Source: an uncultured Actinomycetes bacterium (GTDB lineage Bacteria; Actinomycetota; Acidimicrobiia; Acidimicrobiales; RAAP-2). From it: a stretch of 37,602 bases of DNA. Below the pieces are notes generated by a model. That model was not told the origin of the DNA and made no database searches. It saw only the letters and a program-made list of their open reading frames with translations. This document shows positions 1-37,602 of this stretch, one piece after another (positions within the stretch are counted from its first letter, which is position 1; each line of letters opens with the position of its first letter). The position numbers and the translations under genes are program-made. Where the stretch lies: contig CAIXCS010000169.1 of NCBI GenBank assembly GCA_903918025.1, forward strand, positions 1 to 37,602, given 5' to 3'.

Positions 1-174
1 ACCCCGCGGGAGGCCGCCGATGCCAAGGGCCATATCGAGAGCGAGTGAGCCCGTCGGAATGGACTCGACATTCATGTGGAGGTTCTCACCGAGGCGCATG
101 ATTGCGCCCTTGCCGAACTGCTTCTCAATCTGACCAAGCGCTACGTCGAGTGCCTTGTCCTTGTCTTCAGCCAT
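1..174 (-). CDS. recA: RecA recombinase, N-terminal part (cut by window edge)
   Basis: The 58 codons from the ATG at 174 down to base 1 read as the start of RecA: an acidic N-terminus ([13 protein letters not shown]), then [14 protein letters not shown], then [20 protein letters not shown], which is the characteristic run just before the Walker A loop. RecA polymerises on single-stranded DNA, drives strand exchange, and stimulates LexA self-cleavage. The ATP-binding and DNA-binding loops lie beyond the window. A purine-rich leader (AGAGAGAGAAG) precedes the ATG. The gene follows cinA on the same strand, but the 167-base gap holds its own promoter and a LexA box, so it is at least partly an independent, DNA-damage-inducible unit. 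Confidence 0.97.
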
Positions 175-263
175 GTGCTTCTCTCTCTCTTGCTCTGTGT
201 TTGCAGCAACCTACGGACTGGGTGTGCCGTGAACGTTGCCGACACTTCAGCCGACGAATCTTC

Positions 264-269
264 ACTCTA
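264..269 (-). promoter_or_regulatory. Candidate recA -10 element (TAGAGT)
   Basis: On the minus strand TAGAGT fits the actinobacterial TANNNT -10 pattern and sits one base downstream of the LexA box. It would give a 5' leader of about 80-85 bases before the recA ATG. No convincing -35 hexamer is visible. Confidence 0.45.
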
Positions 270-270
270 G

Positions 271-284
271 CGAACAGACGTTCG
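271..284 (-). promoter_or_regulatory. LexA (SOS) box upstream of recA
   Basis: CGAACAGACGTTCG is a perfect CGAAC-N4-GTTCG palindrome, the SOS operator form known from Bacillus and Actinobacteria. It lies 97 bases upstream of the recA start codon and next to the candidate -10, so bound LexA would occlude RNA polymerase. This supports SOS induction of recA. It is the only such box I found in the window. Confidence 0.85.
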
Positions 285-315
285 TAATGGTGGAATACCC
301 ACTACACCTCCGTAG

Positions 316-335
316 GAGACGGCCTTGGCCGGCTC
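316..335 (-). terminator. Possible weak terminator after cinA
   Basis: About 7 bases past the cinA stop, the minus strand has GAGCCGG/CCGTCTC-type arms around CCAAGG, a short hairpin with one mismatch and no U-tract. It may separate cinA from recA transcription. The evidence is only the imperfect inverted repeat. Confidence 0.25.
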
Positions 336-341
336 GGAGTG

Positions 342-1598
342 TCAATCGAGGGCGCGACGGAGAAGGTCGAGAGCACTGATGGCGCTGTACTGCCTGATTC
401 GAGCCCGGTCGCCCGGCATCTGCAGGCGAACTGCGGAAGGTTCTGCGCCAGGAACGGACAGTCCAACAAAAACGGTTCCGACTTCGTGGCCGTCTTGTTG
501 ATCGGGACCGGCGACTCCCGTGATGGAAAGACCGCAATCCGACTGGAGAACACGAGCAGCACCGACCGCCATCTGGATGGCAGCCTCTGGCGACACAACC
601 GGACCTTCGCTGACACCGAGCACGTTGAACTTCACGTCGCTCGCATAAGAGACGACACCTCCACGGAACCACGCACTCGCCCCAACTACATCGACCAAGC
701 GCGAGGCGATAATTCCACCCGTTACCGACTCGGCCAAGCCCAGGGTGAAACCACGCTTCAGTAGTTGCTTTGAAACCGCAACTTCCATGGTTTCGTCATC
801 GACGCCGAAAATGATGTCGCCGAAGTTCCGTTCCAAGATTGCTCGCACCTCGGACTCTTCAGCCGCGAGGAGCTCCTGAGCATGGGCATCGTTGTCACCC
901 TTCGCAGTGATCCGCACTTTGATGCCTTCAATGCCGCTCGCCAAGAAGGCGATCGTGACGGGCAGGTGGCCATCGGCCAAGACATCAAAACGTTCGTTGA
1001 GCGCCTCGGCCAAACCAGACTCCGACGTTCCCCACGTCCGAAGCACCTTTGACGTAATGGTCGCCGTCATGCCCTCATCGGCCAACCGCTCCTTGAGATC
1101 GGGAGCAATGGCGCGTTCAAACATTTCCGACATCTCATACGGCACGCCGGGAACGGCATAGACGACCTTGTTGCCAACGGGACAGATGAGGCCAGGAGCG
1201 GTCCCTCGGGCTTGAGGAATGATCGACGCCCCGAAAGGAACATCAGCCTGACGGGCATTGTTGGCTGGCATCTCGCGACCTCGTGACGAGAAGAAGCCGG
1301 CAATTCTCGTCACGAGTTCTTCGTCGCGCACAAGGGCCACGTTCATCACTTCAGCAAGTGCTTCTCGAGTGATGTCATCCTGCGTCGGACCAAGGCCCCC
1401 GCAAACAATGACGCCATCATTTCGAGCGAGAGCGGTGCGGAGCGATCGAACGATCCGGGCGTGATTGTCACCAACAACTTGTCCGTAGTGCACATCGACG
1501 CCGATTGCTGCGAGCTCTTGACCGAGCCATGCGGCGTTGGTGTTCGAAATTTGTCCGAGGAGGAGTTCAGTGCCTATTGCTAAGACCTCGACCCTCAT
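342..1598 (-). CDS. cinA: CinA-family protein (nicotinamide-nucleotide amidase / ADP-ribose pyrophosphatase type)
   Basis: A 418-residue protein, normal full CinA length. Residues 1-170 form the MoCF-like (COG1058) domain, starting MRVEVLAIGTELLLGQ and containing GGLGPTQDDITREA at 67-80. The C-terminal 160 residues are the PncC-type nicotinamide mononucleotide deamidase domain (AESVTGG, then ITGVAGPDQQDG). Family members hydrolyse NMN and pyridine-nucleotide by-products; some were first linked to competence. I chose the ATG at 1598 because it begins the conserved domain and overlaps the pgsA stop as ATGA; the frame stays open upstream, but that segment has no family resemblance. The usual AESCTGG reads AESVTGG here. 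It is translationally coupled to pgsA and precedes recA, the usual actinobacterial order. Confidence 0.93.
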   Translation of the reverse strand: MRVEVLAIGTELLLGQISNTNAAWLGQELAAIGVDVHYGQVVGDNHARIVRSLRTALARNDGVIVCGGLGPTQDDITREALAEVMNVALVRDEELVTRIAGFFSSRGREMPANNARQADVPFGASIIPQARGTAPGLICPVGNKVVYAVPGVPYEMSEMFERAIAPDLKERLADEGMTATITSKVLRTWGTSESGLAEALNERFDVLADGHLPVTIAFLASGIEGIKVRITAKGDNDAHAQELLAAEESEVRAILERNFGDIIFGVDDETMEVAVSKQLLKRGFTLGLAESVTGGIIASRLVDVVGASAWFRGGVVSYASDVKFNVLGVSEGPVVSPEAAIQMAVGAARVLQSDCGLSITGVAGPDQQDGHEVGTVFVGLSVPGAEPSAVRLQMPGDRARIRQYSAISALDLLRRALD

Positions 1599-2167
1599 GC
1601 GACTGAGCCACTGGCTGCTCGACCATCGACGATGTACTGGATGAAGGTGGTAACCGTGAGGAGGGCTGCAAGCCAGACCGTGACGAGGTGAAGCCAGTTC
1701 CAACTTGCCGTCGGTGGGAGACAGACGAACGCAATGGCGAAGTCCTGAACGAAGGTCTTCCACTTCGCTGACGTTCTGGCCGGAATGGAGATGCCGTCCT
1801 TGGCAACGACAGACCGATAGATGGTCATCGCAATCTCTCGGAGCCCAATGATGATGATTGGTGCCCAGGGAAGTTTTCCCTCAGAAGCAACAGCGATGAA
1901 ACACGCCATAATGACGACTTTGTCGATCAGAGGATCGAGAAATGCTCCGGACCGAGTGGCACCTTGGCGTCTGGCGACTACGCCATCAATCCCGTCGGAG
2001 AACGCAACGATCGCTCCGACAATGGCGGTGCGCCACGTTGCTCCTTCGTTGACGAAGAGGTAGATGAAGTACGGCGTCAGAAGAAGTCTGCCTACCGTGA
2101 TGGCGTTCGCCGGCGTCATAATCGCCGTCTCTCCAAAGTGATGCGACCTCACGTGCGTTTCGCTCAT
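1595..2167 (-). CDS. pgsA: CDP-alcohol phosphatidyltransferase, PgsA-like
   Basis: A 190-residue integral membrane protein of the CDP-alcohol phosphatidyltransferase family, most likely CDP-diacylglycerol-glycerol-3-phosphate phosphatidyltransferase, which commits phospholipid to phosphatidylglycerol. The catalytic motif D-x2-D-G-x2-A-R...G-x3-D-x3-D is visible (SDGIDGVVAR, then GAFLDPLID). Seven residues separate AR from G, where most PgsA proteins have eight. The start is ambiguous. The ATG at 2167 overlaps the rimO stop as ATGA and follows AAGGGGGG; the ATG at 2119 follows GGAGAG and starts at the hydrophobic MTPANAITVGRLLL, nearer the usual family start. Substrate specificity within the family is assigned mainly from the rimO-pgsA-cinA context. 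Confidence 0.88.
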   Translation of the reverse strand: MSETHVRSHHFGETAIMTPANAITVGRLLLTPYFIYLFVNEGATWRTAIVGAIVAFSDGIDGVVARRQGATRSGAFLDPLIDKVVIMACFIAVASEGKLPWAPIIIIGLREIAMTIYRSVVAKDGISIPARTSAKWKTFVQDFAIAFVCLPPTASWNWLHLVTVWLAALLTVTTFIQYIVDGRAASGSVA

Positions 2168-3501
2168 TGGTCCCCCCTTCGAGCTGGAACAGCTTCGAGA
2201 TCCGTTCCGATGGCGGCAACAATCTCCACCTCCACCATCGTGCCAGCCTCGAGGTGCTCGGGTACGACGATGACTCCATCAATTTCAGGAGCCTCTCTCG
2301 TCGACCGTGCACGTCCCGGTCGATCGATTAGCACGGTGCAGGTCGTCCCGACCAATGCGTCTCGCTTCGCCCAGGTGATTGCGTCTTGGGTTTCGGTCAC
2401 CTCACGCATCCGCTCTTGAACAAGCTCGGACGGAACCTGGTGCTCGAGGTCTGCGGCATAGGTGCCAACTTCGGGAGAGAACGGAAAGAAACCGGCCCAG
2501 TCGAGTTGTGCCTCTTGAACAAACTCAAGCAGTGCATCGTGGTCAGCTTCGGTTTCTCCTGGATACCCAACAATGAAGCTCGAACGAAAGGCTGCGTCAG
2601 GGGCGAGACTCCGAATCGTTGCAATCCGCTCCAAGAACTTGTCACCATCACCGAAACGCCGCATGCGCTTCAACAGTGGTCTCGTGACGTGCTGGAGGGA
2701 GAGATCGAAGTACGGCATCCCACTTTCGATCATTGCCTCAATGAGGGTCGGCGTGAGCCCTGATGGGTAGAGGTAGAGGAGTCGAACCCAGTCGACTGAA
2801 CCCTTGAGGGCACGAAGTACCTCAACAATGGGCTGCTCGCCAGGAACGGCCGCTCGAGCGAAATCATCTGCATCACCCGTGCGTCCACTGCTCCGGTCGC
2901 GGCCAAACGACGCAAGATCTTGTGCAATCAAGATGACTTCTCGGAGCGGCGGCGTACCGCCGCTTTGAAGTGCCCCAACCTCGGCAAGGAGCGCCTCAAC
3001 CGACCTCGACCGTTGTGGACCTCGAAAACTCGGTATCGCACAGAACCCACAAATTCGGTCGCAACCTTCTGCAACCTTGAGATACGCCCAAGGAACCGAG
3101 ACGGGTGTCCTCGGCAACTCAAGGAGTTCACTCGTTCGCTTCGCGTGCGACTTCCTCCCTAGCGCCACAGGAACAGGGGCGATCAACGATTCGCCAAAAC
3201 CGGCAACGAGGTCAATCTCGGGTAGAGCGTCAACCAGTTCATCGCCGTACCGCTCGGCCATGCATCCAGTAACGACGAGGCGAGAGGTGTCCGTTCGGCG
3301 ATCTGCCATCTCCAAAATCACGTCGATGGACTCCTGGCGTGCCTCTTCAATGAATGCGCACGTGTTCACGACGACGAGATCAGCCGACTCGGGCGACGTC
3401 GCAGCAGAGTAGCCATCACGGTGGAGCTGTCCCGTCACCTTGTCCGAGTCAACGTGGTTCTTCGGACAGCCGAGTGTTTCAACCCAGTAGGTCTTCGTCA
3501 T
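2164..3501 (-). CDS. rimO: Ribosomal protein S12 methylthiotransferase RimO
   Basis: A 445-residue radical-SAM methylthiotransferase. The N-terminal UPF0004 domain carries the three cluster cysteines (C12 in TLGCPKN, C48, C80). The radical-SAM CxxxCxxC is at C147, C151 and C154 (CDRICGFC). A TRAM-like domain ends the protein. RimO methylthiolates the conserved aspartate of ribosomal protein S12, using two 4Fe-4S clusters and SAM. MiaB is the nearest alternative, but the SxPWAYLKVAEGCDR context and the pgsA-cinA-recA neighbourhood favour RimO. There is no clear Shine-Dalgarno; instead a 9-bp inverted repeat abuts the ATG. Confidence 0.93.
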   Translation of the reverse strand: MTKTYWVETLGCPKNHVDSDKVTGQLHRDGYSAATSPESADLVVVNTCAFIEEARQESIDVILEMADRRTDTSRLVVTGCMAERYGDELVDALPEIDLVAGFGESLIAPVPVALGRKSHAKRTSELLELPRTPVSVPWAYLKVAEGCDRICGFCAIPSFRGPQRSRSVEALLAEVGALQSGGTPPLREVILIAQDLASFGRDRSSGRTGDADDFARAAVPGEQPIVEVLRALKGSVDWVRLLYLYPSGLTPTLIEAMIESGMPYFDLSLQHVTRPLLKRMRRFGDGDKFLERIATIRSLAPDAAFRSSFIVGYPGETEADHDALLEFVQEAQLDWAGFFPFSPEVGTYAADLEHQVPSELVQERMREVTETQDAITWAKRDALVGTTCTVLIDRPGRARSTREAPEIDGVIVVPEHLEAGTMVEVEIVAAIGTDLEAVPARRGDQ

Positions 3502-3529
3502 TTGATGAACCGAAGCGCGCGTTCATCAA
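3502..3529 (-). promoter_or_regulatory. Inverted repeat directly abutting the rimO start codon
   Basis: On the minus strand TTGATGAAC, a 10-base spacer (GCGCGCTTCG) and GTTCATCAA form perfect 9-bp arms, and the next three bases are the rimO ATG. If transcribed it would be a hairpin sequestering the ribosome-binding region; if upstream of the transcript start it could be a repressor site. Only the symmetry is seen; the function is inferred. Confidence 0.5.
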
Positions 3530-3615
3530 CACGGATTTGAGAGGGGAAGTGCATGGCCGATCCAACTTACCCCGCGAGGATGACTACGTCCCCTCGATAG
3601 AAGTGCAATCGATGC

Positions 3616-3649
3616 GCGCCAAACCGAGGGTTTCCCACTCGGTCGGCGC
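3616..3649 (-). terminator. Hairpin after tRNA-Ser(GCT)
   Basis: Starting seven bases past the encoded CCA, the minus strand forms GCGCC...GGCGC and CCGAG/CTCGG arms with an inner GGG-AAA-CCC. It is a strong stem with small internal loops and no U-tract, consistent with a terminator or processing stem for the tRNA. Confidence 0.5.
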
Positions 3650-3655
3650 TTCACG

Positions 3656-3747
3656 TGGCGGAGAGACAGGGATTTGAACCCTGGGTCCGTCTTTCAACAG
3701 ACAACTCATTAGCAGTGAGTCCGATTCGGCCACTCTCGCACCTCTCC
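3656..3747 (-). tRNA. tRNA-Ser(GCT)
   Basis: A class II tRNA on the minus strand. The acceptor GGAGAGG pairs with TCTCTCC (3660-3666, with a G-T at position 7). The discriminator is G, and the CCA is encoded at 3656-3658. The anticodon stem ACTCA/TGAGT encloses loop CTGCTAA, giving anticodon GCT. The long variable arm (GTCTGTTGAAAGACGG) and the T-arm CAGGG-TTCAAAT-CCCTG are typical of serine tRNA. Confidence 0.95.
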
Positions 3748-3824
3748 TGGCCTCGTTCACCACACGTTGGACGCTTTCACTCCACGTAGCGGTCTCCCGA
3801 GGCAGAGCCAAGGGTACAGGATCG

Positions 3825-3857
3825 CTCGACCAATCGATGTCGAGAGCGCACTAGCAT
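3825..3857 (+). promoter_or_regulatory. Candidate promoter/operator of the liv operon
   Basis: TAGCAT at 3852-3857 fits TANNNT and lies 9 bases before the GTG of livG, which has no Shine-Dalgarno, so the transcript would be nearly leaderless. Just upstream, CTCGAC (3825-3830) and GTCGAG (3839-3844) form a 6-bp inverted repeat with an 8-base spacer, a possible regulator site. Both calls are by pattern only. Confidence 0.35.
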
Positions 3858-3866
3858 CGCCTACCT

Positions 3867-4637
3867 GTGAACTCCCAAGTCCCTCGCCTCGCCTTCCGGA
3901 GCGTCTCAGTCGAATTCGGCGGCCTCCGCGCACTGAGTGACGTGTCGTTTGACGTCTCTTCAGGCGAGATCGTCGGACTCATCGGCCCAAACGGTGCTGG
4001 GAAGACCACAGCCTTCAACGTGGCTTGTGGTTTCGTCGCACCGACGAGCGGCACGGTCGAGTTCCCCGACCGAGGTGTCACTCAACCAAAACCTCATGAT
4101 CTCGCTTCCATCGGAGTTGCGAGAACCCTTCAAGGAGTTGGTCTTTTCGACCATCTAACCATCCTCGAAAATGTGATGGCGGGTGGGCAAATCCGTCCTG
4201 GAGGAGGAGCGTTCCGTGGTCTTCTGGGTCTTCCGAGCGCGGGAAGGAGCGAGCGACAGCTGACGGCTGATGCGCTCGCCGCATTGGAGCGACTCGATGT
4301 CGCTGAATTTGCAGCGAAACTTCCCGGTTCGATCCCCTATGGAATCGCCAAGAAGGTCTCGGTCGCTCGGGCGTTGATGGGTTCGCCGACGCTGCTCTTG
4401 CTCGACGAGCCCGCATCTGGGCTTGACGAACGCGAACTCGATGAATTCGCCACGTTGATCACCTCGTTGAAGTCGGACATGGGTGTCCTCCTCGTTGAGC
4501 ACAACATGGACTTCGTCATGCCACTCGTTGATCGCCTTGTCGTTCTCAATTTTGGCGAGGTCATCGCCTCTGGCACGTCTTCAGAAGTTCGCAGTCACCC
4601 TGAAGTCTTGGCGGCCTACCTCGGAGTCGAACAGTGA
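3867..4637 (+). CDS. livG: Branched-chain amino acid-type ABC transporter ATPase, LivG-like
   Basis: A 256-residue ATPase of the LivG subfamily, one of the two nucleotide-binding subunits powering a HAAT-family importer at the inner face of the membrane. Walker A is GPNGAGKT at 40-47, and Walker B is LLLLDEP at 177-183. The ABC signature is the LivG-type 'PYG' form (IPYGIAKKV, about 156-164) rather than LSGGQ. The start is a GTG with no visible ribosome-binding site. It is the first gene of a five-gene cassette and overlaps livF by four bases (GTGA). The substrate could be leucine/isoleucine/valine, but related cassettes carry urea, amides or other amino acids; sequence alone does not decide. 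Confidence 0.92.
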   Translation: MNSQVPRLAFRSVSVEFGGLRALSDVSFDVSSGEIVGLIGPNGAGKTTAFNVACGFVAPTSGTVEFPDRGVTQPKPHDLASIGVARTLQGVGLFDHLTILENVMAGGQIRPGGGAFRGLLGLPSAGRSERQLTADALAALERLDVAEFAAKLPGSIPYGIAKKVSVARALMGSPTLLLLDEPASGLDERELDEFATLITSLKSDMGVLLVEHNMDFVMPLVDRLVVLNFGEVIASGTSSEVRSHPEVLAAYLGVEQ

Positions 4638-5353
4638 ACGCCGCGGCAATCTCGGTCGAGAATCTCTCGGTTTCCTATGGTGCCATCAAGGCACTTCGGA
4701 ACGTTTCCTTTACCGCACAGCCCGGAGTGATCACCGCCGTGCTTGGTGCGAATGGAGCGGGCAAAACCACGTTGCTTCGAACTATTTCAGGATTGTTGGA
4801 GCCCGACGAAGGCTCAATCACGATGGCGGGCACGAACATCACGCGTGAGAAGACGGAAGATATTGCTCGTCGTGGACTTGGCCATGTTCCTGAGGGCCGC
4901 GGCGTCATTGGCGAGTTCACCGTCGAAGAGAACTTGCGGCTCGGCGCCATGGCGGCGAAGGTGGACCTCAAGGCGGGTCTGGCTGAGCAATATGAGCAGT
5001 TTCCCGTTCTCGGTCAGCGCCGGACGCAACATGCTGCGACGCTTTCAGGTGGCGAGCGTCAAATGCTCGCAATGGCAAGAGCCCTCATCGCGAAACCTTC
5101 GGTGCTCTTGCTCGATGAACCATCGCTCGGCCTCGCTCCGTTAGTGACGGTTGAACTCATGGAGACCATTCGCGAACTTTGCGATGCCCAGGGACTTGCG
5201 GTGTTGTTGGTGGAGCAAAACGCGAAGAGCGCACTGCGAATTGCTCACCACGCGATCGTGCTGCACCTTGGTTCCGTCGCAGCCAACGCGGCCGCGAGTG
5301 ACGTTGCCGCCGACGAAAAGCTGCGTCAGTACTACTTAGGACTAGCCGAATGA
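4634..5353 (+). CDS. livF: Branched-chain amino acid-type ABC transporter ATPase, LivF-like
   Basis: A 239-residue ATPase, the usual LivF length. Walker A is GANGAGKT at 38-45, the signature LSGGE at 137-141 and Walker B LLLDEP at 158-163. The segments GHVPEGRG and VEENLRLGA are typical of LivF. It pairs with the upstream LivG-like subunit to form the ATPase heterodimer. The GTG start overlaps the livG stop, and the stop overlaps the permease start (ATGA), so the cassette is translationally coupled. Confidence 0.94.
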   Translation: MNAAAISVENLSVSYGAIKALRNVSFTAQPGVITAVLGANGAGKTTLLRTISGLLEPDEGSITMAGTNITREKTEDIARRGLGHVPEGRGVIGEFTVEENLRLGAMAAKVDLKAGLAEQYEQFPVLGQRRTQHAATLSGGERQMLAMARALIAKPSVLLLDEPSLGLAPLVTVELMETIRELCDAQGLAVLLVEQNAKSALRIAHHAIVLHLGSVAANAAASDVAADEKLRQYYLGLAE

Positions 5354-6246
5354 TCGACCTCCTTACCTCACGAGTCATGGGCGACATCTTCTTGGGAGTG
5401 ACTCAAGGCGTCCTCTACGGCCTCATTGGTCTCAGCCTGGTCATTGTCTGGCAATCGACCAACATTTTGAACTTCGCTCAAGGTGCAATGGCGATGTTTG
5501 CGACCTACGTCGGGATGACCCTCCTAGAACACGGACTCAACTACTGGGCATGCCTAGCAATTTCCGTCGCAGCGGGATTCGTGCTCGGAGGAGCTACCGA
5601 ACGGGTCCTTGTTCGACCGCTCTATGGGAAACCGGAGATCAATTCGATCGTGGTCATGGTTGGATTTCTCGGAATCTTAGAAGCCGGGGCTATCGCGATT
5701 TGGGGTGGAACCTCTCGAATGATTGTGAGCCCGTTCTCTCTCTCCTACTTCCAACACAACGGCAAGACCATCTTCCTCTCACCATTCGCGATTCTGCAGA
5801 TCGCTGCAGCGGTCACCGTGATGCTCATCGTGGCGGGACTGTTTCGTTTCACCAAGTTGGGATTGCAACTCCGCGCAGCCGCCCTGGCTCCTGAGGTTGC
5901 CCGACTGCTGGGTGTTCGGGTAAACCGTCTTCTCACGCTCGGTTGGGCGCTCGCTTCTGCCGCTGGCGCTGTTGCCGCGGTCGTGATCTCGAGTGGATTC
6001 GAGGGGCTCACGCCGACGAACATGGACGTGTACTTCGTTTTCGGCTTCATCGCCGCTGCGGTTGGTGGCCTCGAGAGCCCGCTTGGGGCAGTTCTTGCTG
6101 GTGTCCTCATTGGCATGCTCCAGCAGTTCATTGTTGACTATGCACCGCCAAGTTGGGCCTCGTTCTCGCCAGTACTCATTCTGGTGGTGGCACTCATGAT
6201 CCGGCCACAAGGTCTCTTCAGCAAGCAACGAGTGAGGCGAGTCTGA
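5350..6246 (+). CDS. livH: Branched-chain amino acid-type ABC permease, LivH-like
   Basis: A 298-residue polytopic permease. The family signature near the N-terminus is NFAQGAMAMFATYVG (41-55). A cytoplasmic loop (LGVRVNRLLTLGWALA) precedes the last membrane segments and matches the ATPase-coupling region of LivH. It forms the membrane channel together with the LivM-like subunit. It overlaps livF by four bases upstream and the next permease by one base (TGATG) downstream. Confidence 0.93.
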   Translation: MIDLLTSRVMGDIFLGVTQGVLYGLIGLSLVIVWQSTNILNFAQGAMAMFATYVGMTLLEHGLNYWACLAISVAAGFVLGGATERVLVRPLYGKPEINSIVVMVGFLGILEAGAIAIWGGTSRMIVSPFSLSYFQHNGKTIFLSPFAILQIAAAVTVMLIVAGLFRFTKLGLQLRAAALAPEVARLLGVRVNRLLTLGWALASAAGAVAAVVISSGFEGLTPTNMDVYFVFGFIAAAVGGLESPLGAVLAGVLIGMLQQFIVDYAPPSWASFSPVLILVVALMIRPQGLFSKQRVRRV

Positions 6247-7328
6247 TGGTCTCCATCAAGCAGTTCATCGCCAATCGACCAACGTCGGCTCGGGCACTTG
6301 CGACCTTGGTGGCGACCATTGCGCTGTTGGGACTCGCCATCATTGTCGATCCGCTCAACGACACGTACCTGGCAACCGCCTCCATCATGGCGATTGCCAT
6401 CGTCGGGCTTTCGCTGCTCATTGGCTTGAGCGGTCAAGTCTCCATTGGCAACTCCGGATTCATGGCAATTGGTGCGTTCACCACTGCCATTTGGGCTCAG
6501 CATCACGCACACTTCCCACTTCTTGGCTCAATGGCCCTGTCAGTTGCCGTCAGCACCGTGGCTGGAATTGTCTTGGGCCTCCCAAGCACCAGACTCCGGG
6601 GCCCCTACCTCGCTGGCATGACCTTGGCCTTTGCCTTTGCCATCCCTCCATTTATTCAAAGTCTCGGAACGTTTGCCGGTGGCTCGGGTGGTCTGTACTT
6701 TCCTACGCTCCAAACCCCCGCGTGGTTCGCGTCGGCCATTGGAGAAAAGGACAATCCGCTCGCTGCCAACAACACCTGGGGAGCAGCGATTGCCATCGTG
6801 GTTGCGGCGGTCGCATTCTTCTTCATGGCGAACTTCTTCCACAGTCGAAGCGGACGAGCAATGCGACTGGTACGCGACAACGACGTCGCAGCAGAACTTG
6901 TTGGCGTCAACGTCGCTCGGACGAGGGTGTTGGCCTTCGCCATCTCCGCCGCTTTTGCTGGGCTCGCCGGCTCGCTTCTTGCGATCATCCAATCGAGTGT
7001 GCTTCCTCAGACGTTCGGGGTTGCGCTCTCAATTGAACTGCTCTCGTTGCTCGTCCTTGGCGGACTCGGCACTCTTGGGGGTGCCATGATCGCGGGCCTC
7101 ATTGCTGCCTACTCAGACTCGATCGTGAGTCGAATCAACTCGTGGACTGGAATTGACCCAGTTTCCAATCTCGGCGGGAGCCTGAAGGGCATCATTTTCG
7201 GCCTCATTTTGATTGCGACCATGCTGCTTGCTCCTTCAGGGCTTGCTGGGCTTGGCCATCGAATAAGTCGATTCGTCCGGTCAAGGGTCGCGCAGAAGAA
7301 AGCGCTGAGTGTTTCAGAAACTCCGTAG
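6246..7328 (+). CDS. livM: Branched-chain amino acid-type ABC permease, LivM-like
   Basis: A 360-residue permease with about nine hydrophobic segments. The LivM signature GLSGQVSIGNSGFMAIGAF is at 60-78, and the coupling loop (MRLVRDNDVAAELVGVNV) is in the second half. The ATG at 6246 is chosen because it overlaps the livH stop by one base and begins a short hydrophilic N-terminus; the frame is open further upstream, inside livH. It partners the LivH-like subunit. Confidence 0.93.
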   Translation: MVSIKQFIANRPTSARALATLVATIALLGLAIIVDPLNDTYLATASIMAIAIVGLSLLIGLSGQVSIGNSGFMAIGAFTTAIWAQHHAHFPLLGSMALSVAVSTVAGIVLGLPSTRLRGPYLAGMTLAFAFAIPPFIQSLGTFAGGSGGLYFPTLQTPAWFASAIGEKDNPLAANNTWGAAIAIVVAAVAFFFMANFFHSRSGRAMRLVRDNDVAAELVGVNVARTRVLAFAISAAFAGLAGSLLAIIQSSVLPQTFGVALSIELLSLLVLGGLGTLGGAMIAGLIAAYSDSIVSRINSWTGIDPVSNLGGSLKGIIFGLILIATMLLAPSGLAGLGHRISRFVRSRVAQKKALSVSETP

Positions 7329-7349
7329 AAACCGGGATCGCGCCGGCGC

Positions 7350-7355
7350 TACCAT
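7350..7355 (+). promoter_or_regulatory. Possible extra -10 before the binding-protein gene
   Basis: TACCAT lies in the 67-base gap between the LivM-like gene and the binding-protein gene. An internal promoter here would raise binding-protein expression relative to the membrane subunits, as is common for ABC importers. There is no supporting -35. Confidence 0.2.
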
Positions 7356-7395
7356 GAAGTACATCGCAGTACCTCGAATCATCGAAAGGATTCAC

Positions 7396-8745
7396 ATGTT
7401 CCGAAGCCCCCTCCGTCGAGCTTCAGCAATTGCTGCTGCCTCGGCACTGTCCGTCGGCTTGGTCTCGACCGGCGCCGTCATCACGTCCGCTGGTGCCTCT
7501 GGCAATGACGGCGTCACCAGCAATTCGATCACCATTGGTGCAACGGTTCCCGTCACGGGAATTGCCTCGCCTGGCTACTCAGACGTTGCGAAGGCCGCAA
7601 AGGCCGCGTTTAAGTACGTCAACTCAAAGAGCAATGGCGTCAATGGTCGTCAAATCAATTTCCTCATTAAGGATGACTGCTACGAGGTTCCTGGTTTTGG
7701 GTGCACCGGCACGCCGAGCACCTACTCCCAGACTCAGGCGCTCCTCAACACCTCTGGTGGACTCTTCGCCACCGTTGGTTCCCTTGGAACTGCCACGCAA
7801 GACAGTGTTCGTTCACTGCTCGACAACAACGGTGTTCCGCAGCTGTTCGTCAACTCCGGCTCGTCGGACTGGAACAACGCCAGCCAATACCCCCGCTTGT
7901 TCGGATGGCAGACGGACTACATCGCTGAGGGCAAGATCTTTGCCAACTACATCAAGGCGAACTTCAAGAACAAGAGCGTTGGCTTCATTGGCCAGAACGA
8001 CGACTTCGGGGCAAACGGTCTGACCGGCCTCAATCGTGGTGGGCTGTCGATTCCTGCAATGGGTACTGGCGACTCATTCTCCTACGAAGCAACCGCTGCA
8101 GTCGCAGGAAACCCCTTCGGTTCCATGTTGTCGAAGATGAAGAATGACAAGGTTGCGGTAGTGGTGCTCGACTCCATTCCGGTTGCAACCAAGAACATCA
8201 TCCAGGATGCTCACGCCATCGGCTTCAAGCCACAGTTCGTGATCTCTGGCGTCGGCTCGGACCCACAGACGGTCAACAACAAGTACGAAGTTGGCGCATT
8301 GTCGCTGACCTTCCTTCCGCCAACCAGTGACGCGAAGAATGCGTGGAATGTTTGGACCAAGAAGGTTCTGCTTGCCGACAGTGCGGACTTCCCGAAGTTC
8401 ACGGCCAAGTCAATCCTCACCGGCAACATGCAGTATGGCGTGGGTTGGGCAGTCACCTTCATGCAGGCTCTCCGTGCCATGGGCCAGAACGTAACTCAGA
8501 GCGGCATTGTGAACATTCTTGAGACCCAGGGTTCTTCATTTGCAACTCCAGCGGTGACGGCGCTCAAGTACAGCTCGTCCAACCACCAAGGACTCCAGGG
8601 TGGGCTGATGGTCAAGATTTCCTCGGCCACGGCAACCACGTCGATCACCAAGGCTGGCACTGTGTACTCGGCTGGTGACGGAGGAACTGCTGCACCGACA
8701 ACGACGAAGTACATCACGAGCCCAGTACCTTCCTGGCTCGGCTAG
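7396..8745 (+). CDS. Branched-chain amino acid-type ABC substrate-binding protein
   Basis: A 449-residue exported binding protein of the Peripla_BP_6 (Leu/Ile/Val-binding) family. The Sec signal peptide is MFRSPLRRASAIAAASAL..., with a likely AGA cleavage near residue 35; there is no lipobox. The mature protein begins with the family's ITIGATVPVTGIASPGYSDV, and KSVGFIGQNDDFGANG marks the lobe 1-lobe 2 core. A cysteine pair in DDCYEVPGFGC could form a disulfide. The ATG at 7396 has a good ribosome-binding site (GAAAGGA, five bases away). It is the last gene of the importer cassette and is followed by a strong terminator. Ligand unknown. Confidence 0.92.
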   Translation: MFRSPLRRASAIAAASALSVGLVSTGAVITSAGASGNDGVTSNSITIGATVPVTGIASPGYSDVAKAAKAAFKYVNSKSNGVNGRQINFLIKDDCYEVPGFGCTGTPSTYSQTQALLNTSGGLFATVGSLGTATQDSVRSLLDNNGVPQLFVNSGSSDWNNASQYPRLFGWQTDYIAEGKIFANYIKANFKNKSVGFIGQNDDFGANGLTGLNRGGLSIPAMGTGDSFSYEATAAVAGNPFGSMLSKMKNDKVAVVVLDSIPVATKNIIQDAHAIGFKPQFVISGVGSDPQTVNNKYEVGALSLTFLPPTSDAKNAWNVWTKKVLLADSADFPKFTAKSILTGNMQYGVGWAVTFMQALRAMGQNVTQSGIVNILETQGSSFATPAVTALKYSSSNHQGLQGGLMVKISSATATTSITKAGTVYSAGDGGTAAPTTTKYITSPVPSWLG

Positions 8746-8764
8746 AACTACTCGTAGGACCTTT

Positions 8765-8801
8765 GAAGAAGCCCCCGTCGATTCAAGACGGGGGCTTCTT
8801 C
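8765..8801 (+). terminator. Strong terminator of the liv cassette
   Basis: GAAGAAGCCCCCGTC and GACGGGGGCTTCTTC are perfect 15-bp arms around a 7-base loop (GATTCAA), starting 19 bases after the binding-protein stop. There is no T-run after the stem on either strand, which is common for actinobacterial hairpin terminators. Confidence 0.85.
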
Positions 8802-8842
8802 GCGTCCACGTGAGCATTGTCGAGGAGCATTCGTCCGTCGGC

Positions 8843-8848
8843 GACAAT
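8843..8848 (+). promoter_or_regulatory. Candidate -10 (GACAAT) for a leaderless dehydrogenase mRNA
   Basis: GACAAT differs from TANNNT at its first base and sits exactly six bases before the ATG at 8855. The intervening GGAGGT touches the start codon, too close to serve as a normal Shine-Dalgarno, which favours leaderless initiation. Confidence 0.4.
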
Positions 8849-8854
8849 GGAGGT

Positions 8855-9943
8855 ATGACCAAACCGGCATCCATTGTCATTTGTGACGGCGACCAGACTG
8901 GGCAAGAACTCCTCAACGAGGCACTCCGAGTTCTCGACCCTGCACTTCTCGGTCTCCCGATCGAACTCGAGCGCTTTGACCTTTCGCTTGCAGCGCGTGT
9001 TCGCTCTAATAACGGAGTGGTCCACGATGCGGCCGGTGCAATGTGTGAACTCGGTCTAGGCCTCAAGGCCGCCACCATCACTCCTCCCGAGCGCGGGTCG
9101 GTCGGGTCGCCAAATCGAATCCTTCGAGAAGGCATCAACGGATCGGTCATCGTTCGAACAGGAAGGCGCATCCCAGGCGTCAAACCCGTCGTCTCAACGA
9201 AGCACCCCATTGTGGTTGTTCGAATGGCGGTTGGGGACGCGTATGGCGCTGCCGAGGGCCGCGACGGAGACGTCGGCTCAGGAGATGAATCCGCATGGAG
9301 AACTGAACGCATCAGTCGCTCAGTTTGCCGGTCGGTGGCCGAATACAGCTTTGAAGCTGCTGCCAATATTGATGGTTCGGTCTATGGCGGTCCGAAGTGG
9401 ACAGTTTCACCAACCTATGAGGGGATGCTCAAAGAAGAGATGGACCTGGCAGCGGCTCGCCACCCAGACATTGCCTACCGCCCCGTGTTGATTGATGCGG
9501 CCTACGCCGGCCTCATTACTGAAGACTTCAACGAGCCGATTGTGGTGCCGTCGCTGAACCGTGACGGGGATTGCCTCTCCGACCTTGTCCTGGCACTCTT
9601 CGGCTCGATCGCCGGTGCAGAGTCCGTACTCATGGCGCTCGATGATCAACTTCTCCCAATTGTCGCGATGGCCGAAGCCCCCCATGGAACCGCTCCATCA
9701 CTCGAAGGAAAGAATGTCGCCAACCCAATGGCCATGTTGCTCGCCTGTGCGGCGGTCTTAGAACACGCTGTTGTGCGAACCGGTGAGCCCGCGTATGCAG
9801 ACGTTGCGAAGATCATCCGAACCGCAACCCTCCGGACTGCTGCCGACGGCATTCGAACCTTCGATCTCGGTGGTGAGGCCACCATGAGCGGCGTTGTCGA
9901 TGAAGTTGTTGCTCGTATTGCGGCAGCCCTAGATGAGCGCTGA
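8855..9943 (+). CDS. Isocitrate/isopropylmalate dehydrogenase family protein (type II IDH-like)
   Basis: A 362-residue member of the metal- and NAD(P)-dependent beta-decarboxylating dehydrogenases, which oxidise isocitrate, 3-isopropylmalate or related 2-hydroxyacids. Its segments follow the eukaryote-like type II NADP-isocitrate dehydrogenase pattern: VKPVVSTKHPIVVVRMAVGD at 109-128 and NRDGDCLSD at 235-243 (type II: NYDGDVQSD, metal ligands). The nucleotide-binding segment EAPHGTAPSLEGKNVANP at 274-291 is instead closer to the isopropylmalate type. At 362 residues it is shorter than type II IDH (about 410). The ATG at 8855 starts where the family does (MTKPASIVICDGD); the frame is open upstream but that part is not family-like. 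The substrate cannot be read with confidence. Confidence 0.85.
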   Translation: MTKPASIVICDGDQTGQELLNEALRVLDPALLGLPIELERFDLSLAARVRSNNGVVHDAAGAMCELGLGLKAATITPPERGSVGSPNRILREGINGSVIVRTGRRIPGVKPVVSTKHPIVVVRMAVGDAYGAAEGRDGDVGSGDESAWRTERISRSVCRSVAEYSFEAAANIDGSVYGGPKWTVSPTYEGMLKEEMDLAAARHPDIAYRPVLIDAAYAGLITEDFNEPIVVPSLNRDGDCLSDLVLALFGSIAGAESVLMALDDQLLPIVAMAEAPHGTAPSLEGKNVANPMAMLLACAAVLEHAVVRTGEPAYADVAKIIRTATLRTAADGIRTFDLGGEATMSGVVDEVVARIAAALDER

Positions 9944-9979
9944 CCGTCGAGCGGCGTCGCAAGGTAACCTTGAGGCCCT

Positions 9980-9995
9980 GACGGTTCGGGCCGTC
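9980..9995 (+). terminator. Small hairpin between the dehydrogenase and the next operon
   Basis: GACGG-TTCGGG-CCGTC is a perfect 5-bp stem with a 6-base loop in the 71-base gap. It could be a weak terminator or part of the next transcript's 5' leader; TAACCT at 9965-9970 would be a possible -10 for that transcript. Confidence 0.25.
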
Positions 9996-10014
9996 TGTGA
10001 CCGAAAGAGAACCC

Positions 10015-10887
10015 ATGCGCACGCTTCCACGTCTCATCACCGCTGCAACAGTGGCCGGCTCACTGTTGACGATCGCCGGGATTTCCTCCCCATCAGGAGC
10101 AGCAACGTCGACGAAAGCATCTGCTTGCGTCGCTGCACACAAGAGTTCGCTCCACACCAGTGCTCACTTGACGATCGCAACCGACGATCCGGTGTACGAC
10201 CCGTGGTTCACCAACAACAAGCCCAGTAACGGCAAGGGCTACGAGTCCGCCGTCGCCTACGCACTCGCCAAGGAGATGGGATTTTCTACGTCGAAGGTGA
10301 CGTGGGTTCACGAGCCATTCGACTCTTCCTACCAACCAGGCAAGAAGTCCTTCGACTTCGACCTCAATGAGATTTCCTTCACCGCCCAACGTGCAGCGGT
10401 CGTGTCATTCTCGAAGAGCTACTACGACGTCACCCAATCAATCATTGCGCTGAAGTCCAACCCAATCGCGACGATGCATTCATCGGCGCCGTTGAAGACC
10501 TATCGCTACGGCGACCAGATCGGCACGACAGGACTCGCGTACATCACGAAGCACCTCCAGCCAACGTCGGCGCCAAAGGTCTACAACACGCTTGAAGACG
10601 CTGTCAGTGCCTTGAAGGCCAAGCAAATCGACGCAATTGTCGTTGACACCCCGACCGGGCAGTACATGGCGTCGGACTTCTCCGGTGAGTTTGCGAAGGG
10701 TACCGCCGTCCAAGTTGGACAGTTCCCAACGACCGGTGAGCACTTCGGGGCCCTGTTTGCCAAGGGTTCAACCCTTGTTGGTTGCGTCAACCTCGCACTG
10801 TCGGCCTTGACGTCGAACGGCACGTTGGCATCGATCAACAAGCAGTACCTCGGGATCTACAACCAGGTTACAAAACTCAAGCCATAA
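10015..10887 (+). CDS. Polar amino acid ABC transporter substrate-binding protein
   Basis: A 290-residue exported binding protein of the SBP_bac_3 family. The signal peptide is MRTLPRLITAATVAGSLLTI..., with likely cleavage around SGA-AT near residue 28. Family landmarks are LTIATDDPVYDPW at the mature start, GKGYESAVAYALAKEMGF, and FDLNEISFTAQRAAVVSFSKSYYD (the ligand-site arginine in TAQRA). It captures a polar amino acid or opine-like ligand for the permease and ATPase encoded next. The ATG at 10015 is preferred over an in-frame GTG at 9997 because it begins a compact signal peptide with a weak GAAAGAGA ribosome site. Confidence 0.9.
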   Translation: MRTLPRLITAATVAGSLLTIAGISSPSGAATSTKASACVAAHKSSLHTSAHLTIATDDPVYDPWFTNNKPSNGKGYESAVAYALAKEMGFSTSKVTWVHEPFDSSYQPGKKSFDFDLNEISFTAQRAAVVSFSKSYYDVTQSIIALKSNPIATMHSSAPLKTYRYGDQIGTTGLAYITKHLQPTSAPKVYNTLEDAVSALKAKQIDAIVVDTPTGQYMASDFSGEFAKGTAVQVGQFPTTGEHFGALFAKGSTLVGCVNLALSALTSNGTLASINKQYLGIYNQVTKLKP

Positions 10888-10908
10888 GGGCCTGAGCAAG
10901 CAACCGAC

Positions 10909-11817
10909 ATGGCGTCACGGAACCCATCAGGAACCCCTCCTGCGACGCTGCTCACTCGACCGCGATCTCGACTCTGGAAGTGGTCACGACGCAGGCCCCG
11001 TGTGCTCAGTTTGGCGTCGGTATTTCTGCTGGTCTTCGGCATAGCCCTCGTCTTTCTCTTGTCACCAGGAGCGCGAAGCTTCGGGCACTTCTTCTTGAGC
11101 CCACACTTCTTTCGACTTGCCTTCTTTGGTGACGCGAGTGAGAGCGTCCCACCAATGTGGCAGGCCTTTCTCAAGAATGTTGGTCTGTGTCTTGTCGCAG
11201 AAGTCCTCGTGTTGTTCTGGGCACTTCCTGTTGCACTCCTTCGAATGTCGAAGAGCGCGTTGCTCGCTGGGCCCCGTCTCCTCGCAACGATCTACGTCGA
11301 CCTTGCCAGGGGATTACCCCTCATCCTGGTGGTGCTTGCGGTGTACTTCGGCTTTCCGCAACTCGAAATTCCCTTCATTTCGAATGGGACGTGGTTTGAG
11401 TATGGCCTGTTCTGCCTAGTGTTTTGCTACGGCGCCTATGTGTCGGAGGTCTATCGAGCCGGGGTGGTGGCAGTTCCCTACGCGCAAACGCTTGCCGGTC
11501 AAGCCATTGGACTGACCAAGGTACAGATCTTGCGGTACGTGACGGTACCTCAGGCACTTCGAATCGTGATCGCTCCCCTGATCAATGACTTCGTTTCCCT
11601 CCAGAAGGACACGGCAATCATCGGCATCGGCGCTGGTGTGATTGAAATCCTGAAGGCCGCCCAGATCAATCAGGGCGTCTACTTCAACGACACCAGCTAC
11701 GCCACCGCCGGCTTGTTGTTCTTGGCGATCTGCGTGCCCCTGACGCGCCTTGCCGAGCATTTCCAGGCACGCGACCAACAGCTCCGGCTCGCCGGCTCGA
11801 TTGGCGTGCCGGCGTGA
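10909..11817 (+). CDS. Polar amino acid ABC transporter permease (HisM/GlnP type)
   Basis: A 302-residue permease with a basic N-terminal extension of about 40 residues before the first membrane segment. The EAA coupling loop is clear (SEVYRAGVVAVPYAQTLAGQ, then AIGLTKVQILRYVTVPQALR), followed by the family's LINDFVSLQKDT segment. Only one permease gene is present, so the channel is probably a homodimer. It starts 21 bases after the binding-protein stop, and its stop overlaps the ATPase GTG start (GTGA). Confidence 0.92.
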   Translation: MASRNPSGTPPATLLTRPRSRLWKWSRRRPRVLSLASVFLLVFGIALVFLLSPGARSFGHFFLSPHFFRLAFFGDASESVPPMWQAFLKNVGLCLVAEVLVLFWALPVALLRMSKSALLAGPRLLATIYVDLARGLPLILVVLAVYFGFPQLEIPFISNGTWFEYGLFCLVFCYGAYVSEVYRAGVVAVPYAQTLAGQAIGLTKVQILRYVTVPQALRIVIAPLINDFVSLQKDTAIIGIGAGVIEILKAAQINQGVYFNDTSYATAGLLFLAICVPLTRLAEHFQARDQQLRLAGSIGVPA

Positions 11818-12563
11818 GTGAATCCCCACTGCTGAAGGTCAATGGCCTCATCAAGAAGTTTGGTGAACGGACGGTCTTGGACGGCATTGATCTTGAGGTC
11901 TCGTCACATGAGGTCGTGTGTTTGATTGGCGCTTCAGGTTCGGGAAAGTCCACCTTGCTGCGCTGTCTCAACACTCTCGAAGTTCCTGATGCGGGAACCA
12001 TTGAACTTCTCGGTGTCGATCTCGCCGATGACGACGTTCGCGGCGAACTGGTTCGACGACAGGTCGGCATGGTGTTCCAAGCCTTCAACTTGTTCCCTCA
12101 CCGAAGTGTGCTCGACAACGTGACCTTGGGGCCAAGGCGAGTACTCCACCAATCGAAGGCAACTGCAGTGTCCGCTGCGCTCGACTTACTCGAACGCTTC
12201 GGACTTGGAGAGAAAGCAGCGGAGTACCCAGATCGCCTGTCCGGTGGTCAACAACAACGTGTCGCCATCGTTCGGGCGCTCGCAATGGAACCGAGGCTCT
12301 TGTTACTCGATGAGATCACGAGCGCCCTTGATCCCGAACTTGTTGGAGAGGTGCTCGATGTCGTTCGCGAACTGGCTACGTCTGGGATGACCATGGTCCT
12401 TGCAACCCATGAAATGGAATTCGCCAGAGATGTTGCGACGTCCGTGGTCTTTCTTGCCGAGGGAAGAATTGTTGAGTCAGGCCCGCCTGAAGCGGTGCTG
12501 CATGAACCTCGTGATGAACGGACGAAGGTGTTTCTGCGTCGCTACTTGGAGGGCGCTGGATAG
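11814..12563 (+). CDS. Polar amino acid ABC transporter ATPase (GlnQ type)
   Basis: A 249-residue ATPase: Walker A GASGSGKST at 39-47, Q-loop in VGMVFQAFNLFPH, signature LSGGQQQ at 142-148 and Walker B LLLLDEITSALDPE at 162-175 (the common DEP is DEI here, as in many actinobacterial GlnQ-like proteins). It energises the preceding binding-protein/permease pair. The start GTG overlaps the permease stop. Its last 22 bases overlap, tail to tail, the minus-strand NUDIX gene. Confidence 0.93.
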   Translation: MSESPLLKVNGLIKKFGERTVLDGIDLEVSSHEVVCLIGASGSGKSTLLRCLNTLEVPDAGTIELLGVDLADDDVRGELVRRQVGMVFQAFNLFPHRSVLDNVTLGPRRVLHQSKATAVSAALDLLERFGLGEKAAEYPDRLSGGQQQRVAIVRALAMEPRLLLLDEITSALDPELVGEVLDVVRELATSGMTMVLATHEMEFARDVATSVVFLAEGRIVESGPPEAVLHEPRDERTKVFLRRYLEGAG

Positions 12564-13081
12564 AGCGGCTGGACCTCATCCATGAGGGAGAACATTTCAA
12601 TGACCGATCGATCGCGGTCATAGGTAACGAGCGATTTGGCGGTATTGACGTCCACCCATCGCAGCTCGGAGACCTCTTCATTGGCAACGAAGGACCCTGA
12701 GATTGCCTTCATGAGCCAGTAGACAACGACCTTTGGGCGGTCCTTGCGATCGACGTAGTTCACAAAACCAAGGTACGTGCCAAGTTCACAGTGGAGCCCG
12801 GACTCCTCATGCACTTCGCGAATCGCGGCATCTTCGAAGGTCTCGTCGCCGTTGAGTTTTCCTTTTGGAAATGACCAATCAACCCGAAAGGGCCGGTAGC
12901 AAACAACGATTTCAACGACACCTTTTTGAGACCGGCGCCAGACAATGCCCCCGGCTGACCACACCGTGATCCCTTCGGCGAAAGCTGGGTCCGAGGTCAC
13001 GCGCCGCGTTGACGCCATATGCCACAACTGGTCAGGCGGAGCCCCGGGTTGGTGCGCCTCGGATTGTGCAAGGAACGGCAC
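12542..13081 (-). CDS. NUDIX hydrolase (MutT-like)
   Basis: A 179-residue NUDIX protein that should cleave a nucleoside diphosphate-X substrate using Mg2+. The full Nudix box GX5EX7REUXEEXGU occupies residues 74-96 (GKLNGDE, then REVHEESGL), preceded by YRPFRVDWSFPKG as in MutT1-type hydrolases. An oxidised nucleotide or nucleotide-sugar substrate is possible; none is proven. The GTG at 13081 lies four bases after the stop of the EthD gene, suggesting a two-gene unit. The in-frame ATG at 13018 (MASTRRVTSD) would drop 21 poorly conserved residues and is an equally plausible start. The 3' end overlaps the ABC ATPase gene by 22 bases. Confidence 0.88.
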   Translation of the reverse strand: MPFLAQSEAHQPGAPPDQLWHMASTRRVTSDPAFAEGITVWSAGGIVWRRSQKGVVEIVVCYRPFRVDWSFPKGKLNGDETFEDAAIREVHEESGLHCELGTYLGFVNYVDRKDRPKVVVYWLMKAISGSFVANEEVSELRWVDVNTAKSLVTYDRDRSVIEMFSLMDEVQPLYPAPSK

Positions 13082-13083
13082 GG

Positions 13084-13431
13084 TTATGCGCCGACCAAGT
13101 CAATGACAACCGTTGGCTCTTCGGTCAAGACGAAGTGCAACTGCGAGGTGTCAAGGAACGACTCGATGTCGGCCCACATGACCCCAAAGTCTTCGGCCAT
13201 CGTGTGGGCGTTGTACTCGTCCATTGAGGCAAACCACTGATAGGTCACTCCATCGAAGCCACCGTCATCGACTTCTGGGTAGTTCGTCCTCGGGTGTTGC
13301 TCATAGCGAAGAACGAAGGAGCCCGCGAGTGAATTTCTGATGAGCGGACCATGGACATTGATCCAGTGATCGTGAAACTCCTCCCGGGACATCCCGGCTT
13401 TTCGTCGCAGCATGCACGTCAACCTGACCAT
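13084..13431 (-). CDS. EthD-domain protein
   Basis: A 115-residue single-domain protein with the EthD/ferredoxin-like pattern: MVRLTCMLRRKAGMSREEFHDHW, then HGPLIRNSLAGSFVLRY (about 27-43). The domain is a dimeric alpha-beta barrel, found next to degradative cytochromes P450 or standing alone with unknown function; nothing nearby assigns a pathway. The ATG at 13431 has a Shine-Dalgarno (AAAGGG) seven bases upstream; a TTG one codon earlier is less likely. It is followed after three bases by the NUDIX start. Confidence 0.82.
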   Translation of the reverse strand: MVRLTCMLRRKAGMSREEFHDHWINVHGPLIRNSLAGSFVLRYEQHPRTNYPEVDDGGFDGVTYQWFASMDEYNAHTMAEDFGVMWADIESFLDTSQLHFVLTEEPTVVIDLVGA

Positions 13432-13460
13432 CAAGGCACCCTTTCACACTCGTCGAGTCA

Positions 13461-13466
13461 AACCTA
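13461..13466 (-). promoter_or_regulatory. Candidate -10 (TAGGTT) for the EthD-NUDIX unit
   Basis: TAGGTT on the minus strand would start a transcript near 13454, leaving about 23 bases with the AAAGGG ribosome site before the ATG. It faces the plus-strand -10 of the TauE-like gene 34 bases away. Confidence 0.35.
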
Positions 13467-13500
13467 GTTGTGCCCCGGAGGGTCCACCGAGCGATTCTCG

Positions 13501-13506
13501 TAACAT
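13501..13506 (+). promoter_or_regulatory. Candidate -10 (TAACAT), leaderless start of the TauE-like gene
   Basis: TAACAT is followed by exactly six bases (CAACCA) and then the ATG at 13513, with no Shine-Dalgarno. This places the transcript start at or next to the start codon. Confidence 0.55.
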
Positions 13507-13512
13507 CAACCA

Positions 13513-14298
13513 ATGACCTCGTCACTCCTCGCCTCGACCCAAGGCCTCTCAAGTGGTGCCGTGGTAGCGATTCTCGTTGCCGGGTTTGGGGCTGGACTCT
13601 TCAACGGCGTTGCCGGCGGCGGAACCATGCTCTCGTTTCCTACCCTCTTGGCTCTTGGCATTCCACCGCTGACGGCCAACATTTCTTCAACCGTTGGGAT
13701 TCTGCCCGGTTACGCAGCATCAATTGTTGGCTTCAGGCGCGAGATCTCGAAGCATCGAGGTCACCTTCGGCGCCTCATCGTTCCGGGACTCTGCGGATCG
13801 GTTCTTGGAGCGCTGCTCCTGCTCACTACCTCTGCTGCAGTCTTTCGCCTGCTCGTCATTGCACTGGTCGGTCTTGCAACGCTTCTCTTCGCAGTCCAGC
13901 CACTCATTGCGAAGGCAATCGCTGCACGGACAACCAAGGTCGAGCACCGGACGGCCCTCGTTCTTGGTGTTGCCGTGACCTCGCTCTATGGCGGATACTT
14001 CGGCGCAGGCATGGGGATCATGCTGCTCGTGGTCTTTGGGCTCACGTTGCCGTTGTCGCTGTCAGAGTCCTCTGGTCTCCGGTCGGTACTGTCCATCGTG
14101 GTCAACGCAATCGCCGCGACGATCTTCCTCATTCACGGTGCCCCAAATTGGGCGGTCGTTGCGGCACTCGCACCATCGAGCTTGCTCGGTGGCTACCTCG
14201 GCGCACACCTGTCGCGCCGACTTCCCGTTCCTTGGCTTCGCGCTTGCGTCGTTGGCGTGGGGGTCCTCACCACCATCGTGCTCATCGTGCGAGCCTGA
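13513..14298 (+). CDS. TauE/SafE-family membrane permease
   Basis: A 261-residue polytopic membrane protein with about seven to eight hydrophobic segments. It has the two-half TauE/SafE pattern: GFGAGLFNGVAGGGTMLSFP (24-43) followed by NISSTVGILPGY, then a second half with GGYFGAGMGIMLL. Characterised relatives are putative exporters of sulfite, sulfoacetate or related organosulfur anions, but most are uncharacterised. There is no sulfur-metabolism gene beside it, so the substrate is open. It appears to be transcribed leaderless. Confidence 0.85.
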   Translation: MTSSLLASTQGLSSGAVVAILVAGFGAGLFNGVAGGGTMLSFPTLLALGIPPLTANISSTVGILPGYAASIVGFRREISKHRGHLRRLIVPGLCGSVLGALLLLTTSAAVFRLLVIALVGLATLLFAVQPLIAKAIAARTTKVEHRTALVLGVAVTSLYGGYFGAGMGIMLLVVFGLTLPLSLSESSGLRSVLSIVVNAIAATIFLIHGAPNWAVVAALAPSSLLGGYLGAHLSRRLPVPWLRACVVGVGVLTTIVLIVRA

Positions 14299-14316
14299 GG
14301 CCGGACTGGTCATCGG

Positions 14317-14322
14317 TAGGCT
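14317..14322 (+). promoter_or_regulatory. Candidate -10 (TAGGCT), leaderless start of the DUF4395 gene
   Basis: TAGGCT, then six bases (GACTGG), then the GTG at 14329. It would allow separate transcription of this gene only 30 bases after the TauE-like stop. Confidence 0.5.
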
Positions 14323-14328
14323 GACTGG

Positions 14329-14817
14329 GTGGCCAAGTTCTTTTCGTTTCCTAATCCTGTTGATGAACACGCAGCACGAACGGTTGCTGCATGCGTGGTC
14401 GTGCTCTCGCTCATTACCTTCGCCACCAACTGGACCTATGGGTCGATCGTCCTCACCTATGGCTTTGCTGCTCGAGTCGCGGCTGGGCCACGGTTGTCGC
14501 TCTTCGGTCTGTTCGCAACCAAGATTGTTGCGCCTCGATTCGCCAAGCCGGTGCTCACCCCTGGTCCTCCAAAGCGATTTGCTCAGGCCGTTGGCCTCGC
14601 CTTCTCCCTCGCGACCGTCCTGACTTGGGCATTCGCGAGTTGGTCAGCGGCGCGCTGGATCTTGCTCCCGCTTGCCGTGGCGGCGTTTTTGGAGTCGGCG
14701 CTTGGTTACTGTCTCGGCTGCAAGGCCTTCTCAATCCTGATGCGGCTCGGCGTCATTCCCGAGTCAATCTGTCTCGAGTGTGCTGACCTCTCGAGGCGCT
14801 ACCCCGAACTCGCCTGA
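14329..14817 (+). CDS. DUF4395 membrane protein
   Basis: A 162-residue membrane protein with four likely transmembrane segments and the DUF4395 landmarks: FPNPVDEHAARTVAA at the N-terminus, YGFAARVAAGPRLS, GPPKRFAQAVGLAFS, then the cysteine-bearing LGYCLGCKAF and a final ESICLECADL. The paired cysteines (CLGC, CLEC) recur in the family and may bind metal or take part in thiol chemistry; members often sit near thioredoxin or rhodanese genes, though none is here. No function is established. The GTG start is preferred because the family begins there and a TANNNT element lies six bases before it. Confidence 0.83.
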   Translation: MAKFFSFPNPVDEHAARTVAACVVVLSLITFATNWTYGSIVLTYGFAARVAAGPRLSLFGLFATKIVAPRFAKPVLTPGPPKRFAQAVGLAFSLATVLTWAFASWSAARWILLPLAVAAFLESALGYCLGCKAFSILMRLGVIPESICLECADLSRRYPELA

Positions 14818-14833
14818 TCGGCGCAGCGTGAAC

Positions 14834-16669
14834 TCAACGTCCACCATCTTGAGCGGCAATTCTGGCTGCGCTCGACTGAGGAATTGGCAAGCCACCTACG
14901 TGGCCAACTGAACTCGCCAGGACTGGAGTGATGTAGCCAACGATTGAATCGGTTGGCGCATCATGCGAGGTTGTTGGATCAAAGTAGCCAGACTCCCAAA
15001 CCTTCACGTTGTAACCCTGCTTCGTTACGGGTCCAGCATTTCCCGCGACAACGTCGATGAGGTTGCCCTTCACGCCCACCACGAGCCCTACGTGGTTGCC
15101 AACTCCCGTGCCGAGATACCCCCAAACAACGGCATCTCCAGGTTTTGGATTGTTCGTTGCGCCTGCTTTGAACGTGCCCAGTCGTTGCCCAACGTTGACA
15201 AAGGTGAAGCTGTAACCAGTGATCCCCGTCACCGCCGCTCCAGACCTCGCCCAAACCCAATTAGCAAAATCCGAGCACCACTCTTCTGCTGCGGTCCCCT
15301 TTGGACAGTTCGAGGTGCTGCCCCGGCCAAAGTACGCGGTGTAGGGATTGCAATTGGAATTGAGTGGGGTTTCGACAACTCCCGCACCTGTTTGATCGAG
15401 ACTCTTCGCCAACAGCACAATTTTGTTGATGAGCGGGATCGGACCGCCGTCGAGCGCGCCAAACGCAGGTCCAGTTGGCGTCATGGTCACCGTGACATCG
15501 CTGGAGACTCTCTCGCCTGTTCCAACATCAGCGCTGACATTGGTCACCGTTGGACCGTTCGGAGCCGAGAGTGAACCAAGAGCGATCAGGTCACCAGTTG
15601 CCGCCCGGACGACCAGCTCTGGCGAATTGGTCGTGACGAGTGCGGGTATCGATCCCGTTGCGGTCGCCACCTTTGCTTTCGTGAGCGCGCTCGAGAGGTC
15701 TGTCCACGTCCATGGAGAACGGGCTCCTGCTGCAGTGCCAACAACGAGTCCTCCTGCAACCGTGTAGCTCGCAAGGAGCCCGGTTGCCGTGGTGCCAAAT
15801 TGAGGTGGCGCAGTTGGGAGTAGCCCTTGAGGAACCTGAAGGGGGACTTGACGCCAGATGGTGAAGGTTGAGTTGTCATCAAGGAGCAGGATGAGGCGGT
15901 GGCTGGTCGTCTCGACCATCACCGTCTGGACTGCACCATCACCTTGGTAGTTCGCGAGCTGGGGTGAGCCGAGAATTGGAGGGAGCCCGGTAATGAGCGT
16001 GAGATCGTAGGCATTCCACGCATTGCCAGCAAAGCCGTCATTCGCCCACTCAATGACGTGCCCGCTGGCGGTTGTTGCGAAGACTTCAAGCGTTCCGTTT
16101 GGGGCAATGCCAAGTTCAGGCGTGGTGACAATAGGAGGACCGCCGGCAATGACCGATACTGCCGTCAGTTGCCACGGCCCCGTCAGGGCTCCTGGAGTCG
16201 AGAGGAGATCGACCCCTCCGCTGGAGGTTTGGACGGCCATCGCCACACCACCCGTCGGCAGCACGAGTGCGCTCGACACTGACGAGACCGAGGGAAGTGC
16301 CGACAAACCAAGCAGCGGTGCTGCTGGCTTGGCGGCACCGGAGGTGAGTGGGTCAATCGACGCAAGCAAGGTCCCAGTTGGCGAGAGGGCAGTCACGAGG
16401 AGGTCGGTTCGAAGTTGGCTCACCACGACAGGGGAGAGCACCGTCGGAAAGATCCCAGCGGTAGTGAGATCGGTTGTCGTGAGTTTCGCAATCGAGGAAA
16501 GGAGCGGAGGAGCGAAGAGGAGCGCATCAACGCCCAAGGGGGAAGTCTTCGGTCCTGCTTTCGACGCGCCGGCGTTGAGGGAGGCACTAGCCAAGAGGCC
16601 AGCGATCGCAACTGCACTCACTGCCATTCGCCCCAAGGGTGCGAACCATGTCAACTTCGAGCGTTTCAC
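14834..16669 (-). CDS. Secreted CHAP-domain amidase with propeller-like repeats
   Basis: A 611-residue exported protein. The signal peptide is at 1-35 (KRSKLTWFAPLGRMAVSAVAIAGLLASAS..., cleavage near NAGA). Residues about 60-380 hold 50-55-residue repeats of the W-x3-D-[LV] type (WNAYDL at 218-223, WTWTDL at 320-325). The C-terminal third is a CHAP (NlpC/P60-like) domain with nucleophile C465 in EEWCSDFANW, H526 in GVGNHVGLVVG and a likely third polar residue in VAGN (N544). CHAP domains cleave peptidoglycan amide bonds or glutathionylspermidine; export makes cell-wall hydrolysis the best guess. The GTG start has a strong AGGAG site six bases upstream. It diverges from the S53 peptidase gene, whose C-terminus carries the same repeats. 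Confidence 0.88.
   Translation of the reverse strand: MKRSKLTWFAPLGRMAVSAVAIAGLLASASLNAGASKAGPKTSPLGVDALLFAPPLLSSIAKLTTTDLTTAGIFPTVLSPVVVSQLRTDLLVTALSPTGTLLASIDPLTSGAAKPAAPLLGLSALPSVSSVSSALVLPTGGVAMAVQTSSGGVDLLSTPGALTGPWQLTAVSVIAGGPPIVTTPELGIAPNGTLEVFATTASGHVIEWANDGFAGNAWNAYDLTLITGLPPILGSPQLANYQGDGAVQTVMVETTSHRLILLLDDNSTFTIWRQVPLQVPQGLLPTAPPQFGTTATGLLASYTVAGGLVVGTAAGARSPWTWTDLSSALTKAKVATATGSIPALVTTNSPELVVRAATGDLIALGSLSAPNGPTVTNVSADVGTGERVSSDVTVTMTPTGPAFGALDGGPIPLINKIVLLAKSLDQTGAGVVETPLNSNCNPYTAYFGRGSTSNCPKGTAAEEWCSDFANWVWARSGAAVTGITGYSFTFVNVGQRLGTFKAGATNNPKPGDAVVWGYLGTGVGNHVGLVVGVKGNLIDVVAGNAGPVTKQGYNVKVWESGYFDPTTSHDAPTDSIVGYITPVLASSVGHVGGLPIPQSSAARIAAQDGGR
15440..16507 (-). repeat. Propeller-like WxxxD repeat region in the CHAP protein
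   Basis: This encodes residues about 55-410. Repeats begin near residues 63, 166, 218, 272, 320 and 377, spaced 48-57 residues (103 between the first two listed, i.e. two units). Each starts with an aromatic or hydrophobic residue followed four residues later by D-L/V, and several have a later GHxI/GDLI strand. The spacing suggests about seven blades. Confidence 0.55.
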
Positions 16670-16721
16670 CCTCTTCTCCTGAGGTCACCTTGCGTAGGTG
16701 CGTCACGCTTCGCCCACCGAA

Positions 16722-16727
16722 ACGCTA
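16722..16727 (-). promoter_or_regulatory. Candidate -10 (TAGCGT) for the CHAP gene
   Basis: TAGCGT on the minus strand lies directly beside the 18-base palindrome and would give a 5' leader of about 45 bases containing the AGGAG ribosome site. Confidence 0.4.
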
Positions 16728-16745
16728 TCAGCGCTACAGCGCTGA
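16728..16745. promoter_or_regulatory. 8-2-8 palindrome in the divergent secreted-enzyme promoter region
   Basis: TCAGCGCT-AC-AGCGCTGA has perfect 8-bp arms with a 2-base spacer. It sits in the 143-base divergent region between the CHAP and S53 genes and fills the spacer upstream of the CHAP -10. A 2-base loop disfavours an RNA hairpin and favours a dimeric regulator binding site. The regulator is unknown. Confidence 0.55.
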
Positions 16746-16800
16746 AGCAGACCTGAGGACAATGGCAGAAAGCGAGCCCGCCTACCTATCTTCCGTCCCG

Positions 16801-16806
16801 TAGCGT
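16801..16806 (+). promoter_or_regulatory. Candidate -10 (TAGCGT), leaderless start of the S53 gene
   Basis: TAGCGT, then six bases (GGGCAT), then the ATG at 16813. The hexamer is identical to the candidate -10 of the divergent CHAP gene. Confidence 0.55.
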
Positions 16807-16812
16807 GGGCAT

Positions 16813-19800
16813 ATGTTGACTCTTGCGCGACGACTGTTCGCACCCACAGCAGTGGCGTCGGTCGTCCTGCTGAGCTCGAGTTGGCTTGCACCACTTCCTG
16901 GAGGAGCCTCGACCCGTCCAAACCCTCATCGGTTGGTGAAGCTTTCCCCCGCGCCCGAGGTTCCGGCCTCGAGTCATCGTGTTGGACACCTCCCGGCGAA
17001 GAGCATTCTCCATCTTGAAATCGGTTTGCTTCCCCGAGATCCATTGGCGTTCCAAGGGTTTCTCGATGGCGTAACGACGCCTGGAAGTTCTACCTTCCGC
17101 CACTACCTCGCACCAGGTGCCTATGCCTCACGCTTTGGCCCAACCCCTCAATCCATTGCGCCACTCGTCGCTGCACTCCGCTCAAGCGGACTGACCGTCC
17201 GTCCTCTTGATCGAGCACGACAGGACCTCAAGATCACCGGGACGGCGGAGTCCGTCGAGTCGTTCTTTCACACTGGTCTTTCAACGTTTGCCGCAACGAA
17301 TGGCACGACTGACTTCGCCAACACGGGCGCCCTGAGAGTCGAGGCAAGTCTGCGTCCACTCATCGCTGGTGTTACTGGTTTGACGTCATTTGGTCGGAGA
17401 ACACCTGCAGTCGCTCACCGAGCCCCCTTAGCGATCGGCGGGACTGCTCCTTCCTGCACGTCCGCTTCCAGCGTTGAGTCCGCAGGAATGGGAGTGTCGA
17501 CGACGCAACTCGCCTCGGCCTATGGTCTCAATGCGCTCTACGGTGCCCAAGTTCAGGGGGCTGGCGCCACCGTCGCGCTCTATGAGCTCAGCGCCTTTCG
17601 GGCGAGTGACGTCACGACCTACAAGAGTTGCTACGGCATCTCACCAACCGTCAAAATCCAAAATGTTGACGGCGGCCCTACCGCCTACAGCGTGAGGAAT
17701 GCGGCCGACGCAACGGAGCCAACCCTCGACCTCGAAGAGATGTTGTCCATTGCCCCAAAGGCGACCTACATCGTCTACCAAGGCCCCAATGCATCTGCAC
17801 GGACGCCAAGTGGCCCGAACGACGTCCTCGCGACCATTGCGGCTGCTGATGTTGCTCAGGTGGTGTCAACGAGTTGGGGCTTGTGTGAGGCGGACAACCC
17901 TGACCCAGGCGGCGTCGTGTGGGAGCACGCAGTGTTCCAACAAATGGCGGCCCAAGGGCAGACCTTCATTGCAGCCAGTGGCGATAACGGCACTGCGGAC
18001 TGCGCAGGAGATGGTTCCACCCCCGCAAACACCGCGACAAGCGTTGATGACCCGGCAAGCCAGCCCTACGTCACTGGGGTCGGGGCGACCCGTTTGCTCA
18101 GCTCGAGTCCCCTGTCTCAGACAGCTTGGGGATCAGGAACCTTGACCGGCGGAGCTTCGGGTGGTGGCGTTTCCTCAATTTGGAGTCGACCTTCCTGGCA
18201 GCACATGGCATCGAGCGACCCAGTGGTCAACGGGTCGACGCATCGCCTTGTGCCTGACGTTTCGCTCAATGGCGACCCGAAGACTGGCGTCCTCATCTAT
18301 CAGTTTGACCAAGGTGGTTGGTTCTCCGTTGGTGGCACTTCGGCTGCTTCTCCGCTGCTGGCTTCGCTCATTGCGCTCGCGGATTCCAATTGCCGAACCT
18401 CGGTTGGGTTCCTCAATCCGCAGTTGTACGCGCTCAGTGCATCTTCGCCGACTGACTTCTCCGACACGACGACGGGAACGAACTCCGTCGGCACCGGGAC
18501 GACCTATGTTGCGCAACCCGGATACGACTTGGCAACTGGGCTCGGCTCGCCGCTTGGCTCACTGCTTACAGGGCTCTGTACTGCAGCGCCGAGCGCCACG
18601 CAGACCTCGGTACTCGCCGGGAAGCTCACCACAATTACCGCTCACGTTGCGGCCCCAGTCCAGCTCCAAGCGGGCGACACGGTGAGTGTGTCGCTTCCAA
18701 GTGGCGACACCGTGCCGACCAACAGTGCGTCGGTGACGGCCACCGCGAATGGATCGACGGGTCCGATTTCGCTGGTTGGAAGCTCGGTGGGGTCCCTCTC
18801 AACGACACGCAATACCTATTCATTCACCGTGCACAGCGCCCTCGCCGCTGGTTCGCTTCTGGCCTTCACCCTGACGAATGTCCTCAACCGAGTCACGCAG
18901 ACTCCAGCAGCGATGGTCGTGAGTTCAAGTGTCACCTCGTGGATCAACCAAGCAGCGCAACTCCCTGCCCTGACGCCGGTGAGCAAAGGATGGACCTCAA
19001 GTGACCTGACCGCCACGCAGAAGGCGCTCCGTTCGAGCACCTCGGCTGGCGACCTCAGTGGTTCCCAGGTTGGAACATCGCTTGCAACGCTCGTGAACGC
19101 GAAACTCGTCATTGCCAGCGGTTCCACGCCCAACTTGGTTGCAACGACCGTTGCAACAGCTTCCCTGCCGACTGCTTCCGGCAAGTTGGTTGGCCAAGTT
19201 GCCATCGGAAAACTCGATTCCCAGCTCGTCGTCGCCACGACCACGACGACGGGGCACCTCATCGTGACGCACGGGGCCACGGCAAAAGCGAAGTGGAGTC
19301 CGGTTGACGTCACCACCGCGCTCAGCCTTCCCGAAACTGCCTCGGGGGCTTGCCTCTCGATTGCAAAGCCGCTCACTACGTCGATCGCCGTTGGGGCAGT
19401 CCGACTCAGCAATGGCCACCTACTCCAGTTCCAGGCAACGTCATCTGCGGCGAAAGCGTTCACCGTGACGGATCTCACTGCGCTCACCGGAGCCACCTTG
19501 TCCGGGACACCAAGCTGTCGGTCAAGCGGTGGGACCTTTGTAGTGGCGTACCGAGCTGACTCTGGCGACTTGATGGTGCTCACCTCGAGTGTGACGAGCG
19601 CAGCAGCATCGCTTGTCGACGTCACCTCGACTTCGGGCGCTTCATCCCTTGCAAACAGCCCCATTGGCTTGCTGATCCAAAATGGCCAGGTGCTGGTGTC
19701 CTCGGTGTCAACCGACGGCAAGATCTACCTTTCGACTTCTGTGGTCGGTTCATCACTGTGGACCGCCACCAACTTGAGCGCTGCACAAGGTCTGCCCAGC

Positions 19801-20055
19801 GGACTCACGAATCCTGTGCTTGCAGCAACCGGCGCCAAGACTGACCTCTTCGCCGTTGATACCTCCAATCATCTGGTTCTCGTTACCAACAATGGCTCTG
19901 GCGGAACGTGGAATGCCTATGACCTCTCGGCCGCCTACAACCTCGGTTTCGCCGGAAGCGGTCTCAAGGCAGCGGTTGCGGGCACGGCCGTTTCCGTTTC
20001 GTGGCTAACTGCGAGCCACCACCTCGGTGTCGCCGCTTCCTCAACGGCCATCTAA
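16813..20055 (+). CDS. Secreted S53 (sedolisin/kumamolisin-type) peptidase with C-terminal propeller-like repeats
   Basis: A 1080-residue exported endopeptidase. In order: signal peptide (1-33); pro-domain (about 60-195, Pro-kumamolisin-like, with FRHYLAPGAYASRFGPT); S53 catalytic domain (about 205-590); an Ig-like/low-complexity linker (about 592-715); and a propeller-like repeat module (720-1080). The sedolisin catalytic set is complete: E302 and D306 in ATEPTLDLEE, oxyanion D391 in ASGDNG, and S510 in GGTSAASP. The calcium site is present (DFSDTTTGTN and GYDLATGLGSP). Family members are acid-active serine-carboxyl peptidases, suggesting activity in an acidic surrounding. Most bacterial sedolisins end near 600 residues, so the extra 490 residues are unusual. 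It runs head-to-tail into the next secreted protein with no gap. Confidence 0.93.
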   Translation: MLTLARRLFAPTAVASVVLLSSSWLAPLPGGASTRPNPHRLVKLSPAPEVPASSHRVGHLPAKSILHLEIGLLPRDPLAFQGFLDGVTTPGSSTFRHYLAPGAYASRFGPTPQSIAPLVAALRSSGLTVRPLDRARQDLKITGTAESVESFFHTGLSTFAATNGTTDFANTGALRVEASLRPLIAGVTGLTSFGRRTPAVAHRAPLAIGGTAPSCTSASSVESAGMGVSTTQLASAYGLNALYGAQVQGAGATVALYELSAFRASDVTTYKSCYGISPTVKIQNVDGGPTAYSVRNAADATEPTLDLEEMLSIAPKATYIVYQGPNASARTPSGPNDVLATIAAADVAQVVSTSWGLCEADNPDPGGVVWEHAVFQQMAAQGQTFIAASGDNGTADCAGDGSTPANTATSVDDPASQPYVTGVGATRLLSSSPLSQTAWGSGTLTGGASGGGVSSIWSRPSWQHMASSDPVVNGSTHRLVPDVSLNGDPKTGVLIYQFDQGGWFSVGGTSAASPLLASLIALADSNCRTSVGFLNPQLYALSASSPTDFSDTTTGTNSVGTGTTYVAQPGYDLATGLGSPLGSLLTGLCTAAPSATQTSVLAGKLTTITAHVAAPVQLQAGDTVSVSLPSGDTVPTNSASVTATANGSTGPISLVGSSVGSLSTTRNTYSFTVHSALAAGSLLAFTLTNVLNRVTQTPAAMVVSSSVTSWINQAAQLPALTPVSKGWTSSDLTATQKALRSSTSAGDLSGSQVGTSLATLVNAKLVIASGSTPNLVATTVATASLPTASGKLVGQVAIGKLDSQLVVATTTTTGHLIVTHGATAKAKWSPVDVTTALSLPETASGACLSIAKPLTTSIAVGAVRLSNGHLLQFQATSSAAKAFTVTDLTALTGATLSGTPSCRSSGGTFVVAYRADSGDLMVLTSSVTSAAASLVDVTSTSGASSLANSPIGLLIQNGQVLVSSVSTDGKIYLSTSVVGSSLWTATNLSAAQGLPSGLTNPVLAATGAKTDLFAVDTSNHLVLVTNNGSGGTWNAYDLSAAYNLGFAGSGLKAAVAGTAVSVSWLTASHHLGVAASSTAI
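18970..20052 (+). repeat. Propeller-like WxxxDL repeat region in the S53 peptidase
   Basis: This encodes residues 720-1080. Repeat starts are WTSSDL (727), WSPVDV (828), FTVTDL (883), SLVDV (about 931), WTATNL (983) and WNAYDL (1033), spaced 48-55 residues, with one weak unit near 777. That gives about seven units. WNAYDLS here matches WNAYDLT in the CHAP protein. Confidence 0.6.
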
Positions 20056-20070
20056 TTGGTTGACCTGTCC

Positions 20071-23000
20071 ATGCCCGTCAGCACGGTGAAGTCGCAGCGC
20101 CAACGCGGAGGCTCTCGTTGGCGCTCCCTCGCGCGTCCCGTTCGTCTCGTCAGTGCTGCAGCGGCGATTCTTGCCCTCATCGCAACCGGCTCAGCTACCG
20201 CAACCGAACGCGCAAAGGCCACGCCAGCAATCGTCACTCCCCCAGGAAATCTCTGGTCATTTTCTGCACCACTTGGAACGGTTGCCAATTGGACAACGGT
20301 TGATACGACCCTTGGCGCAGGCTTGCCCACCTTGGTTGAGCCTCCATCTGTCATCGACAATGGCGGAACAGTGCTCGCAGCGGGACTCGGTGCCAATGGT
20401 CAAGTCCTCATGTTCAGCGATGCCAGCCCAGGGACGAACTCGTGGTCCACCACCAACCTCACTGGGCTTCTTGGGTTGACCTCCACCATTACCCCGGCAA
20501 TCGCTCTTGATCCCGATGGCATTCTCGAAGTCGTCACTCGTGCAGCGAACAGTCATCTCATCCTGACGACGCAGCGATTTGACGGAAGAGCGTCGTGGCA
20601 GAGCGTTGATGTGACCTCAGCGTCAGGTGGGCCACTACTCATTGGCAAACCAGTGGTCTCGGTGACGAGCAATGGGACCTCCATTTTCGGGCGCACTGCC
20701 GCCGGTCATCTCATGCAATTTCTCGATACGCCTTCTGCGACGAGAAGTTGGCAGGCGCTCGATGTCACGGCACTCGCTGGCGGACCCGTCCTTACCTCAG
20801 ACCCTGCGGTCGACGAAGACCCAACCTCAACCCAGCATCACGTCACCGCACTCGGACCTCTTGGCTCAATTCTTGAATACGCCGATGACAACGCGACGCT
20901 TCGATTTTGGAGCTTTCGGAGTTTCCCGGTCCCCTCTCCTGTCGTTGGTAGTCCAGTCATTGGCGACACCGCTTCGATCACCACGATCGTTGCCACCCTT
21001 GCCAACCATCACCTTCTTGCGCTCAGCGCTCAACTCAACACGCCAGCATCACTGTGGACCTCAACTGATCTCTCGACGAGCGCAACCGGGGGAACGACGG
21101 TAACGGGACGGCCAGTGATTGCCACGAGCGGCGGCCATGTCGAGCTCGTCACGAGAGGCAATTACTCGGACTACGTGAGTTTTGATGCAGACGTGAGAAC
21201 GTCGCCACCGACCTGGCGAACACTTGACGTGAAGGCATCTGCTGCCTTCTCCCCGGCCAGTACGGCGCTCTCGGGTGCAAGTGTTGGAGGACAGTTCATC
21301 TTCTTCGCCACCGGGGCGATGTTCACCTCAACCTCTGGAACAGGTCTCTATGCGGTTCCACAGAATGCAACGGCGAAGGCGCTGAACGATGGTTGGCCCG
21401 TCCTTGGTGACACCGGCGCGCTTGGAACCCCGGGTGCGCCCTACACGGGCCTGGCAAACACCGGGCAAGATCTCTTAACCGGCAAGGCGATTGCGGCCAG
21501 TGGTCGACCCACCACATGGCTCAGCTTTTGGACGGTGTCGGGTCCTCCAACCTCCGCCTCGGCAACGGCAGTCTCATGTCGAGTGACCTGTGCAACCGTC
21601 GGCAACTACACCGATCTCAAGGGCTCGACGCTTCCGTACATGGTCATCAGCGGAATAGGCGACCGCGGAACTGCCCTGTCTCTTCCCGTTCCTTCTGGAG
21701 CGCCGACGGACCCGAGCGCAGATGTTCGTGGGGTCTCCTGCGGCGCACAGGGAAGTTGCTCGGTAGTTGGCAGCGTGCTTGGGACCGGTGGCCAGCGCAT
21801 GCCGCTGTTTGTCACGACAACCGGGCAGGTGGCAACGCCCCGGGCAGTGACGTTGCCCGCTGGTGCCGCCGCAAGCGGTCCTTCGGGACTTACCGCAGTC
21901 AGCTGTACTTCCTCCGCTCTTTGTGTTGCGGTTGGGACCTACACCGACACGGTCGGCCGGACGCAGGCAATGGCCGTCATCTCGCGAGATGGCCTCCCAG
22001 GAACTGCTCGTCAGCTGGCTGGGCCAACCGGTGCCTCCACCAATCCGCACACCAGCCCAAATGGACTCGACTGCACCGTTGCCCTCACCTGTGTGGCGGT
22101 GGGATCGTTTGTCGACTCCGGAGCGAGAACCCGGCCATTCGTGGCGTTCTTGAACGGTGACACGGCAACGTCTGTGCTCCCAGGCACCCTTCCGGCTGGC
22201 GCGGCCGCAAATCCCCTCGCCAGCCTCTCGGGGATTTCCTGTGGCGCGGCGGCATGTACTGCGGTTGGCCAAGTTCGCCTTGCCACTGGACTGACGCAGT
22301 CAATGTGGACGTCGCTCAGTGGCTCGGGCGTCGGTGCGACCACCCTGATCACGGCGCCGCTGTTGAGTGCTGCAAATCCGCTCGTCACGCTTCATGGGGT
22401 GAGTTGCATCACAACGACCTGCACCGCAGTCGGCAGTGCCCTCGACGCACATGGACACCATCTGCCAATCACGGTCAGCATTGTTGGCGGTGAGGCTCGA
22501 CGTGCCAGTTTCACCGGAGTACCTGCAGGCGGAGCGGCCGATCCACTCTCGACACTCTCTGGTGTCTCCTGCACCTCGGCGACGCTCTGTCGAGCAGCAG
22601 GGCCCTACACGAATGGCAATGGGACCCAACTCCCCTTCGTGCTCGCTGCCGCAAGTCTGAACCCGGTCGCGAGCCTCGGAGCCCTTCCCTCAACTTCCGG
22701 TGCGGCAAACCCTCCAGCTGCCTTCTACCAAGCGAGTCTCTTGGCCGGGCGAGCTGTTGGAACCATCCTCGCCAGCTATCCAAAGCAAGGGCTCGCCCTT
22801 CAACCACAATTCGTCATCTTTGACCCTGAGGGCTATCCCGACAATCACTCGGGCCTCGATGGGCCACCGGGGGCACTCTCCTCAGCAAAGTGGGCGTCAG
22901 CACTGCAAGGTTGGGCCGATGGACTGCATCAACTCAATCCCGGAACCCATGTTGGTGTGTACCTCGATCAATATGAGTACGCGACCTACGGCATTGCCCA

Positions 23001-23283
23001 ACTCTCGCTTCCGGCATTCTTGGCCGTGGCGTGGTCGGTCAAGTACACGGCAAATGCTCAAACCGGCAAACTCACGATCACCGCACCACCTGTGCCGCCG
23101 AAGAAGTTGGTCTCAGGACCCAATATCGCAGGCGTCATCTCGTTCAATGACTTCTGCCCGTCAGAGTGGTCAAAGGCGGGTGACTTTGCCAACCAGGTCT
23201 CGATGTTTGGCAAGGCGCCGTGGAATGGCACGTACAACACCTTGCAGTTCATTCAAGCGACGCAATACTGCCCGCCTCGCTAG
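20071..23283 (+). CDS. Secreted multidomain protein: WxxxD repeats, Cys-pair repeats and a glycosidase-like C-terminal domain
   Basis: A 1070-residue exported protein from the ATG at 20071. A TTG at 20056, directly after the S53 stop, is an alternative start. The signal peptide has a twin-arginine-poor, basic n-region and the core LVSAAAAILALIATGSATA. Residues 65-390 hold tryptophan-led repeats with W at 74, 125, 176, 227, 280, 329 and 382. Residues 500-865 hold seven Cys-pair repeats. Residues about 910-1070 resemble GH25/DUF1906-like TIM-barrel glycosidases: FVIFDPEGYPD (D918, E920), then GWADGLHQLNPGTHVGVYLDQYEY and a final NTLQFIQATQYC. If active it would cut a glycan such as peptidoglycan; this fold call is tentative and the domain may be partial. 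It probably shares a transcript with the S53 gene. Its 3' end is three bases from the lhr stop. Confidence 0.78.
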   Translation: MPVSTVKSQRQRGGSRWRSLARPVRLVSAAAAILALIATGSATATERAKATPAIVTPPGNLWSFSAPLGTVANWTTVDTTLGAGLPTLVEPPSVIDNGGTVLAAGLGANGQVLMFSDASPGTNSWSTTNLTGLLGLTSTITPAIALDPDGILEVVTRAANSHLILTTQRFDGRASWQSVDVTSASGGPLLIGKPVVSVTSNGTSIFGRTAAGHLMQFLDTPSATRSWQALDVTALAGGPVLTSDPAVDEDPTSTQHHVTALGPLGSILEYADDNATLRFWSFRSFPVPSPVVGSPVIGDTASITTIVATLANHHLLALSAQLNTPASLWTSTDLSTSATGGTTVTGRPVIATSGGHVELVTRGNYSDYVSFDADVRTSPPTWRTLDVKASAAFSPASTALSGASVGGQFIFFATGAMFTSTSGTGLYAVPQNATAKALNDGWPVLGDTGALGTPGAPYTGLANTGQDLLTGKAIAASGRPTTWLSFWTVSGPPTSASATAVSCRVTCATVGNYTDLKGSTLPYMVISGIGDRGTALSLPVPSGAPTDPSADVRGVSCGAQGSCSVVGSVLGTGGQRMPLFVTTTGQVATPRAVTLPAGAAASGPSGLTAVSCTSSALCVAVGTYTDTVGRTQAMAVISRDGLPGTARQLAGPTGASTNPHTSPNGLDCTVALTCVAVGSFVDSGARTRPFVAFLNGDTATSVLPGTLPAGAAANPLASLSGISCGAAACTAVGQVRLATGLTQSMWTSLSGSGVGATTLITAPLLSAANPLVTLHGVSCITTTCTAVGSALDAHGHHLPITVSIVGGEARRASFTGVPAGGAADPLSTLSGVSCTSATLCRAAGPYTNGNGTQLPFVLAAASLNPVASLGALPSTSGAANPPAAFYQASLLAGRAVGTILASYPKQGLALQPQFVIFDPEGYPDNHSGLDGPPGALSSAKWASALQGWADGLHQLNPGTHVGVYLDQYEYATYGIAQLSLPAFLAVAWSVKYTANAQTGKLTITAPPVPPKKLVSGPNIAGVISFNDFCPSEWSKAGDFANQVSMFGKAPWNGTYNTLQFIQATQYCPPR
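20263..21240 (+). repeat. Seven-unit WxxxD repeat region, about 51 residues per unit
   Basis: Tryptophans leading each unit are at residues 74, 125, 176, 227, 280, 329 and 382, spaced 51, 51, 51, 53, 49 and 53. Units read W-x3-[DN]-[LV]-[TS], then a P-V/A-I strand and a GHL/SHLIL strand. The regularity and number fit a seven-bladed beta-propeller. Confidence 0.7.
21562..22659 (+). repeat. Seven Cys-pair repeats, about 55 residues per unit
   Basis: The first cysteine of each pair is at residues 503, 557, 612, 668, 724, 779 and 834 (period 54-56). The consensus is PAGAAANP-x4-L-x-GVSC-x4to6-C-x-AVGxYxD-x2-G-x4-P. Each pair probably forms a small disulfide inside a blade. The unit is repeated in protein but diverged in DNA. 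Confidence 0.75.
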
Positions 23284-23294
23284 GCGTCACGCCT
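23273..23294. terminator. Candidate bidirectional terminator between convergent genes
   Basis: CGCCT-cgct-AGGCG and AGGCG-tca-CGCCT share the middle arm, giving two alternative 5-bp hairpins. They span the stop codons of the secreted protein (plus) and lhr (minus), which are only three bases apart. The stems are short and there is no T-run. Confidence 0.35.
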
Positions 23295-26200
23295 CCGCAG
23301 GTTGTTCAACCACCAACCCGGCTCGCAAGGTGACGGACCGGTTGCGCTGAGCTGGAACTCTCGGTCCAGGGAGAAGATAGCCCGTCACATTGAGCGGATC
23401 AGAGCCGGAGACGGTGACCTCGACGGAAGGAGATGCTCCAGCTCGACTGAGCAGGGCTGCAACCTCGTGTCGCGCGAACTGCTCTCCGGCAATTCCCGCA
23501 ACGAAGCGCCCACCAGCAATGACTCCCTGAGCTTCGAATCGCCGAAGGGCTCTCGCGACATCTCGCCACGGCACCGTGAAGGATTCCCTTCCAAAGTGGT
23601 CAAAGGTGACAACGCCCCACCGGTCGAGCATCTGCGCAGCGATGTGATCAGCAAGCTCTTCAGTGGCGACAACATCAGTTCGAGCAGAGGTTGATTGCGC
23701 GACCAACGACCACCGTCCCTCACCACTGGTGGTTGCAGCAGCTCCTCGGTGGGTCCCAAGGCGTCCAGCCGGACCCCGTCGCATTCGGGTGTTACCTCCT
23801 CGACCACCACGGAGGAGTGTCCGCACGGCTCCGAATGCATCGGCATGGACAAGACCTCGAGCAACGAGCTCCCAGAGTCCCTGATCAACCTCGCTCGCAA
23901 GACGGCCGACCATTGCCGGAAGGTCAGCACGGAAGGTCGCCCCACGCACGGCGAGGAGGTCGTAGAGCTCGGCGGCGGCCCCTGCCGTCGGGGGAACAGG
24001 ATCTTCGCCCCTGCGGACCGCTTCAAGGAGGAAGGGAAGGTCTTCTCGGAGACAGAGTGCGAGAGGAGTCGATGCCGAGGGGTGTGCCGTTCCCCGACGC
24101 GACCCGCCATCATCTTGACGAGGCGTCAACCGGACCCACGTGACCATCCCCGAAAGGCAGAGTTCGTCCAGCCATCCGGGCTGATAGTCAACAACACGGG
24201 CTGGGAGAATATGCCGTTCCCAGTCTCCCGCTGCAAGTTCCAGCCCTTGGAGCTGCTCAACCACAGCGAGAACGCCTTGCCGTCCATGAAGTTGTGATCC
24301 GAGACCCACATGCTGCAGTTGGCGAAGCGCTTCAACGTAGGTGGAAATTGGCACCGCCTCGACTCGCCGCCGCCGATTAGAACGACTGGCCGCGTAGAGG
24401 CGAGTGAGAAGGTGGCGGGCACACCAACGACCGTCGGGCAGTTCAATGGCAAGTCCGACGCTCTCCAAGCGCCGAAGAGCAGTCGCAGCTCGTAGTTCAC
24501 TCAGCGGGGCACCGTTGAGAAGACCGGGCCCGAATGGTTCATCCCGGGTCAATACAGCCAGCAGGACTGGCCCAGCACGCTCCAAGTGACCTCGTAGGCA
24601 CTCTGCGGCAAGTTCATCATCCTCGCCAATGGACCGAAAACGATCGCTCAAGCTCGTCACCACCCACGTGCCATCGACCTCGAGAAGCCGACCTTGGTCC
24701 ACGAGTTCCTGCGCATAGGTCCGCCATGGATCGACGGCACGAATTGCCACGAGATCCTCGACGAGATCGCAGAGTTCGTCGGCGCTTCGAACCCGAGGGG
24801 CCAATTGTTCGAGCATGGTCGCAACCGCTCCGGGATCGAGCTCGACGGAACCGCCAGCTGCCACATTGGCAAGTTCGGGAAGACCACGATCGAGCGGTAC
24901 CGCTCGGGCCCGTCGTTCTTCCAGCGGGGCGTCATCAAGAAAGGTGTAGGGCTGCCCAGTCAAGATGCCATGAGCGAGGGGCGATGGAGTGGCCGACTCC
25001 ACGAAGGACACGGTGATGGAGCCATCTTCGAGAGCCCGCAGGAGGTTGACCAGCCCTTCGCCATCCATGGGCTCAAACAACGTGTCCGCAATGGTTTGAC
25101 GGACGAGGAGATGGTCGGGGATTGGGATGGGGCCGGGTGGGGCATTCTCTTGACACGCAGCCAACGAAGGCCACGTTGCTGCGAGGAGATCTTCAGATTC
25201 CATTCGCTGAAGATGAATTGGTCGCCGGCCGCCAGACGTTGTGCGGGGCACGACAAGCGCTCGATTGAGGTTCCACCTCCAACGTGCCTGCAGCATTGGA
25301 TGAGGAAGGACCGCCTGCGTGAGGACCGAAATGGCCTGTTCCGAACGAACCATGTGTGGGACCTGAGTGAGGGGGAAGCTGTGGTGTGGCCCAAGGGAAA
25401 TGATCACGGTGTTGTCATCAGCCGCAGCCTGGAGTTCGAAGTCAAAGGTCACGCAGAATCGTTTGCGGAGTGCGAGACCAAGTGCTCGGTTGATTCGTCC
25501 TCCATGCGGCGAGTGAACAACAAGCTGCGAACCCTCTGCATCATCAAAGAAACGCTCGACTACCAGATGCGTTGACGTGGGCAACTGGCCAAGTGCGGCA
25601 AATGCCGCAGCCAAGTAGGTAGCGACCTGCAGTGCAGCGGGCGCGGAGACACCGGAAAACTCAACGATTGCTGCAGGTAGGTCCTCTGCGCGGCAATCGC
25701 GAAGAAACTCCTCACCGAGCGAACGCAACGTTCCCACCCAGTTCGAGAGTTCAGCAGTACGTGCAGGTGCCTCACCCAACCAGAACGGAACAGACGGCTT
25801 TGCTCCTTGCGCGTCAACGACGCGGACAACACTCGTCTCGACTTTCGACACTCTCCAGGATTGCGTCCCCAGGAGGAACACATCTCCTGGAGCGGAGTCA
25901 ATGGCAAAGTCCTCATTGACCTGACCAATCGTGATGCCTTCAGGATCGAGCACCACCCGGTAGTCACCGGTTTCGGGAATTGCGCCACCGTTGAGCAGTG
26001 CGGTGAGTCGGGCTCCTTTTGCTGGTCGAACGAGTCCATTCACTCGATCAAGGTGCAGGTGCGCTCCACGACGTCCCCGCCCCGTCAAGATTCCTCTCGC
26101 GGCCAGTTCGAGCACTTCATCAAAGTCATCAATCGACAAGGTCTGGAATGGCGCAGCATGACGGAGCAGTTCGTAGAGCTCGGTAAGTGAGCACTCCTCC

Positions 26201-27606
26201 GCCGCGGCAACCTCTGCAACCAGTTGTTGCATTGCGATGTCGAGCGGAGCTACAGGGGGGTGAAGAAGATCAAGGTCTCCGGCTGCGACCGCAGCCAGCA
26301 GCGCCGTGCATTCAACCAGTTCATCGCGATTAAACGGATAGAGCCGACCTGCTGGTGTCCCACCGACATGGTGATTTGCCCGACCAACACGCTGCAAGAA
26401 CGTGGCGATTGAACGAGGTGAACCAAGTTGGCAAACCAATTCAACTGGGCCAACATCAATACCGAGCTCAAGCGAAGCAGTTGCAACGAGAGCACGGAGG
26501 TCTCCGGAACGGAGCCTCGCCTCAACCAATCGTCGGCGCGCCGTCGACAGGCTTCCGTGATGTGCAGCAACCTTCAGATGGGTGTCATCGGAGTCCTCGG
26601 GATCTTCACCGAGACGCTCCGCCAATTGGTGGGCAACCCGCTCAGCCATCTTCCTCGTATTGACGAAAATGAGGGTCGTTCGATGCTCAGCGACGCGCGC
26701 CGCAATGTCGTCCAACATCTCGGTGAACTGTGCAGTACTCCCTACGGCCTCGAGATCCATCGAGGGCAACGCCACCTCGACTTCAAGACCCTTTCGGTGA
26801 CCACAGTCGATGATTCTTGGCGGACGACGGTCTTGCCCTACGCCAGAGAGCAGCTCACCCACAACTGAAAGTGGTCGCTGCGTAGCGGAGAGTCCTATGC
26901 GCTGAAGTCGATGACCTCGACCAGCAACAAGCGAGGTCAGACGCTCGACGGTGACGGCAAGGTGGGCACCGCGCTTATCTCTTGCAAGCGTGTGAATCTC
27001 ATCGATGATGATGGTCTCAACGTTCGAGAGTGCCGCCCGCCCCTTTGGCGACGTGAGGAGCAAGTACAGCGACTCAGGTGTCGTGACGAGGAGATCTGGA
27101 GGGGTCTTCACCAAGGCAGCTCGCTCTGCTTGGCTCGAATCACCAGTTCTGATTCCGACGGAAATGCTTGGGCCAACAACCCCTTTCGACGTTGCGAGCG
27201 CCGTCAGTTCCTCAAGAGGATGCAAGAGGTTCTCTCGAACATCGGCAGTCAGGGCCTTGAGCGGCGAGACGTAGACGACCTTGGTCGTCGACGGCACATA
27301 GTCGCCTCGGTCGAAGGCCTTCCAGAGCGCATCAATCCCAACCAAGAAGCCCGTGAGCGTCTTACCCGTACCGGTTGGCGACGCGACTAAGACATCATCT
27401 CCAGTTTGAATCTCCGGCCATGCAGCCAGTTGCGGTGAAGTTGGACCATTGGGAAAGCGCCCCATGAACCACTCCGCAACGATTGGGTGGAAGGACGTCA
27501 GTTCCCCGATCACTCCGCCTTCGCCCGAAAGGAAGAGGGATGGTTGACGTGATCCAAGTTCCACCTGCGAAGTCTCCTCCGTCGGTGTGACAACTTCGTC
27601 GTTCAC
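23287..27606 (-). CDS. lhr: Lhr-type large ATP-dependent DNA helicase
   Basis: A 1439-residue SF2 helicase, typical Lhr length. The motor domains occupy residues 40-450: Q-motif PTSPQLAAWPEIQTG (55-69), Walker A SPTGTGKT (76-83), DEIH (202-205), SAT (240-242), ATASLELGID (375-384) and QRVGRAN (405-411). The Lhr-core winged-helix and beta-barrel regions and a long C-terminal domain follow. Lhr translocates 3'-5' on single-stranded DNA and unwinds RNA:DNA hybrids; in mycobacteria it is DNA-damage induced, and the E. coli C-terminal domain has uracil-DNA glycosylase activity. The start is GTG, overlapping the stop of a small upstream gene by four bases (GTGA), so translation is likely coupled. 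I see no LexA box near it. Confidence 0.94.
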   Translation of the reverse strand: MNDEVVTPTEETSQVELGSRQPSLFLSGEGGVIGELTSFHPIVAEWFMGRFPNGPTSPQLAAWPEIQTGDDVLVASPTGTGKTLTGFLVGIDALWKAFDRGDYVPSTTKVVYVSPLKALTADVRENLLHPLEELTALATSKGVVGPSISVGIRTGDSSQAERAALVKTPPDLLVTTPESLYLLLTSPKGRAALSNVETIIIDEIHTLARDKRGAHLAVTVERLTSLVAGRGHRLQRIGLSATQRPLSVVGELLSGVGQDRRPPRIIDCGHRKGLEVEVALPSMDLEAVGSTAQFTEMLDDIAARVAEHRTTLIFVNTRKMAERVAHQLAERLGEDPEDSDDTHLKVAAHHGSLSTARRRLVEARLRSGDLRALVATASLELGIDVGPVELVCQLGSPRSIATFLQRVGRANHHVGGTPAGRLYPFNRDELVECTALLAAVAAGDLDLLHPPVAPLDIAMQQLVAEVAAAEECSLTELYELLRHAAPFQTLSIDDFDEVLELAARGILTGRGRRGAHLHLDRVNGLVRPAKGARLTALLNGGAIPETGDYRVVLDPEGITIGQVNEDFAIDSAPGDVFLLGTQSWRVSKVETSVVRVVDAQGAKPSVPFWLGEAPARTAELSNWVGTLRSLGEEFLRDCRAEDLPAAIVEFSGVSAPAALQVATYLAAAFAALGQLPTSTHLVVERFFDDAEGSQLVVHSPHGGRINRALGLALRKRFCVTFDFELQAAADDNTVIISLGPHHSFPLTQVPHMVRSEQAISVLTQAVLPHPMLQARWRWNLNRALVVPRTTSGGRRPIHLQRMESEDLLAATWPSLAACQENAPPGPIPIPDHLLVRQTIADTLFEPMDGEGLVNLLRALEDGSITVSFVESATPSPLAHGILTGQPYTFLDDAPLEERRARAVPLDRGLPELANVAAGGSVELDPGAVATMLEQLAPRVRSADELCDLVEDLVAIRAVDPWRTYAQELVDQGRLLEVDGTWVVTSLSDRFRSIGEDDELAAECLRGHLERAGPVLLAVLTRDEPFGPGLLNGAPLSELRAATALRRLESVGLAIELPDGRWCARHLLTRLYAASRSNRRRRVEAVPISTYVEALRQLQHVGLGSQLHGRQGVLAVVEQLQGLELAAGDWERHILPARVVDYQPGWLDELCLSGMVTWVRLTPRQDDGGSRRGTAHPSASTPLALCLREDLPFLLEAVRRGEDPVPPTAGAAAELYDLLAVRGATFRADLPAMVGRLASEVDQGLWELVARGLVHADAFGAVRTLLRGGRGGNTRMRRGPAGRLGTHRGAAATTSGEGRWSLVAQSTSARTDVVATEELADHIAAQMLDRWGVVTFDHFGRESFTVPWRDVARALRRFEAQGVIAGGRFVAGIAGEQFARHEVAALLSRAGASPSVEVTVSGSDPLNVTGYLLPGPRVPAQRNRSVTLRAGLVVEQPAEA

Positions 27607-27776
27607 TCCTCGTCATCCGCCGCTGTTCGACGTGCATCAAAAGCGGCCTTGTCTGCCTTGCCTCGAGCCACGATGAACCGGATCGTGAGAACAAGCAGGA
27701 CGATCGTCAGCAGCACGAAAATCGAGAACACGATCACAAATGCGGTGTTGCCGCTAGCGAGCAGGCTCGAGGTCAT
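27603..27776 (-). CDS. 57-residue single-pass membrane protein coupled to lhr
   Basis: From the ATG at 27776 the frame encodes 57 residues: a short polar N-terminus (MTSSLLASGN), one strongly hydrophobic span (about residues 11-35, FVIVFSIFVLLTIVLLVLTI), then a charged tail rich in Arg, Lys, Ala and ending DDEE. It resembles small single-span actinobacterial membrane proteins but I recognise no named family. Support for it being real: a TAGCCT -10 exactly six bases before the ATG, and a GTGA overlap with the lhr start. It could be a small membrane subunit or simply a leader cistron for lhr translation. Confidence 0.7.
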   Translation of the reverse strand: MTSSLLASGNTAFVIVFSIFVLLTIVLLVLTIRFIVARGKADKAAFDARRTAADDEE

Positions 27777-27782
27777 GAACTC

Positions 27783-27788
27783 AGGCTA
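27783..27788 (-). promoter_or_regulatory. Candidate -10 (TAGCCT), leaderless start of the small gene-lhr unit
   Basis: TAGCCT, six bases (GAGTTC), then the ATG at 27776 on the minus strand. It lies in a 53-base divergent region shared with the plus-strand unit upstream of typA. Confidence 0.5.
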
Positions 27789-27817
27789 TCGCCGCCCTTC
27801 GTGCGACACCTAGGTCG

Positions 27818-27823
27818 CATGCT
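27818..27823 (+). promoter_or_regulatory. Candidate -10 (CATGCT) of the plus-strand divergent gene
   Basis: CATGCT differs from TANNNT at the first base only and precedes the ATG at 27830 by exactly six bases (GTCGCC). No Shine-Dalgarno is present. Confidence 0.35.
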
Positions 27824-27829
27824 GTCGCC

Positions 27830-28666
27830 ATGCTCCTCGTCGAAAATTCTGTTCACCGCAAGACCACTTCACAGGCATTCGTTCCACTTTCAGGGGCTGC
27901 ACTTCTGAGCGAACTCCGTGGTTCAACGACCTTAAGGAACCACACGGACCTTGGACTCGCTGGTGGACTTCGCTCGTGGCTTGAAGATGCTTGTCACGAA
28001 CTCCTGCCTGACAACGCTCCACTGCAAGTCATCACGAAGGCATCAATTGTTCGATCACACCTTCCAATCGAACGAGAGGGAGTCCTGACCTTCGAATTCC
28101 TCAGAGGTGTTCTTGTTTCGTCGGTCTTTCGTCTTCACCTTCAACTTGGGCCGAGCGACACGCCGTTTCTCGATGCGATGAGCGCACTTGAAGCTGATGT
28201 ACGCCAGGGTGGAATCGTTGCGGCGATTCGTGCACTTTCCCCTGGGGATCTCGCCGACCTTCAGCGAGATGTTCACCTTCACGCCAAGAACTTTGGCGAC
28301 CGATGGCCACTGCTTCAGGCTGCATGGCTACCGAGGACCGGTATTGGCATGTCAGTTCCTCTGGCAGGAGGACGTGTTGTTCTCCGCGGCTGGGCTGACG
28401 TCATGATTGGTGCCCCGCGTCACGATGTTGCCTCGGTTTGTCTTGTCTCCATCCGATCGACACCGCTCCATCCTCTCCAGCGCGAGGAACTGCACTTCAC
28501 GGCGCTCGTCGAAACACTCAGAAGTGGCATTCCTCCATTCCGTTTGGCTTCGTACTCCACGCTCACCGGAGAAATCGCAGCGGAGCCGGTCACAGATGAA
28601 CTCCTTAAAGGAGCAGTCCACAAGACCATCGCAGCACTCAAGCACCTTGGGAGCGCAACGAAGTGA
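27830..28666 (+). CDS. Uncharacterised protein, possible degenerate PD-(D/E)XK fold (first of pair)
   Basis: A 278-residue cytoplasmic protein; I do not recognise a named family. The C-terminal half has the layout of a PD-(D/E)XK nuclease-like domain: RGWADVMIG (D190), then a strand SVCLVSIRS (202-210) where an active enzyme would have E/D-x-K (here S207 and R209), then LHFTALVETLRSGIPPFRLASYSTLTGEI and a terminal helix. If that reading is right the catalytic acid and lysine are lost, suggesting a structural or binding role. Its stop overlaps the GTG of the next gene (GTGA), and the two proteins share this C-terminal layout. The fold assignment is an inference. Confidence 0.7.
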   Translation: MLLVENSVHRKTTSQAFVPLSGAALLSELRGSTTLRNHTDLGLAGGLRSWLEDACHELLPDNAPLQVITKASIVRSHLPIEREGVLTFEFLRGVLVSSVFRLHLQLGPSDTPFLDAMSALEADVRQGGIVAAIRALSPGDLADLQRDVHLHAKNFGDRWPLLQAAWLPRTGIGMSVPLAGGRVVLRGWADVMIGAPRHDVASVCLVSIRSTPLHPLQREELHFTALVETLRSGIPPFRLASYSTLTGEIAAEPVTDELLKGAVHKTIAALKHLGSATK

Positions 28667-29505
28667 CCCGTCCACTCCACCGCATCAAACCATCGGAGCT
28701 CACGAATGCTCTCGCCGCTCCGGCGACCGCCTCGGTCAACATTGATCGCACGCTGCACACTGGTTTGCTCAAGATTCTTGGTAATGCAGCGGGAAGCCCT
28801 GAGAAGGGGCTGCAGCGAATCGATGCCTTCACCTTGACGCATGGCTTTAGCGATGACTCGACAAAATTTGCCTGGACACCACAACTCACGAAGCGAACCC
28901 TTGGACTCTCGGCAGTCCGTTCCTGTGTTTGGGGACTCGCGAAGACACCAGCTGAGGCTGTCGCGCTGGAAGTTGCTCGATTCGACCGGAGGGCCGCCGA
29001 TGGTCGAGAACAAACCGGATCGCTCGCCATGTACTTCGCCAACGCTCCTCGAGGAGTCAGGGGAACGGCGATGGCACTTGCCACGACCTACGCGACCGAA
29101 TTGTGGTGCGGACTTGATTGGAACGGCTTTCCCCTGCATCCAACGATTGGCGCCCAAGATGATGTCTACCCCCTGCGGTCTGCCGGCCTCCTCCTCCGAG
29201 GTAGGGCCGACGTCAAGGCACAGGTCGCTGTCGCCCAAGAGAGCAGGACGGCTGAGGCCAGACTGCTGATCCTCCCGGGATCAATCAGCCAAAGCACCGC
29301 ACTCGTCCTGGGATCCTCTGCTCTTGCAGCGGTGCTTTCTGCCGATGGCGGCTTGGCGCCGGTCCGAGTCGTTGGTTGGTATCCCTCTTCTGGCCAAGCG
29401 GTCGTCCTCCCGATTGACCGCTCAATCCTCACTCGTGCCGCTCTCGGGATCGTCCGAAGGACCCTCTCGGAGGCCTCGACTTCCCTTTCAGCACAGGTTG
29501 CCTGA
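28663..29505 (+). CDS. Uncharacterised protein, paralogue-like partner of the preceding gene
   Basis: A 280-residue protein with no named family recognised. The N-terminal half includes WTPQLTKRTLGLSAVRSCVWG and a TPAEAVALEVARF helix, a pattern I associate with uncharacterised actinobacterial proteins. The C-terminal part parallels the preceding protein: LRGRADV (D183), a strand RLLILPGS where a catalytic E-x-K would sit, an ALAAVLSADGG helix, PVRVVGWYPSSGQ, and a final helix ending RRTL. The catalytic positions look lost. The GTG start overlaps the previous stop, so the two are coupled and may form a heterodimer. It is followed 47 bases later by typA. Confidence 0.7.
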   Translation: MTRPLHRIKPSELTNALAAPATASVNIDRTLHTGLLKILGNAAGSPEKGLQRIDAFTLTHGFSDDSTKFAWTPQLTKRTLGLSAVRSCVWGLAKTPAEAVALEVARFDRRAADGREQTGSLAMYFANAPRGVRGTAMALATTYATELWCGLDWNGFPLHPTIGAQDDVYPLRSAGLLLRGRADVKAQVAVAQESRTAEARLLILPGSISQSTALVLGSSALAAVLSADGGLAPVRVVGWYPSSGQAVVLPIDRSILTRAALGIVRRTLSEASTSLSAQVA

Positions 29506-29536
29506 GTATCGGTAAAAGCAGTGCGTCTCCCCGAAC

Positions 29537-29542
29537 TAACGT
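29537..29542 (+). promoter_or_regulatory. Candidate -10 (TAACGT) of typA
   Basis: TAACGT lies ten bases before the typA ATG, giving a leader of only a few bases. No clear Shine-Dalgarno is present. Confidence 0.35.
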
Positions 29543-29552
29543 CTCTTCGGTC

Positions 29553-31379
29553 ATGGAACGCCGCTCAGAGATTCGTAATGTCGCCATTGTCGCCCACGTC
29601 GACCATGGCAAGACCACCCTCGTGGACAAGATGCTGTGGGAGACCGGTGCATTCCGGGCGAACGCGGACATTGCCGACCGCGTCATGGATTCAGGTGATC
29701 TCGAACGCGAAAAGGGCATCACGATCCTCGCCAAGAACACGGCGATTCAGTACCGAGACACGAAAATCAACATCATCGACACGCCAGGTCACGCTGACTT
29801 CGGCGGCGAGGTTGAGCGTGGACTCACGATGGTCGACGGCGTCCTTCTTCTCGTGGACGCCTCAGAAGGTCCACTCCCACAGACCCGCTTCGTTCTCCGA
29901 AAGGCTCTTGAGGCGCGGCTTCCTGTCATCCTCGTGATCAACAAGGTCGACCGCCCTGACGCTCGAATTGCAGAGGTCGTCAACGAAGTCGAAGAACTCT
30001 TCCTTGATCTTGATGCCGATGAAGACCAGATCGACTTCCCAATTCTCTATGCGTGCGCGCGCGATGGCTGGGCTGCCACGGCCGAAGGGGTCGTCGGAAC
30101 CGACCTCTCCCCCCTATTCGACACCATTTTGGAGCGCATTCCTGCCCCTGAATACGAAGAGGGACATGGTCTCCAGGCCCTCGTTTGCAACCTCGATGCC
30201 TCTGCCTACGTTGGTCGGCTTGCCATTTGCCGCGTGCACAATGGCTACCTCCGCAAGGGAGAGTCAGTTTCGTGGTGCAAGCTCGATGGGACGATTGAGC
30301 GAGCCCGCATTACCGAGCTCTACGTCACCAATGCACTCGACCGAGTGGACGTGACTGAAGTTGGACCCGGAGAAATCGTTGCGGTTGCAGGATTTCCTGA
30401 GATCACCATTGGTGAGACCCTGGCCGAACTGGAAAACCCAGTCGCTCTCCCACCAATCACTGTTGACGAGCCGTCGCTCGGCATGACCATCGGCATCAAC
30501 ACAAGTCCACTTGCCGGGCAAGATGGCACGAAGTTGACCGCTCGATTCCTTCGGAACCGACTCGACCAAGAACTCATTGGCAATGTCTCGATCCGCGTGC
30601 TTCCAACCGATCGGCCTGACACCTGGGAAGTCCAGGGTCGAGGAGAGCTCCAGTTGGCAGTTCTCGTTGAAATGATGCGCCGTGAGGGATTTGAACTCAC
30701 CGTTGGCAAGCCCCAGGTCGTGACTCGCGAGATTGACGGCGTCAAGAATGAGCCAATTGAGCGGGTCTCCGTTGATGTTCCCGAGGACTACATGGGCGTC
30801 GTGACCCAACTGCTTGCACTGCGCAAGGGAACCATGCTTGAAATGGTCAACCACGGCACTGGCTGGGTTCGACTGGATTACAAGGTTCCAGCTCGAGGCC
30901 TCGTCGGGTTCCGAACGGAATTCATGACCGAAACTCGAGGAACGGGAATTCTCCACCACGTGTTTGATGGTTGGGCACCTTGGCTCGGCGAACTCAAGCT
31001 TCGTCGAAACGGTTCAATGGTGGCCGACCGCCGTGGAGCGACGACCAACTTCGCCCTCATTGGCCTGCAGGAGCGCGGCACGCTCTTCGTTGGTCCAACC
31101 ATTGAGACCTACGAAGGAATGATCGTTGGAGAGAACGCTCGCACCGAGGAAATGGATGTCAATCCAACCAAGGAGAAGCAACTCACCAATATGCGTTCCG
31201 CTGCAGCGGACAACTTTGAACGACTGACGCCAGCAACACTGTTGTCACTTGAACAAGCGCTCGAGTTCATCGCTGATGACGAGTGCGTTGAAGTCACGCC
31301 AAAGACTGTGCGTCTCCGCAAGGTGATTTTGGACCAAAACATTCGCGGTCGAATGCGAAAGTCCTCCAAGAACTCGTAA
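29553..31379 (+). CDS. typA: Ribosome-associated GTPase TypA/BipA
   Basis: A 608-residue translational GTPase, full family length. G-domain motifs are G1 AHVDHGKTT (14-22), G2 in [15 protein letters not shown]3 DTPGHADF and G4 NKVDRP. The EF-G-like domains and the TypA-specific C-terminal domain follow ([25 protein letters not shown], then [13 protein letters not shown]). BipA binds the 70S ribosome and supports 50S assembly and growth under stress or cold. The ATG at 29553 begins the conserved [20 protein letters not shown]. It is followed by tRNA-Ser(TGA). Confidence 0.96.
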
Positions 31380-31386
31380 GTTGCAC

Positions 31387-31411
31387 CTCCGGCGAGGAGT
31401 CTCCGCAGGAG
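31387..31411 (+). terminator. Weak tandem CTCC/GGAG hairpins after typA
   Basis: CTCC-ggcga-GGAG and CTCC-gca-GGAG lie in the 48 bases between the typA stop and the tRNA. The stems are only four base pairs, so termination here is uncertain; the tRNA may be processed from the typA transcript. Confidence 0.2.
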
Positions 31412-31427
31412 AACTAGGGTTGCTGCC

Positions 31428-31517
31428 GGAACGGTGGCAGAGTGGACGAATGCGACAGTCTTGAAAACTGTTGGGGGTGCAAGCCTCTCGTGGGTTCGAA
31501 TCCCACCCGTTCCGCCA
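31428..31517 (+). tRNA. tRNA-Ser(TGA)
   Basis: A class II tRNA. The acceptor GGAACGG pairs perfectly with CCGTTCC (31507-31513), the discriminator is G, and the CCA is encoded at 31515-31517. The anticodon stem ACAGT/ACTGT encloses CTTGAAA, giving anticodon TGA. The variable arm is long (GGGGGTGCAAGCCTCTC) and the T-arm is GTGGG-TTCGAAT-CCCAC. Confidence 0.96.
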
Positions 31518-31651
31518 AGAAACACCGCTCATCGGACTTCAGTGGGGTGCGTCGATCGCAAACATTGGCTCCCGATGTCCCGGAGGGGGAAGGCCTCACT
31601 GACAGGCAAACGATATGCCTCGAGCTCAGCTGGGATTGAAAGGATCTTCTG

Positions 31652-32188
31652 ATGAACGACTGGGGTGCTTCGGTCTATGGCGATCCCTGTCGCGAGTGCG
31701 GTTACAACTGGAACTTGTCGCTAACCAACGCCATCTCACTCGTCTCACATCTCCCGACCGCCTACGGCGGGCTTCTCACGGGCAGGTCCGGCAATGAGCA
31801 ACACCCCGAGCTGAATTGGTCAGTCTCTGAGTACGTGACCCACGTCGCCGACAATCTGAGGATCTGGGCAGAACGGCTCATGGGGGTTCTTAGAGGTGCG
31901 TCACCTTTGGTCGGCAGTTACGACGAGAACCTGCTCGCCAAAGCCCGCAATTACCGCCAAATTCCTGTTGAAGCAGCGATGTGGTCGCTCACTCGGTCAG
32001 TCGATGATTGGCTTGCGGCCACCGAAGCTTCAGCAACTTCCGGTGTCGTAGTTATCCATCCAGAGCGCGGAGAAATGACCTTGTCCGACGTGGTCCTCTC
32101 CAATGCACACGATGCGATTCACCATCAGTGGGACATCGCTCGGACACTCCAGGACCTAGACGGTTCATCAGCTCCGCAGCCCGGTTGA
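31652..32188 (+). CDS. DinB-like four-helix protein
   Basis: A 178-residue protein of the DinB/YfiT-like superfamily. Likely metal ligands are H64 in SEYVTHVADNL and H153/H157 in NAHDAIHHQWDI, the usual three-histidine layout. An N-terminal CRECGYNW (C13, C16) is frequent in actinobacterial members and may bind zinc or be redox active. The superfamily includes mycothiol- and bacillithiol-dependent transferases and many proteins of unknown function; a thiol-dependent reaction is an inference. The ATG has a good GAAAGGA site seven bases upstream. Confidence 0.78.
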   Translation: MNDWGASVYGDPCRECGYNWNLSLTNAISLVSHLPTAYGGLLTGRSGNEQHPELNWSVSEYVTHVADNLRIWAERLMGVLRGASPLVGSYDENLLAKARNYRQIPVEAAMWSLTRSVDDWLAATEASATSGVVVIHPERGEMTLSDVVLSNAHDAIHHQWDIARTLQDLDGSSAPQPG

Positions 32189-32234
32189 AGTCCGATTGCC
32201 AGCTCACACCTTCCAACGCCAAAGAGAACCCGAC

Positions 32235-33350
32235 TTAGGCCGCAGGTGTGGCTTCTCGGAGGGCCCTCTGCTTCTCGCCCCACCCAGGTTCAAGCAGGAG
32301 ATGGCCGAGGCGTTCTCTCCAGCTCCTCGAATTCGCGATGTCTTGTGCGAGCTCGCGGTAGGCGTGAGTGATCACCGTCCATGGATTGAAGGAGTCCACA
32401 TTCTTCGTGAGGCCGTAGCGGACCGTTTCCACTTCAGGTTCGTAGGTTCCAAAGGCCTTGTCCCACGAGATCAGAATCCCTCCGTGGTTTCGATCGAGAT
32501 ACTGCGGGTTAACCCCATGATGGACTCGATGATCTGCCGGTGAGTTGAGAACCGCCTCGGCCGCACCAAGCGTCCCAACGAGTTCCGTGTGGATCCAGTA
32601 CTGGTAGAGCAAGTTGATGCCCCGAGATGCGAGAACGAGTTCTGGGGTTACCCCCACGAGACAGAGCGCGCTATAGGGAACAAAGGTTCCAAGAGCTTCG
32701 GCCACTGGTTGACGGAGTGCGGTTGACAGGTTGTAGCGCTCGCTCGAGTGATGCACGACGTGGATGGCCCACATGAATCGGCGTTCATGCATTGTTCGGT
32801 GATTCCAGTAGTAGATGAAGTCCCAGCCGAGCAGCGCGACCAACCAAGCAACTGGGCCACGTCCGAGGTGAAAGAAACGCTTCGACCACAGCCGGTCAAT
32901 GGAGGTGATCGAAGCCCACCACGTTGAAACAGCAAGCAGACCCAATCCAATCGCGGCCACACCGCTTGCTCGAGCAACCCGGTCGATTGGCGTGAGGCCT
33001 TGCGGGGTCGAGTGGTCATGTTCAGCGTGGAGCTGCTCCTGCTTGACTTTCCGATCCGCAATCGACGTTGTGGCAACGGCAGTCGCAGCCAGACCTACCA
33101 AAGCTGGTCCAAAGCGGCCCTTTCCTGGGGTGAGCGGTCGCAAAACTTTCGGTAAGAGGAGCGGAAGCACCACGCTCAACGTGCCCATGGTCAGGCTGGT
33201 CGCGGTGTCCTTGCGTTCATAGGTCCCAGGCGTGGCGCCAGTCAGTTTTGCCCGACGCCGGTGAATGAGGAACTCTCCCGCCATGGTGAGGAAGAAGATC
33301 GGGATTGCCCAGATCGTCGGGTCGCCTTTTCCACCGCGCCCCGTTGCCAC
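32235..33350 (-). CDS. Sterol desaturase / fatty acid hydroxylase family membrane protein
   Basis: A 371-residue integral membrane di-iron oxygenase candidate. The histidine boxes are complete: HRTMH (184-188), HVVHH (197-201), H254 and HRVHH (274-278), followed by the family's NPQYLDRNHGGILISWDKAFGTYEPE pattern. Members hydroxylate or desaturate sterols, fatty acids, carotenoids or alkylglycerols; the substrate here is unknown. The GTG start directly follows the pheA stop (TAA-GTG) with no spacer. The N-terminal 30 residues include one membrane span, and about 100 residues of weakly conserved sequence precede the catalytic region. Confidence 0.87.
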   Translation of the reverse strand: MATGRGGKGDPTIWAIPIFFLTMAGEFLIHRRRAKLTGATPGTYERKDTATSLTMGTLSVVLPLLLPKVLRPLTPGKGRFGPALVGLAATAVATTSIADRKVKQEQLHAEHDHSTPQGLTPIDRVARASGVAAIGLGLLAVSTWWASITSIDRLWSKRFFHLGRGPVAWLVALLGWDFIYYWNHRTMHERRFMWAIHVVHHSSERYNLSTALRQPVAEALGTFVPYSALCLVGVTPELVLASRGINLLYQYWIHTELVGTLGAAEAVLNSPADHRVHHGVNPQYLDRNHGGILISWDKAFGTYEPEVETVRYGLTKNVDSFNPWTVITHAYRELAQDIANSRSWRERLGHLLLEPGWGEKQRALREATPAA

Positions 33351-34289
33351 TTAAACCTCGAGCTCTTCGCTTAAGAGATCATCGACCCACGTCTTCGCCT
33401 CTGCCCGTCGTTCAACGAGCGCTGCCCGTTCGGTTGCGGCTTCGAGCCCATCGACCGGATAGGAGCCGAGAAACTTGACCCTCGCCACGGTGGCGGCCAT
33501 CTCTGCCAGACAGTCAGCGATCAAGGGATCCGCCAGATGGCCTTCGAATTCAATAATGAAGCAATAGTCACCGAGGCCCTGCTTGGTCGGTCTTGACTCG
33601 AGTCTCGTGAGGTTGATGTTCCGAGCGGCGAATTGTCCGAGAATTGCATAGAGCGACCCAGGTCGGTCGGCATCTTGGAAACACACCATGGCGGTTCGGT
33701 CATGACCAGACCGTGGAGGAACACCCCGACGTGCAATCGCCACGAATCGTGTTTGGTTATCCGAATGATCTTCAATCGATGAGGCCAAGATGTTGAGCCC
33801 ATAGAGTTCGGCCGCAAGTTTTGGTGCGATCGCGGCGGTCGCTGCGGCCTTACTCAACCCAAGCAGTCGTGCTGCGTCTGCAGTGGAGTTCGCCGCCACC
33901 GCTTCTGCTCCACCAAGGTGTTGCGCAAGGAATCCTCGACATTGCGCCAAGGCATGAGGGAACGAGATGAACGTCGTCACTTCTTGAATGGTCGTTCCGG
34001 CTGGCGCCATGAGATGAAGGTGGATATCAAGGACGACTTCTCGAACGATTCGCACGTCGGCATCGAACACCAGTCCATCAATGGTGGCATTGACGGTGCC
34101 TTCAATGGCGTTCTCAAGAGGGACGAAGCCAAAGGTGACCTCCCCAGCCTCAACGGCCCGCAGAACGTCAGCAATAGCGGTCATTGGCTTGAGTTCAAGT
34201 GAAGCAAGATCTTGCTGGGTAAGCAACGCCTCTTCCGTGAAGGTGCCCGCCGGGCCGAAGTAGGCGACCGATCGGTTTGACGGCTTCAT
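33351..34289 (-). CDS. pheA: Prephenate dehydratase
   Basis: A 312-residue monofunctional prephenate dehydratase, converting prephenate to phenylpyruvate in phenylalanine synthesis. The catalytic domain spans about 6-185: AYFGPAGTFTEEA, VPLENAIEGTVNATID, and the TRF motif at 180-182 (NQTRFVAI). A C-terminal ACT domain (about 197-280) has GSLYAILGQFAARNINLTRL and ESRP at 231-234, the phenylalanine-binding allosteric signature, so feedback inhibition is expected. No chorismate mutase domain is fused. A TACAGT element six bases before the ATG suggests a leaderless transcript. Confidence 0.95.
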   Translation of the reverse strand: MKPSNRSVAYFGPAGTFTEEALLTQQDLASLELKPMTAIADVLRAVEAGEVTFGFVPLENAIEGTVNATIDGLVFDADVRIVREVVLDIHLHLMAPAGTTIQEVTTFISFPHALAQCRGFLAQHLGGAEAVAANSTADAARLLGLSKAAATAAIAPKLAAELYGLNILASSIEDHSDNQTRFVAIARRGVPPRSGHDRTAMVCFQDADRPGSLYAILGQFAARNINLTRLESRPTKQGLGDYCFIIEFEGHLADPLIADCLAEMAATVARVKFLGSYPVDGLEAATERAALVERRAEAKTWVDDLLSEELEV

Positions 34290-34295
34290 GACACC

Positions 34296-34301
34296 ACTGT
34301 A
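34296..34301 (-). promoter_or_regulatory. Candidate -10 (TACAGT), leaderless start of pheA
   Basis: TACAGT, six bases (GGTGTC), then the pheA ATG at 34289 on the minus strand. No Shine-Dalgarno is visible. Confidence 0.55.
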
Positions 34302-34329
34302 ACGAACGTCGGCTCGCTACTTTTCGAGG

Positions 34330-34785
34330 TCACACCGACGCCGCTTCGCACGCTGCCTTCACCTTCGCCAAGGTGGTTTCAATTGAGGTCACCGTGAATG
34401 CTTCTCGGTTGGACGTGCCCTTTTCGAAGCGCTTGATCAACGCACTGCGTCGGTCGAGGCTCGATTCAGTCAGTGTGCATCCTGAGTGTGTCGCCACAAT
34501 AGAGAAGCTCCAGCGAGCGACTTTGAGCGGACCGAAGGTCACCTCAAAGGCAAATTCCGTTGGTGGGAGGTACGTGACGATGGTCGCCGTCGTCTTCCAT
34601 TCGTCGCCATGTTGAGCATTGGTCCCTCGGAACTTTGCGCCAAGCGCTGGACCTCTCGCCCCGCGAAGCCACTCCCCACCAGTGTTCTCAGGAGAGAATT
34701 CTCCCATGCGGGAGAGATCAGAGATAGCGGCAAACACCATTTCAGCCGATGCAGCAATGTCCGTACTTCGAGCGATAGCAGCCAT
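34330..34785 (-). CDS. SRPBCC-superfamily (polyketide cyclase/dehydrase-like) protein
   Basis: A 151-residue protein of the START/Bet v1-like SRPBCC superfamily: AAIARSTDIAASAEMVFAAI (the N-terminal strand and helix, typically VERSI.IAAPPE.VFA), then DLSRMGEFSPEN, GEWLRGARGPALGAKFRGTN, TYLPPTEFAFEV and a C-terminal helix. The fold binds hydrophobic ligands in a deep cavity; specific activity is unknown. The ATG is preceded by TAGCCT six bases upstream. Confidence 0.82.
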   Translation of the reverse strand: MAAIARSTDIAASAEMVFAAISDLSRMGEFSPENTGGEWLRGARGPALGAKFRGTNAQHGDEWKTTATIVTYLPPTEFAFEVTFGPLKVARWSFSIVATHSGCTLTESSLDRRSALIKRFEKGTSNREAFTVTSIETTLAKVKAACEAASV

Positions 34786-34791
34786 GCGGTG

Positions 34792-34797
34792 AGGCTA
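34792..34797 (-). promoter_or_regulatory. Candidate -10 (TAGCCT) overlapping the upstream stop codon
   Basis: TAGCCT, six bases (CACCGC), then the SRPBCC ATG at 34785. Its first three bases are the TAG stop (34797-34795) of the upstream alpha/beta hydrolase gene. Confidence 0.5.
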
Positions 34798-35550
34798 GTT
34801 GACCTCGTGCGGTGCTTGTCCCAACCGTTCAACCAGAAATGCCGCCGATCCTTTGAATGCCGCATCAGGAACGGCTCCATGTTCCCCCGGATTTGCGACG
34901 AGAACTTTGTCCGAAGTTCCGAAAGCATCAAAGAGTTCGAATGCTCGATCCCTAGGGAAGAGTTGATCGTTCCACTGAACAAGGAAATGAATCGGACACG
35001 ACACCGACATCGCATCTGCACGGAGCCGTTCCACCGTCGGTCCGGCGAGCCCCATGAGCCCGAGGACCGCCGCGGTGATTCGAGGTTCTGCTGCCACAAG
35101 CGGCAATCCGAGGATGGTTCCCATTGACAGACCCCAGTACCCCACACGGCGTGCATCAACTTCAGGAAGTTCGGAGAGGACATCGAGCACCGCTCTCCAG
35201 TCGTCAACCATTGCATCCGTGATCGTTGGATCATTGGCCCACACTTGACTGAACTGAAGAAAGGGAAGGGGCCCGCCAGTAACGCCATCCAGCCGACGGT
35301 CTCCATGAACTGGTCCATCAATCGCGCAGACTGCCATCCCCGCGATCCGCACGAGTCCGCGTGCAAGCGCCACCACGTAGCCCTCGCTCTTTGAACCAGA
35401 TGCTCCATGGCCAACGAGGACCAATGGTCCCCGTTCGGCTCCCTCAGGCGGAGTCCAGAGAAGCCCGGGCACTCGACGTTCACCAACAGTGAGTTCGAAT
35501 CGACGAGTTCGAATTTCTTTCGCCGTCTCCTCTTCGAGCCAGGTCACCAT
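34795..35550 (-). CDS. Alpha/beta hydrolase
   Basis: A 251-residue alpha/beta hydrolase (dienelactone hydrolase / peptidase S9-like). The oxyanion-side HGASGSK is at 48-54, the nucleophile elbow GLSMG has S142, a candidate acid is D195 in VQWNDQLFPR, and H224 is in NPGEHGAVP. It probably hydrolyses an ester or amide; the substrate is not indicated. I chose the ATG at 35550 because the conserved region begins soon after and a TAGAGT element lies seven bases upstream; a longer frame exists but would run into the divergent decarboxylase gene. It is divergent from that gene with a 51-base gap. Confidence 0.86.
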   Translation of the reverse strand: MVTWLEEETAKEIRTRRFELTVGERRVPGLLWTPPEGAERGPLVLVGHGASGSKSEGYVVALARGLVRIAGMAVCAIDGPVHGDRRLDGVTGGPLPFLQFSQVWANDPTITDAMVDDWRAVLDVLSELPEVDARRVGYWGLSMGTILGLPLVAAEPRITAAVLGLMGLAGPTVERLRADAMSVSCPIHFLVQWNDQLFPRDRAFELFDAFGTSDKVLVANPGEHGAVPDAAFKGSAAFLVERLGQAPHEVN

Positions 35551-35557
35551 CTCTCGA

Positions 35558-35563
35558 ACTCTA
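35558..35563 (-). promoter_or_regulatory. Candidate -10 (TAGAGT) of the alpha/beta hydrolase
   Basis: TAGAGT is seven bases before the ATG at 35550 on the minus strand, one base more than in the other leaderless candidates of this window. Confidence 0.4.
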
Positions 35564-35601
35564 GTGAGCAAAGGTAGGAAAACTGCGAGAAACTGAACTC
35601 C

Positions 35602-36957
35602 ATGCCCGATGACATGTTCACGTTCGATGCTGCCCTCGCGCAGCCGCTCCTCGACTACTGCCTCGAGCGGCTCAAAATGCAGCCAGTTGAACTTGACTAT
35701 GGCGGCACCTCGGTGGCATTTGAAGACCGTCTCCACGGGCTACTCAACGAGGAGGGCTCAGACCCCACGGAAGTGTTTGCGACGTTCACTGACGTCCTTG
35801 CTCCAAGGGTTGTTTCAGCCGACTCGGAACGATTCCTTGCCTTTATTCCCGCTGCACCGACCAAGGCAGCGCTGCTCTTCGACATGGTGGTCTCGGCCTC
35901 TTCACTCCACGCGGCGAGCTGGTTGGAGTCTGCAGGCGCCGTCGCAGCAGAGAACCAAGTCCTCACGCTCCTCGCCGAATTGGCCGGTCTCCCGAGCGGT
36001 GCGGGCGGGACGTTCGTCGGTGGAGGCTCAATTGGCAACCTCTCCGCGCTTGCGGTCGCAAGAGAAACCGGCCGGCGTCGCCTCGGCACCTCAGGGACCG
36101 TCAAGATTGCGCTCTCTGAAGAAGCACACTCCTCAAATGCCGGAGCGCTTCGACTCCTCGATGTGGAACCGCTTCTCGTGAAATCGGTCGATCATCGATT
36201 GACCGGAGCGGCAATTGCCGCTGCATTCGAGGCCGAAGCTGACCCTTCACTTGTCGTTGGCGTCATTGGGACAGCCGGTACCACCAATGCCGGCATCATT
36301 GACGACCTTCGGGGAATCGGCGAGGTTGCCAAGGCCCGGAACGCCTGGTTTCACGTTGATGGCGCCTATGGCCTTGCTGGATTGTTCTCGCCAACACTTC
36401 ACCCAAAATTCGATGGCTTGGAACTCGCGGATTCCTTCATTGTCGATCCGCACAAGTGGCTCTTTGCACCCTTTGACTCCTGCGCACTGCTCTATGCACA
36501 ACCAGCGCTCGCGCGAAGTGTGCACACCCAGCACGCGAGTTACCTCGACATCCTCCACGATGACGCAAACATCGAGTGGAATCCATCGGACTATGCCGTG
36601 CATCTGTCTCGCCGACCGAAGGGGCTACCAATTTGGTTCTCATTGGCAGTGCATGGCACTCGCCGCTACGGCGAAGCCGTCGATCAAGCGATCAACATCA
36701 CCCGGGCCGCAGTGCGACAAATCAATGCTGCACCGCATGTTCGCGTCCTTCGTGCTCCTGAACTGTCCATTGTCCTGTTCGAACGAATCGGCTGGTCGAC
36801 TGCGGACTATGAGCAATGGAGTGAACGACTCGTTCGAGATCAGATTGCCTTCGTCACCCCAACGTCGTGGGAAGGAAAGACCTGTGCACGCTTTGCCTTC
36901 CTTAACCCGCACACGACAGAAGAATTGATTGCCCAGATCCTTGAGACGTGCACGTGA
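35602..36957 (+). CDS. Group II PLP-dependent amino acid decarboxylase
   Basis: A 451-residue PLP enzyme of the aromatic-L-amino-acid/glutamate decarboxylase family. The PLP lysine is K285 in VDPHKWLFAPFDS; HVDGAYG places D253 under the pyridine nitrogen, and H176 (SEEAHSS) is the likely ring-stacking residue. GTAGTTNAGIIDDL and the GGGSIGNLSAL segment are family-typical. Family substrates include tryptophan, tyrosine, DOPA, histidine, glutamate and diaminobutyrate; sequence reading does not separate these. Its stop overlaps the start of an agmatine-deiminase-family gene (TGATG), suggesting a joint amine pathway. It diverges from the alpha/beta hydrolase. No strong ribosome-binding site is seen. 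Confidence 0.88.
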   Translation: MPDDMFTFDAALAQPLLDYCLERLKMQPVELDYGGTSVAFEDRLHGLLNEEGSDPTEVFATFTDVLAPRVVSADSERFLAFIPAAPTKAALLFDMVVSASSLHAASWLESAGAVAAENQVLTLLAELAGLPSGAGGTFVGGGSIGNLSALAVARETGRRRLGTSGTVKIALSEEAHSSNAGALRLLDVEPLLVKSVDHRLTGAAIAAAFEAEADPSLVVGVIGTAGTTNAGIIDDLRGIGEVAKARNAWFHVDGAYGLAGLFSPTLHPKFDGLELADSFIVDPHKWLFAPFDSCALLYAQPALARSVHTQHASYLDILHDDANIEWNPSDYAVHLSRRPKGLPIWFSLAVHGTRRYGEAVDQAINITRAAVRQINAAPHVRVLRAPELSIVLFERIGWSTADYEQWSERLVRDQIAFVTPTSWEGKTCARFAFLNPHTTEELIAQILETCT

Positions 36958-37602
36958 TGCGATTTCCAGCGGAGTGGGAGCGTCACTCGCATACCTGGAT
37001 GGGTTTTCCCCATACGACCTACGACGCCGCGACCTCATTGCACGATGCCCGAATTGCTTGGGCAAATGTCGCTCGGGCCATTGCGCAATTTGAGCCCGTG
37101 CGCATGGTGGTGCACCCGCAGGATCGCGAGGCATTCACCACGCTGCTCGGCGACCTCGTTGAACCACTTTGGACCCAACTCGACGATGCATGGTTGCGTG
37201 ACACCGGACCCACCTTCGTGCTCAAGAACGACAAGGTTGTCGCCGTCGATTGGACCTTCAATGGCTGGGGCGGACAAGCCTGGGCGTCGTGGACACACGA
37301 CGCACATGTCGCCACTGAGATCGCGCTGTTTGAGCATCCATCTGGAGACCTCATTCACTCGCCACTCGTCAATGAGGGTGGTGGGATTGAGGTTGACGGA
37401 TGCGGCTTGCTGGTTCTCACCGAAACCGTCCAACTCGACCCGGGGAGAAATCCCGGTTGGTCGCGTGACGACGTCGCAATGGAAATGAGTGCCCGATTAG
37501 GGACAGACGAGCCAATTTGGCTCCCACACGGCCTTGCAGGTGACTACGGGGAGTTCGCAACAAGGGGACACGTTGACCTAGTCGTGAAGTTCTGCGCTCC
37601 TG
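36957..37602 (+). CDS. aguA: Agmatine deiminase family protein (3' end beyond window)
   Basis: The frame from the ATG at 36957 stays open to the window end, giving 215 codons. It reads MRFPAEWERHSHTWMGFP at the start, DDAWLRDTGPTF in the middle, then VNEGGGIEVDG and LPHGLAGDYGEFATRGHVD, the landmarks of agmatine deiminase / PAD-porph proteins. These hydrolyse agmatine to N-carbamoylputrescine and ammonia, or act on related guanidino compounds. The catalytic cysteine lies in the missing C-terminal part (the family is about 340-370 residues). It overlaps the decarboxylase stop by one base, so the two are co-translated. Confidence 0.9.
   Translation, partial: MRFPAEWERHSHTWMGFPHTTYDAATSLHDARIAWANVARAIAQFEPVRMVVHPQDREAFTTLLGDLVEPLWTQLDDAWLRDTGPTFVLKNDKVVAVDWTFNGWGGQAWASWTHDAHVATEIALFEHPSGDLIHSPLVNEGGGIEVDGCGLLVLTETVQLDPGRNPGWSRDDVAMEMSARLGTDEPIWLPHGLAGDYGEFATRGHVDLVVKFCAP

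What the first reader, a model, noticed from the sequence alone, without database searches (positions are those of the whole stretch)
14834..23283. Three adjacent secreted proteins share one propeller-like module fused to three different effector domains
Seen: in each protein, units of about 51 residues begin with W/F-x3-[DN]-[LV]-[TS] (W at 74, 125, 176, 227, 280, 329 and 382 in the third protein; 727, 828, 883, 983 and 1033 in the peptidase; 166, 218 and 320 in the CHAP protein), and WNAYDL occurs in two of them. Established: CHAP domains cleave peptidoglycan amides, S53 enzymes are acid-active peptidases, and seven regular units fit beta-propellers. Inference: the common module targets or scaffolds three enzymes on one surface, forming an exported degradation kit (prey cell walls, own wall remodelling or a polymer). 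I know of no named system with this layout.
Basis: partly seen in the sequence, partly recalled or inferred. Interest (0 to 1): 0.85.

Follow-up and report, generated by a model that had tools for sequence, protein, structure and literature searches.

The report
Lectin-like propellers on linked secreted hydrolases
Three neighbouring genes of a small freshwater actinobacterium make apparently exported proteins that share one propeller-shaped domain related to bacterial sugar-binding lectins, joined to a wall-cutting domain, an acid protease and an uncharacterised domain; relatives keep these genes together, which suggests one cell-surface degradation set whose target is unknown.

Summary
Three adjacent ORFs (CHAP 14834-16669 -, S53 16813-20055 +, 'P3' 20056-23283 +) each carry a ~360-aa module with a ~51-aa repeat. 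Profile comparisons show the modules are homologous to one another and to the seven-bladed PLL/PHL lectins of Photorhabdus. The PLL tryptophan I could test is missing from the repeats, so the module is PLL-like but not a proven lectin.

The locus is conserved. CHAP<- S53-> P3-> occurs in all 5 genomes of the genus and in one other genus. A third genus pairs S53 with P3 (18 of 19 assessable genomes). Two genera pair module-bearing CHAP with P3. One further module sits on a polysaccharide deacetylase.

P3's effector is an orphan domain, found only in this family and split by a second propeller-like insert. I infer a glycosidase-like barrel from motifs; no profile search supports it.

Best reading: an exported, co-targeted wall or glycan degradation set. 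Target unknown. New variant of a known kind.

The parts
14834..16669 (-). CHAP protein, 611 aa, signal-peptide-like N terminus (by eye)
   Evidence: ORF; orthologues
15476..16528 (-). PLL-like propeller module of the CHAP protein (aa 48-398)
   Evidence: module profile 2e-99; PLL/PHL matches
14906..15436 (-). CHAP catalytic domain (aa 412-588), Cys465 and His526 invariant
   Evidence: PF05257 29.0 bits, cut-off 26; alignment
16667..16716 (-). Conserved element in the CHAP 5' leader: TGGGCGRAGC, variable hairpin, ACCTCAGGAGAAGAGG just before the GTG start
   Evidence: alignments; pattern found once in each of the six three-gene genomes
16722..16727 (-). TAGCGT, a possible -10 box, TAG conserved in six genomes
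   Evidence: alignment; reading as a -10 is inference
16813..20055 (+). S53 (kumamolisin-like) peptidase, 1080 aa, signal-peptide-like N terminus (by eye)
   Evidence: ORF; orthologues
16972..18603 (+). Pro-kumamolisin activation domain and S53 catalytic domain (aa 54-597)
   Evidence: PF09286 1e-20; kumamolisin 1t1e 8e-46; E302, D306, D391, S510 invariant
18958..20052 (+). PLL-like propeller module of the S53 protein (aa 716-1080)
   Evidence: hhalign to P3 and CHAP modules 4e-22 and 5e-22
20056..23283 (+). P3, 1075 aa; likely start is the ATG at 20071
20248..21300 (+). PLL-like propeller module of P3 (aa 65-415)
   Evidence: module profile 8e-119; profile match to PLL2
21289..21570 (+). P3 orphan C-terminal domain, first piece (aa 412-505)
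   Evidence: profile A4 2e-30; continuous with the second piece in relatives
21574..22692 (+). Inserted second propeller-like repeat domain (aa 507-879)
   Evidence: repeat period ~55.5; four-stranded blades in the model, pLDDT up to 84; propeller fold matches
22696..23277 (+). P3 orphan C-terminal domain, second piece (aa 881-1074), with DPEGYPD and DQYEY motifs
   Evidence: profile A4 7e-51; no Pfam, NCBIfam or PDB match

Best explanation
The locus encodes a small exported set of hydrolases sharing one divergent PLL-like seven-bladed propeller. Shown: the three modules are homologous and related to PLL/PHL lectins; the CHAP and S53 domains keep their expected catalytic residues; S53, CHAP and the orphan P3 domain are repeatedly neighbours, with or without the module. 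Inferred: the proteins are secreted, and the propeller holds each enzyme on the same surface or polymer, probably a glycan of a cell envelope or matrix. There CHAP would cut peptidoglycan peptide or amide bonds, the P3 domain (possibly a glycosidase-like barrel with acids at DPEG and QYEY) would cut a sugar chain, and the S53 enzyme, acid-active by family, would remove surface protein. CHAP and the probable S53-P3 operon start from one divergent intergenic region, the CHAP message carrying a conserved leader.
For: Homology of the modules and relation to PLL/PHL. Catalytic residues invariant. Neighbourhoods: three genes in 6 of 6 genomes of two genera; S53 next to P3 in 18 of 19 assessable g10 genomes; CHAP next to P3 in g18, in two g7 genomes and in g14. 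One further module on a polysaccharide deacetylase. A different S53 paralogue of the same genome has no such tail, so the tail is not a general S53 feature. The trio's modules form three separate clades in the genus and g19, so they have long been kept.
Against: No binding or activity is known. The PLL tryptophan nine residues before the motif Trp is W in none of 119 repeats, so PLL-type sugar binding may be lost. The P3 C-terminal domain matches no enzyme family. In g8/g13 the genes are not linked in the assemblies, and g14 keeps CHAP-P3 without the module. Structure models are poor (mean pLDDT 43.6 and 38.1).
Confidence: 0.55

Rival explanations
1. The set serves the cell's own envelope: CHAP and P3 remodel or mature the cell's own wall or surface layer, and S53 processes exported surface proteins, perhaps including its neighbours. 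The propellers keep them on the cell surface.
For: CHAP enzymes often act on the producer's own wall (general knowledge). The set is inherited vertically within a few genera and no relative was found in viral contigs or, for P3, on plasmids.
Against: The locus is absent from most sampled genera of the family, so it is not part of a core wall machinery. Acid-active S53 enzymes are mostly secreted digestive proteases (general knowledge).
Confidence: 0.3
2. The module is a structural scaffold: the propellers bind each other or another protein, not a glycan, and assemble the enzymes into one complex.
For: Loss of the tested PLL tryptophan and strong divergence of the modules between the three proteins (about 20% identity).
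Against: The closest solved relatives are lectins, and the recurrent partners act on wall or polysaccharide. P3 C-terminal domains also occur behind D-mannose-lectin-like or CBM_4_9 domains.
Confidence: 0.25
3. A repeat domain was copied between neighbouring genes by recombination, without functional coupling of the proteins.
For: In g8/g13 the CHAP and P3 modules form one clade (100/99), as duplication or gene conversion would give.
Against: In the window's genus and g19 the three module types are separate clades (100/99, 96/98, 100/99) and are retained. S53-P3 and CHAP-P3 adjacency exists also where the partner lacks the module.
Confidence: 0.12

Closest known systems
PLL/PHL seven-bladed propeller lectins of Photorhabdus (DUF346, PropLec7A; PMC12203525, PMC7778903)
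   Same: Seven units of about 50 aa, sequence homology (3e-19 with the module profile), best fold matches of the CHAP model.
   Different: PLLs are free-standing lectins; here the propeller is fused to hydrolases. Below the DUF346 Pfam cut-off. A Trp of PLL blades, nine residues before the motif Trp, is absent in 119 repeats.
Kumamolisin / sedolisin (S53)
   Same: Pro-domain and catalytic domain with conserved Glu, Asp, Asp, Ser.
   Different: A linker and a PLL-like propeller of about 365 aa follow the catalytic domain.
CHAP peptidoglycan hydrolases and endolysins
   Same: CHAP domain with Cys and His; weak endolysin-family matches.
   Different: N-terminal PLL-like propeller instead of a usual wall-binding domain; conserved QDGG[RK] C terminus.
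Rv2525c-like and GH25 glycosidase-like barrels
   Same: By eye only: a D-x-E motif followed by an aromatic and a GW-containing helix in the same order.
   Different: No significant profile match (prob 0.2-0.3%, against 48% for the Rv2525c-GH25 positive control).

Membership tests
PLL lectin family (DUF346, PropLec7A) | Sequence homology to PLL/PHL | tested here: met
   Module profile vs PDB: 3e-19 to 3e-12 for PLL/PHL. The S53 tail alone has no direct PDB match, only through the other modules.
PLL lectin family (DUF346, PropLec7A) | Seven four-stranded blades | tested here: inconclusive
   Lengths and ~51-aa period fit seven; the CHAP model shows four-stranded blades at pLDDT ~70 for about four of them; the P3 module was not modelled with confidence.
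PLL lectin family (DUF346, PropLec7A) | Pfam DUF346 at its gathering score | tested here: not met
   No DUF346 hit for the window proteins at E <= 1; relatives reach 14-16 bits, cut-off 22.
PLL lectin family (DUF346, PropLec7A) | Conserved tryptophans of the PLL blades (two stack on the sugar in hydrophobic sites) | tested here: not met
   The position aligned to the PLL Trp nine residues before the motif Trp is W in 0 of 119 repeats. Which PLL Trp is which in the site was not traced residue by residue.
PLL lectin family (DUF346, PropLec7A) | Binding of fucose or O-methylated sugars | not testable with these tools
   Needs a binding assay.
S53 sedolisin/kumamolisin | Pro-domain plus catalytic domain with Glu, Asp, Asp, Ser | tested here: met
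   PF09286, kumamolisin match, invariant E302, D306, D391, S510.
CHAP domain (PF05257) | Score over the Pfam cut-off and conserved Cys and His | tested here: met
   29.0 bits vs 26; C465 and H526 invariant in 14 proteins.
Rv2525c-like (PF08924), for the P3 C-terminal domain | Detectable profile match | tested here: not met
   No Pfam hit in 15 members, no PF08924 hit in G000-G004 or G022, hhalign prob 0.2%.
GH25 (PF01183), for the P3 C-terminal domain | Detectable profile match | tested here: not met
   hhalign prob 0.3%; no hit in G000.

The most novel reading that the evidence does not exclude
A lineage-specific targeting domain, a PLL-like propeller rebuilt to bind a wall or surface polymer not known to be bound by PLLs, directs a recurring trio of exported activities (peptidoglycan peptidase or amidase, acid protease, and a new glycosidase-like family split by a second propeller) to one substrate, with expression tuned by a new short RNA leader on the CHAP message.
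Probability: 0.25. Interest if true: 0.7.

Novelty: new variant of a known kind. Interest (0 to 1): 0.5.

Why it matters
If right, it gives a testable link between a lectin fold known from insect pathogens and wall- or polymer-degrading enzymes in uncultured freshwater actinobacteria. It defines an orphan domain family (the P3 C-terminal domain) with a likely enzymatic role, and adds a locus-specific 5' leader as a candidate regulatory element. It could also offer a binding domain of new specificity.

Tried and rejected
P3 C-terminal domain as Rv2525c/DUF1906 or GH25: rejected as a membership claim, kept only as a motif resemblance. Phage link: two profile scans of viral contigs found no relative. 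Plasmid carriage: no tblastn match for P3. Defence system: no PADLOC hit. Known riboswitch or leader: no Rfam family at gathering score, only chance-level hits. Leader structure: six sequences give 4 of 16 pairs with double changes but almost no covariation energy, and single sequences do not fold clearly better than shuffles, so RNA structure is suggestive only. Direct PDB match of the S53 tail: none, hence the profile-profile route. A first attempt to extract Rv2525c homologues took wrong reading frames and was redone. A fuzzy-match script for the leader timed out and was replaced by a Hamming scan and genome pattern searches.

Full report
WHAT WAS CHECKED. The window is contig C169 of a 2.19-Mb draft genome. 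The nearest named records are MAGs titled 'uncultured actinobacterium'. The three ORFs are present and open. The motif is far above the shuffled expectation, and a ~51-residue period is visible in all three modules, most clearly in P3.

ONE MODULE, AND WHAT IT IS. BLASTP already links the modules (about 1e-7 to 1e-13). Profile-profile comparison makes this firm: P3 vs CHAP E 6e-57, S53 tail vs P3 4e-22, S53 tail vs CHAP 5e-22, with register-shifted alternatives as expected of repeats; the control of the S53 tail against the P3 C-terminal domain gives 0.56. With only the orthologues of the window's genus and g19 the values are weaker but still clear (4e-25, 1e-14, 3e-13). A profile of the CHAP and P3 modules finds the Photorhabdus PLL and PHL lectins in the PDB at 3e-19 to 3e-12, far ahead of everything else. 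The low-confidence CHAP model, whose propeller region (about aa 127-335) is mostly at pLDDT 50-80, has PHL and PLL as its best Foldseek matches (E 4e-11) and VIA Z of 16-17, tied with sialidases and other propellers. The P3 model says nothing about its N-terminal module (pLDDT about 20-33), so there the case rests on sequence. The S53 tail has no direct PDB match.

IS IT A LECTIN? PLL lectins bind fucose and O-methylated sugars in sites between blades, with two conserved tryptophans stacking on the sugar in the hydrophobic site (PMC12203525). DUF346 is regarded as a PLL-like lectin (PropLec7A; PMC7778903). In the HMMER alignment the PLL tryptophan nine residues before the motif Trp faces mostly V, T, A, I, S or G in the new modules: none of 119 repeats has W there, while Tyr is the commonest residue at W+3. 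DUF346 scores of relatives stay below the Pfam cut-off. I therefore call the module PLL-like and do not file it as a PLL lectin.

THE EFFECTORS. CHAP: Pfam cut-off passed, Cys465 and His526 invariant in 14 proteins. S53: pro-domain, kumamolisin match, and the expected Glu302, Asp306, Asp391 and Ser510 invariant in six orthologues (the assignment rests on my knowledge of kumamolisin). P3: residues 412-505 and 881-1074 form one domain that is continuous in P3 of several other genera, and 507-879 is an insert. The insert has ~55.5-residue repeats, is modelled as four-stranded blades at pLDDT up to 84, and has propellers as fold matches. Similar SCxxxxCxAVG repeats occur in separate proteins of the same genome. 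The P3 C-terminal domain itself matches nothing in Pfam or the PDB and nothing meaningful in NCBIfam; among 296 genomes sampled across the phylum only members of this family have it. Its alternating strand and helix pattern and conserved acids (D923 and E925 in DPEGYPD; E974 in DQYEY) suggest to me a (beta/alpha)8 glycosidase-like fold. That is inference: profile comparisons with the Rv2525c-like and GH25 families fail, while the positive control between those two families gives 48%.

NEIGHBOURHOOD. In genomes G000-G004 (one genus) and G022 (another genus) the order is CHAP<- S53-> P3->; in G003 P3 is cut by a contig end. In genus g10 an S53 gene directly precedes P3 in 18 of 19 assessable genomes (L180 lacks it, L181 is cut off by the contig end). 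Some of those S53 proteins also have a divergent propeller-like tail (profile prob 96%, E 3e-9), others a different tail. In g18 (2 of 2 genomes) and in two g7 genomes CHAP and P3 are divergent neighbours without S53; in g14 (2 of 2) they are neighbours although neither has a detectable module. In g8 and g13 the genes were found on separate contigs. At E <= 1e-12 the module occurs in 39 of 100 genomes of the family, in 7 of 21 genera. In the hits I assigned it is on P3-type, CHAP or S53 proteins, plus one polysaccharide deacetylase (L128); two partial ORFs (L164, L165) were not assigned. Across the phylum it is rare at E <= 1e-8 (5 of 296 genomes, 4 of them in this family). These counts depend on a model built from this family.

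HISTORY OF THE MODULE. In a maximum-likelihood tree the S53, CHAP and P3 modules of the window's genus and g19 form three separate clades (100/99, 96/98, 100/99), so the trio predates the split of those genera. In g8/g13 the CHAP and P3 modules group together (100/99), which suggests later duplication or gene conversion there. Branches are long and the deep order is not resolved.

A CONSERVED LEADER. The CHAP-S53 intergenic region holds a block of about 50 nt just upstream of the CHAP start that is nearly identical in four congeners whose CHAP proteins are 54-84% identical to the window's. Six genomes share TGGGCGRAGC, a stretch that can form a hairpin of changing sequence, and ACCTCAGGAGAAGAGG, in which CCTC/GAGG can enclose the Shine-Dalgarno. 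The pattern is found once in each of the six three-gene genomes, at this place, and in one other of 100 family genomes. No Rfam family matches. The RNA structure is an idea from six sequences, not a demonstrated one.

MECHANISM AND RIVALS. The recurrent grouping of S53, CHAP and the P3 domain, partly independent of the module, is the best evidence for a joint task. The shared propeller suggests that the task is done at one place. That this place is a glycan of a cell envelope or matrix is inference from the fold's relatives and from the enzyme partners. Own-wall remodelling, a purely structural scaffold, and copying of a repeat domain between neighbours remain open and are set out as rivals. 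No paper on this combination turned up in the searches made, which cover open-licence papers only.

Noticed in passing
window 16667-16716 (-); also L123, L124, L125, L126, L103: A ~50-nt element in the CHAP 5' leader, nearly identical in four congeners and recognisable in all six three-gene genomes, with a possible SD-enclosing hairpin and no Rfam match. One copy per genome.
   Followed up: partly
C terminus of the CHAP proteins (window 14837-14875 -; alignment A2): Module-bearing CHAP proteins of five genera end in a conserved ...IAxQDGG[RK] (QDxGR in g7) at the very C terminus, after a variable linker; no explanation found.
   Followed up: no
window 21574-22692 (+); L235, L236: A second propeller-like domain is inserted inside the P3 C-terminal domain in the window's genus and g19; similar SCxxxxCxAVG repeat proteins are encoded separately in the genome.
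   Followed up: partly
L128 5861-7720 (-): The same module fused to a polysaccharide deacetylase (PF01522) in G055.
   Followed up: partly
L196 and L197 (other genera of the family): Other exported repeat proteins (DGGIFSFGDAxFYGS repeats) fused to a weakly Rv2525c-like domain, a similar layout built from different parts.
   Followed up: no
L108, L131, L132: The P3 C-terminal domain also occurs behind other N-terminal parts, including D-mannose-lectin-like (PF01453) and CBM_4_9 domains.
   Followed up: no

Follow-up and report, generated by a model that had tools for sequence, protein, structure and literature searches.

ACE1, an Argonaute-associated protein of the Cas4 family (9iab, 9iac), Dna2, AdnA and AddAB are catalytic nucleases or nuclease-helicases, and they were the best structural neighbours of the two proteins described here. 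In RecBCD, the nuclease-like domain of RecC is inactive. XPF-ERCC1 and MUS81-EME1 are heterodimers in which an active subunit is joined by an inactive paralogue.

Cas4 proteins carry one N-terminal and three C-terminal cysteines, according to a Cas4 study (PMC4176176), and we found the same arrangement in solo orthologues of the first of our proteins. The same study reports, for two Cas4 proteins, that mutants of the matching Asp, Glu, Lys or Tyr were nearly inactive, that the H80A mutant of SSO1391 was inactive, and that cysteine mutants lost the cluster and kept activity (PMC4176176). The loss of cysteines alone is therefore no argument for inactivity, while the combined loss of D/E-x-K and Tyr is one. 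In fungi, nucleases of the RNase II family are described as having turned repeatedly into pseudonucleases that bind nucleic acid; these differ from our proteins in having an unrelated fold, in being eukaryotic and in binding RNA (PMC8097288). In M. tuberculosis, Rv2119 is a RecB-like exonuclease (entered under the RecB family in PMC2587704) whose overexpression following mitomycin C treatment was reported for a recA mutant (PMC8151990). This ties actinobacterial RecB-like exonucleases to DNA damage.

Gene pair and predicted fold

The window, that is, the whole stretch of 37,602 nucleotides that was analysed, holds two small coupled genes, A and B, with the following features.

27830-28666, plus strand: gene A, 278 aa, ATG start, stop codon included; degenerate protein of predicted PD-(D/E)XK RecB/Cas4-like type
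28663-29505, plus strand: gene B, 280 aa, GTG start, stop codon included; degenerate paralogue of A
28663-28666, plus strand: GTGA, in which the stop of A overlaps the start of B, probable translational coupling
28385-28402, plus strand: RGWADV of A, residues 186-191 (GxxD strand), with Asp190
28448-28456, plus strand: S-I-R of A, residues 207-209, at the D-x-K place
29197-29214, plus strand: RGRADV of B, residues 179-184 (GxxD strand), with Asp183
29263-29283, plus strand: LLILPGS of B, residues 201-207, at the place of the D-x-K strand
23287-27606, minus strand: lhr, divergent, upstream of A
29553-31379, plus strand: typA, downstream of B

The original prediction, made from the sequence alone, had described this overlapping pair upstream of typA and divergent from lhr, and the window annotation agrees with it. 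The RGxADV motif that it read in both proteins is exact. The motif AL-x3-L-x3-G, also claimed for both, is present in B but not in A, which reads AL-x3-L-x2-G. The pattern P-x-R-x5-Y-x3-G fits neither protein, A having P-x-R-x3-Y-x4-G and B having P-x-R-x4-Y-x3-G. Among the 61 genomes searched, the window's own genome counted, orthologues of A were found in 53 and those of B in 37. No description of the pair was recognised among the papers listed in the open-access journal literature searched.

The two proteins were folded singly with AlphaFold2 (pLDDT 93.7 and pTM 0.88 for A; 94.7 and 0.91 for B). Foldseek matched A to ACE1/Cas4-like proteins (2.1e-6) and Dna2 (2.5e-5), and also to Cas4 SSO0001, AddAB and AdnA. 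B matched the same proteins more weakly, with Dna2 as its best match (4.4e-3) and none at or below 0.001. In the VIA comparison, ACE1 aligned to A with a Z of 13.5 over 193 residues and to B with a Z of 10.2 over 198 residues; B also aligned to AdnA (9.7), Dna2 (9.1), AddB (8.6) and residues 827-1034 of RecC (1w36 chain F; 5.6). The templates common to A and B were aligned over a nearly equal span of each, and the two proteins thus resemble each other in predicted structure. Neither outcome named beforehand as refuting the proposal, an unrelated fold or two dissimilar proteins, was therefore seen. These models support the assignment of A and B to full-length PD-(D/E)XK proteins of the RecB/Cas4/Dna2 type, in keeping with the PD-(D/E)XK-like layout originally proposed.

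A direct BLASTP comparison of A and B gave an E value of only 0.44, so the similarity spotted by eye was insufficient alone and profiles were needed. Three profile alignments were used: A1 (A from its own family, 20 rows), A2 (distant A orthologues, 16 rows) and A3 (B, 22 rows). By hhalign, A1 matched A2, the solo orthologues, at 7.1e-47, essentially at full length; A3 matched A2 at 7.8e-17 over 248 columns; and A1 matched A3 at 1.2e-12 over 250 columns, the latter two likewise close to full length and all of them in order. In a control run the real A3-A2 comparison gave 5.8e-20, against 0.3 and 0.36 when the profiles were reversed and 0.21 to 0.86 for ten profiles with shuffled columns. These comparisons show that A and B are paralogues. 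The duplication that had been claimed is thus backed by the profile alignments and by the trees described below, which give the pair one origin.

Neither A nor B of the window matched any Pfam family up to E 1, hence neither matched PF12705 (PDDEXK_1). Against NCBIfam, the best that the window proteins reached was 0.016 for NF047542 and 0.1 for NF007297, neither of them anywhere near its cut-off. PF12705 matched all 16 solo A orthologues, which come from other acidimicrobial families, 14 of the 49 proteins in the A set (window A and 48 relatives, including one solo protein, L162; this set was also used for the folding) and none of 46 B proteins. The profile matches to these PF12705-matching orthologues make both window proteins homologues of undoubted RecB/Cas4 members. 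When the solo profile was searched against PDB sequences, nothing was returned up to E 1. The identity of A and B with Druantia DruK was considered and rejected. Neither window protein matched the PADLOC DruK models up to E 0.01, and the only matches, which covered the shared nuclease core, came from solo and basal proteins, such as the solo protein L072 (8.6e-7).

The closest known family is the PF12705 group of RecB-family exonucleases, Cas4-like proteins with a four-Cys Fe-S cluster among them, which is like A and B in fold and motif order and from which they descend directly. Unlike its members, the window proteins match no Pfam model and are without the His, the Glu, D/E-x-K, the Tyr and the four cysteines. 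Compared with Dna2, AdnA and AddAB, no helicase domain is present in A or B. RecC recalls B in that its RecB-type nuclease domain is dead and sits next to one that is active, although the structural match is weak; moreover, RecC is large and helicase-like, whereas A and B are small and stand-alone, and both appear dead in the window.

Loss of catalytic residues and cysteines

In the solo orthologues of A, the site comprises, in the numbering of L072, C73, H98, E173, D192, D209-x-K211, Y226 and C293-C296-C302. The complete set, CHEDDKYCCC, was present in all 28 solo orthologues read, and the four cysteines are presumed to be ligands of an Fe-S cluster. At 26 of these 28 loci, the sequence goes on for 1 kb or more downstream, so that B could have shown there. 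B is also missing at L131, L133 and L160, but these loci end at a contig edge, and A is degenerate there.

At the ten solo positions the window A reads -SGDSRT---, and Asp190 is the sole ancestral catalytic residue that it keeps. The profile alignment to intact relatives places its Ser and Arg in the Asp and Lys columns of D-x-K, which agrees with the S-I-R that the original prediction had put at this position. Ser and Thr stand in the His and Tyr columns. The protein stops short of the C-terminal cysteine region, and its own cysteines are residues 55 and 204. The earlier reading that catalytic residues had been lost was thus right for E-x-K, but the lost set is larger, as it also takes in the His, the Glu, the Tyr and all four cysteines.

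In the window B, Asp183 is kept on the GxxD strand and the rest of the site is gone, with Leu and Ser in the His and Tyr columns. The four-cysteine set is missing, the only cysteines being residues 88 and 149. The LLILPGS strand, noted beforehand at the E-x-K position of the second protein, was found and was aligned by profile to the D-x-K place. All 30 aligned rows of B were without D/E-x-K, His and Tyr, and all 30 had Asp or Glu at the D192 position.

It had been proposed to check whether homologues of the first protein keep E-x-K. They do: D-x-K stands in 28/28 solo orthologues, and D/E-x-K, together with the Tyr, is kept in 16 of 52 non-duplicate A proteins that are paired with B. Among these 52, E173 was never kept, a His was aligned in the His column in five, and D192 (Asp190 of the window) was kept in 49. 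Ten basal paired A proteins (L078, L117, L118, L119, L121, L122, L124, L140, L152 and L153) read C-D-Q-D-[DE]-K-Y-C-C-[CS], with the last Cys missing in L152. Six others (L087, L090, L125, L126, L135 and L142) are without the cysteines and still have D/E, Lys and Tyr. In the window protein and its five nearest relatives (L081-L085), the acid column reads S, S, S, A, Q and S, the Lys column has Arg in four and Lys in two (L083 and L085), and Tyr, His, Glu and Cys are gone in all six. From the loss of D/E-x-K and Tyr we infer that the window pair is without catalysis.

Origin of the pair

Tandem A-B genes were also found beyond the window's family, in an order-wide search of 218 genomes (families f9, f18, f20, f23, f26, f74, f85, f89 and f91). 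In this wider group, D/E-x-K, the Tyr and the C-terminal cysteines of A were kept in all 15 rows read, which comprised 14 pairs and L193, where no B was found. The His column held Asp in most rows; L185, L187 and L194 have Gly, Leu or Glu in it, and L183 is cut short at this point. In B of the same group the catalytic residues were gone, and the three C-terminal cysteines were present in 12 of 14. As the wider pairs keep D/E-x-K and Tyr in A and have a dead B that mostly has the cysteines, the ancestral pair probably consisted of one active-looking and one dead Fe-S subunit. Such a combination of active and inactive paralogues resembles XPF-ERCC1 and MUS81-EME1. These belong, however, to a different nuclease branch, and the window pair is without a site in both subunits; the A-B heterodimer is itself our proposal.

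A quick tree of 82 rows recovered a B clade with a support of 100 and a paired-A clade with 98, and in it the basal A states branch beneath the derived ones. A wide quick tree of 83 rows gave 96 for A and 79 for B. A careful tree of 73 rows, from which ten rows were omitted, six of them flagged as long branches, gave 97/90 for A and 100/100 for B. With paired A in one clade and B in another, the trees support a single origin of the tandem pair.

Solo A was called in 107 of the 218 genomes by a match to A2 at E 2.7e-79 or better, with the residues read in part of the 107. A pair or fusion was read in 35 genomes, none of which is among the 107 when the two lists are compared by eye. Families f18, f23 and f74 hold both forms, in different genomes. 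We take this distribution to mean that the pair took the place of the solo enzyme, a reading to be held with caution as few independent events underlie it. Two genomes show further relatives. G317 has a pair (L209) together with a weaker solo-like copy (L191, on C192) that has an in-frame stop and an altered site, CGHGDRYCCC. L210 (G329, C37) is a lone relative that looks dead, as it has four cysteines but lacks D/E-x-K; its genome gave a strong solo match as well.

A and B are fused in one frame in six cases from two lineages. Two of them (L080 in G024 and L163 in G036) share a genus within the window's family and could go back to a single event, and the other four (L176-L179) come from four f85 genomes, L161 being the same contig as L178 by length and frame; all are from draft genome sequences. 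In a genus neighbouring that of L080 and L163, A and B are separate genes (L164 and L165). Of 52 pairs, 34 offer a stop-start overlap of the xTGA type, and three have TGATG. The natural fusions, the coupled starts and the co-inheritance of the genes suggest that A and B form a physical pair.

Possible role and surroundings of the pair

Between the window and G003, dN/dS was 0.12 for A and 0.14 for B, compared with 0.039 for lhr and 0.015 for typA. A and B are thus under purifying selection and functional, yet they evolve faster than their neighbours. The faster change is what dying, functionless remnants would show, as the identity to G003 is 81% for A and 78% for B against 93% for lhr and 98% for typA. 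Nevertheless, the low dN/dS values, the coupled order that has been kept, and reading frames free of stops in all 53 A and all 37 B matches from the 61 genomes make this so improbable that we rejected decaying pseudogenes. Within the PD-(D/E)XK superfamily active-site residues are able to migrate, and A might still be a nuclease in which the helix that follows supplies the acid, through E219 or E220 for example, and Arg209 takes the part of Lys. Asp190 is kept, and the survival of Lys in two of the six subclade proteins would fit. This explanation has nevertheless to accommodate the loss of His, Glu, the acid, Tyr and Cys in all six, and the Cas4 study in which single losses of Asp, Glu, Lys or Tyr nearly abolished activity (PMC4176176), so we hold it to be improbable.

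More credible, though still unlikely, is a pair that works off nucleic acid, the fold being kept as a protein-protein scaffold or regulator, for example of Lhr or of the genome's other RecB-family nuclease. The strongest conservation of A within its own family lies off the old active site, in the N-terminal LRG..R..D..LAGGLR.WL.D, in WLPRT and in ETLRSG-PPFR. Candidate partners are also at hand: lhr is a divergent neighbour across much of the window's family, and a further PF12705 protein, with DYKTG and CxxC-x6-C, is present in part in the genome. Against this, lhr was not found in the flanks fetched for intermediates and wider pairs and so is not a conserved partner, and Asp190 and the cleft strand remain in 49/52 B-paired A proteins. 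The predicted pI is 7.2 for A, nearly neutral, and 9.9 for B; since only B is basic, the nucleic-acid binding that we favour below is not obvious from charge.

We lean, with some confidence, towards an asymmetric pair that came from one duplication and is now a pseudonuclease heterodimer gripping the end or a branch of DNA or RNA. A and B would have arisen in acidimicrobial Actinobacteria when a RecB-family (PF12705) exonuclease of the Fe-S type was duplicated once. In basal pairs, A looks catalytic, with the Asp, D/E-x-K, Tyr and four cysteines kept and the metal-ligand His usually replaced by Asp, and B appears to be a dead partner that in the wider group still has the Cys cluster. The ancestral pair probably worked as other nuclease pairs of an active and an inactive subunit do, the DNA being positioned by B. 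Later, in the lineage of the window, the cysteines of B were lost before those of A, and these before the acid, Lys and Tyr of A, while the pair stayed intact, coupled and under purifying selection. The A-B pair of today is most likely a heterodimer that still holds a DNA (or RNA) end or branch in what remains of the old cleft. Of this account, the analysis establishes the shared ancestry, the fold, the losses and their succession on the tree, the selection and the fusions; the heterodimer, its binding and its lack of cleavage are inferred. That the held end is protected or passed to another nuclease is a guess, as are the kind of nucleic acid and the partners. A point against this history is that the exclusion between solo and pair, and the loss of His and Glu, reflect one clade and few independent events. 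For the fuller statement, that a wholly non-catalytic PD-(D/E)XK pair displaced the ancestral solo nuclease and then shed catalysis and both Fe-S clusters under selection, we see the chances as evenly balanced.

If true, the pair would be a pseudonuclease heterodimer of RecB/Cas4 type whose part in DNA metabolism is confined to binding or regulation. Pseudo-enzymes are usually visible at their end point only. Here the solo enzyme, a pair of active-looking and dead subunits, an Fe-S-free pair and a fully dead-looking pair all survive in living relatives, and together with the fusions they allow a direct test of why a nuclease fold persists without cutting. They can also show which goes first, the Fe-S cluster or catalysis. 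In addition, a conserved pair that has no usable Pfam or NCBIfam match in the window can now be described through its homology.

The neighbouring genes lhr and typA were considered as components of the system and rejected, as neither was found in the flanks fetched for intermediates and wider pairs. Their adjacency is only synteny within one family, outside the A-B system. Elsewhere in the window's genome (G000), pieces of another PF12705 protein lie at two contig ends, C160:6928-7242 (L174) and C8:153-389 (L173). The C160 piece has the two motifs mentioned above, so that one or more RecB-family nucleases of intact appearance are kept in part by this genome.

Between A and lhr lies a small ORF (27603-27785, minus strand, about 57 aa) with one apparent transmembrane segment; it is divergent from A, and its end overlaps the lhr start. 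A profile of this ORF found matches upstream of paired A in at most 60 loci, an upper bound since the profile drifted into the neighbouring gene, and in none of the 28 solo loci. In many relatives (L164, L165, L168, L125 and others), the small membrane ORF is followed on the minus strand by a gene with AFVLAGGGSRGAVQVGM, which we take to be patatin-like, and in some of them the two are in the same frame. The gap between lhr and A is longer in relatives with this gene, and in the window lhr adjoins the small ORF.
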